Source: Candidatus Amesbacteria bacterium
GTDB lineage: Bacteria > Patescibacteriota > Microgenomatia > CAZETR01 > Amesbacteraceae
Assembly (NCBI GenBank): GCA_027371535.1
Contig: DAHXMV010000008.1
Location: 1 to 48,524 of the forward strand
Length of the DNA: 48,524 bases
Direction of reading: 5' to 3'
The position numbers and the translations under genes are program-made. The notes beneath the pieces were generated by a model. The model was given only the letters and a program-made list of their open reading frames with translations. It made no database searches and had not been told where the DNA came from. Of the stretch, positions 1 through 48,524 are shown one piece after another; the first letter of the stretch is position 1, and every line of letters starts with the position of its first letter.

Positions 1-82
1 ATCCCGTCAGGGTAGGCTGCCTCTTCCAGTGGAAACGAAAGTACATCCGTTACTTCTTCAGACCCCAGATATTTTTTCTGCA
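1..82. repeat. Near-identical second copy of an internal ybeY segment
   Basis: Bases 1-82 match 6540-6621 with two mismatches (position 30, T against G; position 78, C against G). The position 30 change is synonymous in the YbeY frame (both Pro). After position 82 the two copies diverge at once. The match is direct, and its other end is the window edge. Confidence 0.95.
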
Positions 83-251
83 CATCTGACCTACCGGCCA
101 AAAACCGAAGTATATTCACTTTGCAGTTATCCTTCATGCCGATCAGGCAAAATGATTCCTTATTTTCAATGTTTTTACACATCGGCCCAACCACGTCCTC
201 CCGATAACTCAGTGGGAAATTCTCTTCCAATATCCGATTCTCCTCAGCCAT
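1..251 (-). CDS. Truncated ATPase-like ORF fused to ybeY-like codons
   Basis: An open frame starts at the ATG at 251-249 and runs off the left end of the window. Its first about 57 residues look like the N-terminus of a P-loop ATPase family: a YREDVVGPM stretch, then CLIGMKDNCKVNILRFL where a Walker A would be expected; the usual GKS/T is replaced by CKV, so the motif is degenerate. From about residue 57 (KKYLGSEEVTDVL onward) the protein becomes YbeY sequence in the YbeY reading frame, because bases 1-82 copy 6540-6621. A GATAAT box at 261-266 (minus sense) sits nine bases before the ATG. The ATPase assignment is by motif resemblance only. The fusion may be an assembly chimera at a contig end. 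Confidence 0.45.
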   Translation of the reverse strand, partial: MAEENRILEENFPLSYREDVVGPMCKNIENKESFCLIGMKDNCKVNILRFLAGRSDVQKKYLGSEEVTDVLSFPLEEAAYPDG

Positions 252-342
252 ATACCTAGCATTATCGCATTACCACCAACTTATTACCACTTTTAGTCTG
301 TCAGTTTATGTCAGGTTAAAGACAAGTAATTTGAAAACCTTT

Positions 343-351
343 TGTTAAACT
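343..351 (+). promoter_or_regulatory. Extended -10 promoter, leaderless start
   Basis: TG-T-TAAACT followed by six bases and then the ATG at 358, which puts the predicted transcription start on the A of the start codon. Confidence 0.55.
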
Positions 352-357
352 ACAACT

Positions 358-561
358 ATGCCATATTTTGAATGCGGCCCGAATTACCTCCGTTACATTA
401 AAGTAAAAGACATCGATCATCAGTATGGAAAACAACCGATCCAAAATGTAGTTTGCCCCGAATGCCCCTATTACAATGATTGCCAAAATTGCGGCCAAAA
501 CTTTTTTATTATTAAACAAATCTCCAAAGAGGAATTCCACAAACTGAAAATTGAAAATTGA
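358..561 (+). CDS. Small Cys-rich putative zinc-binding protein
   Basis: 67 residues, family not recognised. Five cysteines are visible: C6, and two CxxC pairs at C33/C36 and C42/C45, a spacing that could hold one zinc ion. No membrane segment. The ATG lies exactly six bases behind a TAAACT box, so the start is well supported. The last residues (KLKIEN) and the bases just after the stop belong to a 7-bp repeat array, so the C-terminus may have been remodelled by that repeat. It is one of several short Cys-rich leaderless genes in the window (24252, 27928, 29610, 43573). Confidence 0.55.
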   Translation: MPYFECGPNYLRYIKVKDIDHQYGKQPIQNVVCPECPYYNDCQNCGQNFFIIKQISKEEFHKLKIEN

Positions 562-570
562 AAATTTCTC
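541..570. repeat. 7-bp AT-rich microrepeat array
   Basis: About four units of the type AAATTGA follow each other with a strict 7-base period. The array overlaps the 3' end of the small Cys-rich gene. It belongs to the dispersed heptamer family seen at about fifteen places in the window. Confidence 0.8.
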
Positions 571-573
571 AGC

Positions 574-714
574 TTACTTACTCCCCCTCCGGAATCCGAA
601 AAAACTCTTTTTCATCATATTCCGGCTGCCTCTGAAAAAATCCCTCGGCCCCCGGTCAAACTTGGCCACCGGGGGAACTTTCTTCTTGTTTTTGACTTCG
701 TCCACTCCACTCAT
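574..714 (-). CDS. Short basic protein, unknown
   Basis: 46 residues from the ATG at 714. It begins MSGVDEVKNKKKVPPV and is rich in Lys and Arg, with FFR/FFG motifs near the C-terminus; no Cys and no membrane segment. It starts 21 bases downstream of the 736-2055 gene on the same strand. A TAATAT box lies seven bases before the ATG. It is short, so gene reality rests on start context and codon openness. Confidence 0.4.
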   Translation of the reverse strand: MSGVDEVKNKKKVPPVAKFDRGPRDFFRGSRNMMKKSFFGFRRGSK

Positions 715-735
715 AAACTTAATATTACCATAACT

Positions 736-2055
736 TTAATGCTTGCCGTTTCCCCCGCCCTTTTCCCCGTCAGAAGCGCCCCTGACCCCGGGGGTCGGTA
801 CAAATTTATTCGGATCTCCCGCTCCCTTCGGAGGCAGTTCCCCCGCCCTGCCAACATTCTTATCATTTCCCGGATTTCCTAGTATCGGCTTAGGGGTTTT
901 GGGTTTTTTGGGCGGTTCTGTGGGATTCGGTGTCGGAGTATTATCCGGTGCTGGCGTTACTCCACCAGGTGTTGGGGTATTATCCGGGACCGGAGTGGTC
1001 GTTTCCCCGTTCGGAGGTGCCGGTTTTTCGGTAAATCCCGCTGTTTCCTCTTCCCCCACCGGCAGCCATCTGCCGCCGTCTATACTTACTCTTCCCTGCC
1101 TGATTAAATCCTTTAAAGCCAGCAAATCTCTGTTCGGGTCAGCTATATCCGGTGTAGTAGATAAGGAATATGCTTCAATTCTTTGCTTATCAGTAATCGG
1201 ATCCCAAACCATTGCCAAGAGCACCGGGTTTTCCCTATGCCTGTTCCCGAAAACCTGTTTCTCATCTGCCTCCGGCATGTGCCAGTGTACCGGTCTGGCC
1301 TCTTCTAATTTCTGGCCGTCATCCCGCTTGTTTTCTCCAAGTACGGTTTCATTGGTTCTAATATCGGTCCATTTCCTCCCGTCTGCCGATTCCTGGGTGG
1401 TCACTCCCAGATCCCCGACAAAAGCATCAAATCTTGCCTCAGCCGACAATCCATACTCTCCTTTCATTAAAGTCATCTTGTCCGCCATAGCAGATAAAGC
1501 CATTGGGATATCCTCTGCTTTTACCAGCACCAAGCTTCTTTGCAGTCCGTCTGATCCCAGTCGCGGGTTCACTTCCCATCTATCCTGGGTCACCGTTGTA
1601 AGATTGTCTAAATCTGTTTTCTCAAACCCCATCCCTGTCTGCACCCGCGGTTCCCTGATATCAAAATTCAACTCCCTGTTCCTGATCTCTTCGCGTTTAA
1701 GCGGCAGCCATAGCTGTCCCATCATCCGGTTTTTCTTCCATAAATCCTTATCCTCCCATGCTGCACGTCCTTGAAATTCGGTTATAAAAGTCCTGAAAAA
1801 TCCTTCTTTAACAGTATTTACCCTGGAATCAGCCGGGTTTCTTTCAGCAAAGTCTGAAAAATGTCCCGGGTGGTCAGATTCGTATTTGCTCCAGATTTTC
1901 TGTTCTCCCCCTTCCCTCCCCTCGTTTGACATTGCCGACACCTCACCAGGTCGTTGACCTCGCAAACCCAAATAAGCGAGAAACCCGGACAGACCAAACC
2001 TGCCAGTCCTCTTAAACATCTCTCTTCTTGTCATCTCTTCACCTGAATCCGCCAT
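736..2055 (-). CDS. Exported protein with twin-Arg-like leader and Pro/Thr-rich tail
   Basis: 439 residues, family not recognised. Residues 9-16 read TRREMFKR and are followed by a hydrophobic stretch (about 20-32, FGLSGFLAYLGL), resembling a Tat-type leader or an N-terminal anchor. The middle (about 50-340) is a charged globular region without a known motif. The tail from about 345 is very rich in Pro and Thr, with two PDNTPTP units and a Gly-rich end, typical of a wall- or surface-spanning linker. A TATATT box lies eight bases ahead of the ATG. A 343-residue open frame on the plus strand here is a shadow of this composition. Function unknown; surface location is an inference. Confidence 0.7.
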   Translation of the reverse strand: MADSGEEMTRREMFKRTGRFGLSGFLAYLGLRGQRPGEVSAMSNEGREGGEQKIWSKYESDHPGHFSDFAERNPADSRVNTVKEGFFRTFITEFQGRAAWEDKDLWKKNRMMGQLWLPLKREEIRNRELNFDIREPRVQTGMGFEKTDLDNLTTVTQDRWEVNPRLGSDGLQRSLVLVKAEDIPMALSAMADKMTLMKGEYGLSAEARFDAFVGDLGVTTQESADGRKWTDIRTNETVLGENKRDDGQKLEEARPVHWHMPEADEKQVFGNRHRENPVLLAMVWDPITDKQRIEAYSLSTTPDIADPNRDLLALKDLIRQGRVSIDGGRWLPVGEEETAGFTEKPAPPNGETTTPVPDNTPTPGGVTPAPDNTPTPNPTEPPKKPKTPKPILGNPGNDKNVGRAGELPPKGAGDPNKFVPTPGVRGASDGEKGGGNGKH

Positions 2056-2101
2056 ATCCTGTCAATATATACTACCTGCTATTCTGACTTCAATCCCCAA
2101 T

Positions 2102-2575
2102 TTATCCCGACGCTCTTACATTTCCCTCCTTGGATCCGGTTTTCCCCTGCAAAAGTTTCTTCCAAAACGGATCTTCCTTTTTCTTTTCTGCCAATTGTTT
2201 TTTCTGCTCTTTTTTCTGGGTTTCCGCTTTTTCTTTTTGCTGTTGTTCCTGGGCTCTTTTTTGCCTGATCATCTGAATATCCTTGTTGATCTTTTCCAGA
2301 TTCTGCCGGGTCTGAACCAGAAGCGTCTCTTTGGATTTTTTCTCTTCCATCGATACGAGCTGCGGTTGATTGGGACCCGCTTGCTGTTTGGATGTCTGCG
2401 GTTGCCCCTGCCCCTGTTCCGTCTTGGGGCCCCAGTCCCCGGTCAGCTGCTGTTTGGCATCGGAGGCAACTGTCTTTACCACATTCGCGGCTGTCTTTTT
2501 CACCTGATGGGCGGCTTTGGCCATTATCCCTTCAATATTTTCATCACTTTGTTGTCCCCACGGATTCACCGCCAT
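2102..2575 (-). CDS. Coiled-coil conserved hypothetical protein
   Basis: 157 residues. It begins MAVNPWGQQ; a Gln/Gly/Pro-rich linker covers about 48-72, and a long highly charged helix with KEQ-rich coiled-coil character covers about 75-140. No signal peptide or membrane segment and no catalytic motif. TATAAT lies eight bases upstream of the ATG, so it has its own promoter. It resembles short hypothetical proteins common in Patescibacteria, but I cannot name the family with confidence. Confidence 0.65.
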   Translation of the reverse strand: MAVNPWGQQSDENIEGIMAKAAHQVKKTAANVVKTVASDAKQQLTGDWGPKTEQGQGQPQTSKQQAGPNQPQLVSMEEKKSKETLLVQTRQNLEKINKDIQMIRQKRAQEQQQKEKAETQKKEQKKQLAEKKKEDPFWKKLLQGKTGSKEGNVRASG

Positions 2576-2584
2576 ATTAACAAA

Positions 2585-3808
2585 TTATATGCTTCTGATC
2601 AGTCCGGTAAATAATAATTCCCCAGATTTGGTATCGATAATAGCAATCAAAAACGGCTTATTCACTTCCATATTGAATTTCTTTGGTGGGGGTTGGTTGA
2701 TACCCATTGCCAACGGCGCCATCCCTACAAAGGTTATCCCGGCAGCTTCGGTACCCTTTTCATCTACTTCAATGAACGTTTTATGCAGTACCATACCAAT
2801 TTTGAGTTCACGACCCATCCGGTTAAACTCTGCCAAATCGGAAAACGCCCTCGGCATACCCATTTTCTCCAAAGTATCGGCCAGAGACACCTCATATTCC
2901 AATTTATATTTGGGCATGATCAGAGTTCCGTCTTCGCGCTTCATATCAGTCAGCCATTTACTCCACGAATCGGAATCCAATTGTCCCACCAACCCATCTG
3001 CCGAAAGTTTTGGCAATACTACGACCATCCTGAATTCACCTGTTTTTCCGTAGGGTAAACTGATCCGCTGGGACAGCGTGTCTTCACCATAAATAAAATC
3101 GCTTCTTTCCATCCGCATCATCGGTATCATCTTCTTTTTCCCCAAGTTGTCGGTAAAATTCCGGACCTCCGTCTCCGAGGCATTAAATGGATGGCTCCAG
3201 TCACCCTTAAAATACACCGCATTTATTAAAGCCATCTTTATATCTCTTATTGCATCGGCGTTGACAATCTGGCTTATTTTTCCGGCGGTATTTTCACCCA
3301 CCCAGCCGTTAATTTGATCAGCCGTGGCCGGGTTGGTAAAATCCGCATTTCTGGCCGGGGCCGAAAAATACGTCCTCATATCGGCCATAAACTGACTCTG
3401 AAACGGCCATCTGGTATCTGCCCAGACGGAATTGGCAATTTTTATGGTCACATCCGGTTCGCCGTTGGTTAACCCGGTTATCAGTTGCCGGCTCTGGTTC
3501 ATCACCTGCTCAGACGTCATACCGGAAAACTGCAGCACTTTTGCCATTTCCTGTAAAGTTTCTCCTTCTGCCCCGTCATAAACCATTGACATAACTAAAG
3601 ATATACTGGCCGGGGATATAAATATATTCCCCTGTTCTTTCCCGGCCAGTTGTCTTAACAAATTCCACCCGAAAGCCGTATGCGCCCCAGAAATCTGTCC
3701 TCCCTGATAACTGGACAGCTTGCCATTACTAACTAACCCGTGGAATTTCCACCACCCCAAACCAGCACAAACCATGAGTAATCCCGCTAACATTAACAGC
3801 TTCTTCAT
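2585..3808 (-). CDS. Serpin family protease inhibitor, membrane-anchored or secreted
   Basis: About 407 residues from the ATG at 3808; a TTG nine bases upstream is also open. After a hydrophobic leader (about 5-20) comes a complete serpin fold with NIFISPASISLVMSMVYDGA, a breach/shutter region with NAVYFKGDW, and the C-terminal signature FNMEVNKPFLIAIID. The reactive-loop hinge reads EKGTEAAGIT, small residues compatible with loop insertion and so an inhibitory serpin. Counting from the hinge Glu as P17 puts Leu at P1, suggesting a chymotrypsin- or elastase-like target (inference). TACAAT lies eight bases before the ATG. Serpins are sporadic in bacteria, so gene transfer is plausible. Confidence 0.93.
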   Translation of the reverse strand: MKKLLMLAGLLMVCAGLGWWKFHGLVSNGKLSSYQGGQISGAHTAFGWNLLRQLAGKEQGNIFISPASISLVMSMVYDGAEGETLQEMAKVLQFSGMTSEQVMNQSRQLITGLTNGEPDVTIKIANSVWADTRWPFQSQFMADMRTYFSAPARNADFTNPATADQINGWVGENTAGKISQIVNADAIRDIKMALINAVYFKGDWSHPFNASETEVRNFTDNLGKKKMIPMMRMERSDFIYGEDTLSQRISLPYGKTGEFRMVVVLPKLSADGLVGQLDSDSWSKWLTDMKREDGTLIMPKYKLEYEVSLADTLEKMGMPRAFSDLAEFNRMGRELKIGMVLHKTFIEVDEKGTEAAGITFVGMAPLAMGINQPPPKKFNMEVNKPFLIAIIDTKSGELLFTGLIRSI

Positions 3809-3814
3809 CTTTTT

Positions 3815-3850
3815 CAATTGTAAATTGTAAAATCTAAATTGTAAATTTCC
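3815..3850. repeat. 7-bp AT-rich microrepeat array
   Basis: Units of the type AATTGTA repeat about five times with a 7-base period between recR and the serpin gene, and supply the TACAAT boxes in front of the serpin start. Confidence 0.85.
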
Positions 3851-4467
3851 TAGTATTCCCTTCTGCCTTCCATCGCCCGCGACAAGGTTAATTCATCGGC
3901 ATATTCGATATCCGCTCCTACCGGCAGTCCGTGTGCCAGCCTGGTCACCTTCACTTTTGAATTTTGTAATCTGTGATTTGTAATTTGTTTATTAACATAC
4001 ATACAGGTTGCCTCCCCCTCCATATTCGGATTCAGCGCCAAAATTACCTCGGAAACCTTGTGTCTTGAATCCTGAACCCTGTTTATAAGCTCACCGATGC
4101 GTATTTCATCAGGTCCGATATTATGTAAGGGGTCTATTACTCCGCCCAATACATGGTATACCCCTTTATATTTTCCGGATTTTTCCAGCGCCAGCACATC
4201 CAGCGGTTGTTCCACAACACAAATTACTCCTGCATCTCTTGATAAATCACTGCAGATATCACAGGGGTCGGATTCGGCAACATTAAAACACACCGAGCAG
4301 ATTTTGGTATTCTGTTTCAAACCCGAAACTGCCTGGGATAACTTATCCAATTCACCCTGGGGCACTGACAACAAATAATAAGTCAGTCTGGCTGCAGATT
4401 TGGGCCCGATCCCCGGCAGTCTTTCAAACGCCTCCACCAGATTATTAATCGCTTTGGCAACTCTCAC
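3850..4467 (-). CDS. recR: Recombination mediator RecR
   Basis: 205 residues. The helix-hairpin-helix LPGIGPKSA is at 17-25, a four-Cys zinc finger uses C57, C60, C69 and C72, and a Toprim domain follows (about 80-165, with VVEQPLDVLALE). RecR acts with RecF/RecO in loading RecA at gaps. The start is a GTG at 4467: TG-G-TAAAAT followed by exactly six bases (agcggg) precedes it, indicating a leaderless transcript starting just beyond ebfC. A heptamer array in frame encodes NKQITNHRLQNSKVK near residues 158-172, a position where E. coli RecR has no such insert, so this is probably a surface loop. Confidence 0.95.
   Translation of the reverse strand: MRVAKAINNLVEAFERLPGIGPKSAARLTYYLLSVPQGELDKLSQAVSGLKQNTKICSVCFNVAESDPCDICSDLSRDAGVICVVEQPLDVLALEKSGKYKGVYHVLGGVIDPLHNIGPDEIRIGELINRVQDSRHKVSEVILALNPNMEGEATCMYVNKQITNHRLQNSKVKVTRLAHGLPVGADIEYADELTLSRAMEGRREY
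3958..3992. repeat. Heptamer array inside recR
   Basis: Read on the minus strand, ACAAATT-like units repeat about four times with a 7-base period and stay open through the recR frame. Confidence 0.8.
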
Positions 4468-4473
4468 CCCGCT

Positions 4474-4482
4474 ATTTTACCA
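4474..4482 (-). promoter_or_regulatory. Extended -10 promoter of recR
   Basis: On the minus strand TG-G-TAAAAT, then six bases, then the GTG start of recR. Confidence 0.6.
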
Positions 4483-4489
4483 ATATCTT

Positions 4490-4789
4490 TTAATTCTGTC
4501 CCCCTCCGCCGCCCAACAGTCCACCCATGCCGCCGGATACATTCATCAGTTCCTTGGCTGCCAGTTCCTGGCTCTTCCTGATCGCTTTGTTTAAAACATC
4601 ATTCAGCACATCATTGGAAATTCCCTGAATAGACAACTCCAAAAGTTTCTGATCGCCGGACATGACCACTTTGACACCGTTTTCTTCAACCACCACCTGC
4701 TGGCCGGCCAGATTTTTTTGCATCTGCATGGCCTGCTGTCTGAGTTTATTCAGGTCACCCAATTTTCCGAACGTATCCCCTATACCCAT
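4490..4789 (-). CDS. ebfC: YbaB/EbfC nucleoid-associated protein
   Basis: 99 residues. Small dimeric DNA-binding protein family usually encoded beside dnaX and recR, exactly as here. N-terminal helix with LRQQAMQMQKNL, the central strand pattern VVVEENGVKVVMSGD, and a Gly-rich tail (GGMGGLLGGGGGQN). TATAAT lies eight bases before the ATG at 4789. Confidence 0.93.
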   Translation of the reverse strand: MGIGDTFGKLGDLNKLRQQAMQMQKNLAGQQVVVEENGVKVVMSGDQKLLELSIQGISNDVLNDVLNKAIRKSQELAAKELMNVSGGMGGLLGGGGGQN

Positions 4790-4804
4790 ATGCTTTCATT
4801 ATAC

Positions 4805-4830
4805 ATTTTAAATCCTGAATTGTAAATTTG
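4805..4830. repeat. Heptamer array between dnaX and ebfC
   Basis: A short degenerate array (about three units, AATTGTA type) in the dnaX-ebfC gap. Confidence 0.6.
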
Positions 4831-4832
4831 TT

Positions 4833-6329
4833 TTATACCGCTTCCGCTTTAAATATTTCCTCCGCGGCTTTGACTATGTCCTCCTCTACTTTCCCGGTCA
4901 ATTCCTGGGTTTGCCTGTCCGTGGTTTTGGCAGATGAGGATTTCTGTCCCAGTTTGAGATAAAGTTTGGCCTGTCCCGTTCCGAACGCTGCCGCCACGGC
5001 TTCCTCCACAATCTGCCGGCACTTTTCCGTCTCCAGTTTGTCTTTGTGAAACTTGTAAAACACTTCCAGCTCCAGCTTCTCCCCGTCAAAACCCGTGGGT
5101 TTGGTCGACCTGAGAAGCGCCTCCACCGAATGATTCTTGGGTTTGACCAGTTTCATAATTTCCGGCCATTTGGCCACCACATCCTCCAGGATATATTTTC
5201 CCTTGCCCGAAGGCCCGGCCGGTTTCCTGATCTCTTCAGTCTTCTCAGTTACAGGTTCTGTGGGGGTATTAATTACCTCCGGTTTGGAATTTGGAGTTTG
5301 TTTGGAACTTGTGATTTGTGATTTGGAACTTGTATTCTCAATGACCCATATCTCCAGCGGTAATTGCGTTACCGCCGCCGTCCGCATCTGCTCATAAGCC
5401 AGATCCAGTTTCTCAATCAGGCCGATCAACCGTTCTTTGCCGTCTCCGGATTTTACTGCCCCCAAAAGCCTTTCCCTCAGACCGTCAGTGATGATTTCAG
5501 CAAACCGTCTGGGATTTCCCCCCTGCCGGTCAAGTTCGGCTATTGTTTCCAGACAGTCTTCCGTTTTCCCGGCCAATAGCTTTTCCAAAAACATCTCCGG
5601 ATCCGCAGCGTTTAAACCTCCCGTCGCCTGACAGACTGCCTCTTCGGTTATTTCCCCGCTGTTAATTACGACTTGTTCCAAAATCTTGGTCCCGTCTCTG
5701 AAACTGCCCCTGGCGGCTTTGGCAATCATTTCCAAAGCTTTTTTATCCGCTTTCAGTTTTTCCCCTTCCACTACCCGCTCCAGGCTTTTAATCCCTTCTT
5801 CCAATGTCGGCTTTTTAAATACCACCCTGGTACACCTGGACACCACCGTCTCCGGAATTTTATCAGCTTCCGTAGTACACAAAATAAACATCGTCCGTTC
5901 CGGCGGTTCCTCCAGTGTCTTCAGCAGGGCATTGGCTGCTTCGGTAGTCAGCATGTGCACCTCGTCGATAATATAGACTTTATTTTTGGCTTTCATTGGT
6001 GCCAGCCGGATTTTTTCCCTCAAATCCCGGATCTCATCAATTCCCCGGTTTGAAGCCGCATCAATTTCTACTACATCCACTGCTGTTCCCGCCGTAATTT
6101 CCCGGCACATCTCGCACTCGTTACATGGCTCAATCCCGTTTTTATGTTCACAGTTAACTGCTTTGGCCAGTATTCTGGCTGAGCTGGTTTTACCGGTTCC
6201 TCTGGGACCGGTAAACAAAAAAGCATGGGGAATTTTCTTGGATGCCAGGATTTTTTCCAGGGTATTTCTGACTTCGGACAAATGCAACTCCGTTGTCTTC
6301 TGGGGCCGGTATTTCAGATACAGAGTCAT
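4833..6329 (-). CDS. dnaX: DNA polymerase III gamma/tau subunit
   Basis: 498 residues. AAA+ clamp-loader ATPase: Walker A GPRGTGKT at 41-48, zinc site C60/C69/C72/C75, Walker B IIDEVHML near 120-127, sensor-1 region FILCTTEADKIPETVVSRC. A C-terminal domain (from about 375) is tau-like but short. A heptamer array encodes a linker NTSSKSQITSSK near residues 332-345, between the ATPase/collar part and the C-terminal part. TATAAA lies 12 bases upstream of the ATG. No frameshift signal of the E. coli type was evident. Confidence 0.95.
   Translation of the reverse strand: MTLYLKYRPQKTTELHLSEVRNTLEKILASKKIPHAFLFTGPRGTGKTSSARILAKAVNCEHKNGIEPCNECEMCREITAGTAVDVVEIDAASNRGIDEIRDLREKIRLAPMKAKNKVYIIDEVHMLTTEAANALLKTLEEPPERTMFILCTTEADKIPETVVSRCTRVVFKKPTLEEGIKSLERVVEGEKLKADKKALEMIAKAARGSFRDGTKILEQVVINSGEITEEAVCQATGGLNAADPEMFLEKLLAGKTEDCLETIAELDRQGGNPRRFAEIITDGLRERLLGAVKSGDGKERLIGLIEKLDLAYEQMRTAAVTQLPLEIWVIENTSSKSQITSSKQTPNSKPEVINTPTEPVTEKTEEIRKPAGPSGKGKYILEDVVAKWPEIMKLVKPKNHSVEALLRSTKPTGFDGEKLELEVFYKFHKDKLETEKCRQIVEEAVAAAFGTGQAKLYLKLGQKSSSAKTTDRQTQELTGKVEEDIVKAAEEIFKAEAV
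5281..5337. repeat. Heptamer array inside dnaX
   Basis: About eight 7-base units (minus-strand types AAATCAC, AAGTTCC, AAATTCC) in tandem, in frame, the longest array in the window. Confidence 0.85.
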
Positions 6330-6394
6330 AGTCGTGGGTTGTTTATATTCCCAAATCCACCGCCTGACAACTGCTAACTTTATGTGTTCAAATT

Positions 6395-6775
6395 CTACTG
6401 CTCATCATGATGTTTTCCCAACAGGTGATTCAGTCCATGTCCGGCTAAAAATTCCATTTCTTCATCCACCATCCGGTTGCCTTCCCTGGCCTGATTAATC
6501 GCCTCCGGATAGCAGATCACAATATCTCCGAGGCGTAAGATCCCGTCAGGGTAGGCTGCCTCTTCCAGGGGAAACGAAAGTACATCCGTTACTTCTTCAG
6601 ACCCCAGATATTTTTTGTGCAGTTCCCGCATTTTCCGTTCCCCCACCACTGCCAGGCTGATCTCAACTTCACTCCCGGATAATCCTTCTCCCAAAAGGAT
6701 ACTTTCCAGCGCTTGCCTGACCCTTTTCCGGTCAAATTTATAAGCCGCCTGGGAAATGATATCTACTGTAAGCAT
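6395..6775 (-). CDS. ybeY: Endoribonuclease YbeY
   Basis: 126 residues. Single-strand endoribonuclease of 16S rRNA maturation and ribosome quality control. The zinc site is a clear H113-x3-H117-x5-H123 (HGLNHLLGKHH), preceded by the conserved TDVLSFPL. The gene overlaps the end of yqeY by 13 bases (translational coupling in the HIT-rpsU-yqeY-ybeY run). Bases 6540-6621 are duplicated at the left window end. Confidence 0.94.
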   Translation of the reverse strand: MLTVDIISQAAYKFDRKRVRQALESILLGEGLSGSEVEISLAVVGERKMRELHKKYLGSEEVTDVLSFPLEEAAYPDGILRLGDIVICYPEAINQAREGNRMVDEEMEFLAGHGLNHLLGKHHDEQ

Positions 6776-7209
6776 TCTTTAACCACCTTGGCCACCATGG
6801 CCCCGTCGGCTCTGCCTTTAAACTGCGGCGCCGCCACTTTCATCACTTTTCCGAATTCTTTTCTGTCTTCAATGCTTATGCTTTCCAGTATCTTTATTAC
6901 GCTTGTCTTAATCTCCTCTTCATCCATCATTTTCGGCATGTATTTGGATAAAATTTCCAGCTCCTGCTGTTCAGTCTGCGCCTGTTCGGGTCTGCCCCCG
7001 GCAGTATATGACTCTATGGCTTCCCGCCTTTTTTTCACTTCATGCGCCACCACATCCCGGATATCCGCATCGGTCAGTTCCCGCTGAACATTGATTTTTT
7101 TATAATTCATTTCCGATAAAAGCATCCTAAGAACCAAAGTGACCAGCGCATCCCCCGCCTTCATCGAGACTACCAGATCTCCCCGGATTTGATCCGCCAG
7201 ACTGCTCAT
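6763..7209 (-). CDS. yqeY: GatB/YqeY domain protein
   Basis: 148 residues, the usual length for stand-alone YqeY proteins, whose domain resembles the tRNA-binding tail of GatB. Conserved features include LRMLLSEMNYKKI, the KKRREAIESYTAGGR segment and a C-terminal FGKVMKVAAPQFKGRADG. It overlaps rpsU by four bases (ATGA) and ybeY by 13. The rpsU-yqeY pairing is common in bacteria. Role inferred: translation or tRNA related. Confidence 0.92.
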   Translation of the reverse strand: MSSLADQIRGDLVVSMKAGDALVTLVLRMLLSEMNYKKINVQRELTDADIRDVVAHEVKKRREAIESYTAGGRPEQAQTEQQELEILSKYMPKMMDEEEIKTSVIKILESISIEDRKEFGKVMKVAAPQFKGRADGAMVAKVVKECLQ

Positions 7210-7430
7210 TTCAATCTCCTGGGCTTGGCGATTATTTTTCTCTTACCGGTGCTTCTGCCTTTACCTTTGCGCCATTCTTTCATCTTTTCCTGTTTGATTT
7301 CGGAAGGCTTCCGGTAAAATTCCCGCTGTTTCATTTCCAAAAGAATCTCATCGTTGATGACTTTTTTTCTAAAGTCCGCGATCAGCTTGTCATCGGACTG
7401 GCCCGGTTTTTTACGAACTACTGTCGGCAT
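7206..7430 (-). CDS. rpsU: Small ribosomal subunit protein bS21
   Basis: 74 residues, basic, with the S21 pattern VINDEILLEMKQREFYRKPSE and an Arg/Lys tail. It starts three bases after the HIT gene stop and overlaps yqeY by four bases. Confidence 0.93.
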   Translation of the reverse strand: MPTVVRKKPGQSDDKLIADFRKKVINDEILLEMKQREFYRKPSEIKQEKMKEWRKGKGRSTGKRKIIAKPRRLK

Positions 7431-7433
7431 ATA

Positions 7434-7835
7434 TTAGCTCCCCTCCTCTCTCAATTTTGATGCAATTTCCTGCATCCGGCTTTCAGATAACTTTTCAAAT
7501 TTCTCAATATCCACAACCGTCCCGTGCAGATCTTTTTTGTACCTGGGAATCACCCGGATATGGGCATGGGGGACCTCAAAACCCAGAGTCAGAAAGCTCA
7601 CCCACTCGGCCCCCAGGCTTTTAATCGCTCTTTCCCCCATCAGTTTGGCCACCTCAAAATACCGGCCGAATTCGGGTACATCTATCACCCACCGGTAATG
7701 CTTTTTGGGGATCACCAGAGTATTCCCCACCGTCAGCGGTCTGATATCCAAAAAGGCCATAAAATCGCCATCTTCGTACAATTTGTATGCCGGGATTTCC
7801 CCGCCGGCAATCCTGCAGAATATACAGTCTTTCAT
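7434..7835 (-). CDS. HIT family nucleotide hydrolase, variant triad
   Basis: 133 residues. N-terminal CIFCRIAGGEIP and the nucleotide-binding core LDIRPLTVGNTLVIPKKHY are typical of the HIT/HINT family. The C-terminal triad reads HAHIRV: the first two histidines are present, but the third His of HxHxH is Arg. The nucleophilic His is kept, so activity is possible but altered. TATAAT lies eight bases before the ATG at 7835; it heads the HIT-rpsU-yqeY-ybeY run. Confidence 0.9.
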   Translation of the reverse strand: MKDCIFCRIAGGEIPAYKLYEDGDFMAFLDIRPLTVGNTLVIPKKHYRWVIDVPEFGRYFEVAKLMGERAIKSLGAEWVSFLTLGFEVPHAHIRVIPRYKKDLHGTVVDIEKFEKLSESRMQEIASKLREEGS

Positions 7836-7875
7836 AAGCCCTGATTATAAACTATCTCACCACTACAGGCTACGG

Positions 7876-8076
7876 CTATTTGACTGGCACCTTTTTGACC
7901 GCTCCGATGGGATTTGTCACACTGGTTCCGTTATGCACCGTCTGTATTACCGTGCTGGCTCCTAAAACCTGCTGGTCGGGAGCATCGGCAATTTTGACTA
8001 AAATCACCGCCATAGCCGTGAACACTACAGCCAAAAGGGCATAGAGGAACTGGTCATTTTTTCTGGCTTTCGTCAT
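7876..8076 (-). CDS. Small single-pass membrane protein
   Basis: 66 residues, unknown. Basic start (MTKARKN), one membrane helix at about 10-28 (FLYALLAVVFTAMAVILV), then a short polar exterior tail ending KKVPVK. An AGAGGA element ten bases before the ATG is one of the few Shine-Dalgarno-like sites in the window. Divergent from tgt. Confidence 0.6.
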   Translation of the reverse strand: MTKARKNDQFLYALLAVVFTAMAVILVKIADAPDQQVLGASTVIQTVHNGTSVTNPIGAVKKVPVK

Positions 8077-8134
8077 CTGAAATCACATCCTCTCTGACAA
8101 CATATACTCTCCATCTAAATTTAAGTTAAACATA

Positions 8135-8140
8135 TATAAT
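8135..8140 (+). promoter_or_regulatory. -10 box of tgt
   Basis: TATAAT with the ATG of tgt 11 bases downstream; the predicted leader is about five bases and no Shine-Dalgarno site is present. Confidence 0.5.
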
Positions 8141-8151
8141 CACCTCTGTAA

Positions 8152-9222
8152 ATGCTTAAATTCCAAACCGCCGGTCAGCTTACAGGCTTCGGCCGGCGGG
8201 GGCTGTTAACTACCGGCCACGGCCGGATAAATACCCCGGTTTTTATGCCCGTCGGTACCCAGGCTACTGTCAAGTCCCTCTCCCCGGACGACCTGAAAAA
8301 CCTCGGAGCGCAGATTATTCTGGCAAACAACTACCACCTTTTTCTCAGGCCGGGTTCAGAAAATATCCGCCGGTTTGGGGGTATCCATCAATTCATGAAA
8401 TGGGACCGGTCCATTCTCACCGATTCCGGCGGTTTCCAGGTCCAGAGCTTAAAACCCAAAATAACCGATGAGGGCGTGGAATTCAAATCTCATATCGACG
8501 GTTCCATAAAGCTGCTCACTCCCGAAAGCGCTATTCTCTCCCAGATACATATCGGAGCTGATATCATCATGGCTTTTGATGACAGTACTCCTGCAGGCGC
8601 CTCCAAAAAGGAAGCCGAAATCCGCATGTACCGCACCCACTCCTGGCTGGACAGATGCATCAGGGTCTGGAATCGTAAATCATATCTCATAAATCGTAAA
8701 TCATTTTTATTCGGCATCATCCAGGGCGGTAGCTACCCCGATCTGAGACGTCAGTCTGCAGAGTTTGTTATTTCCAAAAACCTGCCCGGTATCGCCCTGG
8801 GCGGTGCTTCCATCGGCCGGGAAGCCAAAGAAACCGCCGAAAACATTGCCATGGTCCGCGACTTGCTGCCAAAAAACATCCCGATTTACGCCATGGGGGT
8901 GGGGGTTTACCCGTCGGATGCCGTTTCCGTTATCAGTGCCGGAGCGGATATGTTTGACTGTGTCGCCCCTACCCGTCTTGCCCGCTGCGGGCAGCTTTAC
9001 GATCCGGATTCGAAATCCGAATATCTTGATATTTCAAAATCAATATTTTCCCTGGACAAAAAAGTCATTCTGGACGGCTGCGACTGTTATACCTGCCAAT
9101 CCGGATTTACCAGAGGTTATCTGCATCACTTATATAAGTGTAAGGAACTCCTCTTCTATCGTCTGGCCAGCATCCACAACCTCCGCACCATTATCAGAAC
9201 GGTTGAAAATCTCTCTAAATAG
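8152..9222 (+). CDS. tgt: tRNA-guanine transglycosylase
   Basis: 356 residues. Exchanges G34 for the queuosine precursor in GUN tRNAs. TDSGGFQVQSL holds the base-binding Asp region, GGSYPDLR and LGGASIGREAKE form the substrate pocket, MFDCVAPTR carries the nucleophilic Asp, and a zinc site CDCYTC...HHLYKC lies near the C-terminus. Residues about 174-187 (WNRKSYLINRKSF) come from a heptamer array inserted in frame. queA follows on the same strand, forming a partial queuosine pathway. Confidence 0.96.
   Translation: MLKFQTAGQLTGFGRRGLLTTGHGRINTPVFMPVGTQATVKSLSPDDLKNLGAQIILANNYHLFLRPGSENIRRFGGIHQFMKWDRSILTDSGGFQVQSLKPKITDEGVEFKSHIDGSIKLLTPESAILSQIHIGADIIMAFDDSTPAGASKKEAEIRMYRTHSWLDRCIRVWNRKSYLINRKSFLFGIIQGGSYPDLRRQSAEFVISKNLPGIALGGASIGREAKETAENIAMVRDLLPKNIPIYAMGVGVYPSDAVSVISAGADMFDCVAPTRLARCGQLYDPDSKSEYLDISKSIFSLDKKVILDGCDCYTCQSGFTRGYLHHLYKCKELLFYRLASIHNLRTIIRTVENLSK
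8670..8709. repeat. Heptamer array inside tgt
   Basis: Plus-strand units of the type ATCGTAA/ATCATAA, about five copies, period 7, in frame. Confidence 0.85.
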
Positions 9223-9228
9223 TATTCA

Positions 9229-9540
9229 TTACCAATACGCTGCCTGGCCGAAAAACTGCAGCGCGTAAACCATAAACCCGGCCAGCACGCCGCAAAATAA
9301 CCCCTGGATAATCAAATAAGCTCTCCAACTCAGCCTCAACAGGTAGATATTTATCGGTATTATTATTAACGAAACCAGTATTCCCGGCAAAAACATCAGT
9401 CCGGCCAGTTGCCATTTGTTGCTGTAAGTCGGGTTCCAGAAATGAAATATCCAGGCAAACATCGGCGACAGACTCAACAAGGCCATTAAAGTCCAGTCTG
9501 CCAATACCAGGAGAAAACCGGCTATGATCTTATTTTTCAC
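9229..9540 (-). CDS. Small polytopic membrane protein, unknown
   Basis: 103 residues with about three membrane helices (about 7-32, 45-70, 74-95). Start is the GTG at 9540, seven bases behind TG-T-TACACT, which fits the leaderless pattern. Converges on tgt. No family recognised. Confidence 0.6.
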   Translation of the reverse strand: MKNKIIAGFLLVLADWTLMALLSLSPMFAWIFHFWNPTYSNKWQLAGLMFLPGILVSLIIIPINIYLLRLSWRAYLIIQGLFCGVLAGFMVYALQFFGQAAYW

Positions 9541-9572
9541 TGAATTTAGTGTAACATACTATAATCACCGGT

Positions 9573-9734
9573 ATGACCCAAAAACTGGCTCAAAAGCGGA
9601 TTTTACCTTCACAATTAATAACTATTTCAGATAAAAAACTGACCCCGGTTTGCAGGCTCAGCCTGACCGAAATCAAACTAATTGAAACGGTTGCCATTGC
9701 CATCGCCCGGACTACCAAGTTTCCCCCGCAGTAA
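9573..9734 (+). CDS. Short ORF upstream of queA
   Basis: 53 residues, MTQKLAQKRILPSQL start, no Cys or membrane helix. TATAAT at 9560-9565 lies seven bases before the ATG, and the stop is seven bases before queA, so it probably shares a transcript with queA. Function unknown. Confidence 0.5.
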   Translation: MTQKLAQKRILPSQLITISDKKLTPVCRLSLTEIKLIETVAIAIARTTKFPPQ

Positions 9735-9741
9735 CTGAATT

Positions 9742-10734
9742 ATGAATTTTTCCTATCGACTTCCCTCTGACTTGATAGCCGATTTTCCCGCCTCCCCCAG
9801 AGATCATTCCCGGTTATTGATGATTAACCGCCGGACCGGAGAATTATCCCATCATCATTTTTATGATCTGCCCCGTCTCCTGAAGCCTGCCGATGTCTTG
9901 GTTTTTAACCAAACCAAAGTCTTTCCCGCCCGGTTACACGGATTTAAATTGACAGGCGGAAAAGTAGAGATTTTATTACTCAAAAATAGGGGTAATGACC
10001 TATGGGAAGTTATTTCCCATCCCGGCATCAAACCCGGTCAGTCTCTTATTTTCGCCCCTGGTATCATCGGTGTGGTCGTCTCCCCCGACGTTTTAAAATT
10101 AAAAATTAAAAATTTAAAATTACTCTCCAAAATCGGTGAAACCCCTCTCCCTCCTTATATTCATAACCCGTCACCAGAATCTCTGCTTAAAAAACAGTAC
10201 CAGACCGTTTACGCCAAAACCGGGGGCAGCGCCGCCGCTCCCACTGCCGGCCTGCATTTTACAACCCGCCTTCTCCACGAGCTGCGTGCTAATGGCCACG
10301 ATCTGGAATATGTCACTCTTCATGTGGGCTTAGGTACCTTCAAGCCTCCCACACCCGAACAGATTTCATCCGGCCACCTCCATTCCGAATGGTTTACCCT
10401 GGATGCAGAGACTGCTTCCCGGTTGAATGCCGCCAAAGCCTCCGGGCGCCGGATTATCGCTGTGGGCACCACTACCACCCGGGTTCTGGAAACTTGTTCA
10501 AATTCAAACAGTCTGTTAACCGCCCGAACCGGTGAAACGGATATATTTATAAAGCCCCCTTATAAATTCAAATTTGTCGATGGCCTGATTACCAATTTTC
10601 ATCTTCCCGACTCCAGCCTCATTATGCTCGTCTCCGCTTTTTCCTCCTGGCCGATTATCCAGAAAGCCTACCACACCGCCATCTGCGAAAAATACCGCTT
10701 CTTCTCTTTTGGCGACGCCTGCCTCATTTCTTAA
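9742..10734 (+). CDS. queA: S-adenosylmethionine:tRNA ribosyltransferase-isomerase
   Basis: 330 residues. Makes epoxyqueuosine on tRNA from preQ1. N-terminal FSYRLPSDLIADFPASPRDHSRLL, then GGKVEILLL, the YQTVYAKTGGSAAAPTAGLHFT signature, THVGLGTFKP-like VTLHVGLGTFKP and the C-terminal NFHLPDSSLIMLVSAF. Slightly shorter than the E. coli enzyme. A heptamer array encodes LKLKIKNLKL near residues 117-126. Confidence 0.96.
   Translation: MNFSYRLPSDLIADFPASPRDHSRLLMINRRTGELSHHHFYDLPRLLKPADVLVFNQTKVFPARLHGFKLTGGKVEILLLKNRGNDLWEVISHPGIKPGQSLIFAPGIIGVVVSPDVLKLKIKNLKLLSKIGETPLPPYIHNPSPESLLKKQYQTVYAKTGGSAAAPTAGLHFTTRLLHELRANGHDLEYVTLHVGLGTFKPPTPEQISSGHLHSEWFTLDAETASRLNAAKASGRRIIAVGTTTTRVLETCSNSNSLLTARTGETDIFIKPPYKFKFVDGLITNFHLPDSSLIMLVSAFSSWPIIQKAYHTAICEKYRFFSFGDACLIS
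10091..10121. repeat. Heptamer array inside queA
   Basis: Units of type AAAATTA/AAAATTT, about four copies, period 7; a T in the third unit removes the TAA that a perfect array would produce. Confidence 0.8.
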
Positions 10735-10774
10735 CCATTTTCTCCAAATCTGCCTCTACCCGAGACAGTTTTCT

Positions 10775-11062
10775 CTATTTCTTTACTTCTTCCAGCTTTT
10801 GGCTGATTTTTTCTTCCAGTTCCTCAATTTTTTCCGAAATTGCTGCCTGGGCCTTTTCCGTCAGATCGGTAGCTTCGTCTTTCAGATCTTCCAGCGCTCC
10901 CGAACCGCTTTTGACGGCTTTATTAAACTCCTTTTTCAGCTTTTTCCGGTTGCGTTCATTGGACAGGGCTACCGCTGCTGCCCCTGCCGCCGCTCCTACC
11001 GCTGCCCCCACCAATGCCGCTCCCGCATTTCCTGTTTTGTTTTGTGATTTGGTTTTTGTCAT
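10775..11062 (-). CDS. YtxH-like membrane/coiled-coil protein
   Basis: 95 residues. N-terminal Gly/Ala-rich membrane segment (about 12-34, AGAALVGAAVGAAAGAAAVAL) followed by a charged amphipathic helix to the end (KKLKKEF... EELEEKISQKLEEVKK). This order is typical of YtxH-type small stress or envelope proteins. Starts within the end of the upstream gene (four-base overlap). The first residues MTKTKSQNKTG are encoded by a heptamer array. Confidence 0.7.
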   Translation of the reverse strand: MTKTKSQNKTGNAGAALVGAAVGAAAGAAAVALSNERNRKKLKKEFNKAVKSGSGALEDLKDEATDLTEKAQAAISEKIEELEEKISQKLEEVKK

Positions 11063-11072
11063 TTGTGATTTT
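11036..11072. repeat. Heptamer array spanning a stop/start overlap
   Basis: About five TTTGTGA-like units, period 7, cover the end of the 11059 gene (NENHK stop) and the start of the YtxH-like gene. Confidence 0.75.
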
Positions 11073-11307
11073 CGTTGTCCCCCCCTTTCCCGCGTTTTTC
11101 CAGAAAACTCTGGATCGCTTTCAATATTACCACTTTAATACCATCCTTCAGTGCTGCCACATCTCCGGCCAGGCCGGATAAATCCCGGGTCACCACCCGG
11201 ACATCTTTTAATACCAGAAACACCTGGGCGGTCACCGCCACCAGACACCCGATCAGAATCAAAAAACCGGCTCCCAGGCTCCAGTAAAAAAAATCAATCG
11301 ATGTCAT
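11059..11307 (-). CDS. Small membrane protein with amphipathic tail
   Basis: 82 residues. One N-terminal membrane helix (about 8-32) then a helical region resembling DUF948-type proteins (VLKDVRVVTRDLSGLAGDVAALKDGIKVV). Coupled by ATGA overlap to the YtxH-like gene, a pairing also seen for DUF948/YtxH proteins elsewhere. TATAAA lies eight bases before the ATG. Confidence 0.65.
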   Translation of the reverse strand: MTSIDFFYWSLGAGFLILIGCLVAVTAQVFLVLKDVRVVTRDLSGLAGDVAALKDGIKVVILKAIQSFLEKRGKGGDNENHK

Positions 11308-11321
11308 GGTTCTACTTTATA

Positions 11322-12467
11322 TCATTTCCCAAAAAATTTCTCGAACACCCCCAGTCTCCACACATCCTGCAATGACACCAAAGCCATTAGTATAAGCAGC
11401 GCCACCATACCGATGGAATTTACCCGCTGTTCGATTTCCGCCGGGATCCGTTTCCTGAAGATCCCTTCGAGGTAAAAAAACAACAGCCTTCCGCCGTCTA
11501 GTGCCGGAATCGGCAGAAAATTAAATACCGCCAGGTTCACCGACAGTACCGCTACAAATTCTATTAAAGGTAAAAATCCTTCGGCCGCAATAATCCCGGT
11601 CACCTGGTAAATCGCCACCGGTCCGGATACCTCCTGCGGCACTTTCCCGGCCATGATGCTCTTACCGATCATGCTCAAACCGTCAAATACCCTTCCCACC
11701 CACACCCGGGTGGATTTTATCCCGGCTCCGGCAATCGCCAGAGCACATTTTAAATCACTCACGTCGCATTTTTTGGTATTCACATACGGATAGTCGGAAA
11801 TTGTCACCCCCAGTGCCCCCTGGTCTTTGGGCGGATTCTTCCGCGGCACCAATGTGATCACGCTGGTGGTCGTATTTTTCTCCACAATTCCCTCAAATAG
11901 CGGAATGGTTTCCCCCCTTTCCACTGTTAAATTCACCGGCACTCCTGCCCACGATTTGACCAGTGTCCCGAACTCATCCACCGAAAACACCTCTTTGCCC
12001 TCAATTTTGGTAATTCTGTCTCCGGTCTTCAGGCCTGCCTTTGCTGCCGGTGTATTGGCTGCTACATCTGCAACTGTCACTTTGGAAGTATTTGACAGCG
12101 GCACGCCGACTACCGAGTACAATACATAAAATCCGAATAAAGCCAGCACCGTATTCATAATCACTCCCGCCCCCACTACCAGGATCCGTTGCAAAAGACT
12201 CCGGCTCCAAAAATCATTGCCCCTTGAAGATTTCATATCCGGCGGGCCATCCTCACCCAACAGCTTTACGAATCCTCCAAATAATAGCGGGTAAATTGCA
12301 TACTGGGTCCCATGGGTTTTAATTTTAAAAAGCGGCCTGGTAAAAGGCAGTCCGATAGCAAATTCTTCGACTCTGATCCCGAATATTATTGCCGCCGCAA
12401 AATGCCCCAGTTCATGTACCAGGACTAAAACGGAAAGCACAATAAAAAATATCAACCACGTCGGCAT
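11322..12467 (-). CDS. rseP: RseP-type site-2 protease (M50)
   Basis: 381 residues. Intramembrane zinc protease: HELGH near residues 19-23, one PDZ domain (about 120-200; GLKTGDRITKIEGKEV), and the second active-site motif NFLPIPALDGG near 316-326. It likely cleaves anti-sigma or membrane signal proteins. TATAAT lies about 15 bases upstream of the ATG. Confidence 0.94.
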   Translation of the reverse strand: MPTWLIFFIVLSVLVLVHELGHFAAAIIFGIRVEEFAIGLPFTRPLFKIKTHGTQYAIYPLLFGGFVKLLGEDGPPDMKSSRGNDFWSRSLLQRILVVGAGVIMNTVLALFGFYVLYSVVGVPLSNTSKVTVADVAANTPAAKAGLKTGDRITKIEGKEVFSVDEFGTLVKSWAGVPVNLTVERGETIPLFEGIVEKNTTTSVITLVPRKNPPKDQGALGVTISDYPYVNTKKCDVSDLKCALAIAGAGIKSTRVWVGRVFDGLSMIGKSIMAGKVPQEVSGPVAIYQVTGIIAAEGFLPLIEFVAVLSVNLAVFNFLPIPALDGGRLLFFYLEGIFRKRIPAEIEQRVNSIGMVALLILMALVSLQDVWRLGVFEKFFGK

Positions 12468-12516
12468 TACCCAAGTTTACAGATTATATTGTCCTAACTC
12501 AATAAGAATTCACTCT

Positions 12517-12672
12517 TTACTTTAAAAACCCGTACATTGAAGCATATACTACCAAACCTCCTAAAGGTATTCCTATAACCAGAGCCCACTTTACAAATTT
12601 ATCCCATTTTTCACCGTTAATTCTCTTCTGCTCGTATTTTCCGTAGTCAAAGTTTTTAGAATTTTCCGACAT
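12517..12672 (-). CDS. 51-residue single-pass membrane protein
   Basis: Reads MSENSKNFDYGKYEQ..., a polar N-terminus and one membrane helix at about 29-48 (ALVIGIPLGGLVVYASMYGF). TACAAT followed by exactly six bases precedes the ATG at 12672, a perfect leaderless context, which is the main reason to accept so short a gene. It lies between rseP and frr. Function unknown. Confidence 0.6.
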   Translation of the reverse strand: MSENSKNFDYGKYEQKRINGEKWDKFVKWALVIGIPLGGLVVYASMYGFLK

Positions 12673-12692
12673 AGATGTATTGTACTATAGGC

Positions 12693-13247
12693 TTATATTT
12701 TTGTCAACTCTGTTTCTTTAGTTTTCCCCATCTCTTCCACCATTTCCAACATTTTATTCATGATTTTCTCCAGCTCTTCCTCAAGTCTTTTCCTGTCATC
12801 TTCAGGCAGGACTCCCTCTTCAAAATCCCTCTTAAACTCCCCCATTTTGTCATGCCTGATCTGCCTCAGTTTTACCCGGCCGTCTTCCAGCTTTTTATGC
12901 AGCATTTTGACATATTCCAACCGTCTCTCCGAAGTCAGCGCCGGCACAGCAATCCTGATCAGGTTATTGTCCAAAACCGGTGTCAGTCCGGTATTGGCCG
13001 CGATTATGTCGCGCTTAATATCCCCGATGATCGACTGGTCATATGGGGCAATCACCACCGACTGCGGATCCGGTACGGTAATCTGTGCCAGTTCCACTAT
13101 TTTCATCTGAGTAGTCCCGCCGTAAGCGTTTATGACAATGTTTTCTACCAGTGCCGGAGTGGCCCTGCCGGTTCTGATCGTCCCGATATCCTGCCTTACT
13201 GTCTCCAGCGTCTTTTGCATCCTCGCCTGCACATCCCCTAAATCCAT
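12693..13247 (-). CDS. frr: Ribosome recycling factor
   Basis: 184 residues, the usual length. Conserved GRATPALVENIVINAYGG, IAPYDQSIIGDIKR and a C-terminal helical domain with KLRQIRHDKMGEFKRD. Splits post-termination ribosomes with EF-G. Downstream of rpsB-tsf on the same strand. GATAAT preceded by TG lies eight bases before the ATG. Confidence 0.97.
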   Translation of the reverse strand: MDLGDVQARMQKTLETVRQDIGTIRTGRATPALVENIVINAYGGTTQMKIVELAQITVPDPQSVVIAPYDQSIIGDIKRDIIAANTGLTPVLDNNLIRIAVPALTSERRLEYVKMLHKKLEDGRVKLRQIRHDKMGEFKRDFEEGVLPEDDRKRLEEELEKIMNKMLEMVEEMGKTKETELTKI

Positions 13248-13265
13248 AATCTTATATTATCACAA

Positions 13266-13718
13266 TTATATTTTGGCTATCCTAAAATCCGTCACCTGGA
13301 TATTTTCCCCCAGTTTTCCGATGGTTTCCTTTACCAGCTCCGCAATCGTCTTTGCCGGATCCCGGACGTATTCGCTCTTTAAAAGAGCTTCCGTATTTTC
13401 CGGTTGTGATGATGCCACCTGTAAACATAATTCTTTCCCCAATTTTTGAAAGTCGTCAGTCTTGGCTACAAAATCCGTCTCGCAGGCCAAAGATACCAAC
13501 ACCCCCAGCGTCCCCGTGTGGTGGACATACGCAAACACCATCCCCGCCTTCACCTGCCGGTCGGCCTTTTTGGCCGCTTTTTCTATTCCCCTTTTTCTTA
13601 AAATCTCGATGGCTTTTTTTTCATCCCCGCGGGCTTCATCCAGAGCTGACCGGATATCGGAAACTCCTGCTGAAGTCAGCTCCCTTAATTTTTTGATTGC
13701 CGCCACATCTATCGCCAT
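13266..13718 (-). CDS. tsf: Elongation factor Ts (short form)
   Basis: 150 residues, about half of E. coli EF-Ts, with the N-terminal UBA-like domain (IKKLRELTSAGVSDIRSALDEARGD) and the first core domain containing CETDFVAKTDDF, the segment that contacts EF-Tu. The second core subdomain is missing, as in other short EF-Ts proteins. Starts one base after rpsB stops. Confidence 0.95.
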   Translation of the reverse strand: MAIDVAAIKKLRELTSAGVSDIRSALDEARGDEKKAIEILRKRGIEKAAKKADRQVKAGMVFAYVHHTGTLGVLVSLACETDFVAKTDDFQKLGKELCLQVASSQPENTEALLKSEYVRDPAKTIAELVKETIGKLGENIQVTDFRIAKI

Positions 13719-13719
13719 C

Positions 13720-14493
13720 TTATTCTTTCTTTTTGGCTTTATTAACTTTCACCGGCTTTTCCGGTCCCTCTGTACCGGCCGTTTGTAGCACCGGCTGGGT
13801 TACCTCTTTTGCCGGACGGTTCTTTCCTTCAATCACTGCATCAGCCGCCGCAGTCACAATTAGTTCTATTGATTTTACCGCGTCATCATTCGCCGGAATC
13901 ACCCAGTCTACTTTCGGATCGGCATTGGTGTCCACGATCCCCACCACCGGTATTCCCATTTTCAATCCCTCTCTGACCGCCACATCCTCCTTGTGGGTAT
14001 CCACCACAAACAGGGCCTCCGGCAGACCGGTCATCCCGGCCACACCGCCGAAAAACTTTTCCAATCTCTCTATCTCCCGGTCAAACAGAAGTCTTTCCTT
14101 TTTAGTATATTTGTTAAATTCTCCTGCCTCCCTTTTAGCCTTCATATCAGCCAATTTTCTGATTCTGCCTGCCAGATTGGTATTATTGGTCAATAGCCCG
14201 CCCATCCATCTCACTGTTACAAAAGGCATGCCTGCCCTGATAGCCTCGTTTTTGACAAAATCCGCCGCCTGCCTTTTAGTACCCACAAAAAGGATTTTTC
14301 CTCCCCTGGCCGCCACTTGGGAAATGAATTCGCAGGCTTTTCCCAGTCCTTCCTTGGTTTTGGCCAGATCAAAAATGTGCACCCCGTCTCTTTCCCCGTA
14401 AATATATTTACTCATCGCCGGATTCCACTTCCTTCTCTGGTGTCCGAAATGACAACCGGCTTCCAATAATTCTTCTAGTGAAATATCACGCAT
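13720..14493 (-). CDS. rpsB: Small ribosomal subunit protein uS2
   Basis: 257 residues with LLEAGCHFGHQRRKWNPAM, GTKRQAADFVKNEA, RWMGGLLTN and VGIVDTNADPKVDWVIPANDDA, all diagnostic for uS2, and a Lys-rich tail. Followed directly by tsf, the standard pair. One of the few genes with a strong ribosome-binding site. Confidence 0.97.
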   Translation of the reverse strand: MRDISLEELLEAGCHFGHQRRKWNPAMSKYIYGERDGVHIFDLAKTKEGLGKACEFISQVAARGGKILFVGTKRQAADFVKNEAIRAGMPFVTVRWMGGLLTNNTNLAGRIRKLADMKAKREAGEFNKYTKKERLLFDREIERLEKFFGGVAGMTGLPEALFVVDTHKEDVAVREGLKMGIPVVGIVDTNADPKVDWVIPANDDAVKSIELIVTAAADAVIEGKNRPAKEVTQPVLQTAGTEGPEKPVKVNKAKKKE

Positions 14494-14496
14494 ATT

Positions 14497-14506
14497 TTTT
14501 CTCCTT
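14497..14506 (-). promoter_or_regulatory. Shine-Dalgarno site of rpsB
   Basis: Minus-strand AAAGGAG lies about seven bases before the rpsB ATG. It is notable because most genes here lack such a site. Confidence 0.7.
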
Positions 14507-14568
14507 TATCCTCCCCGGATCTGAAGTTAATCAGGAGAAAACGACCCGGGTGTGTAATTAAAACTCAT

Positions 14569-15267
14569 TTATTCTATCAGTAAAATTTCTGTTTGTCCAC
14601 CGTTTTGGCAGGCTATTCTGTTACGGCCTGCATTTTTTGCCTGGTACATCAGCTTGTCTGATCTGTTGATTAAATCAGACACATTTTCCCCTTCCTGCAA
14701 ACTGGCCAGTCCGATACTGGCAGTCAGTTCGGGTTTTTTCAAATGACATTCCTGAGCCAGGTTCTTTTTAATCGTTAAGCCAAGTTTAAAAGCTGATTCT
14801 CTGACAGCCTCCGTCTCCATATCCGACAACCCCACCACAAATTCCTCACCGCCATATCTGCCGATCAGAGATTCTTTCCCGGTTACATCCTGCATGATAT
14901 TTACCAAACGCTTCAAAACCTCATCACCTTTTAGGTGCCCTTCCGTGTTATTCACCTCCCTAAAATAGTCCAGATCTAAAAACAGAACATACATTTTCCA
15001 GCCATATTTCCGGGCCAAGGTGACCTCCCTCCCTAAGAGTACCCCGATTTGGGATTTGTTGTATACCCCGGTACCCGGATCCCGGATCGCTTCCTGTTCC
15101 AATTTGACCTCCTTTTGAGCCATCTCGCGGGCCAACTCCGCAGGGTCGGCTTCCTTTTGCATTACCTTGATGATTTTATTCAGCCATTCGCCAAACTTAT
15201 ACTGCACATGCGCCTCGGACGGCATCCGGTCAATTTTTCTTCTTTCTTCTAAAGTCAGATCACTCAC
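14569..15267 (-). CDS. Soluble diguanylate cyclase (GGDEF)
   Basis: 232 residues. An unassigned N-terminal helical region (about 1-60) is followed by a GGDEF domain: DPGTGVYNK replaces the usual DxLTGLxNR, the metal/substrate segment is FLDLDYFREVNNTEGHLKGDEVL, and the signature loop is RYGGEEF (about 141-147), which predicts an active enzyme. The four residues at the I-site are not RxxD, so product inhibition is unlikely. No membrane segment. The start is a GTG at 15267, six bases behind TAAACT, and that -10 box begins with the stop codon of folD. Confidence 0.93.
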   Translation of the reverse strand: MSDLTLEERRKIDRMPSEAHVQYKFGEWLNKIIKVMQKEADPAELAREMAQKEVKLEQEAIRDPGTGVYNKSQIGVLLGREVTLARKYGWKMYVLFLDLDYFREVNNTEGHLKGDEVLKRLVNIMQDVTGKESLIGRYGGEEFVVGLSDMETEAVRESAFKLGLTIKKNLAQECHLKKPELTASIGLASLQEGENVSDLINRSDKLMYQAKNAGRNRIACQNGGQTEILLIE

Positions 15268-15276
15268 TATGCCAGT

Positions 15277-16074
15277 TTACCTATTCCGCTCAAGAATTGC
15301 ATCCGCCAGATTGTTATACAGCATAATCACCGTCACCGGCCCCACCCCGCCGGGCACCGGAGTAATAAAAGCGGCTTTTTGGGCTACTTCCGGTGCAAAA
15401 TCCCCTTTGGGATATCCCACATCAATTGCCCGCACCCCTTCTTTGACAAATTCCGGTTTGATTAAACCCGTCTGTCCGGTGCAGCTGATCACTACGTCCG
15501 CTTCACTTATCGGTTCGGTCTTAAAATCATATTTATCCATGCCGATTACCAGATGATTAACTTCCAATACCCTTTCCAGCCACCTGCCTACCCGCCCCAT
15601 ATTCCCGATAATTACATATTTTAAATCCATATTCAGATCATGATCCACCCGGCGTCTTAGGATCTCATACACCCCCCGCACTGTCGCCGGCAGCTTTTGG
15701 GATCTGGGGTTTAGGCCGTCCACGTCTTTTTCCGGGTCGATTAACAGACACAGCTTGGTATCCCGCCATCGGTCGCCGAAAAGCGGCGTCTGGATCATTA
15801 TCCCGTCTGCATCGGACTCCTTATTCAGGTTGGATATCAAACCTTCCATATCATTGGTTGAATGTAAGAAATATTCCTTAAACTCCACCCCCAGCTCTGC
15901 TGCCTTTTTGGACTTCATCTTAGTATATATAGCGCTTCCCGGATCATCCGGGTTATAAATCGTTACCAGCTTTGGTTTCCGGCCCAACGATCTGTTTATT
16001 ACCGCCAGTTTCTCCTCCACCTCTTTTTGGATTTGGGCCGCAAACTCTTTTCCGTCAAAAACAACCGCTGCCAT
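15277..16074 (-). CDS. folD: Methylenetetrahydrofolate dehydrogenase/cyclohydrolase
   Basis: 265 residues, slightly short. Conserved YTKMKSKKAAELGV (catalytic Lys region), DGIMIQTPLFG, PEKDVDGLNPRS and the NADP-site C-terminal half with GNMGRVGRWL and TPVPGGVGPVT. Interconverts 5,10-methylene- and 10-formyl-THF. TATAAT followed by exactly six bases precedes the ATG, so leaderless. Lies downstream of glyA in a one-carbon cluster. Confidence 0.95.
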   Translation of the reverse strand: MAAVVFDGKEFAAQIQKEVEEKLAVINRSLGRKPKLVTIYNPDDPGSAIYTKMKSKKAAELGVEFKEYFLHSTNDMEGLISNLNKESDADGIMIQTPLFGDRWRDTKLCLLIDPEKDVDGLNPRSQKLPATVRGVYEILRRRVDHDLNMDLKYVIIGNMGRVGRWLERVLEVNHLVIGMDKYDFKTEPISEADVVISCTGQTGLIKPEFVKEGVRAIDVGYPKGDFAPEVAQKAAFITPVPGGVGPVTVIMLYNNLADAILERNR

Positions 16075-16107
16075 ATCCAGATTATACGTTAAATATGCCC
16101 TGTCGGA

Positions 16108-17424
16108 TCAGGGTACCGGAAACTTCTCACTCCACATCTTTACCTCACCCCGGATCCTGGTTAACACCTCGTCGGTTTTAACCGCCTCTTTAAATCTCTT
16201 CCTGGCTGCCTGGTCTGTCTCCCGGTCCGGGTTGCCGATATTTTTAAAATCGCCCGCTGTCATCTCCCGGCATCTCTCTATCGCCCCATTCAGCCATTTG
16301 GCGATCCGCTCCATTTCCTTTTCCTTCATCCCCCTGGTCGTCACCGCCGGTGTCCCCAGTCTCAGACCGCTGGGATAATAGGCCGACCTCTTCTCTCCGG
16401 GGATTGTTTGCCTGTTGGCAACGAGCCCCGCCCCTTCCAGCCCCCAGGCCGCCGTCCAGCCGTCAATGCCTTTATTTTCCAAATTAATCCAGATCATGTG
16501 GTTTTGTGTCCCGCCGCCGATTAATTCATAATTCATAATTTTTAAACCCTCCGCCAGCTTCCGGGCATTTAATACTATTTGATTTGCATAAACTTTAAAT
16601 TCCGGGTCGGCCGCCTCATCCAAAGCCATCCCCAAAGCCGCCACATTTTCCATGTGCGGTCCGCCCTGAATTCCCGGGAAGACTGCCTTATTTATCTTAT
16701 TCTCTAATTCCTGATCCTTATTCCTTCCTTTCTCTGTTACCATTATCATCGCCCCCCGCGGCCCTCTCAGCGTTTTATGGGTCGTTGTCATGATCACATC
16801 GACATATGGCACCGGCGACGGATGCGCCCCGCCTGCTACCAGCCCTCCGATGTGGGAGATATCCGCCACGAAATATGCCCCCGTCTTGTCTGCTATGTCC
16901 GCATATTTTTTCCAGTCAAAAATTTTGGTGTAACCGGTACCGCCGGACCAGATGACTTTCGGGTGAAACTTCAGGGCCAGAGCTTCCAATTCCTCCCAGT
17001 CTACCTCTCCCGAACCGGTTAAATGGTAATATTGGGGCCGGCGGTATTCGCTGGTAATACTGGCTTCTTGTCCCATCGACAAATGGCCGCCTGTAGACAA
17101 ATGTTGTGATAGTTGGATATCTTCTTTATTCATTAAGGCTTTGAGAATTGCCAAGTTTGCGGGCGCCCCGGACAAAGGTTGGACATTCACAAACGGCACC
17201 CCAAAAAGTGCCTTGGCTTTTTCCTGAACCAGCCGTTCCAGTTGGTCCACAAACTCATTGCCCTGGTAATATCTTTTTCCCGGATATCCTTCCGCATACT
17301 TATTGGCAAACACACTCCCCATGGCTTCCCTGACCTTTTTACTGGCGTAATTTTCCGACGGGATCAGAGTCAGTGTCTCCGTTTGCCTTTTTTCCTCAAG
17401 CTTTACTAATTCCTCAATTTCCAC
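16108..17424 (-). CDS. glyA: Serine hydroxymethyltransferase
   Basis: About 438 residues from the GTG at 17424. An ATG at 17448 is in frame, but the -10 TATAAT lies inside that extension and points, with six bases spacing, to the GTG; the protein then begins VEIEELVKLEEKRQTETLTLIPSENY, matching the family. PLP lysine in TTTHKTLRGPRG, GYPGKRYYQGNEFVD upstream. Converts serine to glycine while making 5,10-methylene-THF, the donor for the ThyA-family enzyme encoded divergently. A heptamer array encodes KIMNYELIG near 303-311. Confidence 0.96.
   Translation of the reverse strand: MEIEELVKLEEKRQTETLTLIPSENYASKKVREAMGSVFANKYAEGYPGKRYYQGNEFVDQLERLVQEKAKALFGVPFVNVQPLSGAPANLAILKALMNKEDIQLSQHLSTGGHLSMGQEASITSEYRRPQYYHLTGSGEVDWEELEALALKFHPKVIWSGGTGYTKIFDWKKYADIADKTGAYFVADISHIGGLVAGGAHPSPVPYVDVIMTTTHKTLRGPRGAMIMVTEKGRNKDQELENKINKAVFPGIQGGPHMENVAALGMALDEAADPEFKVYANQIVLNARKLAEGLKIMNYELIGGGTQNHMIWINLENKGIDGWTAAWGLEGAGLVANRQTIPGEKRSAYYPSGLRLGTPAVTTRGMKEKEMERIAKWLNGAIERCREMTAGDFKNIGNPDRETDQAARKRFKEAVKTDEVLTRIRGEVKMWSEKFPVP
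16521..16543. repeat. Heptamer array inside glyA
   Basis: Minus-strand AATTATG units, about three copies, period 7, in frame. Confidence 0.65.
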
Positions 17425-17430
17425 TCTTCG

Positions 17431-17436
17431 ATTATA
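17431..17436 (-). promoter_or_regulatory. -10 box of glyA
   Basis: Minus-strand TATAAT, six bases ahead of the GTG at 17424; it lies only 15 bases from the divergent folA -10 box. Confidence 0.6.
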
Positions 17437-17451
17437 CCCTCTTCCCATGTC

Positions 17452-17460
17452 TGTTAAAAT
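17452..17460 (+). promoter_or_regulatory. Extended -10 promoter of folA-thyA
   Basis: TG-T-TAAAAT with the folA ATG nine bases downstream; predicted leader about three bases. Confidence 0.6.
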
Positions 17461-17469
17461 CGATTCTTA

Positions 17470-17970
17470 ATGGAACTGTCGATCATCGTCGCTGTCGGCC
17501 ACAATAATAAAATCGGGTATGAAGGGCGATTGCCATGGCACCTGAGAACAGATATACGGCACTTCAAGGATATCACTTCAAAACACACTATTATTGCCGG
17601 CCGAAAAACACTTGAATCATTTCAAACTATCCCCTTACCAGACAGAACTAATATTGTAATAACCCGCAATAACAATTTTTCCCATCCCGGTATTCTGGTT
17701 GCCCATTCTTTCGAAGAAGCATTAAGGCTTGTACCGGGAACCGAAAATAAGGCTTATATTGTCGGCGGATTTGGCATATATGCTCAGGCTTTGGCATACG
17801 CCGACAGAATGTATTTTACCGAAGTTGATTATAACGGTCCTGCGGACACTTATTTTCCGAAATTCAATCCTCACGAATGGATAGTCACACCCCAAACCAC
17901 CCCTCCTCAGACAGAAAAGGACGAATACCCTTTTCAGTTTGTTATTTACGACCGAAAAAAAGCTGTATAA
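17470..17970 (+). CDS. folA: Dihydrofolate reductase
   Basis: 166 residues. AVGHNNKIGYEGRLPWHLRTDIRHFKD holds the catalytic acid and the PWH segment, GRKTLES and VGGFGIYAQAL bind NADPH. Regenerates THF from DHF, the by-product of methyl transfer by thymidylate-synthase-type enzymes; it is followed three bases later by the ThyA-family gene, so the two are almost certainly co-expressed. Confidence 0.96.
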   Translation: MELSIIVAVGHNNKIGYEGRLPWHLRTDIRHFKDITSKHTIIAGRKTLESFQTIPLPDRTNIVITRNNNFSHPGILVAHSFEEALRLVPGTENKAYIVGGFGIYAQALAYADRMYFTEVDYNGPADTYFPKFNPHEWIVTPQTTPPQTEKDEYPFQFVIYDRKKAV

Positions 17971-17972
17971 CC

Positions 17973-18938
17973 ATGAACGAATACCTGGATACGGTTGAAT
18001 ACGTCCTCACCTACGGAAAAGTCAAACAAGGCGCCCAAGCAGTTAAAAAAATCAGTACTTTTGAAACACCGAAAATTGTATATAACCTTGAAGAAGGATT
18101 CCCATTAATTACAACCCGTGATATGAGTAAAACTTTAAAAGCCCTTTATGGTGAACTCTTATGGATCATCTCTGGAAGCACTAACGTCAACGATTTACAT
18201 AAATCCGGTATCAGACTCTGGGATCAATGGGCCACTCCGGAAACCAGCGGAAAATTAGGTTTCACAAATGGAAATCTCGGTCCCGTCTATGGCCATGAAT
18301 TGAGAAATTATGGTGGTTCCGATCCCGATGCCCAAATTCAACCATATGGCTATGATCAGTTGTTTTATTCCCGGCCCCCGGGTCTACTTACCAGAATATC
18401 CCAAGCCCTACATCTGTCTAAAAAAGAAGGTCCGCCTCAGATAAAAGGTATTAACCAACTGGATCAGATCATCGGTATGCTAAAAAGATCCCCCGACACC
18501 GGCAGGGCTTTGATTACTTTCTGGAATCCTGGTGATGTAGAGGTAGACGGCCAGGAAAAAGTCTTTATTGCTCCTTGTATCGCCATGTTGCATTTCTTTC
18601 ACCAGGAAGGTGAATTGGGTTTACACATTTTTCAACGCAGCGCGGATTTAGGTGTTGGGGTTCCGTTTGATACCGCTGAAATGGCACTTCTTTTGTCAAT
18701 GGTTGCTCTTGAGTTGAAAATGAAACCCAAAAGATTGATCCACACTCTATCCGATGCCCATATTTATGAGGACCAGGTACCATTTATGAAAGAACTGTTA
18801 AAAAGGAATCCCCGGAGAAAACCTACTATATCTATTTCTGAAACTCCTTCCGGAACCATATATGACCACAAATTAGAGGATTTTCATTTGGAAAATTATG
18901 ATCCTTACCCGCCTATGAAAATTCCCGTCGCAACATAA
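17973..18938 (+). CDS. Thymidylate synthase-family enzyme, predicted dCMP-type
   Basis: 321 residues from the ATG at 17973; an upstream in-frame start would lie inside folA. The fold is clearly ThyA: E61 (E. coli E58) in ELLWIISGSTN, LGPVYG, nucleophile C202 in APCIAM, R222 and D225 in FQRSAD, H263/Y265 in HIYED, C-terminal IPVAT. Three key positions differ. D233 replaces N177 of E. coli, the residue that reads the O4/N3 edge of dUMP; Asp here is the hallmark of dCMP hydroxymethylase and of engineered dCMP-methylating ThyA. I203 replaces H147 after the nucleophile, and L110 replaces the usual Trp in YGxxW. One of the two phosphate arginines from the partner subunit is Gly (DTGR). There is a roughly 30-residue insertion around 120-158. 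Substrate dCMP is an inference; ordinary dUMP activity cannot be excluded. Operon with folA. Confidence 0.85.
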   Translation: MNEYLDTVEYVLTYGKVKQGAQAVKKISTFETPKIVYNLEEGFPLITTRDMSKTLKALYGELLWIISGSTNVNDLHKSGIRLWDQWATPETSGKLGFTNGNLGPVYGHELRNYGGSDPDAQIQPYGYDQLFYSRPPGLLTRISQALHLSKKEGPPQIKGINQLDQIIGMLKRSPDTGRALITFWNPGDVEVDGQEKVFIAPCIAMLHFFHQEGELGLHIFQRSADLGVGVPFDTAEMALLLSMVALELKMKPKRLIHTLSDAHIYEDQVPFMKELLKRNPRRKPTISISETPSGTIYDHKLEDFHLENYDPYPPMKIPVAT

Positions 18939-18943
18939 TTATT

Positions 18944-19393
18944 ATGTCTGAAAAACCTACTCATCAATTTGTTGACCCCAGGTATGCCAAGGGCACCGAC
19001 TATGGTAAAGTCCTGAACCAGATACAAACCGCCGGAGTCTGCCCTTTTTGTCCCGATACATTTAAATGGCACACCAAACCTATTCTCCAACGTACATTAG
19101 GATGGTTAATAACCCGCAATATGAATCCTTACGCCGGCACGCGTGAACATTTCCTGATTGTCGGAAAGAAACATGTCGAAAATATTTTGGACCTGTCCCC
19201 CCGGGACATGACTGCCATTCTGCGTTTAGCCCAGTGGGCAGTGGTGGAATATCAGCTACCGGGAGCTCTTCTGGCTATGCGCTTTGGCGACAAAGAATTC
19301 ACCGGGGCCACAGTCACCCATCTGCACGCACACCTGATAGTACCTGAAAAAATAGACGACCGGGTCACCGTCGTCAATTTCCCTATTGGCTAA
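18944..19393 (+). CDS. HIT-domain protein with CPFC motif
   Basis: 149 residues. CPFC (C33, C36) could join a zinc site; REHFLIVGKKHVENILDLSP and the triad THLHAHLIVP (HxHxH complete) identify a HIT hydrolase/transferase. It follows the ThyA-family gene by five bases and so belongs to the folA transcript. Convergent four-base overlap with the deaminase gene. Substrate unknown; a nucleotide or dinucleotide is likely from the family. Confidence 0.85.
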   Translation: MSEKPTHQFVDPRYAKGTDYGKVLNQIQTAGVCPFCPDTFKWHTKPILQRTLGWLITRNMNPYAGTREHFLIVGKKHVENILDLSPRDMTAILRLAQWAVVEYQLPGALLAMRFGDKEFTGATVTHLHAHLIVPEKIDDRVTVVNFPIG

Positions 19394-20229
19394 TCTTCAA
19401 CCCGGACAATCTCAATCTTAAACGCCCTCATGACCTCATCACTGTTCATCCAGGCCGAACCGGTCTGATAAAAACATTTGTTTATTCCGGAAAAGGCAAT
19501 CAATTTCGTACAGGTTGGACAGGGAAAGACATTTATATATATTTCAGCTCCGGAAAAATCAGTTTTCCCGCCTGCTGCCTCGGCAATGATCAACTGCTCG
19601 GCATGAATGGAAGAATAAAGTTCACTGTGAGTTCCCGCCTGGATCACATCTCTGGGATCACCATCAACATACTGAGTTTGCTCGGCTGGTACATGCCGAT
19701 TATGAGCTTTGGCCAATACCTGTCTGTCTTTTACTACTACAGCTCCCGTATGCCTCCACCAATCAGAACTCATTTCCGCCTCACCCCTTGCCAGATTCAT
19801 AATTTGCCTGTCGAATGGATCGTTACTCACCCGGTCCGGAACCACAATCATAGGTGTAGCGACATCGGATTCCTCCCATCTTAAAAATACATTTTCGAAT
19901 GTGATTTTGTTCAATTTAAAATACCTGTGAACTAATTGTCTGCTTATTTCTTCGCTGGGCAAAACGATATGCTTATTCTCCAACCGGGGTAATTTTTCCT
20001 TATCTAAAATCTCCACCTTGTCAAAAACCCCCAAAGATTCAGCCATCTTGGCAATTATTTCAGGATTAACCGCTCTGATCTCCCGGGGGAATATGGATAG
20101 CTGATTAATAAGACCCTGTCCCAAAACCCACAATTCATCTACTTCACCGCCTAATCTGTTAAACAATTCCAGATATCCTTTATGAATAACTGGTATATAT
20201 GCCACCAGATCTTTATTTTCTGCGCTCAT
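19390..20229 (-). CDS. Cytidine/dCMP deaminase-like protein with N-terminal domain
   Basis: 279 residues. The C-terminal half (about 140-279) is a zinc deaminase: H209-A-E211 and P236-C-P-T-C240 are the ligand and catalytic motifs of the dCMP/cytidine deaminase superfamily. The N-terminal half (about 8-120; YIPVIHKGYLELF, LWVLGQGLI) resembles a nucleotidyltransferase-like Rossmann domain with an HxGY in place of HxGH, but I cannot assign it. The gene overlaps the end of a cytidylyltransferase-like gene by 17 bases and faces the dCMP-type ThyA gene, making dCMP, 5-methyl-dCMP or hydroxymethyl-dCMP plausible substrates (inference). Confidence 0.8.
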   Translation of the reverse strand: MSAENKDLVAYIPVIHKGYLELFNRLGGEVDELWVLGQGLINQLSIFPREIRAVNPEIIAKMAESLGVFDKVEILDKEKLPRLENKHIVLPSEEISRQLVHRYFKLNKITFENVFLRWEESDVATPMIVVPDRVSNDPFDRQIMNLARGEAEMSSDWWRHTGAVVVKDRQVLAKAHNRHVPAEQTQYVDGDPRDVIQAGTHSELYSSIHAEQLIIAEAAGGKTDFSGAEIYINVFPCPTCTKLIAFSGINKCFYQTGSAWMNSDEVMRAFKIEIVRVED

Positions 20230-20776
20230 TTTTGCCTATTTGGTTTATCTGTGCCATATGGCCTTTTATAATTCTTTGCACCAGAAAACTGGTGGAAGTA
20301 TTTTCTGCCTGCCTGGGTAAAATTACCAGCTTATCCACATACTTTTCAATATCTGCCCTTTGTTCGGGTGGATAACTATCTTCAACAGCCACAAATACAT
20401 TTGGTCTGATCATTCTAATTAAACCATATGTCCATAGCCCCTTATCATTAACGTCTCTAATTCCCGTTATAAAATCCACACACCATAAATAGCTCAACAT
20501 CTCAACCCTCTCTTCAAAAGGCACTACAGGTCTGTATTTACCTTTATATTTTCTCACCACCTTATCCGTATCCACCCCCACCACCAGCACATCTCCTGCT
20601 TTTTTCGCTTCCATTAAGTACCTGACATGTCCTATATGCAGCATATCCCAAGTCCCTATCGTAGCCACCACTGATCTATTCAACTCAGAACGAAAAACAT
20701 TCAATATTCTGTGTAGTTTTCTGTAATCATTAATAAATTTTATACTGGATTCTGTTTCCCCGTTAAACAACCCCAT
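20213..20776 (-). CDS. Cytidylyltransferase-like nucleotidyltransferase
   Basis: 187 residues. GTWDMLHIGH at 41-50 is the HxGH signature, followed by AKKAGDVLVVGVDTDK and RPVVPFEERVEML; the C-terminal TSTSFLVQRI matches the ISSTxL motif of TagD/RfaE-like enzymes. Transfers a nucleotidyl group to a phosphorylated alcohol or sugar; substrate unknown. TATAAA lies eight bases before the ATG. Coupled to the deaminase gene by overlap. Confidence 0.85.
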   Translation of the reverse strand: MGLFNGETESSIKFINDYRKLHRILNVFRSELNRSVVATIGTWDMLHIGHVRYLMEAKKAGDVLVVGVDTDKVVRKYKGKYRPVVPFEERVEMLSYLWCVDFITGIRDVNDKGLWTYGLIRMIRPNVFVAVEDSYPPEQRADIEKYVDKLVILPRQAENTSTSFLVQRIIKGHMAQINQIGKNERRK

Positions 20777-20850
20777 AGGCGTTATTTATACCATATCTTG
20801 TCCGTAATGCTATATTTATTTCTTAACCGCCGACCGTTCGATTTTGAAAT

Positions 20851-21390
20851 TTATACCTGTTTTTCCAATTTCTTGGTGACCACCCTCCCGCCTTTCCACT
20901 GTCCTCTGTATTTGTTAGCTTTGCCCTTGATCTCATAAAACAAAATGTGTGCGATTCTGGCTCCCATTTCGATTTTTACATTGGCTTTTCCGCTGTTATA
21001 CAAAGTAAAACTTAACTTCCCTTCATAACCCGGAGCCACATTTCCGCCTGACAAAATTATCCCGCTCCTGTAGAGCGTGCTTCTGGCCCATAAATTAGCT
21101 GTCAGATTAGCAGGTAACTTAACGGATTCTATCGTTGTTACTAACACCTGAAACCCGCTTTTCAGTAAAAATACTCTGGATATTCCATCTTTATATTCCG
21201 ATACCACTTTGGCCTCTGCAGTTTTCCTTTCCTCTATCCCCAAATAAGCTTCACCTGATATTTCATACACTTGGCCCAGTCTAAGATCAAATCCGCATCC
21301 TTCAGGATTAGTCAGCTCCCTGTCGGATAAATCCGTGACCAGATTTTTTTCCTTTACCAGCTTCAGTAATTCATCTACCCCCAAAACCAT
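20851..21390 (-). CDS. dcd: dCTP deaminase/dUTPase family protein
   Basis: 179 residues. Trimeric beta-barrel family: GCGFDLRLGQVYEI, the phosphate motif WARSTLYRSG, and APGYEGKLSFTLYNSG, whose Glu matches the catalytic Glu of dCTP deaminase (PGWEG). Either converts dCTP to dUTP or hydrolyses dUTP; the PGYEG form favours dCTP deaminase. Shares one base (TAATG) with the kinase-like gene ahead, so the two are coupled. Symbol is provisional. Confidence 0.85.
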   Translation of the reverse strand: MVLGVDELLKLVKEKNLVTDLSDRELTNPEGCGFDLRLGQVYEISGEAYLGIEERKTAEAKVVSEYKDGISRVFLLKSGFQVLVTTIESVKLPANLTANLWARSTLYRSGIILSGGNVAPGYEGKLSFTLYNSGKANVKIEMGARIAHILFYEIKGKANKYRGQWKGGRVVTKKLEKQV

Positions 21391-22001
21391 TATTTCTTCA
21401 TCGTCAGTGCTAATTTAACGACCGTCCAGATCCTGCCGGCCACTGTCAGAATCGGGGCGTCCCCGCCTACCCTGATCCACCCGTATTTGTCTGCCATCTG
21501 TAGATATACCTTTCTGGCCCGATACCATTCCTCCTCATCCGACTGGTAAATATGCCCTTCACCCGGCCGCAGGTCCAGCCTTCTGGGCCCGTCAATCAAA
21601 ATTGACACGTCCGCCGGGGTGTAGTCCGAGTTAATTTCTTCCATTCTTTCCAGGGTTATCCCACGGGTAACCCCCCACACCATGCCGGTACCCACATAAT
21701 CCTCGGCCAAAACCGTCACTCCCGAGTCCAGCCATTTTCTTAAGGTAGGCTCAAATTCCAGCCGGTTTTGGGTAAACAGCTTCTGCATCTCTTCTTCCGG
21801 TAGCGGGGGTTCTTTTCTGTACACCAGTTTCTTGATTTTCTTGCCGGATTCCCCCAGCTCTATAATGGGATAAACGACTTTTTTCGTCTGCACCCGTTCT
21901 TCTTTCAGCCTCTCCATCAACAGATCCATCTGTTTGGATTTCCCCACTCCCGAGGGTCCGTAAAACGCAATCAGTAATCCCCTGCCCCACATCGTCGCCA
22001 T
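21390..22001 (-). CDS. tmk: Thymidylate kinase-like P-loop kinase, atypical DRY
   Basis: 203 residues. P-loop GPSGVGKS at 15-22; FTQNRLEF (N79, R80) matches the dTMP-contacting segment of TMP kinases; a lid region lies near 150-165. The usual DRY after the core strand is EDY (E100-D101-Y102), replacing the conserved Arg with Asp and suggesting altered base or phosphate handling. TATAAG with six bases precedes the ATG. Coupled to dcd. It could be a deoxynucleoside monophosphate kinase of different specificity; the symbol is provisional. Confidence 0.75.
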   Translation of the reverse strand: MATMWGRGLLIAFYGPSGVGKSKQMDLLMERLKEERVQTKKVVYPIIELGESGKKIKKLVYRKEPPLPEEEMQKLFTQNRLEFEPTLRKWLDSGVTVLAEDYVGTGMVWGVTRGITLERMEEINSDYTPADVSILIDGPRRLDLRPGEGHIYQSDEEEWYRARKVYLQMADKYGWIRVGGDAPILTVAGRIWTVVKLALTMKK

Positions 22002-22016
22002 CAGAACCTTATATTA

Positions 22017-22145
22017 TCACGCAAACAGAGCATATCCAAGAACGCCTATGCCCAAAATCAGCAGCACTCCTTTGCCAAATCTTTTGGCCCTTTCTGAAAA
22101 ACTATTCTTATCCGGCTGTTGTTTTATTTTATTTTCATTCTCCAT
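22017..22145 (-). CDS. 42-residue single-pass membrane protein
   Basis: Polar, Lys/Gln-rich N-terminus (MENENKIKQQPDKN) and a C-terminal membrane helix at about 27-41 (VLLILGIGVLGYALF). TG-G-TAAAAT followed by exactly six bases precedes the ATG at 22145. The stop codon lies inside the tmk promoter region. Unknown function; accepted mainly from the perfect leaderless context. Confidence 0.6.
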   Translation of the reverse strand: MENENKIKQQPDKNSFSERAKRFGKGVLLILGIGVLGYALFA

Positions 22146-22149
22146 AATT

Positions 22150-24183
22150 CTATTTTACCACTGTCTGGCCAGTGGCTGCTGTTTCCGCCTTTGGCTTGGT
22201 CCAGCTGGCAAAATTACAGTTGGGGTAATTGCTGCAACCGTAAAATGTTTTATGGCTTTTGGTCTTTCGAAGTATCACCTCCCCACCGCATTTTGGGCAT
22301 TTCACTCCTGCTTTCTCCATGTAATTGGCTTTGTAGCCGCATTCCGGATATCGGCTGCAGGCTAAAAATTTGCCGTATCTGCCGATTCTGATCACCACAT
22401 CCCCCTGCCCGCACACCGGACACTTGTCTCCGGTGGTTTCCACTTCTACTTTCACTCTTTCCGCCGTCTCCGCCACCTTTAAAAGTTCCGTTTCAAACGG
22501 CTGATAGAAATCCGCAATTACCGGCAGCCATTTCATCTCCCCGTTGGCAATCTCATCCAGCTGGTCCTCCATTTTGGCCGTAAAATTCAGATCCACAATT
22601 CCCGAAAAGTTCTTTACCAGAAAATCATTTACTGCTGTCCCCAGGGCTGTCGGCATAAACCGCTTATCTGTTTTCTCGGTATACTGCCGGTCCTGGATAG
22701 TCGACAGTATCGGGGCGTAAGTACTCGGCCGGCCGATGCCTTTTTCTTCCAGGGCTTTGATCAGGCTGGCATCGTTATATCGGGCCGGGGGCTGGGTGAA
22801 TTTCTGTTCGCTTTTCATATCGGAAAAATTCAGTGCCTCGCCTTCACCCATCTCCGGTATTATATTTGCCTCTGTCTGCTCAAATTCGTTCTCTTCCCCG
22901 TTTGTAATTTGTGATTTGTGGTTTGTAATTTGATAAAGCCTCAGCCATCCGTCAAAATTTATGGTTTCCCCCCTGGCTTCCAGACCATAATTTATAAGGT
23001 TTACGGCTCCGGTCACGCTCACCTTTACGCTCTCACCCCTGGCTTCTGCCATCTGGCAGGCGGTATATCGCTTCCAAATCAGGTCATACAATTTTTCCTG
23101 ATCCCGGTTGACAGCGCTCCCCAGATTCTCGCCTCTTAACTGGATTTTCGTCGGCCTGATGGCCTCGTGTGCTTCCTGGGCCACTTTGGATTTGGTTTTA
23201 TAGAATCTCGGTGCTTCCAGGGCATATTCCTGCCCGAATGTCTCTTTGATATATTCACCGGCTTCCCGGACAGCCTCCAGGGCCAGGTTGGTCGAATCTG
23301 TCCGGTGGTAAGTGATATAACCCTCTTCATACAGCATCTGGGCTACCTGCATGGTTTTCTTGGCAGAATACCCCAGCCGGTTTGCCGCCGTTTGCTGCAA
23401 TGTCGAAGTCGTAAACGGCGGCGGCGGACTTCTTCTGATATCTTTTTTCTCCACGCTCCTCACGCTGTAGGCGCATCGCCTCAGTTCCTCCTCCGCTTTT
23501 TTGGCTTCCTCTGCCTTTCCGATTTTTATCTTCTCCCCGTTTTTTTCCGTCAACTGAACCTTAAACTTTGACCCTTGGACTTTTTGTAATATCACTTCAA
23601 TAATCCAGTATTCTTCCGGCTTAAAAGCTTCTATTTCCCTTTCCCGTTCCACAATTAAGCGGACTGCCACGCTTTGCACCCGCCCGGCAGACAAACCTTT
23701 ACGCACTTTCTTCCACAAAAGCGGCGACAGTTTATAACCTACCAGCCTGTCCAGAATTCTTCTGGCCTGCTGGGCATCTACCATCGGTATATCAATCTGC
23801 CGGGGATCAGCCAGTGCTCCTCTGATCGCCGACTCCGTTATCTCATGAAACGTAATGCGTTTTATTTTTTTGTCATCTGAATTTATCAGGCTGGCTACAT
23901 GCCAGGCAATTGCCTCCCCTTCCCGGTCGGGATCTGTCGCCAGAAATATCACCTCCGCTTTATGGGCCAGATCTTCCAGCTCTTTCACCCTGTCCTTCTG
24001 TTTTGGCACCAGTACGTAATCCGGTTTGAAATCGTGTTTTATATCCACTCCCAGTTTTCTCTCCGGCAGGTCCCGGACATGCCCGTAAGTCGCCCGGACA
24101 TCATAATCTGTGCCCAAATATTTAGCCAGCGTCCTGGCTTTTGTCGGGCTTTCTACTATGACAAGATTCATCCCTGATACCAT
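22150..24183 (-). CDS. topA: DNA topoisomerase I
   Basis: 677 residues. Toprim domain at the start (MNLVIVESPTKARTLAKYLG; ATDPDREGEAIAWH), catalytic Tyr in GYITYHRTDS, and two C-terminal C4 zinc ribbons (CPVC...C...C and CPKC...C...C). Relaxes negative supercoils. TACAAT with six bases spacing points to the first ATG at 24183; an ATG four codons later (24171) is the other candidate. Two heptamer arrays lie in the coding region: YQITNHKSQITN about residues 417-428 and KVQGSKFKVQ about 200-210. Confidence 0.97.
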   Translation of the reverse strand: MVSGMNLVIVESPTKARTLAKYLGTDYDVRATYGHVRDLPERKLGVDIKHDFKPDYVLVPKQKDRVKELEDLAHKAEVIFLATDPDREGEAIAWHVASLINSDDKKIKRITFHEITESAIRGALADPRQIDIPMVDAQQARRILDRLVGYKLSPLLWKKVRKGLSAGRVQSVAVRLIVEREREIEAFKPEEYWIIEVILQKVQGSKFKVQLTEKNGEKIKIGKAEEAKKAEEELRRCAYSVRSVEKKDIRRSPPPPFTTSTLQQTAANRLGYSAKKTMQVAQMLYEEGYITYHRTDSTNLALEAVREAGEYIKETFGQEYALEAPRFYKTKSKVAQEAHEAIRPTKIQLRGENLGSAVNRDQEKLYDLIWKRYTACQMAEARGESVKVSVTGAVNLINYGLEARGETINFDGWLRLYQITNHKSQITNGEENEFEQTEANIIPEMGEGEALNFSDMKSEQKFTQPPARYNDASLIKALEEKGIGRPSTYAPILSTIQDRQYTEKTDKRFMPTALGTAVNDFLVKNFSGIVDLNFTAKMEDQLDEIANGEMKWLPVIADFYQPFETELLKVAETAERVKVEVETTGDKCPVCGQGDVVIRIGRYGKFLACSRYPECGYKANYMEKAGVKCPKCGGEVILRKTKSHKTFYGCSNYPNCNFASWTKPKAETAATGQTVVK
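22900..22935. repeat. Heptamer array inside topA (C-terminal half)
   Basis: About five units of type ACAAATC/ACAAATT on the minus strand, period 7, in frame. Confidence 0.85.
23551..23585. repeat. Heptamer array inside topA (N-terminal half)
   Basis: AAAGTCC, AAGGGTC, AAAGTTT, AAGGTTC on the minus strand: diverged units with 7-base period, in frame. Confidence 0.65.
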
Positions 24184-24251
24184 CTCATAATTGTAGACGG
24201 ATAGTCAAGTCCGCCTGGCTTTTTCGTTTTTCAGCCTGTAAAATGTGCTTC

Positions 24252-24584
24252 ATGTCTTCCCAACCGGAAATATTATGGTGTGGCAGATTGGGTTTCAATG
24301 TCAATGAATTTAATTGTAAATATTGCAGTCAGGATGGAATTTGTCCCATTCAGGCAGATCATTTTAGAAAAAAAACTGCCCAGCTCAGGGCTGAACTTGC
24401 TGCAAGTCAACCCCCAGATAATCCGCAGACAAATTTCCCGGCTCGATCGGAAACATCTCATACCCACGCCCCTTTTCGTAATCGTCCCCGTGATCTACCC
24501 AAAACAAAATCAGAACACGGTCACCGTCAGGCCATCAGCCATAAAGGTGAAAGAAAACTTAAACATAAAGATCATCGGGGATAA
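24252..24584 (+). CDS. Cys-rich N-terminus with basic His/Lys-rich tail
   Basis: 110 residues from the ATG at 24252; TG-TAAAAT and seven bases precede it, whereas the ATG at 24243 overlaps the -10 box. C10, C22, C25 and C31 (CKYC...C) form a possible zinc site; the rest (about 35-110) is Pro-, Arg-, Lys- and His-rich and probably disordered, suggesting nucleic-acid binding. Divergent from topA. Not recognised. Confidence 0.55.
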   Translation: MSSQPEILWCGRLGFNVNEFNCKYCSQDGICPIQADHFRKKTAQLRAELAASQPPDNPQTNFPARSETSHTHAPFRNRPRDLPKTKSEHGHRQAISHKGERKLKHKDHRG

Positions 24585-24587
24585 AAA

Positions 24588-24887
24588 ATGTCACTCGAAC
24601 AAAATCCGGGCTGCTGGCCGAAATTCCTCCGCTTCCTGGCCCCCGGGGAAAACCCTGCCCCGGATCATATTTGGTATCACACCTGGCCGCAATTTGATAC
24701 TGCCCACACAACAATCCATCCTGAAAGTTACTATAGTCTGGTTGGACCTTATACTGTTCTCATCACCAAAACCGGCATGTGTATTAAAACTGTCGAAGGT
24801 ATGGATGATCAGACTGCCTACGAAAAAGCCCGGTTGCTATTGAAGCGGGATGGTCCCAGATATTTGCATATTCTGGGTGGCCGCTGA
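24588..24887 (+). CDS. Hypothetical protein downstream of Cys-rich gene
   Basis: 99 residues, beginning MSLEQNPGCWPKFL. Mixed alpha/beta composition, Trp-rich N-terminus, C-terminal KRDGPRYLHILGGR; no motif recognised. It starts about one codon after the preceding gene stops, so the two form a pair. Converges on the PBP2 gene with two bases between. Confidence 0.5.
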   Translation: MSLEQNPGCWPKFLRFLAPGENPAPDHIWYHTWPQFDTAHTTIHPESYYSLVGPYTVLITKTGMCIKTVEGMDDQTAYEKARLLLKRDGPRYLHILGGR

Positions 24888-24889
24888 CT

Positions 24890-26665
24890 TTATTCCCCCA
24901 CTGCCTGGGGTATGGCGCTGTAAGGATACTTGTCTTCCACTCCGAAATACTTGGCCAGTAATTTCCGGACGACAGGTGCGGCCACGTTTGATCCCTCTCC
25001 CCCTCCTTCCATCAGCACTGTAACGGTGATTTTGGGATCATTGGCCGGTGCATACGCTGTCAGCCAACCGTGTTCCCGCATTTTGCCGTCCGGGGCTACA
25101 TACTCAGCCGTCCCGGTTTTGCAGCCGATGACGGGCAATGGTTTACCGTCCATTTTCCTGGCAAAAGTCGCCACTGCGCTTTTGTTTAAAGCGGCGTTAT
25201 TCCAGTCAAACAACGGAAATGCTGTTCCTCCCGATGTACATGCCCCTGTCATTCCTTGGTGAATTATATCCACCGCCTTTGGTGAAATGTCCACCTGTGT
25301 ACAGTTATTATCATTGGTTATTTGTGATTTGGAATTTGTAATTTCCACCAGATGCAGTTGGCATTTTCTTCCCCCTGTGGCCATTACATTGGTCATCAGA
25401 TTGTCCTGCAGGGGAGTCACCAATACATCTCCCTGGCCGATCGCCATCTGAAAGGTATTTCCGGTAAACCAGGCTTCGGCCTTGGTTTTTAATTTCCACG
25501 CCGGATCCGGAATTACCCCGGCCACCTCCCCGGGGATATCTATATTTGTCAGACTCCCCATACCCACCTTCCTTGCCCAGGCGGCAATTGTTTCCGGCCC
25601 GCTCATCTGCCCTACCGTATAAAAAAACGTATCCGTCGACCTGGTTATCGCCCTGGCAAACCCGATCGGTCCCTCTACTCCCCCGCCTCTGGAATATAGC
25701 CAGTTGGTGTAGTTGTAATTCCCCAGAGTAATAATTCCGTGATCGTCATAAATAAATCCCGGTTTCACTTTGTTATCTGTAATCGCTCCCGCTGTTACCG
25801 TCATTTTAAATGTCGATCCAGGCGGATATATGCCCCCTATGGCCCGGTTTAATAGCGGCAGGTTCTGATCCACCAGCACCTGTGATAATTGCTTCTGGGC
25901 TGCCTGGTTATATTTATTAATAAACAGGTTCGGATCATATGACGGCGAACTGACCATAGCCAGCACTTCCCCGGTTTGCGGATTGCTGGCCACTAATGCC
26001 CCCTTCTTACCTCCCATTGCTTCCAAAGCCGTCTCCTGTAAATCCCGGTCAATGGTCAGATGGAGATCCTGCCCCGGTATCGGCTCCTGCCGGCCGAGTT
26101 CCCGCACGATTTTGCCCTGATTATCCACTTCCACCAACCGGCCGCCGTCTATTCCCCTCAATACGCTTTCGTACTGCATTTCTATCCCGCTTCTGCCAAT
26201 CATATCCCCGGCCTCATACTTGCTGCCGACGGCTTTTAAAAGCCCCACTTCATCCTGTCCGACTTCCCCCACATATCCCACCACATGGGCCGAGCTGGTA
26301 GCTGCCGGATATTGTCTGAAATAAGTCTCCCTTTCATCCTTACCGGTTTGTGCATCCACAATCCTCACCTTGATGTTCCCTGCCAGAATTTGGCCGTTAC
26401 GGTCATAAATTATTCCCCTGGGAGCGCCCAGCTTTATCGTTTGGATCCGGTTTTGGTCTGACAGCAGCCGGTATCTGTCTCCGTAAAAAATCTGCAGCGT
26501 CGCCAACCTGATTACCAACACTACCATAGCCAAAAGTACCCCGCACCACACCAGCCATCCCCGGCGAAAATCCCTGCCCTTATCTTCACCCATCCTGCTC
26601 CTGCTGGTCTGGCTGTCGGAAATTACAAAATCCCCAAAACTCGCCCCCGGCCGAAATCTTTTCAT
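24890..26665 (-). CDS. mrdA: Penicillin-binding protein 2 (elongasome transpeptidase)
   Basis: 591 residues. One N-terminal membrane helix (about 37-57), a pedestal domain, and a transpeptidase domain with SxxK in PGSTFKMT, the second-motif region RSTDTFFYT, and KTGT in GCKTGTAEY. Cross-links septum-independent peptidoglycan. It sits next to mreB, as in rod-shape operons. TAAAAT and six bases precede the ATG: leaderless. A heptamer array encodes EITNSKSQITND near residues 442-453. Confidence 0.95.
   Translation of the reverse strand: MKRFRPGASFGDFVISDSQTSRSRMGEDKGRDFRRGWLVWCGVLLAMVVLVIRLATLQIFYGDRYRLLSDQNRIQTIKLGAPRGIIYDRNGQILAGNIKVRIVDAQTGKDERETYFRQYPAATSSAHVVGYVGEVGQDEVGLLKAVGSKYEAGDMIGRSGIEMQYESVLRGIDGGRLVEVDNQGKIVRELGRQEPIPGQDLHLTIDRDLQETALEAMGGKKGALVASNPQTGEVLAMVSSPSYDPNLFINKYNQAAQKQLSQVLVDQNLPLLNRAIGGIYPPGSTFKMTVTAGAITDNKVKPGFIYDDHGIITLGNYNYTNWLYSRGGGVEGPIGFARAITRSTDTFFYTVGQMSGPETIAAWARKVGMGSLTNIDIPGEVAGVIPDPAWKLKTKAEAWFTGNTFQMAIGQGDVLVTPLQDNLMTNVMATGGRKCQLHLVEITNSKSQITNDNNCTQVDISPKAVDIIHQGMTGACTSGGTAFPLFDWNNAALNKSAVATFARKMDGKPLPVIGCKTGTAEYVAPDGKMREHGWLTAYAPANDPKITVTVLMEGGGEGSNVAAPVVRKLLAKYFGVEDKYPYSAIPQAVGE
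25312..25346. repeat. Heptamer array inside mrdA
   Basis: AAATTAC, AAATTCC, AAATCAC, AAATAAC on the minus strand, in frame, period 7. Confidence 0.8.
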
Positions 26666-26670
26666 ACATG

Positions 26671-26752
26671 TATTTTAAATTCAAAGTTCAAATCCACAAA
26701 CATCAAAACAGAATTTATTTTATTTGTGATTTGTAATTTGTGTTTTGGAATA
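26671..26752. repeat. Two heptamer arrays between mreB and mrdA
   Basis: A short array (26671-26696, AAATTCA type, overlapping the mrdA -10 box) and a second (about 26720-26750, TTTGTGA/TTTGTAA type) fill the mreB-mrdA gap. Confidence 0.75.
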
Positions 26753-27865
26753 TTATCTCAGTCCTCCTACCACTTTCACTTTCCGAAGTAGGGCTTCATT
26801 CTCCAGCACTTTTCCGCATCCCCGGACGACCGCCGTCATCGGGTCTTCCGTAATATAAACCGGCATCTTGGTTTCATCGCTCATCAGCTTATCAATTCCG
26901 GCAATCATACTGCCGCCTCCGGCCATCATTATTCCCCGTTCCAGGATATCCGACACCAGTTCCGGCGGTGTCTCCTCTATCAGCTCCGCAGCAGCGGAGG
27001 TGATCTGTTTTAAAACCGGCATCAGAGCTTCCCGAACCTCATCAGACGAAAGCTTCAGGCTCCGCGGCAAACCCGATTCCAGATCCCGCCCCCTGACCAC
27101 CATAAACTTCACCCCCTGCTTCTTTTCTTCAGTAGGCCCTTCCGTAGCTTTAGCGGAGGAGAGCGCTCCCTGGACATTAAATGCACTCACATGGGCATTC
27201 CCGAGGGCTATCTTGACCTCCTCTGCCGTCCTCTCTCCCAAAAGCACATTATATTTCAGTCTCACATAATGGATAATCGCTTCATCCATTTCATCACCGG
27301 CAATCCTGATAGACCGGTTCAGTACTATCCCTCCGAGGGATATCACTGCAATTTCCGCCGTCCCGCCTCCGATATCAATCACCATCACTCCCCCTGCATC
27401 CGAAATCGGCAACTCCGCCCCGATGGCTGCCGCCATCGGTTCTTCAATTAGATAACAGGTCCTGGCCCCGGCCGACAGGGCGGCTTCCTGCACCGCCCGG
27501 CGTTCCACTTCCGTCACTCCCGACGGAATTCCTACTACCACTCTGGGTCTGGGTATTCTGGGTACCAGTTTTCCCGATTCGTGTACCATTAATATATAGT
27601 GTTTGAGCATCGCTTCCGTGGCGTCAAAATCCGCAATCACCCCGTCTTTTAACGGTCTGATGGCTTCGATGGTCGACGGCGTTCGCCCCAGCATTTTCTT
27701 GGCCTCGTCCCCGATCGCCAGCACCTGTTTGGTCTTTTTGTGCATCGCCACCACCGACGGCTCCCGGATCACAATTCCCCGGCCTTTGACGTGCACCAGC
27801 GTATTTGCCGTCCCCAGATCAATCCCCACGTCATGCGAGAGTAAACCGAATAAATAGTCAAACAT
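26753..27865 (-). CDS. mreB: Rod shape-determining protein MreB
   Basis: 370 residues, about 25 longer than usual. Actin-fold: GIDLGTANTLV (phosphate 1), VMVIDIGGGTAEIAVISLGG (phosphate 2), and the adenosine motif MMAGGGSMIAGID. The extra length is an insertion around residues 225-250 (GALSSAKATEGPTEEKK), carried by an imperfect palindrome in the DNA. An AAGGGA element four bases before the ATG is a possible Shine-Dalgarno site; TATAGT lies upstream. Confidence 0.96.
   Translation of the reverse strand: MFDYLFGLLSHDVGIDLGTANTLVHVKGRGIVIREPSVVAMHKKTKQVLAIGDEAKKMLGRTPSTIEAIRPLKDGVIADFDATEAMLKHYILMVHESGKLVPRIPRPRVVVGIPSGVTEVERRAVQEAALSAGARTCYLIEEPMAAAIGAELPISDAGGVMVIDIGGGTAEIAVISLGGIVLNRSIRIAGDEMDEAIIHYVRLKYNVLLGERTAEEVKIALGNAHVSAFNVQGALSSAKATEGPTEEKKQGVKFMVVRGRDLESGLPRSLKLSSDEVREALMPVLKQITSAAAELIEETPPELVSDILERGIMMAGGGSMIAGIDKLMSDETKMPVYITEDPMTAVVRGCGKVLENEALLRKVKVVGGLR
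27138..27159. repeat. Imperfect palindrome inside mreB
   Basis: A 22-base segment (minus strand begins CCTCCGCTAAAGC and ends TACGGAAGG) with complementary flanks CC-CCG-TA and TA-CGG-GG. It encodes the non-canonical SSAKATEGP insertion. Confidence 0.6.
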
Positions 27866-27927
27866 ATTCCCTTGCCCGCACTATAAAGTTTCTCACTCAA
27901 TTCTTCAAGAGTATAATCGAAATTCTT

Positions 27928-28277
27928 ATGTCAGAAAACTCAATATCTGGGGCTATAAAGGCTGTCTACTCCCTAATGGAAAGTTATGTAACGCCTGCTG
28001 TTTCCGTTTCGCCATCCCTGAAATCCCCAAAACTTCCAACAACTATTGCCCCTTTCAGGGAACTGATCGGAGCTGCCTTGTGCATCGCCAGAAAAATCAG
28101 CCTCCCAGATGCCGCACTTATCGTTGCGAAGAACATCCCGAACATTGGTCGGAACTGATCCAAACTGCCCTGATCTTGGGCCTAATTGATTTCAAAACCG
28201 CCCAAAACACCAGAAAACAACTCCGTCTCGACTCTCCAAAATCAGCAGAAGATATTATTAATAACGACTTGGCATAA
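27928..28277 (+). pseudogene. Frameshifted Cys-rich gene
   Basis: TATAAT at 27912-27917 and the ATG at 27928 define a start, but that frame ends after 77 residues with no cysteine-rich pattern. The frame one base earlier (entered after about 27958) stays open to 28277 and reads GCLLPNGKLCNACC, NNYCPFQGTDRSC, RCRTYRCEEHPEHW, then a helical LIQTALILGLIDF: a coherent zinc-binding-like protein of about 116 residues. Joining the two needs one missing base near the AAAGG at 27957-27961. It could be a real frameshift mutation, a sequencing error or recoding. Family not recognised. Confidence 0.6.
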
Positions 28278-28308
28278 TTTTCTTATTGAAATCCTATAGT
28301 ATAAGTCA

Positions 28309-28314
28309 TATAAT
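28309..28314 (+). promoter_or_regulatory. -10 box, leaderless
   Basis: TATAAT followed by exactly six bases and the ATG at 28321. Confidence 0.6.
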
Positions 28315-28320
28315 TCATTT

Positions 28321-28725
28321 ATGGCCAAAATTCCTGAATTGGTTTCCGGTGTCGCTGCCTGCTATAAAGGGCTTGAAAGATCACCCCTATTGGCTGAAAT
28401 CGGGGAAAAAAATAAAGTCCACATCGAAACCTTTCCCGGCGGATTAAGTGAACTGAAATGGGACAGGAATTTGGAAAAATTTTTACATGACTACGGAGGT
28501 TTTCTGAAACCGGGTTTATTTACTCCCCGGCCTCTTTTTTATGTCCTTACCGGCTTTATGACAGATCGGTATTACAGCGAGGCGGTACAGAGAGTCACCG
28601 AAATGCTTAATGAGCAAAGAATAAACTACCGGACGGTGGACGATGCCGCGTTGGGATGTTGGGCCCAAACCTTTAGTATGAACCTCAGTAGCTACTCTTT
28701 TTATCACTATCTCGATTGTAAATAG
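28321..28725 (+). CDS. Low-molecular-weight phosphatase-like protein, copy 1
   Basis: 134 residues. ACYKGLERSP near residues 13-22 is a C-x5-R-S-P loop as in low-molecular-weight tyrosine phosphatases and related arsenate reductases. The general-acid Asp-Pro loop is not evident (FMTDRYYSEAVQRV occupies its place), so catalysis may be impaired. Paralogous in layout to the next gene. Leaderless start. Confidence 0.6.
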   Translation: MAKIPELVSGVAACYKGLERSPLLAEIGEKNKVHIETFPGGLSELKWDRNLEKFLHDYGGFLKPGLFTPRPLFYVLTGFMTDRYYSEAVQRVTEMLNEQRINYRTVDDAALGCWAQTFSMNLSSYSFYHYLDCK

Positions 28726-28763
28726 ACTACTCATGTTACAATAGAATGCTTTAAAAATAATCT

Positions 28764-29147
28764 ATGTCAATTTCCATCGACCACCATCATCAGAACTTTG
28801 TCGTTTGTGCCAAAGGCAAGGAACGCAGCCCCATAGTTGTCAGAGCCATGTATCTAATAGAAAAAGATTTCCCTGTTAAGGCCACATCAATTCCGGGTGG
28901 TATGCTGGGTTTGGCACATCTCACATCGGCTGATTTCAAAAATATGTACCCTCATAGTCACTTTACCCTGATTAATGACCCGTCCGAGAGTCATGAAAAT
29001 AAAGCCGCTTTTCGCAGGGTAAAAGATCTCTTAAGTAAAGCCGGAATTCCCTTCGAAACTGCTGACAACGACGATGTATTTATCTATCTATTAAGGGCCG
29101 GTTTTAAAAAAGAAGACATCCCTTTTATAGATATTTCGCACACCTGA
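28764..29147 (+). CDS. Low-molecular-weight phosphatase-like protein, copy 2
   Basis: 127 residues. VVCAKGKERSPIVVRAM holds the C-x5-R-S-P loop; INDPSESHENKAAFRRVKDLL supplies the Asp-Pro acid loop and following helix in the position expected for the LMW-PTP family. Shorter than the usual 150 residues. TG-T-TACAAT at 28734-28742 lies upstream. Target could be phosphoprotein or another oxyanion substrate; not determined. Confidence 0.65.
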   Translation: MSISIDHHHQNFVVCAKGKERSPIVVRAMYLIEKDFPVKATSIPGGMLGLAHLTSADFKNMYPHSHFTLINDPSESHENKAAFRRVKDLLSKAGIPFETADNDDVFIYLLRAGFKKEDIPFIDISHT

Positions 29148-29155
29148 CTTCCCTC

Positions 29156-29184
29156 TTGACAAGCCTATAATAAAAGTATATATA
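29156..29184 (+). promoter_or_regulatory. Sigma-70-like promoter with -35 and -10
   Basis: TTGACA, 17 bases, TATATA, then the ATG at 29194 ten bases on. The clearest two-box promoter in the window. Confidence 0.55.
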
Positions 29185-29193
29185 TATAGGATA

Positions 29194-29502
29194 ATGGCAA
29201 ATGAAATTCACGGTACAAGGCCTAAAGAAATGGCTACCAGGCCTGAAAACGGATCATCCGGTCTTGTAAAGTTTCTTATAGGTTTAGGTGTTTCTACTGA
29301 ATTAATTAGCGCGTCTTTGATAGTAATTTCCGATGCCCACGCCCAGACCGCGAAATTAGCCGGGGATTTACTAACCAGCGAAATTTGGAAAAGTAACATT
29401 AACACTCTTATCCCCATAGCTGTTGGCGGGATTGGCATGATTGGCCTTGGACTTGGCATAAATGCCTTAACCCACCCCTGGCCCCATAGAAAAAATCATT
29501 AA
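29194..29502 (+). CDS. Two-helix small membrane protein
   Basis: 102 residues. Polar N-terminus, helices at about 24-46 and 73-92 (LIPIAVGGIGMIGLGLGINAL), basic His-rich end. The layout of two helices joined by a polar loop recalls small pilin-like or VirB2-like proteins, but no family is recognised. Confidence 0.55.
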   Translation: MANEIHGTRPKEMATRPENGSSGLVKFLIGLGVSTELISASLIVISDAHAQTAKLAGDLLTSEIWKSNINTLIPIAVGGIGMIGLGLGINALTHPWPHRKNH

Positions 29503-29597
29503 TCTTTCTAAGTAGGTAGGATATAATTATTTTCTCATTTTCTTTTAATAATTCCTTTATTTTGAGGCTATTTCAGGAAAAATTTAAAAGACCTTGC

Positions 29598-29603
29598 TAA
29601 AAT
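29598..29603 (+). promoter_or_regulatory. Extended -10 promoter, leaderless
   Basis: TG-C-TAAAAT then exactly six bases and the ATG at 29610. Confidence 0.6.
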
Positions 29604-29609
29604 TCCCCC

Positions 29610-29834
29610 ATGGCTGGCAAAGAACTGGACCATTGTGACACTTGGGACCAATATATCGTTACCGGCCGCCGTGGCCGAAATCCGCCTGAATTTTGCCAAT
29701 ACAACAATAGTTGTAAATGTAATTATTGTCCATTGATGTTTGATGTTCCTGCTTTCGACCGGGCCCTGATTGCCAATATCCGCAATACCTCTGTCAACGG
29801 TGCCTCATCCCAGCCCCCACCCAACCTGAACTAA
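29610..29834 (+). CDS. Small Cys-rich protein
   Basis: 74 residues with C9, C29, C35, C37 and C40 (CQYNNSCKCNYC), a cluster able to bind metal. C-terminal Pro-rich tail. Converges with galU by a four-base overlap. Same style as the proteins at 358 and 24252, though sequences are not obviously homologous. Confidence 0.55.
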   Translation: MAGKELDHCDTWDQYIVTGRRGRNPPEFCQYNNSCKCNYCPLMFDVPAFDRALIANIRNTSVNGASSQPPPNLN

Positions 29835-30727
29835 ACCTTCAATTCCGCAAGCCACTTGGAAAAATCCTCACCTATCTCCGGATGTTTGACGGCAAACTCC
29901 ACCACCGTCTTCATGTATTCCAGCTTGTTCCCGGTATCGCAGTACCTGCCTCCTTCTATCTCCTTGACCAGGACCCTCTCCCCCTTGGAAATCATCAGCT
30001 TCAGGGCATCGTTGTAGTAAAGTTCCTGCCCCGGCTGCAGTTTATCCAAAGCTTCATGGATATTTTCAAAAATACCGGCTGTCAGCACAAAACCTGACAC
30101 CGTAGCCATATCCGAGGGGGCTTTGTCTTTCCCCGGCTTTTCGATAATCTGGGTGGCATCAATCAGCCCCGGCCGGATCTCCGTGCCCGCCGCATAACCG
30201 TATCTTTTATAGTCTTCGTCCCGTGAAGCTCGCATCCCGGCCAGTACGCTGCAGCCGAACTCATTATAAGTATCAATCAGCTGTCTGAACCTGGGAGCTT
30301 TGTCGGACAAAATGAAATCGTCGCTCCAGGTGTACAAAAACGGTTCCCCGTCGATCAGGCTCTCCACATTCAAAAGCGGTGTGCCGTTGCCGTATGGCCC
30401 CTTTTGCCGCACATACACAAAATTGGCCATCTCCGAAATCCGGTTTAATTCATCCAGGAGCGGCCGCTTTCTTTCTCCTCCTTCTTCCAGGGTTTTAACC
30501 AGTTCTGAATTCGGTTTATCAAAATGATCCTCAATTCCCCGCTTGTGATACCCGGTAACTATTATTATATCTTTTATGCCTTCAGCTACCAGCTCCTCTA
30601 CCACATATTGGATCACCGGCTTGTCCACGATCGGCAGCATTTCCTTGGGCATGGCTTTTGTCTGCGGCAAAAACCTGGTCCCGAACCCGGCCGCCGGAAT
30701 CACTGCCTTGGTAATTTTTTTTACCAT
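29831..30727 (-). CDS. galU: UTP-glucose-1-phosphate uridylyltransferase
   Basis: 298 residues from the ATG at 30727. The frame is open 28 codons further upstream, but TAAAAT eight bases before 30727 and the family start VKKITKAVIPAAGFGTRFLPQTKAMPKEMLPIVDKP argue for this one. DKPVIQYVVEE, EDHFD and FVLTAGIF follow. Makes UDP-glucose, a likely sugar donor for the glycosyltransferases encoded next door. Confidence 0.96.
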   Translation of the reverse strand: MVKKITKAVIPAAGFGTRFLPQTKAMPKEMLPIVDKPVIQYVVEELVAEGIKDIIIVTGYHKRGIEDHFDKPNSELVKTLEEGGERKRPLLDELNRISEMANFVYVRQKGPYGNGTPLLNVESLIDGEPFLYTWSDDFILSDKAPRFRQLIDTYNEFGCSVLAGMRASRDEDYKRYGYAAGTEIRPGLIDATQIIEKPGKDKAPSDMATVSGFVLTAGIFENIHEALDKLQPGQELYYNDALKLMISKGERVLVKEIEGGRYCDTGNKLEYMKTVVEFAVKHPEIGEDFSKWLAELKV

Positions 30728-30812
30728 GAAAATACATTTTAAACCCGTTTTGTAAAAAAAATCTACTGGCATACTCCCCTTTAATATAAAAAGGAATAAA
30801 ATACTTATCATT

Positions 30813-31523
30813 ATGGATTATCAGGAAGAATATTTGAGAAAAAATCCTACCTTGCATGTGGAAGACGCCCCGAACAAACTTTATGAACTGAAATCCGAGT
30901 TGGCAAAAGCCGGGCGCATAAATACTTTTTTGGACGCGGGTTGTGGAACTGGAACAGTTACTAATCTGGTATTTGAGTTTTTAAAATCCGAAAAAGCCAC
31001 CGGACTGGATATCTCTGAAAACATGATTAAATCAGCCATGGGTATGAACTCTCATCCTCGGATCAATTTTATCTGCCGGGATATTCTTAATTTCCGCCCT
31101 GCCGCCAGTTTTGATGCTGTTATATCAACGGATATTATAGAACACGTTCCCGACGATCAGCAATTTATCCGCCAAATCCTGAATTTAGGAAATATTTGCA
31201 TAATTCGTCTGCCTCTGGAAAACAGTTGGATTAATATACTATTAAAATGGCTTCATATCAGCGATGAGTTTGCCAAAACCCGAAATCGCTATGGCCACAT
31301 TCATCACTACAGTTTGTCTTCCTTCTCGGACCTGGTACATAAAGCAGGCGGAACTATTTCGACTTATTCCTTGTTTCCTATAATCAAACCCCGATCCTGG
31401 TGGCTAAATGAAGTTTTAAGACAAATAATTTCGCCGATTTACAAAATTTCTCTGACCTCTGGTGTTAAAATCGGTGGTGGTTTCCTGGTAGCCACCATTA
31501 CATCTTCAAAGAGTATTCGATGA
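30813..31523 (+). CDS. Class I SAM-dependent methyltransferase
   Basis: 236 residues. SAM-binding FLDAGCGTGTVT (about 39-50), GLDIS acidic end of strand 2, and VISTDIIEHVPDD motif IV. C-terminal extension with aromatic residues. First gene of the plus-strand accessory run; overlaps the HAD gene by ATGA. TAAAAT lies ten bases before the ATG. Substrate unknown; sugar, lipid or peptide are all possible. Confidence 0.85.
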   Translation: MDYQEEYLRKNPTLHVEDAPNKLYELKSELAKAGRINTFLDAGCGTGTVTNLVFEFLKSEKATGLDISENMIKSAMGMNSHPRINFICRDILNFRPAASFDAVISTDIIEHVPDDQQFIRQILNLGNICIIRLPLENSWINILLKWLHISDEFAKTRNRYGHIHHYSLSSFSDLVHKAGGTISTYSLFPIIKPRSWWLNEVLRQIISPIYKISLTSGVKIGGGFLVATITSSKSIR

Positions 31524-32176
31524 ACCAAATTATTTTATTTGATTTGGGAGATACTCTTGTATATCGTCCCAAAAAACATCTGGACTCAGATGTTGAATTG
31601 ATTGCTGCTGAATATCGGCTGAATCCTGATAAAATCCGTAAATCAATAATTCAAAATACCCGCTTTTACCCCGGAGTGTATAGCCCATGGTTAGATAACC
31701 GAAAAATCCGGAATTTGTCTCAGGAAAAAAACTATTATTCCCGTTATTTTTCCCTGGTATTTGCTTCACTTGGAATTTCTCAGCTTCCGGAAGATTTAAT
31801 TGAAAAACGTCTCGGTCAAAAACGGTATTTTCTTTTTCCGAATTCGCTATTTTATCTTCAGCAACTCTGTAAACTGGGATATCAATTGGGTATATTTACC
31901 AACGGCCGGCCCTCCAGAAGAATCGTTCTGCAGGAATTGCATATAGATCAATTCTTTAATCCGAAAATGATATTTATTTCCGACGAATTACAATTGACAA
32001 AAAATGATCCGGCAGCATATCGGCTAATTAATTTACAACTCCCGTCAGACAAAATCACACTGTGTGACGACGAACAACAATTTTTGGATTTGGCCGCTGA
32101 AACCGGTTGGACAGGCCTGCTTGTTAACCAGCATAAACTCGGGCTGTCTGTTTTAGACCCGCTGGTAAAAATGTAA
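31520..32176 (+). CDS. HAD-superfamily hydrolase
   Basis: 218 residues. Motif I reads LFDLGDTL, keeping the nucleophile Asp but with Gly where the acid/base Asp is usually found; motif II is GIFTNGRPS; motif III Lys and motif IV ITLCDDEQQF are present, with a helical cap between I and II. A phosphatase of a sugar phosphate or nucleotide is likely. Translationally coupled to the methyltransferase. Confidence 0.85.
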   Translation: MNQIILFDLGDTLVYRPKKHLDSDVELIAAEYRLNPDKIRKSIIQNTRFYPGVYSPWLDNRKIRNLSQEKNYYSRYFSLVFASLGISQLPEDLIEKRLGQKRYFLFPNSLFYLQQLCKLGYQLGIFTNGRPSRRIVLQELHIDQFFNPKMIFISDELQLTKNDPAAYRLINLQLPSDKITLCDDEQQFLDLAAETGWTGLLVNQHKLGLSVLDPLVKM

Positions 32177-32192
32177 AATATACGAGATATTT

Positions 32193-33305
32193 ATGAAAAT
32201 ATGTATCTATATCCCCACTGCCAGCTTTTTTGTCGGTGGCGGCGAAACCGTGCCATTGACTCAGGCCAGATACTTGGCTGATATCGGATACAACGTCCGC
32301 GTGGCTGTTCTCAGAGTCAATCGGGAATCTGATTATTTTCAGGACTTTAAAACAAAATATCCCTATATTGAATATGATTATTTAGAATCCCCCATCCCGG
32401 ATATTGAAAATAATAATCTTGATCACAAGCTGGGTCAGCTGCTGTATCTAAAACTTAACTCTCAGGCTTATGAGTACTTTAAAATGCAAAATTTTAACCT
32501 TGTATTGACCCACTATTCGGCCGCAGCAATTTCAGTACCGAATTCAATTCCCCAGATTCTCTATTTACACGGAGTGCCGGAAAATTCCGAACCTCAAAGC
32601 CGGGCGGCTTGTGAAATTGCCGGTAGATTGGTGGCCGTCAGCCAATCCGTAGCCGATGGTTGGAAAAAATTAATCTCACCTGATCTGGATATTACAGTTA
32701 TCAGAAACGGAATTGATGAAAATGTATTCAAACCTGATCCGGACATTACCAAAGATATCGATATTTTATATATCGGCAGACTAATTGAAATTAAGGGAGT
32801 CCAGTTTTTAATTCAGGCTGTAAAAACCTTAACTACCCAAACTGAATACGCCCAAGTCCGTGTAGAAATTTCCGGCGACGGTCCATATAAAGCAAAATTG
32901 CAGGAACTGGTTTCAGAGCTTCATCTTGAATCTCAGGTCCATCTGGGCGGTTATATTGTCAATTCTCTATTACCCAACCTTTATCATCGTTCTCATTTGG
33001 CAGTTTTCCCTTCATATGCCAAGGAAGGAGTTTTAACAACCCTCTTGGAAGCCGCCGCCTCCGGCTGCTGCCTCATCTCATCGGATTGTTGCGGCATGAA
33101 AGAATTTATTGTCGACGATCAAAATGGTCTGCTTTTCCCTCCCCAAAATTCCGGCCGTTTGGCACAGTGTCTGCGGCGTGCCTTTTCAGACTCTTTGCTG
33201 CAAAACCGGCTGGGGATGGCAGCCAGGCAGGAAGTACTCAAAAATTGGACCTGGAATAAATCAATATCTAAATTAGATCAACTGATAAAACAATTTTCCG
33301 TATGA
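32193..33305 (+). CDS. GT4-family glycosyltransferase
   Basis: 370 residues. GT-B fold: N-terminal GGGETVPLTQARYLADIGY, C-terminal donor domain with DILYIGRLIEIKGVQFLIQA, GDGPYKAKL, HLGGYI and the E-x7-E loop FPSYAKEGVLTTLLEAAASG. Transfers a nucleotide sugar retaining configuration. Four-base overlap with the HprK-like gene. Confidence 0.93.
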   Translation: MKICIYIPTASFFVGGGETVPLTQARYLADIGYNVRVAVLRVNRESDYFQDFKTKYPYIEYDYLESPIPDIENNNLDHKLGQLLYLKLNSQAYEYFKMQNFNLVLTHYSAAAISVPNSIPQILYLHGVPENSEPQSRAACEIAGRLVAVSQSVADGWKKLISPDLDITVIRNGIDENVFKPDPDITKDIDILYIGRLIEIKGVQFLIQAVKTLTTQTEYAQVRVEISGDGPYKAKLQELVSELHLESQVHLGGYIVNSLLPNLYHRSHLAVFPSYAKEGVLTTLLEAAASGCCLISSDCCGMKEFIVDDQNGLLFPPQNSGRLAQCLRRAFSDSLLQNRLGMAARQEVLKNWTWNKSISKLDQLIKQFSV

Positions 33306-34186
33306 TAATTTCATCCGGCCCGGCGAATCTCCTGGTAATATGCTCTGCGGATCTTGAAAACCGGCTTCGCACTTCTACTTTTTTGGAAAGTTATATTCCG
33401 GAAGCGGTCATTTCCGATAATTCGTCAGTCTACGATCACCGGCTGGTTTTATATAACAGCGAAATAATGTATCCCGAATTCAATTTCGGCGCCCGCGAAT
33501 CATCTCTGACTGGTCAAATTAACCGCCTTATCAGCTTAATGGATATTATCACCGTGATTGATTACTGCCTGGAATTTATCAGGGAAACAAAATCTGTTTA
33601 TTGTCTGCATGGCAGCGCGGTAGCCAAAGATGATAAAGGGGTAGTATTTATCGGGGCAGTCAGCGGACTCGGAAAAACCACCGCCGCCATCCATCTCTGT
33701 TATCATCATGGTTTCAGTTTTGTCGGAGATGAAAAAATATTAATCGACCAAAACGGCTGCCTGATCGGCGGTTCCAAAAGAATTATTTTTAATAAAGAAT
33801 TCCTGTCGCAATCCCTGGACCCGGCTATAAATAACCTGCCTCTTCACGATTTAAAACAAAAAATCCCTATCTGTCAAACTTCTCCCCAACTAAAACTGCT
33901 AATTATCCCTATTGTTTCAACCCACTCGGTCGGTGTCGAATCCGAAAAATGGACTGAAGCTAAAACAAATTTTCACCTGTACGAAGAATTAACTCGTAAA
34001 ATCCGCGGGGTTTCCCGACGTATCCAGAATTTCTCGTTTCCGTTGCCGTCACTGGATACCCCCCAACTAGCCGGATACAGATCAGATTTTTGCCGATCAG
34101 TGAGCTCGAAAATCCGGGCCCATTATTTCAAAGGCAATCTACAGGAGGTTACGCAAACTATCGTTAACCTCTGCAATTCTTCCTGA
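33302..34186 (+). CDS. HPr kinase-like P-loop protein
   Basis: 294 residues. The catalytic half matches HprK-type kinases: CLHGSAVAKDDKGVVFIG, P-loop GAVSGLGKTT (about 119-128), and SFVGDEKILI where HprK has its acidic pair. The N-terminal HprK domain is absent, and no HPr is encoded here. Stand-alone HprK-C proteins occur in peptide-modification clusters, including lasso peptides, where they phosphorylate a serine (known of the family); acting with the flanking glycosyltransferases is an inference. Overlaps the GT4 gene by four bases. Confidence 0.8.
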   Translation: MIISSGPANLLVICSADLENRLRTSTFLESYIPEAVISDNSSVYDHRLVLYNSEIMYPEFNFGARESSLTGQINRLISLMDIITVIDYCLEFIRETKSVYCLHGSAVAKDDKGVVFIGAVSGLGKTTAAIHLCYHHGFSFVGDEKILIDQNGCLIGGSKRIIFNKEFLSQSLDPAINNLPLHDLKQKIPICQTSPQLKLLIIPIVSTHSVGVESEKWTEAKTNFHLYEELTRKIRGVSRRIQNFSFPLPSLDTPQLAGYRSDFCRSVSSKIRAHYFKGNLQEVTQTIVNLCNSS

Positions 34187-34229
34187 CTTATACTTGCAAA
34201 TTTACCTGTTAAAAGAGAATAATCATAAA

Positions 34230-35819
34230 ATGACTACCGAAATTTTTTCCTGTCAAACTCAACAAAGCTTCTTGATCCCCAAGCTTATGGATAAATTCGG
34301 ACTCCCGGAAATCAGAAAAGACTTAGCTATTTATTTTAAAAATAACAGCAAATTTGAAATTCATCTCCGTTTTCGTAACAAAAAATGTCTGATGATGCTG
34401 ATTGATCCTGATACTGATGAACTTTTCCGGCCAAAAATTCACATTGATACCAGCCGGACAGATATTAATTCTATTCTGGTCATGCTTAAAAAAATCGGTT
34501 ATAACAGGGCATCTGTGGGATTGGCCACCTGCTACAGCTTTTATAATCTGGATGGCACTTTTATAGAGCTGATGATAGATACTTTTATTGGCAATTTTCT
34601 GCAAATAGGATACGAAAATCGCAGTCAGGCCCAACCGCTTATTGACTGGGTTCATTCTCTCAACCTGGTGTCCGAAAATGTTGACCAATTCCGCTTTCTG
34701 ACAAACGATAATGAAATAAAATACACTGAGGCGATAAACGATCTGAATGTCATTAACCAGGACATATACAAATTTGCAAAGGAAATTGGCCTGAGTATCA
34801 GTAAGACTTCCAAAATCACTTTAAAAGACTACCTGGTTACATTTAGCAATGACTATACTTATTTGGAAAAAGCTTATGAAACAATTTTCAATCACCCGCT
34901 TTTAAGCCCGCAACCGATTTCCGGTCCCATTCAGGCTTTTTTCTCCCCTGTTTCAGTAATTATTCCCTGTTATAACTCTGATGATTCTTACTTGAAAACT
35001 TTAATTTCCATCAACTCCCAAGATTTAACCACCGAGCAATTAGCTGAAATCGACGTTATATTAGTGGATGATGGTTCCGAAATACCTGTTAAGCAGGTAT
35101 ACGAAAATGCCCGTTTGCATCTTAAATTTCCTGTTCAAATAATCCGTTTCGAAACAAATTCCGGTTTGTCCAATGCCCGGAACGCCGGCCTGTCTCTGGC
35201 CAAACACCCAATCATAATATTTTTGGATTCCGATGTGGTTTTGTCCAGAAATTATTTGCTGGAACATTCAATCCGTAATTCAGTCATTCCAAATGCTATT
35301 TTTATCAGCTTTAAGCAGAACTGCGACCCATCTGACCCGAAACTTTCCCAGGAATTTATTGCCCGGGGAATGGACGTACCGGATACATCAAACGATCTCC
35401 GAATCCGCAAAATTATTCAGGATAATTCCCCGGGACTGTATGAAATATCAGGAAAAATAGCCACGGATATTTTAGGAGAAACCAATTATTTTAAGGATTT
35501 GAGTTATGGCCGCAACGTGGGTATTTACGATTTGCCTTCCATGGTGGTAGGTCACAATATGAGCTGCCGGAAAAACCACCTGACTAAAATAGGCGGTTTT
35601 TCCAGAAATTTCAAGGGTTGGGGTTTGGAAGATTCATTTTTTGGTGCCAGAATGATTGCTGAAGGTAATTACATCATTCCGGTTGTTTCCTGCGGCATAT
35701 ACCACCTGGACCATCCACCCAGGTCCGGCTCGGAAGAAAAAAAACGCAGTGAACTTAAAAGTAATCTGGAAATCTATAAAACCCTTCTCAGTAGCCCTTA
35801 CTCTGTATCGCCGTCCTGA
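34230..35819 (+). CDS. CYTH-like domain fused to GT2 glycosyltransferase
   Basis: 529 residues from the ATG at 34230; an upstream TTG at 34194 is in frame, but AATAAT with six bases spacing precedes the ATG. Residues about 30-150 resemble a CYTH (triphosphate tunnel) domain: FEIHLRFRNKKCLM, ILVMLKKIGYNRASV, FIELMIDTFIGNFLQIGYE, with some basic tunnel residues missing. Residues about 230-520 are a GT-A glycosyltransferase: VSVIIPCYNSDD, VDDGS, SGLSNARNAGL, FLDSDV (DxD), and the galactosyltransferase-type GGFSRNFKGWGLEDSFFGARM. The fusion suggests a polyphosphate- or nucleotide-gated glycosyltransferase. Confidence 0.8.
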   Translation: MTTEIFSCQTQQSFLIPKLMDKFGLPEIRKDLAIYFKNNSKFEIHLRFRNKKCLMMLIDPDTDELFRPKIHIDTSRTDINSILVMLKKIGYNRASVGLATCYSFYNLDGTFIELMIDTFIGNFLQIGYENRSQAQPLIDWVHSLNLVSENVDQFRFLTNDNEIKYTEAINDLNVINQDIYKFAKEIGLSISKTSKITLKDYLVTFSNDYTYLEKAYETIFNHPLLSPQPISGPIQAFFSPVSVIIPCYNSDDSYLKTLISINSQDLTTEQLAEIDVILVDDGSEIPVKQVYENARLHLKFPVQIIRFETNSGLSNARNAGLSLAKHPIIIFLDSDVVLSRNYLLEHSIRNSVIPNAIFISFKQNCDPSDPKLSQEFIARGMDVPDTSNDLRIRKIIQDNSPGLYEISGKIATDILGETNYFKDLSYGRNVGIYDLPSMVVGHNMSCRKNHLTKIGGFSRNFKGWGLEDSFFGARMIAEGNYIIPVVSCGIYHLDHPPRSGSEEKKRSELKSNLEIYKTLLSSPYSVSPS

Positions 35820-36294
35820 AAATCTCTTCCATTTGCCGATTGTCTTCCCTGAGTTGAAATAAATTAAAAGCCGATTGGAAGTCGCACACAATCCTGTCCA
35901 GCGTTTCTCTTGGTTGCCAATACTCATTTATCCGGATCACACCGGAAGTCGTAAATGGAAGCACTGATACTGGCGGATATCCCGATATTCCCATATTTGA
36001 TTGTTTAACCCGCACGTAGCCAAACAATACCAAATTACCTATCTCTACGCCTGCTTCCTCATAGGCTTCTCTTATAACTGCCTGCTCCCAGCTCTCGCCT
36101 GATTCAATATGTCCGCCTAAAGGGTTCCACCAGCCATTTTTATCCTTACACAAGACCACTTCTCTATTTTCAAAAAAAGGAAAGGTAAAAGGTGTTGACA
36201 CCGGAATCTCACTTGGTAATTCGGTATTTTGTACAAATTGAGCCTTGGCTTCTCCGCCGTTTTTTTGAATTTTAAACACTGAAAATTCACGCAT
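35788..36294 (-). CDS. Nudix hydrolase 1
   Basis: 168 residues. Full Nudix box GHIESGESWEQAVIREAYEEAGV (split here as GHIESGESWEQ and AVIREAYEEAGV). Overlaps the 3' end of the CYTH-GT2 gene on the other strand by 32 bases. TATGAT lies ten bases before the ATG. Substrate unknown. Confidence 0.9.
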   Translation of the reverse strand: MREFSVFKIQKNGGEAKAQFVQNTELPSEIPVSTPFTFPFFENREVVLCKDKNGWWNPLGGHIESGESWEQAVIREAYEEAGVEIGNLVLFGYVRVKQSNMGISGYPPVSVLPFTTSGVIRINEYWQPRETLDRIVCDFQSAFNLFQLREDNRQMEEIFRTAIQSKGY

Positions 36295-36328
36295 ACCCCC
36301 ATTAAATCATAAAAATACTTTCTTAGGT

Positions 36329-36334
36329 TATAAT
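36329..36334 (+). promoter_or_regulatory. -10 box, leaderless
   Basis: TATAAT, exactly six bases, ATG at 36341. Confidence 0.6.
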
Positions 36335-36340
36335 AAAAAT

Positions 36341-36880
36341 ATGTCCAACGAAATTCCAAAAAAAACTGACAGCCAAAAATTACCTTTGATACAAACAGAA
36401 GTTGAGTATGATGGACAAAATTACCTTTATACTTGGATTCCGGAAACGGATTATCAGCAAATGCAACCCTGTGACTACGTCAGTGCAGTTGTTTTTAATG
36501 ACGAAGGCCAAATTCTGGTAATGTTGGAAAAAGGTCAGTATCGTATTCCCGGCGGCGGTCCGGAAGCTGCCGACAAAGATCCCATGCGAACCATCCTCCG
36601 GGAAGTCCAGGACGAAGTTGATGTTGTCATGGGCGGCCGGATCCAGCTTATCGGCGGTTTTAGAGTTCAGAATCTGACTGGTCCCTCCAAACCTCCTTTT
36701 TATCATTTGGTCTACTATGGTGAAGCATGTTCATTTTTACCCAGAAAAGCCAGCATTGAAGAAAATGAAATATTTGATTATCATTTCGTTCCTGCCACGG
36801 AATTAAATTCCACTATCGGCTGGAAAGAAACCGGTGCCGCCATGCTGCAGGCAGCCCTGAAAGTCCGGTCACAAATATGA
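36341..36880 (+). CDS. Nudix hydrolase 2, degenerate box
   Basis: 179 residues. GGGPEAADKDPM leads to LREVQDEVDV, where the canonical form is REUxEExGU: the fold is kept and Glu/Asp metal ligands mostly remain, but the Gly is lost and one Glu is Asp. N-terminal extension of about 50 residues. Overlaps Nudix 3 by four bases. Confidence 0.75.
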   Translation: MSNEIPKKTDSQKLPLIQTEVEYDGQNYLYTWIPETDYQQMQPCDYVSAVVFNDEGQILVMLEKGQYRIPGGGPEAADKDPMRTILREVQDEVDVVMGGRIQLIGGFRVQNLTGPSKPPFYHLVYYGEACSFLPRKASIEENEIFDYHFVPATELNSTIGWKETGAAMLQAALKVRSQI

Positions 36881-37368
36881 ACTACCGCACCGAATGGATT
36901 ACTGGCCGGTCTATATTATCGCGGCACCAACACCTGAGAATTAATCAAATCTATTGTTGGCTGGTTACCTCCGACCAAAAGGTTATTATAGTTTCCCCTG
37001 ATAATGCCCACTGGCAGCTACCCGGCGGCCATCCCGAGCCGGATGAAAACCAAACCATGACACTTGTCCGGGAAATTAAAGAAGAAACGGGATTGGACAT
37101 TGCTAATCTGGCCAATCAGGCTTTTTTCATCGGCTACTACGTAGTCGATGAACTCGATGACCGAAAACAAATCACAAACCAATATTTGCAGGTCCGTTAT
37201 TATTTAAAACTTGGTTTAAAAGGAGATCGGCTACATCTTGCAACTCATGAAAACGGCAGGGACCATACTCGGCAAATGCATTTTGTCCAAGCAGCTGCCC
37301 GATCCGATTTGATTGCCAAAATCAAGTGGTTGGCTGATTCCCCTGAGTATCATGCGGTCCATTTTTAA
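36877..37368 (+). CDS. Nudix hydrolase 3
   Basis: 163 residues with an intact box: GGHPEPDENQTM then LVREIKEETGLDI. Coupled to Nudix 2. Converges on the 516-residue gene with a 47-base overlap. Confidence 0.9.
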   Translation: MNYRTEWITGRSILSRHQHLRINQIYCWLVTSDQKVIIVSPDNAHWQLPGGHPEPDENQTMTLVREIKEETGLDIANLANQAFFIGYYVVDELDDRKQITNQYLQVRYYLKLGLKGDRLHLATHENGRDHTRQMHFVQAAARSDLIAKIKWLADSPEYHAVHF

Positions 37369-38872
37369 TCAAATTGATCGCGTTAATCATCATCTTTAAA
37401 GTTTCATATGGGGTTGTTTGTTCCTGTTTCATCATATTGACAATTTTGTCCCCCAGAACAGGTTTAAGTAAAATTATCGCTCCGTCTAGCACCTCCGCCT
37501 GATTCCCGCTCATATGTATGACATTATTTAGCATGGCCTTTTTTTGTGATTCATTTAAATTTTTCCAAACACAGGCGGCTATATCGTGAGGCAAATCCAC
37601 ATACAGAACCTCATCCTTTCCAATCAGGTCTGTCCACCTTTTTACCTCGTCTGATGAAATATTCTGATTTTCTGCCACGGATGTTAACAATAAATCTTTA
37701 TTCACCATCACCGCCTCCGAGTCATATAATCCTCTTATTCCTCTGCCGTGCTGAAAAATTTCCGTGTCAACACCGGTGGTTTTGATAATATTTTCTCTGC
37801 CCTTAAAAAGTTCCAGCCATCTTTCCAGTTCTTTTTCAGACATACTTCCCTCAATCATGTAAGCATCTGACTGTCCCTTACTTATCATATTTATCAAATC
37901 CCCATACCAAAACTGGTTTTGAGCCTCTCTGGCATAAGCTGCATTCCAAAAAACCTCGGATTCGCCGGAATGAACCAATTTAACAAATTTAGCATCAATC
38001 TTCCTTAATCCCCCCAGGAAAAAACTTTTTTGTTCCTGATTCATACCATGGGTTAAAAACGGTAAAACCTGGTCATTTTCTAGTTTTTCCGTCCCGGCAA
38101 GCGCTAAGACATAATCTACTATTTCTGAAACTTCACCCTCCATCCCGGCAGGCTTGACAGCAATTATACCGAAACTTCTTTCTGTACCTTCGATCTTCTC
38201 AGCCTTATCTGTTTGTTCATGGGGAATCCTCCGTAACAGATTTATTTGTCTTTGTTGCTCCGGATTTAATCCAGGTTTTTCTTTTGCATCCCGCATCCAA
38301 TCCATACACGATTTAATTGCCTGAAATATCTGCTCCCGATCCTCAGCTTTTAATGTCTTGTTAACTATATTCAGAAATTTATTAGCTATATTAACATCGG
38401 CTGACAATAACGGCAAACTGGCACACACCATCGTTCTGAAACTGCCGGGCATCCCATTTTTGTAGTCCACACAGGCTGCCACCAAAGATCCGGCCATTTC
38501 CGGAAATTCGGTCAGATTCAGATTGTATAGGACAGGGTTAACCTCGGAGCATGGGGTTTGTCCGCGGCTTCGCATAAATTCTGCCCCGACCTCGGCTATT
38601 TCCCGAACTACTTTATCTTTATCTTCTGGCTTACAGTTCACCACTACCCCCCAATCCACATCTCCCCCGACCCTCTCTCTTTTAACTAGCCCTTTAATCG
38701 CCCATTCTCCCTGCAAACCCAATAAGGGAACTACTGATTCTACCGGATAACCGCGTTCTTTTAAATCCCTGTATAAATCAGAAAACAAACTCTCTGCTTC
38801 AGCAGGAACTTTGCCATCAAAAAAATGTTCTACCAACTGACCTCTAACTGATTCACTAAAGTGTTCAGACAT
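37322..38872 (-). CDS. Large hypothetical: nucleotidyltransferase-like plus NDK-like domains
   Basis: 516 residues. Around 55-80, IKGLVKRERVGGDVDWGVVVN resembles the G-S/G-x-D-x-D core of minimal nucleotidyltransferases. From about 235, RSFGIIAVKPAGMEGEVSEI and later GRENIIKTTGVDTEIFQHGRGIRGLY recall a nucleoside-diphosphate kinase fold (IIKP start; GTIRGD-like loop) with a large helical insertion; the catalytic His context NVIHGSD is not found. A degenerate NDK-like domain is the best reading. Function unknown. Sits at the end of the accessory cluster facing the Nudix genes. Confidence 0.6.
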   Translation of the reverse strand: MSEHFSESVRGQLVEHFFDGKVPAEAESLFSDLYRDLKERGYPVESVVPLLGLQGEWAIKGLVKRERVGGDVDWGVVVNCKPEDKDKVVREIAEVGAEFMRSRGQTPCSEVNPVLYNLNLTEFPEMAGSLVAACVDYKNGMPGSFRTMVCASLPLLSADVNIANKFLNIVNKTLKAEDREQIFQAIKSCMDWMRDAKEKPGLNPEQQRQINLLRRIPHEQTDKAEKIEGTERSFGIIAVKPAGMEGEVSEIVDYVLALAGTEKLENDQVLPFLTHGMNQEQKSFFLGGLRKIDAKFVKLVHSGESEVFWNAAYAREAQNQFWYGDLINMISKGQSDAYMIEGSMSEKELERWLELFKGRENIIKTTGVDTEIFQHGRGIRGLYDSEAVMVNKDLLLTSVAENQNISSDEVKRWTDLIGKDEVLYVDLPHDIAACVWKNLNESQKKAMLNNVIHMSGNQAEVLDGAIILLKPVLGDKIVNMMKQEQTTPYETLKMMINAINLIKNGPHDTQGNQPTT

Positions 38873-38942
38873 TGTTTATATCAGATTATACTAAGTCATC
38901 AAACTGATTAATAACTTGTACTCTTTCTGTGGACTTTGAATC

Positions 38943-38951
38943 TGTTAAACT
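38943..38951 (+). promoter_or_regulatory. Extended -10 promoter
   Basis: TG-T-TAAACT, with the favoured ATG at 38963 eleven bases on. Confidence 0.5.
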
Positions 38952-38962
38952 ATGTGTTACTT

Positions 38963-40987
38963 ATGTCCATTCCTGTCAGACTCATCCGTACCTGTTTATA
39001 TCTGGTCTTTTTTATCGTCCCCCTCATCTTTCTGCCCAATACTTCCGAGTTGTTTGAATTCAACAAGATGATCGTGGTCTATATTCTGACCACCCTGATT
39101 GCCACTGCCTGGCTGATCCAAACGGTGCTGGCCAAAAAATTTATTTTCCGCCGGACTGTCCTGGATTGGCCGATTTTAATCTTTTTAATTACTCAAACCA
39201 TCAGCCTTTTATTTTCCGTTAATATCCGGTCCTCGCTTCTTGGCTACTATTCCCGCTTTAACGGCGGCCTTGTATCGCTTTACTGTTACTCCCTGCTGTA
39301 CTGGGCCTACGTCACTTTCATGGACAAAAATAGCGCTGTTACTACTATCAGGGTGGCTCTGATAACCGCTGCTTTGGTGGCTTTTTACGGGGTACTGGAA
39401 CATTTTGGCATCGACGCCAAACTCTGGGTTCAGGACGTCCAAAACCGGGTCTTTTCCACCATGGGCCAGCCCAATTGGCTGGCGGCTTATCTTGTAGCCC
39501 TGGTATTTATTCCCATCTCCCGGCTTTTAAACCCGGCTCCCAAAGACCGGCACTCAGACCTTTCCCGTTACGACCCGGCCTACTTTTTCTTAGATCATCT
39601 GTCTGCCATTTGGAACCTGTTTCTGGCTTTTTTGCTGCTATTAACCATTCTGTTTACTAAAAGCCAATCCGGCATCGGGGTTACCCTGGTTATCTTTTTC
39701 CTCTATCTGCTTTTTTTATTAATCCGGAAACGCCGGCTTAAAGTCATCGCGGGAGCCGGAGCAGCGTTTTTATTCCTGATTTTCATTAATCTTCACATCA
39801 TCGGCAATATCACCAAAAACCTTAAGTTTATGCTCACCACCGATGTCCTGGCTACCGCCAAAGCCGCCGATATCCCCAACTCCGGCGGCAGTTCATCAAT
39901 TTTAATCCGCCGCATTGTCTGGGAAGGTGCCGTTCACGCTTGGCTGGCATCTGCCAAAAATTTCTTCATCGGCACCGGGCCGGAAACCTTTGCCATGATT
40001 TATTACCAATACCGCCCGATAGCCCATAACTACACCTCGGAATGGGAACTTTTATACAACAAAGCCCACAATGAATTCATAAATTATCTGGCCACCACCG
40101 GTATATTGGGCCTTGGATCGTACCTGGTACTTTTAGGTTTTATGGTTTATGTACTGATAAAATTCCATCACTCATCTTCCAAATCAAACTCTCAGGAACC
40201 GTATTTGGGCTTGGGCCTGCTGGCCGGCTGGCTATCAATTCCGGTTACCAATTTCTGGGGTTTCTCAGTAGTTTTTGTCCAAGTGCTCATGTTTACGCTG
40301 CCGGCAATTGCCCAAACCCTGACTGTCCCCCCGCTGCCTGCTTCACCCGCCGGGTCCAAACTATCGCTGCCCCGGATCCTGTCTATTCTCGGTTTGATTT
40401 CGCTTGGATGTTATTTGCTTTTTGTCATCGGTCAGTATTGGATAGCCGACACCCTTTATGCCTCCGGTGACCATGATCTCCAGCTGTTTTCTATGACCGG
40501 CAACACTATCTATGTCGCCCCGGCCTACCAGAGTCTGACAGATGCCTTCAGTATCAACAGCCACGATCCTCCCATTAGTTCCGAACTGGCCGTAGCCACC
40601 GCTTTTGCTTCGGCGCTCACTTACGATACGGACGCTACCTCCAGCGCCCAGCTGGCCCGATCCGCCCTGGCTCTTTCCCAAAAGGCGATCGACGACAATC
40701 CCCTCCACCCCAATTATTACAAAACCCGGGCCAGGGTCGCCATTATCCTATCCACCGTCTACAAACAGGATTTGGACGTGGCAATAAACACTCTGAAACA
40801 GGCTCTTCTCATTTCCCCTACCGACCCCCGGCTGCCATACAATCTCGGTGTCATATACCAGCAAATGGGTCGGACTGCTCTGGCTCAAAAATACTTCCAT
40901 CAGTCACTGCAACTAAAACCTGACTTTGCTGATCCCCGGGTCCAGTTGGCTAAGATAGCCTCAGCTTCAGCCAAACCCGCCAAATAA
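38963..40987 (+). CDS. O-antigen ligase/polymerase-like membrane protein with TPR tail
   Basis: 674 residues from the ATG at 38963. About ten to twelve membrane helices, a Wzy/WaaL-type region with FIGTGPETFAMIYYQYRP and NKAHNEFINYLATTGILGL, then a soluble C-terminal domain with TPR repeats (LPYNLGVIYQQMGRTALAQKYFHQSLQLKP). Links glycan chains to a carrier or protein at the outer face of the membrane. Frequently found in Patescibacteria; presumably partners with the nearby glycosyltransferases. Confidence 0.85.
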   Translation: MSIPVRLIRTCLYLVFFIVPLIFLPNTSELFEFNKMIVVYILTTLIATAWLIQTVLAKKFIFRRTVLDWPILIFLITQTISLLFSVNIRSSLLGYYSRFNGGLVSLYCYSLLYWAYVTFMDKNSAVTTIRVALITAALVAFYGVLEHFGIDAKLWVQDVQNRVFSTMGQPNWLAAYLVALVFIPISRLLNPAPKDRHSDLSRYDPAYFFLDHLSAIWNLFLAFLLLLTILFTKSQSGIGVTLVIFFLYLLFLLIRKRRLKVIAGAGAAFLFLIFINLHIIGNITKNLKFMLTTDVLATAKAADIPNSGGSSSILIRRIVWEGAVHAWLASAKNFFIGTGPETFAMIYYQYRPIAHNYTSEWELLYNKAHNEFINYLATTGILGLGSYLVLLGFMVYVLIKFHHSSSKSNSQEPYLGLGLLAGWLSIPVTNFWGFSVVFVQVLMFTLPAIAQTLTVPPLPASPAGSKLSLPRILSILGLISLGCYLLFVIGQYWIADTLYASGDHDLQLFSMTGNTIYVAPAYQSLTDAFSINSHDPPISSELAVATAFASALTYDTDATSSAQLARSALALSQKAIDDNPLHPNYYKTRARVAIILSTVYKQDLDVAINTLKQALLISPTDPRLPYNLGVIYQQMGRTALAQKYFHQSLQLKPDFADPRVQLAKIASASAKPAK

Positions 40988-41140
40988 TTATTCGTCCTCT
41001 TCAGTTTCGTCTGCCGGTTTAACTACCGCCCTGGCCGAGCCGTCCGGCAGTTTTTGGACTACCGCTTTCTCTCCGTTTTCACTGTCAATCACCTTGGTTT
41101 CTGCCTCGTTTTTGACACTTTTACCTGTTTGGCCTGCCAT
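40988..41140 (-). CDS. Short acidic-tailed protein, unknown
   Basis: 50 residues, MAGQTGKSVKNEAE start and an acidic end (ETEEDE). No membrane helix or Cys. The stop codon lies directly against that of the O-antigen ligase-like gene (convergent). Possible promoter TTGCAC, 18 bases, TAGATT upstream. Accepted with caution. Confidence 0.4.
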   Translation of the reverse strand: MAGQTGKSVKNEAETKVIDSENGEKAVVQKLPDGSARAVVKPADETEEDE

Positions 41141-41238
41141 ACGTTGTAGTAATCTACCACACTTTTTTCTTCCTGTGCAAGAAGCAATTTTTATATAATT
41201 TTTTCCCTATCCATCAATAAATCTGATAAAATTGGCTT

Positions 41239-41859
41239 ATGTCCGATATCGTGACCGTTCCCGATCCGGTGCTCCGCCAGGTTGCTAAATCTGTAACCAG
41301 GGTTGACAAGCGTCTCCTTGACATCATTTCTCAGATGACCGCCGCTTTATTATCAGCCACCGACCCTGAAGGCATCGGCCTGGCCGCTCCCCAAATCGGC
41401 ATCCCTTTGAGAATCTTTCTGGCCCGACCGGATATGAAAAAACCGCCCCGGTTATTTATCAATCCCGAAATATTAAATTATTCACAGCGCCAGCAGACTC
41501 CGGACACCAAAAGAGGCGTCTACGAAGGCTGCCTCTCCATTCCCCATCACTATTCTCCCCTGAAGCGCTCCATGTCCGTGACTGTCAGATACCAGACACT
41601 AAACCCAAAAACAACGCCGCCATTACAAAGCGAGCGCGCGCAGCCGGACACCGGCAACGACCAGGCAGCGAGCACGCGAGACTGGAATGGCGAGTCACAA
41701 CTAATAACCAAAACCGAAACCTTCACCGGTTTGCTCGCCCATATCGTTCAGCACGAAACCGACCACTTAAACGGCATTCTGTTTATCGATCATGTCCTGG
41801 AGCAGAACTCCAAATTATTTTTAATCAAAGGCAAAATCTTTGAAGAAATCTCCATCTGA
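41239..41859 (+). CDS. def: Peptide deformylase with insertion
   Basis: 206 residues. Motif 1 GIGLAAPQIG, motif 2 EGCLSIP, motif 3 QHETDHLNG with the zinc histidines and catalytic Glu. An extra about 35 residues (TPPLQSERAQPD... NGESQLITK) sit just before motif 3, encoded by unusually GC-rich DNA with GCGAGC-type repeats. TG-A-TAAAAT and exactly six bases precede the ATG. Paired with fmt. Confidence 0.95.
   Translation: MSDIVTVPDPVLRQVAKSVTRVDKRLLDIISQMTAALLSATDPEGIGLAAPQIGIPLRIFLARPDMKKPPRLFINPEILNYSQRQQTPDTKRGVYEGCLSIPHHYSPLKRSMSVTVRYQTLNPKTTPPLQSERAQPDTGNDQAASTRDWNGESQLITKTETFTGLLAHIVQHETDHLNGILFIDHVLEQNSKLFLIKGKIFEEISI
41612..41712. repeat. GC-rich insertion inside def
   Basis: About 100 bases much richer in GC than the flanks, with repeated GCGAG/CGCGA words, encoding the extra loop of def. 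Possibly a small mobile palindromic or repeat element; no second copy seen in this window. Confidence 0.5.
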
Positions 41860-41887
41860 TTACAAACTTTTATTTAATCATCAACCT

Positions 41888-42682
41888 ATGAGTTCAACTT
41901 TGGTATTCTTCGGGTCTTCCGACTATTCCGTCCCCGTCCTCCAAAAACTCTTGGATAGTCAGGTAAACGTTATATCTGTGGTTACAACCCCGGACAAGCC
42001 TGTCGGCCGGCATTTAAAGCTCACCCCCAACCCGGTTAAAATCCTGGCCCGGAAAAATAATATTCCGGTAATAAAAGATCTCTCCGAAATCATAAATCAT
42101 AAATCATTATTCATAAATCATCCTGTTGCCCTTGTTGCCGCATATGGCAAAATTATTCCTCAGGAAATATTGGATACATTTCATAATCGGATATTCAATA
42201 TTCACCCTTCACTATTACCTAAATATAGAGGTGCTTCCCCCCTCCAACAGCAGATTCTGGACGGCATTAAAGACTCGGGTGTAACCATTATCCAAATCGA
42301 TGCCAGAATGGATCATGGCCCGATTGTGGCTCAGGAAAAAGACGTTATTTTACCTGAGGATACCACCAGGACTTTGGGTACCCGCCTCTTTGCCAAAGGT
42401 GCAGATTTATTTATTAATGAAGTGTTATTGAAAATTAGAAATTTAAAATTAAAAATTCAGGCAGACTCCCAAGCCACTTACACCAAAAAGCTCACCCGCG
42501 AATCCGGCTATGTCGAATACTCTCAGTTTAAGAAATTTTTGGATTTCGGGACCTGCGATTTGGATATCTCCCGAATGTTTCGGGCATTCGCCGGCTGGCC
42601 CGGATTATGGACAACCAACCCTAAAGGCGAAAGAATCAGACTTGTATCTCTTAATCCCCTGCTTATCCGTATTTCCAATTAG
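41888..42682 (+). CDS. fmt: Methionyl-tRNA formyltransferase
   Basis: 264 residues from the ATG at 41888; a TTG at 41840 would overlap def. FFGSSDYSVPVLQKLL, TTPDKPVGRHLKLTPNPVK, HPSLLPKYRGASPLQ (catalytic loop) and the C-terminal tRNA domain, which is shortened relative to E. coli. Two heptamer arrays encode IINHKSLFINH (about 71-81) and LKIRNLKLKIQ (about 182-192). Confidence 0.95.
   Translation: MSSTLVFFGSSDYSVPVLQKLLDSQVNVISVVTTPDKPVGRHLKLTPNPVKILARKNNIPVIKDLSEIINHKSLFINHPVALVAAYGKIIPQEILDTFHNRIFNIHPSLLPKYRGASPLQQQILDGIKDSGVTIIQIDARMDHGPIVAQEKDVILPEDTTRTLGTRLFAKGADLFINEVLLKIRNLKLKIQADSQATYTKKLTRESGYVEYSQFKKFLDFGTCDLDISRMFRAFAGWPGLWTTNPKGERIRLVSLNPLLIRISN
42086..42121. repeat. Heptamer array inside fmt (first)
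   Basis: ATAAATC units, about five, period 7, in frame. Confidence 0.85.
42427..42459. repeat. Heptamer array inside fmt (second)
   Basis: AAAATTA/AAATTTA units, about four, period 7, in frame; near-identical in type to the array in queA. Confidence 0.8.
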
Positions 42683-42683
42683 C

Positions 42684-42908
42684 TTAGGCTGTTGCTGCCG
42701 CCGTTTTCTTTATATCTTTTTGCCCTTTCAGAATTCTCAGACACTTTGTACACAATTTCATTCCCATCCACTTGTGTAAATTGGGTTTAAATACCTTTCT
42801 GGTATGGGGGGCTCTTTTTTTCCATCTGCCTCCGGCAATACCCCTCCCGTGGGCATGAGATTCCCCGTATTGCACCCCCCTGCCGCAGTTATCACAAACG
42901 TAAGCCAT
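42684..42908 (-). CDS. rpmB: Large ribosomal subunit protein bL28
   Basis: 74 residues. CDNCGRGVQYGESHAHGRG (zinc-type form with a CxxC) followed by RWKKRAPHTRKVFKPNLHK and a second CTKC near the end, so a C4 zinc form. TG-A-TAAAAT and seven bases precede the ATG. Stop lies one base from the fmt stop (convergent). Confidence 0.92.
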   Translation of the reverse strand: MAYVCDNCGRGVQYGESHAHGRGIAGGRWKKRAPHTRKVFKPNLHKWMGMKLCTKCLRILKGQKDIKKTAAATA

Positions 42909-42954
42909 GGGCTGTATTTTATCATAAAATCATGTAAACTGTTACAGTTATTCC

Positions 42955-43569
42955 ATGCTTGATTTACTTGCTTCCCAGCCTTTTGCCTTTATCCTTATTT
43001 TCGGGGGTATTCTTCTGGCCATAGGTTTCCATGAAGCTGCCCATTGCTATATGGCAGACTATTTGGGTGACCCCACTCCCCGTTCCCAGGGACGAACTAC
43101 CTTAAATCCTCTCGCCCACCTGGACCCTATCGGTACCCTGACAATTTTAATCACCGGTTTTTTCGGCTGGGGCAAACCCTCTCCCTACGATCCCTACAAC
43201 TTAAAAGACCCTAAAAGGGATACCGCCTTAATTGCCCTGGCCGGCCCGGCATCCAACCTGGTAATGGCTTTCCTTATTTCCCTGCCTTTCAGATTCATTT
43301 CCATACCCGCTTCTGTCAGTGAAATCGTCCTCCGCCTGATCTACCTGAATATTACCCTGGCCTTTTTCAATCTTATTCCCGTTCCGCCTCTGGACGGTTC
43401 CAAAATCCTGGGCCTGTTTCTCTCCAATGAATCCGCGGTCAGGTTTGAAAACCGCAGCAATATTCTGCTTTTATTGCTTTTAATTCTTCCCATCTTCGGA
43501 GGTAATTCTATCGCCGGGCTGATTATCTCTCCTGTCTCCGGTTTCTTCCTCCATCTCCTTTTGCCATAA
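42955..43569 (+). CDS. Site-2 protease family (M50) membrane metalloprotease
   Basis: 204 residues, four to six helices. HEAAH near residues 26-30 is the zinc motif and NLIPVPPLDGSK the second active-site motif; no PDZ domain, as in the YwhC/sporulation-type subfamily. TAAACT lies 14 bases before the ATG. A second M50 enzyme besides rseP. Confidence 0.92.
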   Translation: MLDLLASQPFAFILIFGGILLAIGFHEAAHCYMADYLGDPTPRSQGRTTLNPLAHLDPIGTLTILITGFFGWGKPSPYDPYNLKDPKRDTALIALAGPASNLVMAFLISLPFRFISIPASVSEIVLRLIYLNITLAFFNLIPVPPLDGSKILGLFLSNESAVRFENRSNILLLLLLILPIFGGNSIAGLIISPVSGFFLHLLLP

Positions 43570-43572
43570 CAA

Positions 43573-43914
43573 ATGAATCACCTGGAGCAACCAACCCGAT
43601 ATTCAGACATCGCCAAAATTGCTCTCAAGTCGATCAATCGGGAAATCAGATCTCACAAAAACTCTAAATTTTATGACCCGTGCTCCGACTGGCTGCATGC
43701 CCTTAATATGGGTATCAGATATTGTGCATCCTGTCCCTGGAGTGATCTGTATCTGGATCAAAATCCACCCCGTCCCAAGGAAGATATCCACCTGGGCTGC
43801 TTATTAAGAATAAACATCACCAATTTTTTGGCGCGTTCGGCTATTACCCCGGGGGATATCCATTGTCCCAAACGTCCGCGGGAACATCCATATCAGGACT
43901 TACTCCCCCATTGA
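43573..43914 (+). CDS. Cys-containing hypothetical protein
   Basis: 113 residues. YCASCPWSD supplies a CxxC, with further Cys at DPCSDW, LGCLLR and HCPKRP; possible metal site, no membrane segment. Starts three bases after the M50 gene, so likely co-transcribed. Not recognised. Confidence 0.55.
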   Translation: MNHLEQPTRYSDIAKIALKSINREIRSHKNSKFYDPCSDWLHALNMGIRYCASCPWSDLYLDQNPPRPKEDIHLGCLLRINITNFLARSAITPGDIHCPKRPREHPYQDLLPH

Positions 43915-43922
43915 CAATTCTG

Positions 43923-43928
43923 TATAAT
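43923..43928 (+). promoter_or_regulatory. -10 box of the structured RNA
   Basis: TG-TATAAT; the predicted start (about 43935) coincides with the first base of the closing helix of the downstream RNA. Confidence 0.6.
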
Positions 43929-43934
43929 TAAATT

Positions 43935-44124
43935 GTCCTGCCGAAAGGGAAGTGAAAGGATATTTTCCTTGACTATTTTTTTCCCTAAGGGCCAAGGCGA
44001 AAAGCTATCGGGTCCAAGTACTCTGATAGAAATTTGCGGATAAAATTATTTAACCGCAGTAGCCCGCCCACGTTGAATAAACTCGGGGAAGAACCTTTTG
44101 TTACACCCATTCGGCGGGACTTTT
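43935..44124 (+). ncRNA. Structured RNA of about 190 nt, class unknown (6S-like size)
   Basis: The first 11 bases (GTCCTGCCGAA) pair with 44110-44120 (TTCGGCGGGAC), with one G-U, and the helix is followed by TTTT. Inside, further complementary segments occur: GGG/CCC and AAAGG/CCTTT continuing the stem, CCTTG/CAAGG around 43969-43998, CTATC/GATAG, TGCGG/CCGCA and CCCG/CGGG. No open frame with coding character. Length, promoter placement at the 5' end and a long closing stem are like 6S RNA, but I find no conserved 6S sequence; tmRNA, SRP and RNase P hallmarks are absent. Confidence 0.6.
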
Positions 44125-44129
44125 CGTTG

Positions 44130-44160
44130 CCCTCCTTACCTTGGCGAAGGAGGGTTTATT
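44130..44160 (+). terminator. Rho-independent terminator
   Basis: CCCTCCTT and AAGGAGGG form an 8-bp stem with a nine-base loop, followed by TTTATT. Lies between the structured RNA and tRNA-Thr. Confidence 0.75.
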
Positions 44161-44182
44161 AGTTTAAAATGGTCATAGTGTC

Positions 44183-44254
44183 GCCATCTTAGCTCAGCGG
44201 CAGAGCAGCTGTTTTGTAAACAGCAGGTCCTCGGTTCGAACCCGAGAGATGGCT
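44183..44254 (+). tRNA. tRNA-Thr (anticodon TGT)
   Basis: Acceptor GCCATCT/AGATGGC, D-arm with AGCTCAGC, anticodon loop TTTGTAA reading TGT, T-arm GGTTCGAACCC. CCA is not encoded. Confidence 0.95.
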
Positions 44255-44449
44255 CAAAATTTGTCTTTTGTGCTAAAACTCCTCAATATCTGCTGATCTG
44301 AAAAACATCTCGCCAAACAAGCAGGTTATTTTGGTAACCGGATTTATCAGGCAGATTAGGCGATATCCTTTTAAACCCCGGCTCTTTCCAACACTAATCT
44401 CTTCCCTATTTGTTAAAATTGATTTCAGAAAACTGCACCAGTTAATATA

Positions 44450-44770
44450 ATGAAACCCATACTCTGGAATTTTTTCAAGTTTTATATCTGTTATTCATGG
44501 GCGCTGGTTATCACTTTATTACTGGAAATTCTAGGTTTAGGTATCTGGAGACAAGTTTGTTTCAAAATTTGCACTCCGGAGCAAATCCTGAAAGAAAATA
44601 TTATATTTTTAACATCGGTACTTCTATTGACGGGATTTATATTTATATTTAACTTTTTATGGCTGAACAAACATCAAAAAACAAAAAAAATTCTGCTATA
44701 TGCGTCCATCCCGTCTGTTTTGTTTTCTATCGGATTTACAATCCAGGAAATATTTTTAGCAATATTTTAA
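44450..44770 (+). CDS. Three-helix small membrane protein
   Basis: 106 residues with helices at about 10-32, 46-72 and 80-103; two Cys (CFKIC) between the first helices. TG-T-TAAAAT at 44411-44419 lies about 30 bases ahead of the ATG, a longer leader than most. Unknown. Confidence 0.55.
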   Translation: MKPILWNFFKFYICYSWALVITLLLEILGLGIWRQVCFKICTPEQILKENIIFLTSVLLLTGFIFIFNFLWLNKHQKTKKILLYASIPSVLFSIGFTIQEIFLAIF

Positions 44771-44830
44771 TATCTGCCTTTGTGAAATAAAGCGGTAATA
44801 ATTTCAAAAACTTGGTAAAATAATATCCAT

Positions 44831-44912
44831 GCCGAGGTATCGAAGTGGTCAAACGAGCCTGACTGTAAATCAGGTGGCATCGCCTTCCCAGGTTCGAATC
44901 CTGGCCTCGGCA
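44831..44912 (+). tRNA. tRNA-Tyr (anticodon GTA)
   Basis: Acceptor GCCGAGG/CCTCGGC, long variable arm (class II), anticodon loop CTGTAAA reading GTA, T-arm GGTTCGAATCC. CCA not encoded. Confidence 0.95.
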
Positions 44913-44925
44913 CAAAATAACTTCT

Positions 44926-45429
44926 TCAATGAGTACCGTTATAATAACTGAATAAAAACAAAATACCCCCGACAATAATAACTCCCAAGATAAAAGTTAT
45001 AGCCAATAAAATCGTGCCTCTCCCCTCTCCCGGTATAAATCTTTTTCCTAACTGCAAATTTGGGTTCTTCAAAAATTCACCTAGGCGGTTTACGTTATAT
45101 TCATTAGCTCCCCAATCATTCAGTTGGCCGCCTATTGATCTGGAACCTATCTTAACCTTAACATCATTTTCCACCTGATCTAAATTTATACCGATCTGCT
45201 GATATCCGCTGACCCCAAAACCCCCCGACATCCATCCCTGATTAGAATGTGTAACAGATGTCTCATTTAGCTGCTGTTTCCAGGAATCATTCCGGGCTAT
45301 AGTTTGGATATTCGCACAAACAGCAGCTATCGTCGTATTTTGTAAAACAAATTCATCCGATTTCGAAGCCCCAAGATGAAGCTTATCCATGATTATTAGC
45401 GGCACATCGCTGGAAGGCACAAAAGACAT
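44926..45429 (-). CDS. Tail-anchored hypothetical protein
   Basis: 167 residues. Soluble N-terminal domain (about 1-130) without known motif, then a basic segment and one membrane helix at about 138-160 (ILLAITFILGVIIVGGILFLF) near the C-terminus. TAATAT with six bases spacing precedes the ATG at 45429. Unknown. Confidence 0.6.
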   Translation of the reverse strand: MSFVPSSDVPLIIMDKLHLGASKSDEFVLQNTTIAAVCANIQTIARNDSWKQQLNETSVTHSNQGWMSGGFGVSGYQQIGINLDQVENDVKVKIGSRSIGGQLNDWGANEYNVNRLGEFLKNPNLQLGKRFIPGEGRGTILLAITFILGVIIVGGILFLFSYYNGTH

Positions 45430-45507
45430 ATCATTATATTAGCTATTTATTTCCTTGTTTAAAAGTCCTTGCTTGATAATTATAGTTTGCTAACTGATAA
45501 TGTTCGT

Positions 45508-45861
45508 ATGGCTTTTAAGTTCCAGTCAAATGTCATCTACGAACAGTTAAGTCTCTTTTCCAAAGATATCTTCACCTTCACGGGCAAGCTCCCCAACTAC
45601 GAAAGCAACGGTTTAATTCAGCAGATCCGGACCCTGGCTGTCAATCTGCTGACCGATTTTGCCCAGGGCAACGTCCGTACCGACCGTTCGGACCCGTCCG
45701 AAGCCCTGGATCGCTGTATTATTACCGTCGCCAAAATTGCCGCCCTGGTAGACCTTTCCTGCCAACTCAAATATGTAGATCATCCCACTCACCAAAAGTG
45801 GGTTTTAATCTGCGACGAAATCACTAAACGTCTCTACGAGTTTCATAAGACCGTTAAATAA
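45508..45861 (+). CDS. Four-helix bundle protein (23S rRNA IVP-like)
   Basis: 117 residues from the ATG at 45508, six bases behind GATAAT; the frame is open to a TTG at 45469. Pattern typical of the four-helix-bundle/intervening-sequence protein family: LFSKDIFTFTGKLPNYESNGLIQQIRTLAVNLLTDFAQG then DRCIITVAKIAALVDL and KRLYEFHKTVK. Not located in an rRNA gene here. Role unknown; related proteins sit near diversity-generating and rRNA elements. Confidence 0.75.
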   Translation: MAFKFQSNVIYEQLSLFSKDIFTFTGKLPNYESNGLIQQIRTLAVNLLTDFAQGNVRTDRSDPSEALDRCIITVAKIAALVDLSCQLKYVDHPTHQKWVLICDEITKRLYEFHKTVK

Positions 45862-45904
45862 ACCTCTTCACATCAGCCTGATGTCAGATATAATTACTGG
45901 GTCT

Positions 45905-45976
45905 GCCTGGGTAGTTCAGTGGTAGAACGCATTCTTGGTAAGAATGAAGTCGTGAGTCCGATTCTCACTCCAGGCT
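45905..45976 (+). tRNA. tRNA-Thr (anticodon GGT)
   Basis: Acceptor GCCTGGG/TCCAGGC, D-arm TAGTTCAGTGGTAGAAC, anticodon loop TTGGTAA reading GGT, T-arm with GAGTCCGATTCTC. The T-loop reads TCCGATT, a variant of TTCGANT. Confidence 0.9.
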
Positions 45977-45989
45977 CAAAATCCATAAA

Positions 45990-46643
45990 CTAAACTTTTT
46001 TGTTTCTGTTTCTTTCATCCGCCGCATTGTGGGCATTTACCCGGTCTGCAGCAGAGTTTCTAATTCTAACCCAATCTGAACCGAACATCTTTTCCAACTT
46101 AGCAGGGCTGGTTGCCAGTATTACCCTCGCTTTTCTGGTTATCATCTGATCTCCCACTCTTGTGGGATTTACTATCGTATCTCGACTGATTTCATATACC
46201 TTTGCATCTTGCCTGTTCCTATTTTGGGAATATTCTATAAATGCCTGTCTTTTTTCTTCCGGGTTACCATCAGCGACCAAATTCGGGTGGGTTTCCTCAA
46301 AATCGTTATACAGCTCCCTTTGCCGATCGCTGATAATATTTTCAGGTCCCGACATCACTACGGGTTCCCGACCCGAACCCATACTTCTCCAAAACCCATA
46401 AAAAATGAGGCCTAAAGTTATAACTCCACCCAATCCCCACCAGCTTGAATTATTTTCACTGTTGTTTCCTTCCGGCACCTTGGCTTGCGCAGTCCTGACT
46501 ATGCAATCAATTTTTTCCGATACCCCGCTTACTGTATCGCACCGATCCGTCGGTTGCCGTTGAACATCCGGGACAAGCCACACTCCGACTAAGCTCGCAA
46601 GATCTTTTAAAAATTGTCTCCTTTTAATCTCCAAACCTGGCAT
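45990..46643 (-). CDS. Membrane protein with twin-Arg-like leader, unknown
   Basis: 217 residues. N-terminal IKRRQFLKDLASLVGVWLVP is a twin-Arg-like hydrophobic leader; a second hydrophobic segment lies at about 69-88 (WGLGGVITLGLIFYGFW); the remainder is a charged soluble domain. Two Cys (C34, C47) lie between the helices. TG-A-TAAAAT and exactly six bases precede the ATG. Confidence 0.6.
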   Translation of the reverse strand: MPGLEIKRRQFLKDLASLVGVWLVPDVQRQPTDRCDTVSGVSEKIDCIVRTAQAKVPEGNNSENNSSWWGLGGVITLGLIFYGFWRSMGSGREPVVMSGPENIISDRQRELYNDFEETHPNLVADGNPEEKRQAFIEYSQNRNRQDAKVYEISRDTIVNPTRVGDQMITRKARVILATSPAKLEKMFGSDWVRIRNSAADRVNAHNAADERNRNKKV

Positions 46644-46689
46644 AGAGCCATTTTATCATAACCTATAGTCTCGTCAAGACTCCGGCCTG

Positions 46690-47877
46690 TTATTTGGCGT
46701 CGTAAATGGTCCGGATGAATTCTTTCAAAGAGGTCACACCCTCATCCACCAGCCTAATCCCTTCAGTCGTCATCGGCTTAAACCCGTCCTTTGCCAATTC
46801 CTCCCTCAGTTTTACCTCACTGTCCCCGTCTGTAACTAATTTCCGTATGCCGTCATTCATTTCCATCAACTCATATATTCCCGCCCTCCCGTTGTATCCG
46901 GTCTGCCGGCACAATTCACACCCTTTGGCATGTACCAGTCTGCCCGGCGGATTACCCGTCTCCCGGACATACATCAGTAACTCCAACTGATCCGGATGAT
47001 ACTCTTCCGCGCAGTGGGTACATACCCTCCTTAAAAGTCTTTGCGACAAAATCGCCCTCAGCGCATAATTGATCATAAACTTGTCCACCCCCAGGTCTAA
47101 AAGCCGGTATAGGGCTCCTACACAGTTTCTGGCGTGCACCGTAGAAATCACCAGGTGGCCGGTCAGTGAAGCCTGAATGGCAATTTCGGCTGTCTGGGCG
47201 TCCCGGATTTCTCCCACAAAGACAATATCCGGGTTCAGGCGGAGTATCATTTTCAGCCCCGACACAAAATCCAACCCTATATCCTCCCCCACCTGGATCT
47301 GGTTAATCCCCGCCATGATATACTCCACCGGATCCTCCAGAGTCATTATATTTACTTCCCCGCTGTTTAAATGTTTGAGACACGAGTGTACAGTAGTGGT
47401 TTTACCCGAGCCTGTCGGACCGCAGACCAAAAATAAACCGTACCTGCCGGAAATATTTTTCTTGATTTTGTCAGCCAGCTCAGACAACATTCCCAAATCC
47501 GTAAAATCCGTAAATCTGGGAGCATCCAAAACTCTCAGGGCCACCATTTGCCCGAAATTGGTAGACACTATCGCAGCGCGAAGTACATAGGGGTGGCCTT
47601 CCACCTCAAACCTGATCTTGGACTCCTGTGGCTTGCGGTTTTCCGTCACATCCATATTCCCCAGCACTTTGATTCTCGACAGCACCTGGTCATAAGCCCC
47701 TTGGGGCATCATCCCGAATGGCTGTAGTACCCCGTCCACCCTCAACCGGACGTCTACCTGCTTATCCTGCGGCTCAAATAAAATATCCGACGCCGATATC
47801 TTGACTGCCTGGGCAATCACCTGATCCACAATTTCCACCGGTGAAGACATCCCCGAAAGCGAAAAATTGTCATTCAT
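46690..47877 (-). CDS. PilB/GspE-type secretion or pilus ATPase, short form
   Basis: 395 residues. N2-like domain then ATPase core: Walker A GPTGSGKTT, Asp box, Walker B NPDIVFVGEIRD, His box TGHLVISTVHA, and a C4 zinc element CTHC...CELC. It lacks the N-terminal about 150-residue N1 domain of full-length PilB. Drives assembly of type IV pili or a related machine. Confidence 0.92.
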   Translation of the reverse strand: MNDNFSLSGMSSPVEIVDQVIAQAVKISASDILFEPQDKQVDVRLRVDGVLQPFGMMPQGAYDQVLSRIKVLGNMDVTENRKPQESKIRFEVEGHPYVLRAAIVSTNFGQMVALRVLDAPRFTDFTDLGMLSELADKIKKNISGRYGLFLVCGPTGSGKTTTVHSCLKHLNSGEVNIMTLEDPVEYIMAGINQIQVGEDIGLDFVSGLKMILRLNPDIVFVGEIRDAQTAEIAIQASLTGHLVISTVHARNCVGALYRLLDLGVDKFMINYALRAILSQRLLRRVCTHCAEEYHPDQLELLMYVRETGNPPGRLVHAKGCELCRQTGYNGRAGIYELMEMNDGIRKLVTDGDSEVKLREELAKDGFKPMTTEGIRLVDEGVTSLKEFIRTIYDAK

Positions 47878-47932
47878 TTCACAATCTATTGTTATGCATC
47901 TTTACAAGTCAGTCAACAATACATTACAGTTA

Positions 47933-48301
47933 ATGGGACAAAGAAAGGCGGTGAGTCTTATCAACCCTCAATCTACCCAACCAATTAGCTGTGTTAACTG
48001 CCAGGCTGTCACCACCAGCGACGGTCAGACTGTCTGGGTCTGCGAACGCTGCGGAACTGAAAATGCTCCCACCGTCCCCGACTCTGCGGATGCCCAGGCG
48101 GTCATTACCGAAGCTGTTGCCGCGGTCAGTGTTCCACCGGTTGCGGACATGACTTCTGCCGCCAATCAGGTCCCGGATCTGACAGCCGGCAATTCCGCCA
48201 TGAATTATGTTTCACCGGCTCCGGTCGTGCCCGTAGTTCCGGCAGCCCCGGTACCTCCCATGGCTCCCGTAGCACCTGCTGCACCGGTCAAGCCCATCTG
48301 A
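47933..48301 (+). CDS. Zinc-ribbon protein with Pro/Ala/Val-rich tail
   Basis: 122 residues from the ATG at 47933 (MGQRKAVSLINPQ). Zinc ribbon CVNCQ...CERCGTENAP; then an extended PVVPAAPVPPMAPVAPAAPVKP-type low-complexity tail (split here; positions about 88-122). TACATT seven bases before the ATG; open upstream frames overlap the pilus ATPase start on the other strand. Function unknown. Confidence 0.55.
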   Translation: MGQRKAVSLINPQSTQPISCVNCQAVTTSDGQTVWVCERCGTENAPTVPDSADAQAVITEAVAAVSVPPVADMTSAANQVPDLTAGNSAMNYVSPAPVVPVVPAAPVPPMAPVAPAAPVKPI

Positions 48302-48335
48302 TTTTTCAAGTCTTGTGCATCAAGCGGTTTTCCCG

Positions 48336-48341
48336 TAAAAT
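48336..48341 (+). promoter_or_regulatory. -10 box of rpmG
   Basis: TAAAAT with the ATG at 48359; leader about ten bases. Confidence 0.45.
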
Positions 48342-48358
48342 TCACTGATTGATTTTAT

Positions 48359-48524
48359 ATGGCTAAAAAAGGTGCTCGTCAGATATTCGCCCTGGTATGC
48401 AGCGTTTGCAAATCCCAGAATTATATTTCCGGAAAAAACAAGGTTAACGTCCCGGATAAGATTCAGTTGAACAAGTATTGCCGCAAGTGCCGCAAAACCA
48501 CCCTCCACAAAGAAAGCCAGAAGC
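48359..48524 (+). CDS. rpmG: Large ribosomal subunit protein bL33 (3' end cut)
   Basis: 55 residues visible, running to the window edge. MAKKGARQIFALVCSVC and YCRKCRKTTLHKESQK give the C4 zinc form of bL33 (CxxC twice). A full-length protein is about 50-55 residues, so only the end is missing. Confidence 0.93.
   Translation, partial: MAKKGARQIFALVCSVCKSQNYISGKNKVNVPDKIQLNKYCRKCRKTTLHKESQK

Follow-up and report, generated by a model that had tools for sequence, protein, structure and literature searches.

The gene at 17973..18938 (+ strand) encodes a 321-aa protein of the thymidylate synthase (TS) family with an Asp at the position that reads the base, which raises the question of whether this enzyme acts on dUMP, as ThyA does, or on dCMP, and of how the cell would then obtain its dTMP. 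To our knowledge, dTMP synthesis via dUMP, by ThyA or ThyX, is treated as universal in cells. The stretch analysed (the window, 48,524 nucleotides) belongs to a 1.02-Mb CPR-type genome of the Amesbacteria family, assembled in 43 contigs with an estimated completeness of 90.5%, so that about 10% of it is possibly missing. In a profile search, the protein matched PF00303 (E 2.2e-70) with 237 bits against a curated cut-off of 24.3, and its AlphaFold2 model, built from a 34-sequence alignment (pLDDT 82.6, pTM 0.83), matched E. coli TS structures in a PDB fold search with a TM of 0.94, normalised by target. The nearest relative is that of Ca. Amesbacteria GW2011_GWC1_47_15 (G003; 53% identity), and the exact lineage with Asp at 177 and Ile at 147 (D177/I147, E. 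coli numbering) consists of these two genomes, both MAGs and 88-90% complete.

When the protein was aligned with E. coli ThyA, Asp233 (codon at 18669..18671, + strand) fell on the base-reading Asn177, which is also the column of Asp179 of T4 gp42, with no gaps nearby (QRSADLGVGVPFDTAEM aligned to QRSCDVFLGLPFNIASY), confirming the position assigned to it in the preliminary description. Chance or misalignment as the origin of Asp233 was ruled out by the gap-free alignment, the fold match and the presence of the same residue in the relative. The nucleophile Cys202 (= C146) is followed by Ile203 in the column of H147 (codons at 18576..18581, + strand), and Leu110 and Ala21 replace W98 and R21, respectively. 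The substitutions at 147 and 98, already pointed out from the sequence, were thus corroborated, and D177, I147 and L98 are all common to the window TS and G003; the W98 column is, however, relaxed to Phe in N177 relatives as well. Some phosphate-binding Arg residues were also lost (R21 to Ala and one R126 to Gly), at positions that vary in the N177 sister proteins too. Together with the fold, the nucleophile, the folate residues and the C-terminal tail, which are common to canonical ThyAs, the window TS keeps C202, R222, D225, H263 and Y265, as first described, and also E61, W83, W86 and Y106. The inserted loop, given at first as about 30 residues, is of about 40 (residues ~118-158; 18324..18446, + strand) and is not part of the trait because it is predicted with low confidence in the model and is absent from the sister D177 protein of G003.

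Therefore, the window TS does not carry the N177 and H147 pair of a dUMP-type TS (EC 2.1.1.45) but the Asp177 and non-His147 pair of the TS-family enzymes that act on dCMP. The co-variation of both positions was perfect in a set of 161 distinct TS sequences from the fetched loci, with His147 in all N177 sequences (150/150) and in none of the D177 ones (0/11), nine of which have Pro and two Ile. These were also the top two positions parting the TSs of cytosine-modified phage contigs from ordinary TSs in MetaGPA (PMC8670742). The base-reading Asp is shared with T4 gp42, in which the nucleophile is likewise intact, and with MilA and BcmA. Moreover, the identical substitution in the engineered L. 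casei TS N229D and E. coli TS N177D confers dCMP methylase activity, according to work cited in PMC8670742, whereas the change in the window TS is natural, fixed in its lineage and accompanied by a matching change at 147. Judged from these residues, the substrate of the window TS is probably dCMP, in contrast to the dUMP of ThyA.

The reaction proposed at first was either methylation or hydroxymethylation of dCMP. T4 dCMP hydroxymethylase has an Asp/Glu three residues before the nucleophile, a Ser/Thr two residues before a Tyr, a Val replacing Trp83 and no C-terminal tail (PMC6400193). In the window TS, the column of its Asp145 (L143 in E. coli) is taken by Ile199 (codon at 18567..18569, + strand), hydrophobic as in methylating TSs following the rule in PMC6400193, and that of its Ser94 (the 92 column) by Pro104, whereas Trp83 (Trp86 in the window TS) and a full TS tail (YPPMKIPVAT) are retained. 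Hydride transfer and production of dihydrofolate are therefore expected, which fits the presence of folA, encoding dihydrofolate reductase, directly upstream (17470..17970, + strand; PF00186 E 6.6e-51), whose stop is separated by 2 bases from the TS start. The argument for methylation that the preliminary description had drawn from this gene holds for the window, but no folA was found within 10 kb of the TS gene of G003. A dCMP hydroxymethylase in place of a methylase, to which this lack of a nearby folA and the Asp177 common to T4 gp42 would lend some support, is very improbable given the missing acidic residue before the Cys, the missing Ser/Thr and the conserved Trp83 and tail.

Regarding the sugar, the study of MilA assigned Ala and Lys to the ribonucleotide type and Ser and Arg to the deoxyribonucleotide type. 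In the columns of Ala176 and Lys133 of the CMP hydroxymethylases MilA and BcmA the window TS has Ser223 and Arg178, so that D233, S223 and R178 make up a set of determinants for cytosine plus deoxyribose. Neither the dCMP hydroxymethylase nor the ribo-CMP signature was thus found in this protein, and of the two activities first proposed, dCMP specificity and methylation were supported by the sequence and hydroxymethylation was not. Provided that dCMP is the substrate, its methylation is highly probable.

The genes around the TS encode further candidate steps of dTMP synthesis. The TS gene is followed by that of a HIT-domain protein (18944..19393, + strand; PF01230 E 2.8e-6), whose position is kept in the N177 sister clusters, and then, on the - strand, by a dCMP-deaminase-like zinc deaminase (HAE...PCPTC) with an N-terminal extension of ~130 aa (19390..20229; PF00383 E 1.6e-15), an overlapping nucleotidyltransferase-like gene (20213..20776; PF01467 E 8.5e-14, and synteny), a Dcd/dUTPase-fold protein (20851..21390; PF22769 and active-site alignment) and a thymidylate-kinase-like (TMK-like) gene (21390..22001; PF02223 E 6.9e-9). 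On the other side, divergent from folA, lie glyA, for the serine hydroxymethyltransferase that supplies methylene-THF (16108..17448, - strand; NF000586 E 2.4e-139), and folD, for methylene-THF dehydrogenase/cyclohydrolase (15277..16074, - strand; NF010789 E 1.6e-39, under the cut-off).

The zinc deaminase shows the HxE and PCxxC zinc motifs and the similarity to DCTD expected of a dCMP deaminase, and its best matches were phage dCMP deaminases (PHROG E 1e-19) and solved dCMP deaminases in the PDB. Characterised dCMP deaminases (DCTDs) accept 5-methyl-dCMP (PMC12088426), and the window enzyme is predicted to carry out the step from 5-methyl-dCMP to dTMP. At the position of T4 Y153, close to the methyl group, the two D177 genomes and the N177 genome G172 encode Ser, and four enzymes of the CPR family f9 have Tyr. 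The G003 deaminase is weakly similar to that of the window (24%). The structure model of the window deaminase was of low confidence (pLDDT 56.8) and was left out of the evidence.

The Dcd-fold protein has a Thr in the column of the catalytic Glu138 of dCTP deaminases, and therefore deamination of dCTP is not expected; it is predicted to be a dUTPase or dCTPase. A search for Dcd in G003 gave no match at all. Glu-bearing Dcd proteins were found with nine of 15 N177 and none of seven D177 ThyA-type genes (Fisher p = 0.017), an association that is only suggestive, as the entries compared are related, the Glu was scored as absent from two N-type genomes without inspecting them, and several N177 genomes lack it as well. 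In N177 genomes, similar proteins with Ala or Gly occur alongside a true Dcd, so the Thr, Ala and Gly proteins may form a dUTPase or dCTPase subgroup.

The window genome yielded a single PF00303 match, a single PF00383 deaminase and a single Dcd-fold gene, and neither ThyX nor a deaminase-competent (Glu-bearing) Dcd was found in it. E. coli queries for thymidine kinase and for uracil-DNA glycosylase had no match in 1,016,642 of its 1,024,189 bases (99%), although distant salvage enzymes could escape the former search, and no second zinc-deaminase motif was present in the same bases. A B12-dependent ribonucleotide reductase (RNR) was found. The cell therefore makes deoxyribonucleotides, and no other source of thymidylate is visible in an assembly that may miss about 10% of the genome. 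A second canonical thyA or a thyX, which according to the preliminary description would have spoken against its reading if this gene were inactive, was thus looked for in the genome and none was found.

Two alternatives depend on this genomic context. In the first, the window TS would be a decaying protein or one without catalytic activity, and the strain would rely on uptake of thymidine or dTMP. Several members of the family seem to do without both ThyA and ThyX, and R21, one R126 and W98 are lost, but both D177 genomes retain C202, E61, R222, D225, H263 and Y265, the ORF and the cluster are intact and an RNR is present, which makes inactivity quite improbable. In the second, 5-methyl-dCMP would be made for DNA, as in phage Xp12, with thymidine coming from salvage or from an unseen enzyme. 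The closest characterised D177 systems are in fact phage DNA-modification enzymes; nevertheless, thymidine kinase, ThyX and a second TS were not found in the window genome, the deaminase would undo the product, and we know of no cell in which cytosine is replaced throughout the genome. This second alternative is improbable too. The single TS, the dCMP-deaminase-like neighbour and the lack of a Glu-bearing Dcd point instead to synthesis of dTMP via 5-methyl-dCMP and, if dCMP is indeed methylated, it is very likely that the product is used in this way.

As a separate observation within the same family, loci L152-L157 (G002, G005 and G011) contain ORFs of 484-601 aa with two tandem ThyX matches, apparently fused double ThyX proteins.

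With slightly better than even probability, then, the window TS is a dCMP 5-methyltransferase derived from an ordinary TS, and the neighbouring deaminase turns 5-methyl-dCMP into dTMP. In such a route, Cys202 would attack C6 of dCMP while Asp233 would read and protonate N3 and hold the 4-amino group; the one-carbon unit would come from methylene-THF, and hydride transfer would give 5-methyl-dCMP and dihydrofolate, the latter being recycled by the folA and glyA products. The zinc deaminase would then convert 5-methyl-dCMP into dTMP, to be phosphorylated by the TMK-like protein. Compared with the classical pathway to dTMP, the two steps would thus be swapped, with methylation before deamination, as in phage Xp12.

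The origin of the gene was approached with a maximum-likelihood tree of 69 TS sequences, in which the window TS grouped with that of G003 (100/98) and this pair was sister (100/99) to the N177 ThyAs of family f9. The f9 genomes keep N177 and H147 and have the same cluster as the window, thyA-HIT facing deaminase-nucleotidyltransferase. Therefore, it was the residues governing specificity that changed, within a cluster that remained the same. The ancestral deaminase presumably supplied dUMP, and would follow the methylation step once the TS was of the dCMP type. A phage origin was also considered and discarded: the DNA pattern for GVGVPFDTA was unmatched in viral contigs, only one distant viral relative was found, and no phage protein match exceeded 36% identity, the best of those checked being of the N177 type.

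The shared cluster bears on the main alternative, a window TS that still uses dUMP, with Asp233 perhaps protonated and reading uracil in a pocket remodelled by Ile203, and with the deaminase making dUMP first. The presence of the deaminase fits both orders of reaction because it was inherited from a cluster in which it must feed dUMP to an N177 ThyA; the window gene is also the sole TS of the cell, and the RNR together with the Dcd/dUTPase-fold protein could still supply dUMP. However, in the characterised enzymes cited (T4 gp42, MilA and the engineered TSs), an Asp in this column selects for cytosine, H147 is changed in 11 of 11 D177 sequences, and no natural Asp177 TS using dUMP was found in open-licence literature. 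Use of dUMP is hence unlikely, though far from negligible.

Asp177 was also found in a second group of cellular enzymes. In five CPR genomes from four families (G009, G030, G082, G267 and G292; loci L147, L254, L256, L257 and L258), the ThyA-type gene detected encodes a D177/P147/N143/F83 TS. These TSs form a well-conserved clade with ~60% identity among its members, and no ThyX was found in any of the five genomes. At the Glu138 column, the Dcd-fold proteins of these genomes have Pro, except for one additional copy with Gly. In the tree this clade groups with phage enzymes, from Mesyanzhinovviridae and others, and two separate D177 groups are needed, so the window TS does not belong to it. 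The phages Tedan, Mallos, ZQG1, PaMx28 and DoCa10 (L268, L269, L270, L347 and L349) carry cassettes in which a D177 TS, annotated just as thymidylate synthase, adjoins a dCMP deaminase, like in the window; a DHFR is annotated in several of these cassettes and a pyrophosphohydrolase or HAD gene lies upstream in some.

The DoCa10 TS has the D177/P147/N143/F83 signature and, as DoCa10 and Xp12 belong to one genus, Bosavirus, the Xp12 TS is inferred to be of the D177/P147 type. All cytosine is replaced by 5-methylcytosine in Xp12, for which a dCMP methyltransferase is known, and its deaminase converts 5-methyl-dCTP into dTTP. 'A new thymidylate biosynthesis' (Kuo, 1982) reportedly describes the Xp12-infected cell. 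Methylation followed by deamination is thus the logic predicted for the window too, although Xp12 deaminates the triphosphate and replaces cytosine in its DNA, whereas the window TS is the sole one of a cell with no sign of DNA modification. That dCMP methylation followed by deamination supplies all thymidylate in at least two separate CPR lineages, bypassing dUMP, is a tentative proposal to which we give somewhat less than an even chance.

The chemistry and the order of steps are therefore already known in Xp12; what would be new is their role as the sole cellular route to dTMP, of which no case was found in open-licence literature. If true, a third way for cells to make dTMP would join ThyA and ThyX, an oddity described in a phage in 1982 would enter cellular metabolism, and the route would have arisen by substitutions at two linked positions within a fixed gene cluster. 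It would also leave dUMP off the main path, in a genome where the search for uracil-DNA glycosylase was negative. In annotation, profile searches label all of these proteins as thymidylate synthase, and it is positions 177 and 147 that tell them apart.

A few other proteins of the CPR genomes are worth recording. A TS-fold protein of ~357 aa adjoins the D177 TS in G030, G082 and G267 (L254:2120-3211, - strand; L256:6181-7251, - strand; L257:9401-10471, + strand), with no Cys in the nucleophile column (VPVYQNYQ) and an Asp near the 177 column; the G009 and G292 clusters have a deaminase in its place. Some D177 clusters encode a RibD-C/DHFR-like protein and not a typical folA (L034:8389-8913, L254:3838-4371). 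Finally, CPR proteins of 500-590 aa were detected at L164:2840-4372 (- strand) and L158:2802-4412 (- strand), and in the former a divergent TS domain, which has Asn at 177, lies between an MtrA-like N-terminal part and a C-terminal PterinBD-DUF4346 part.
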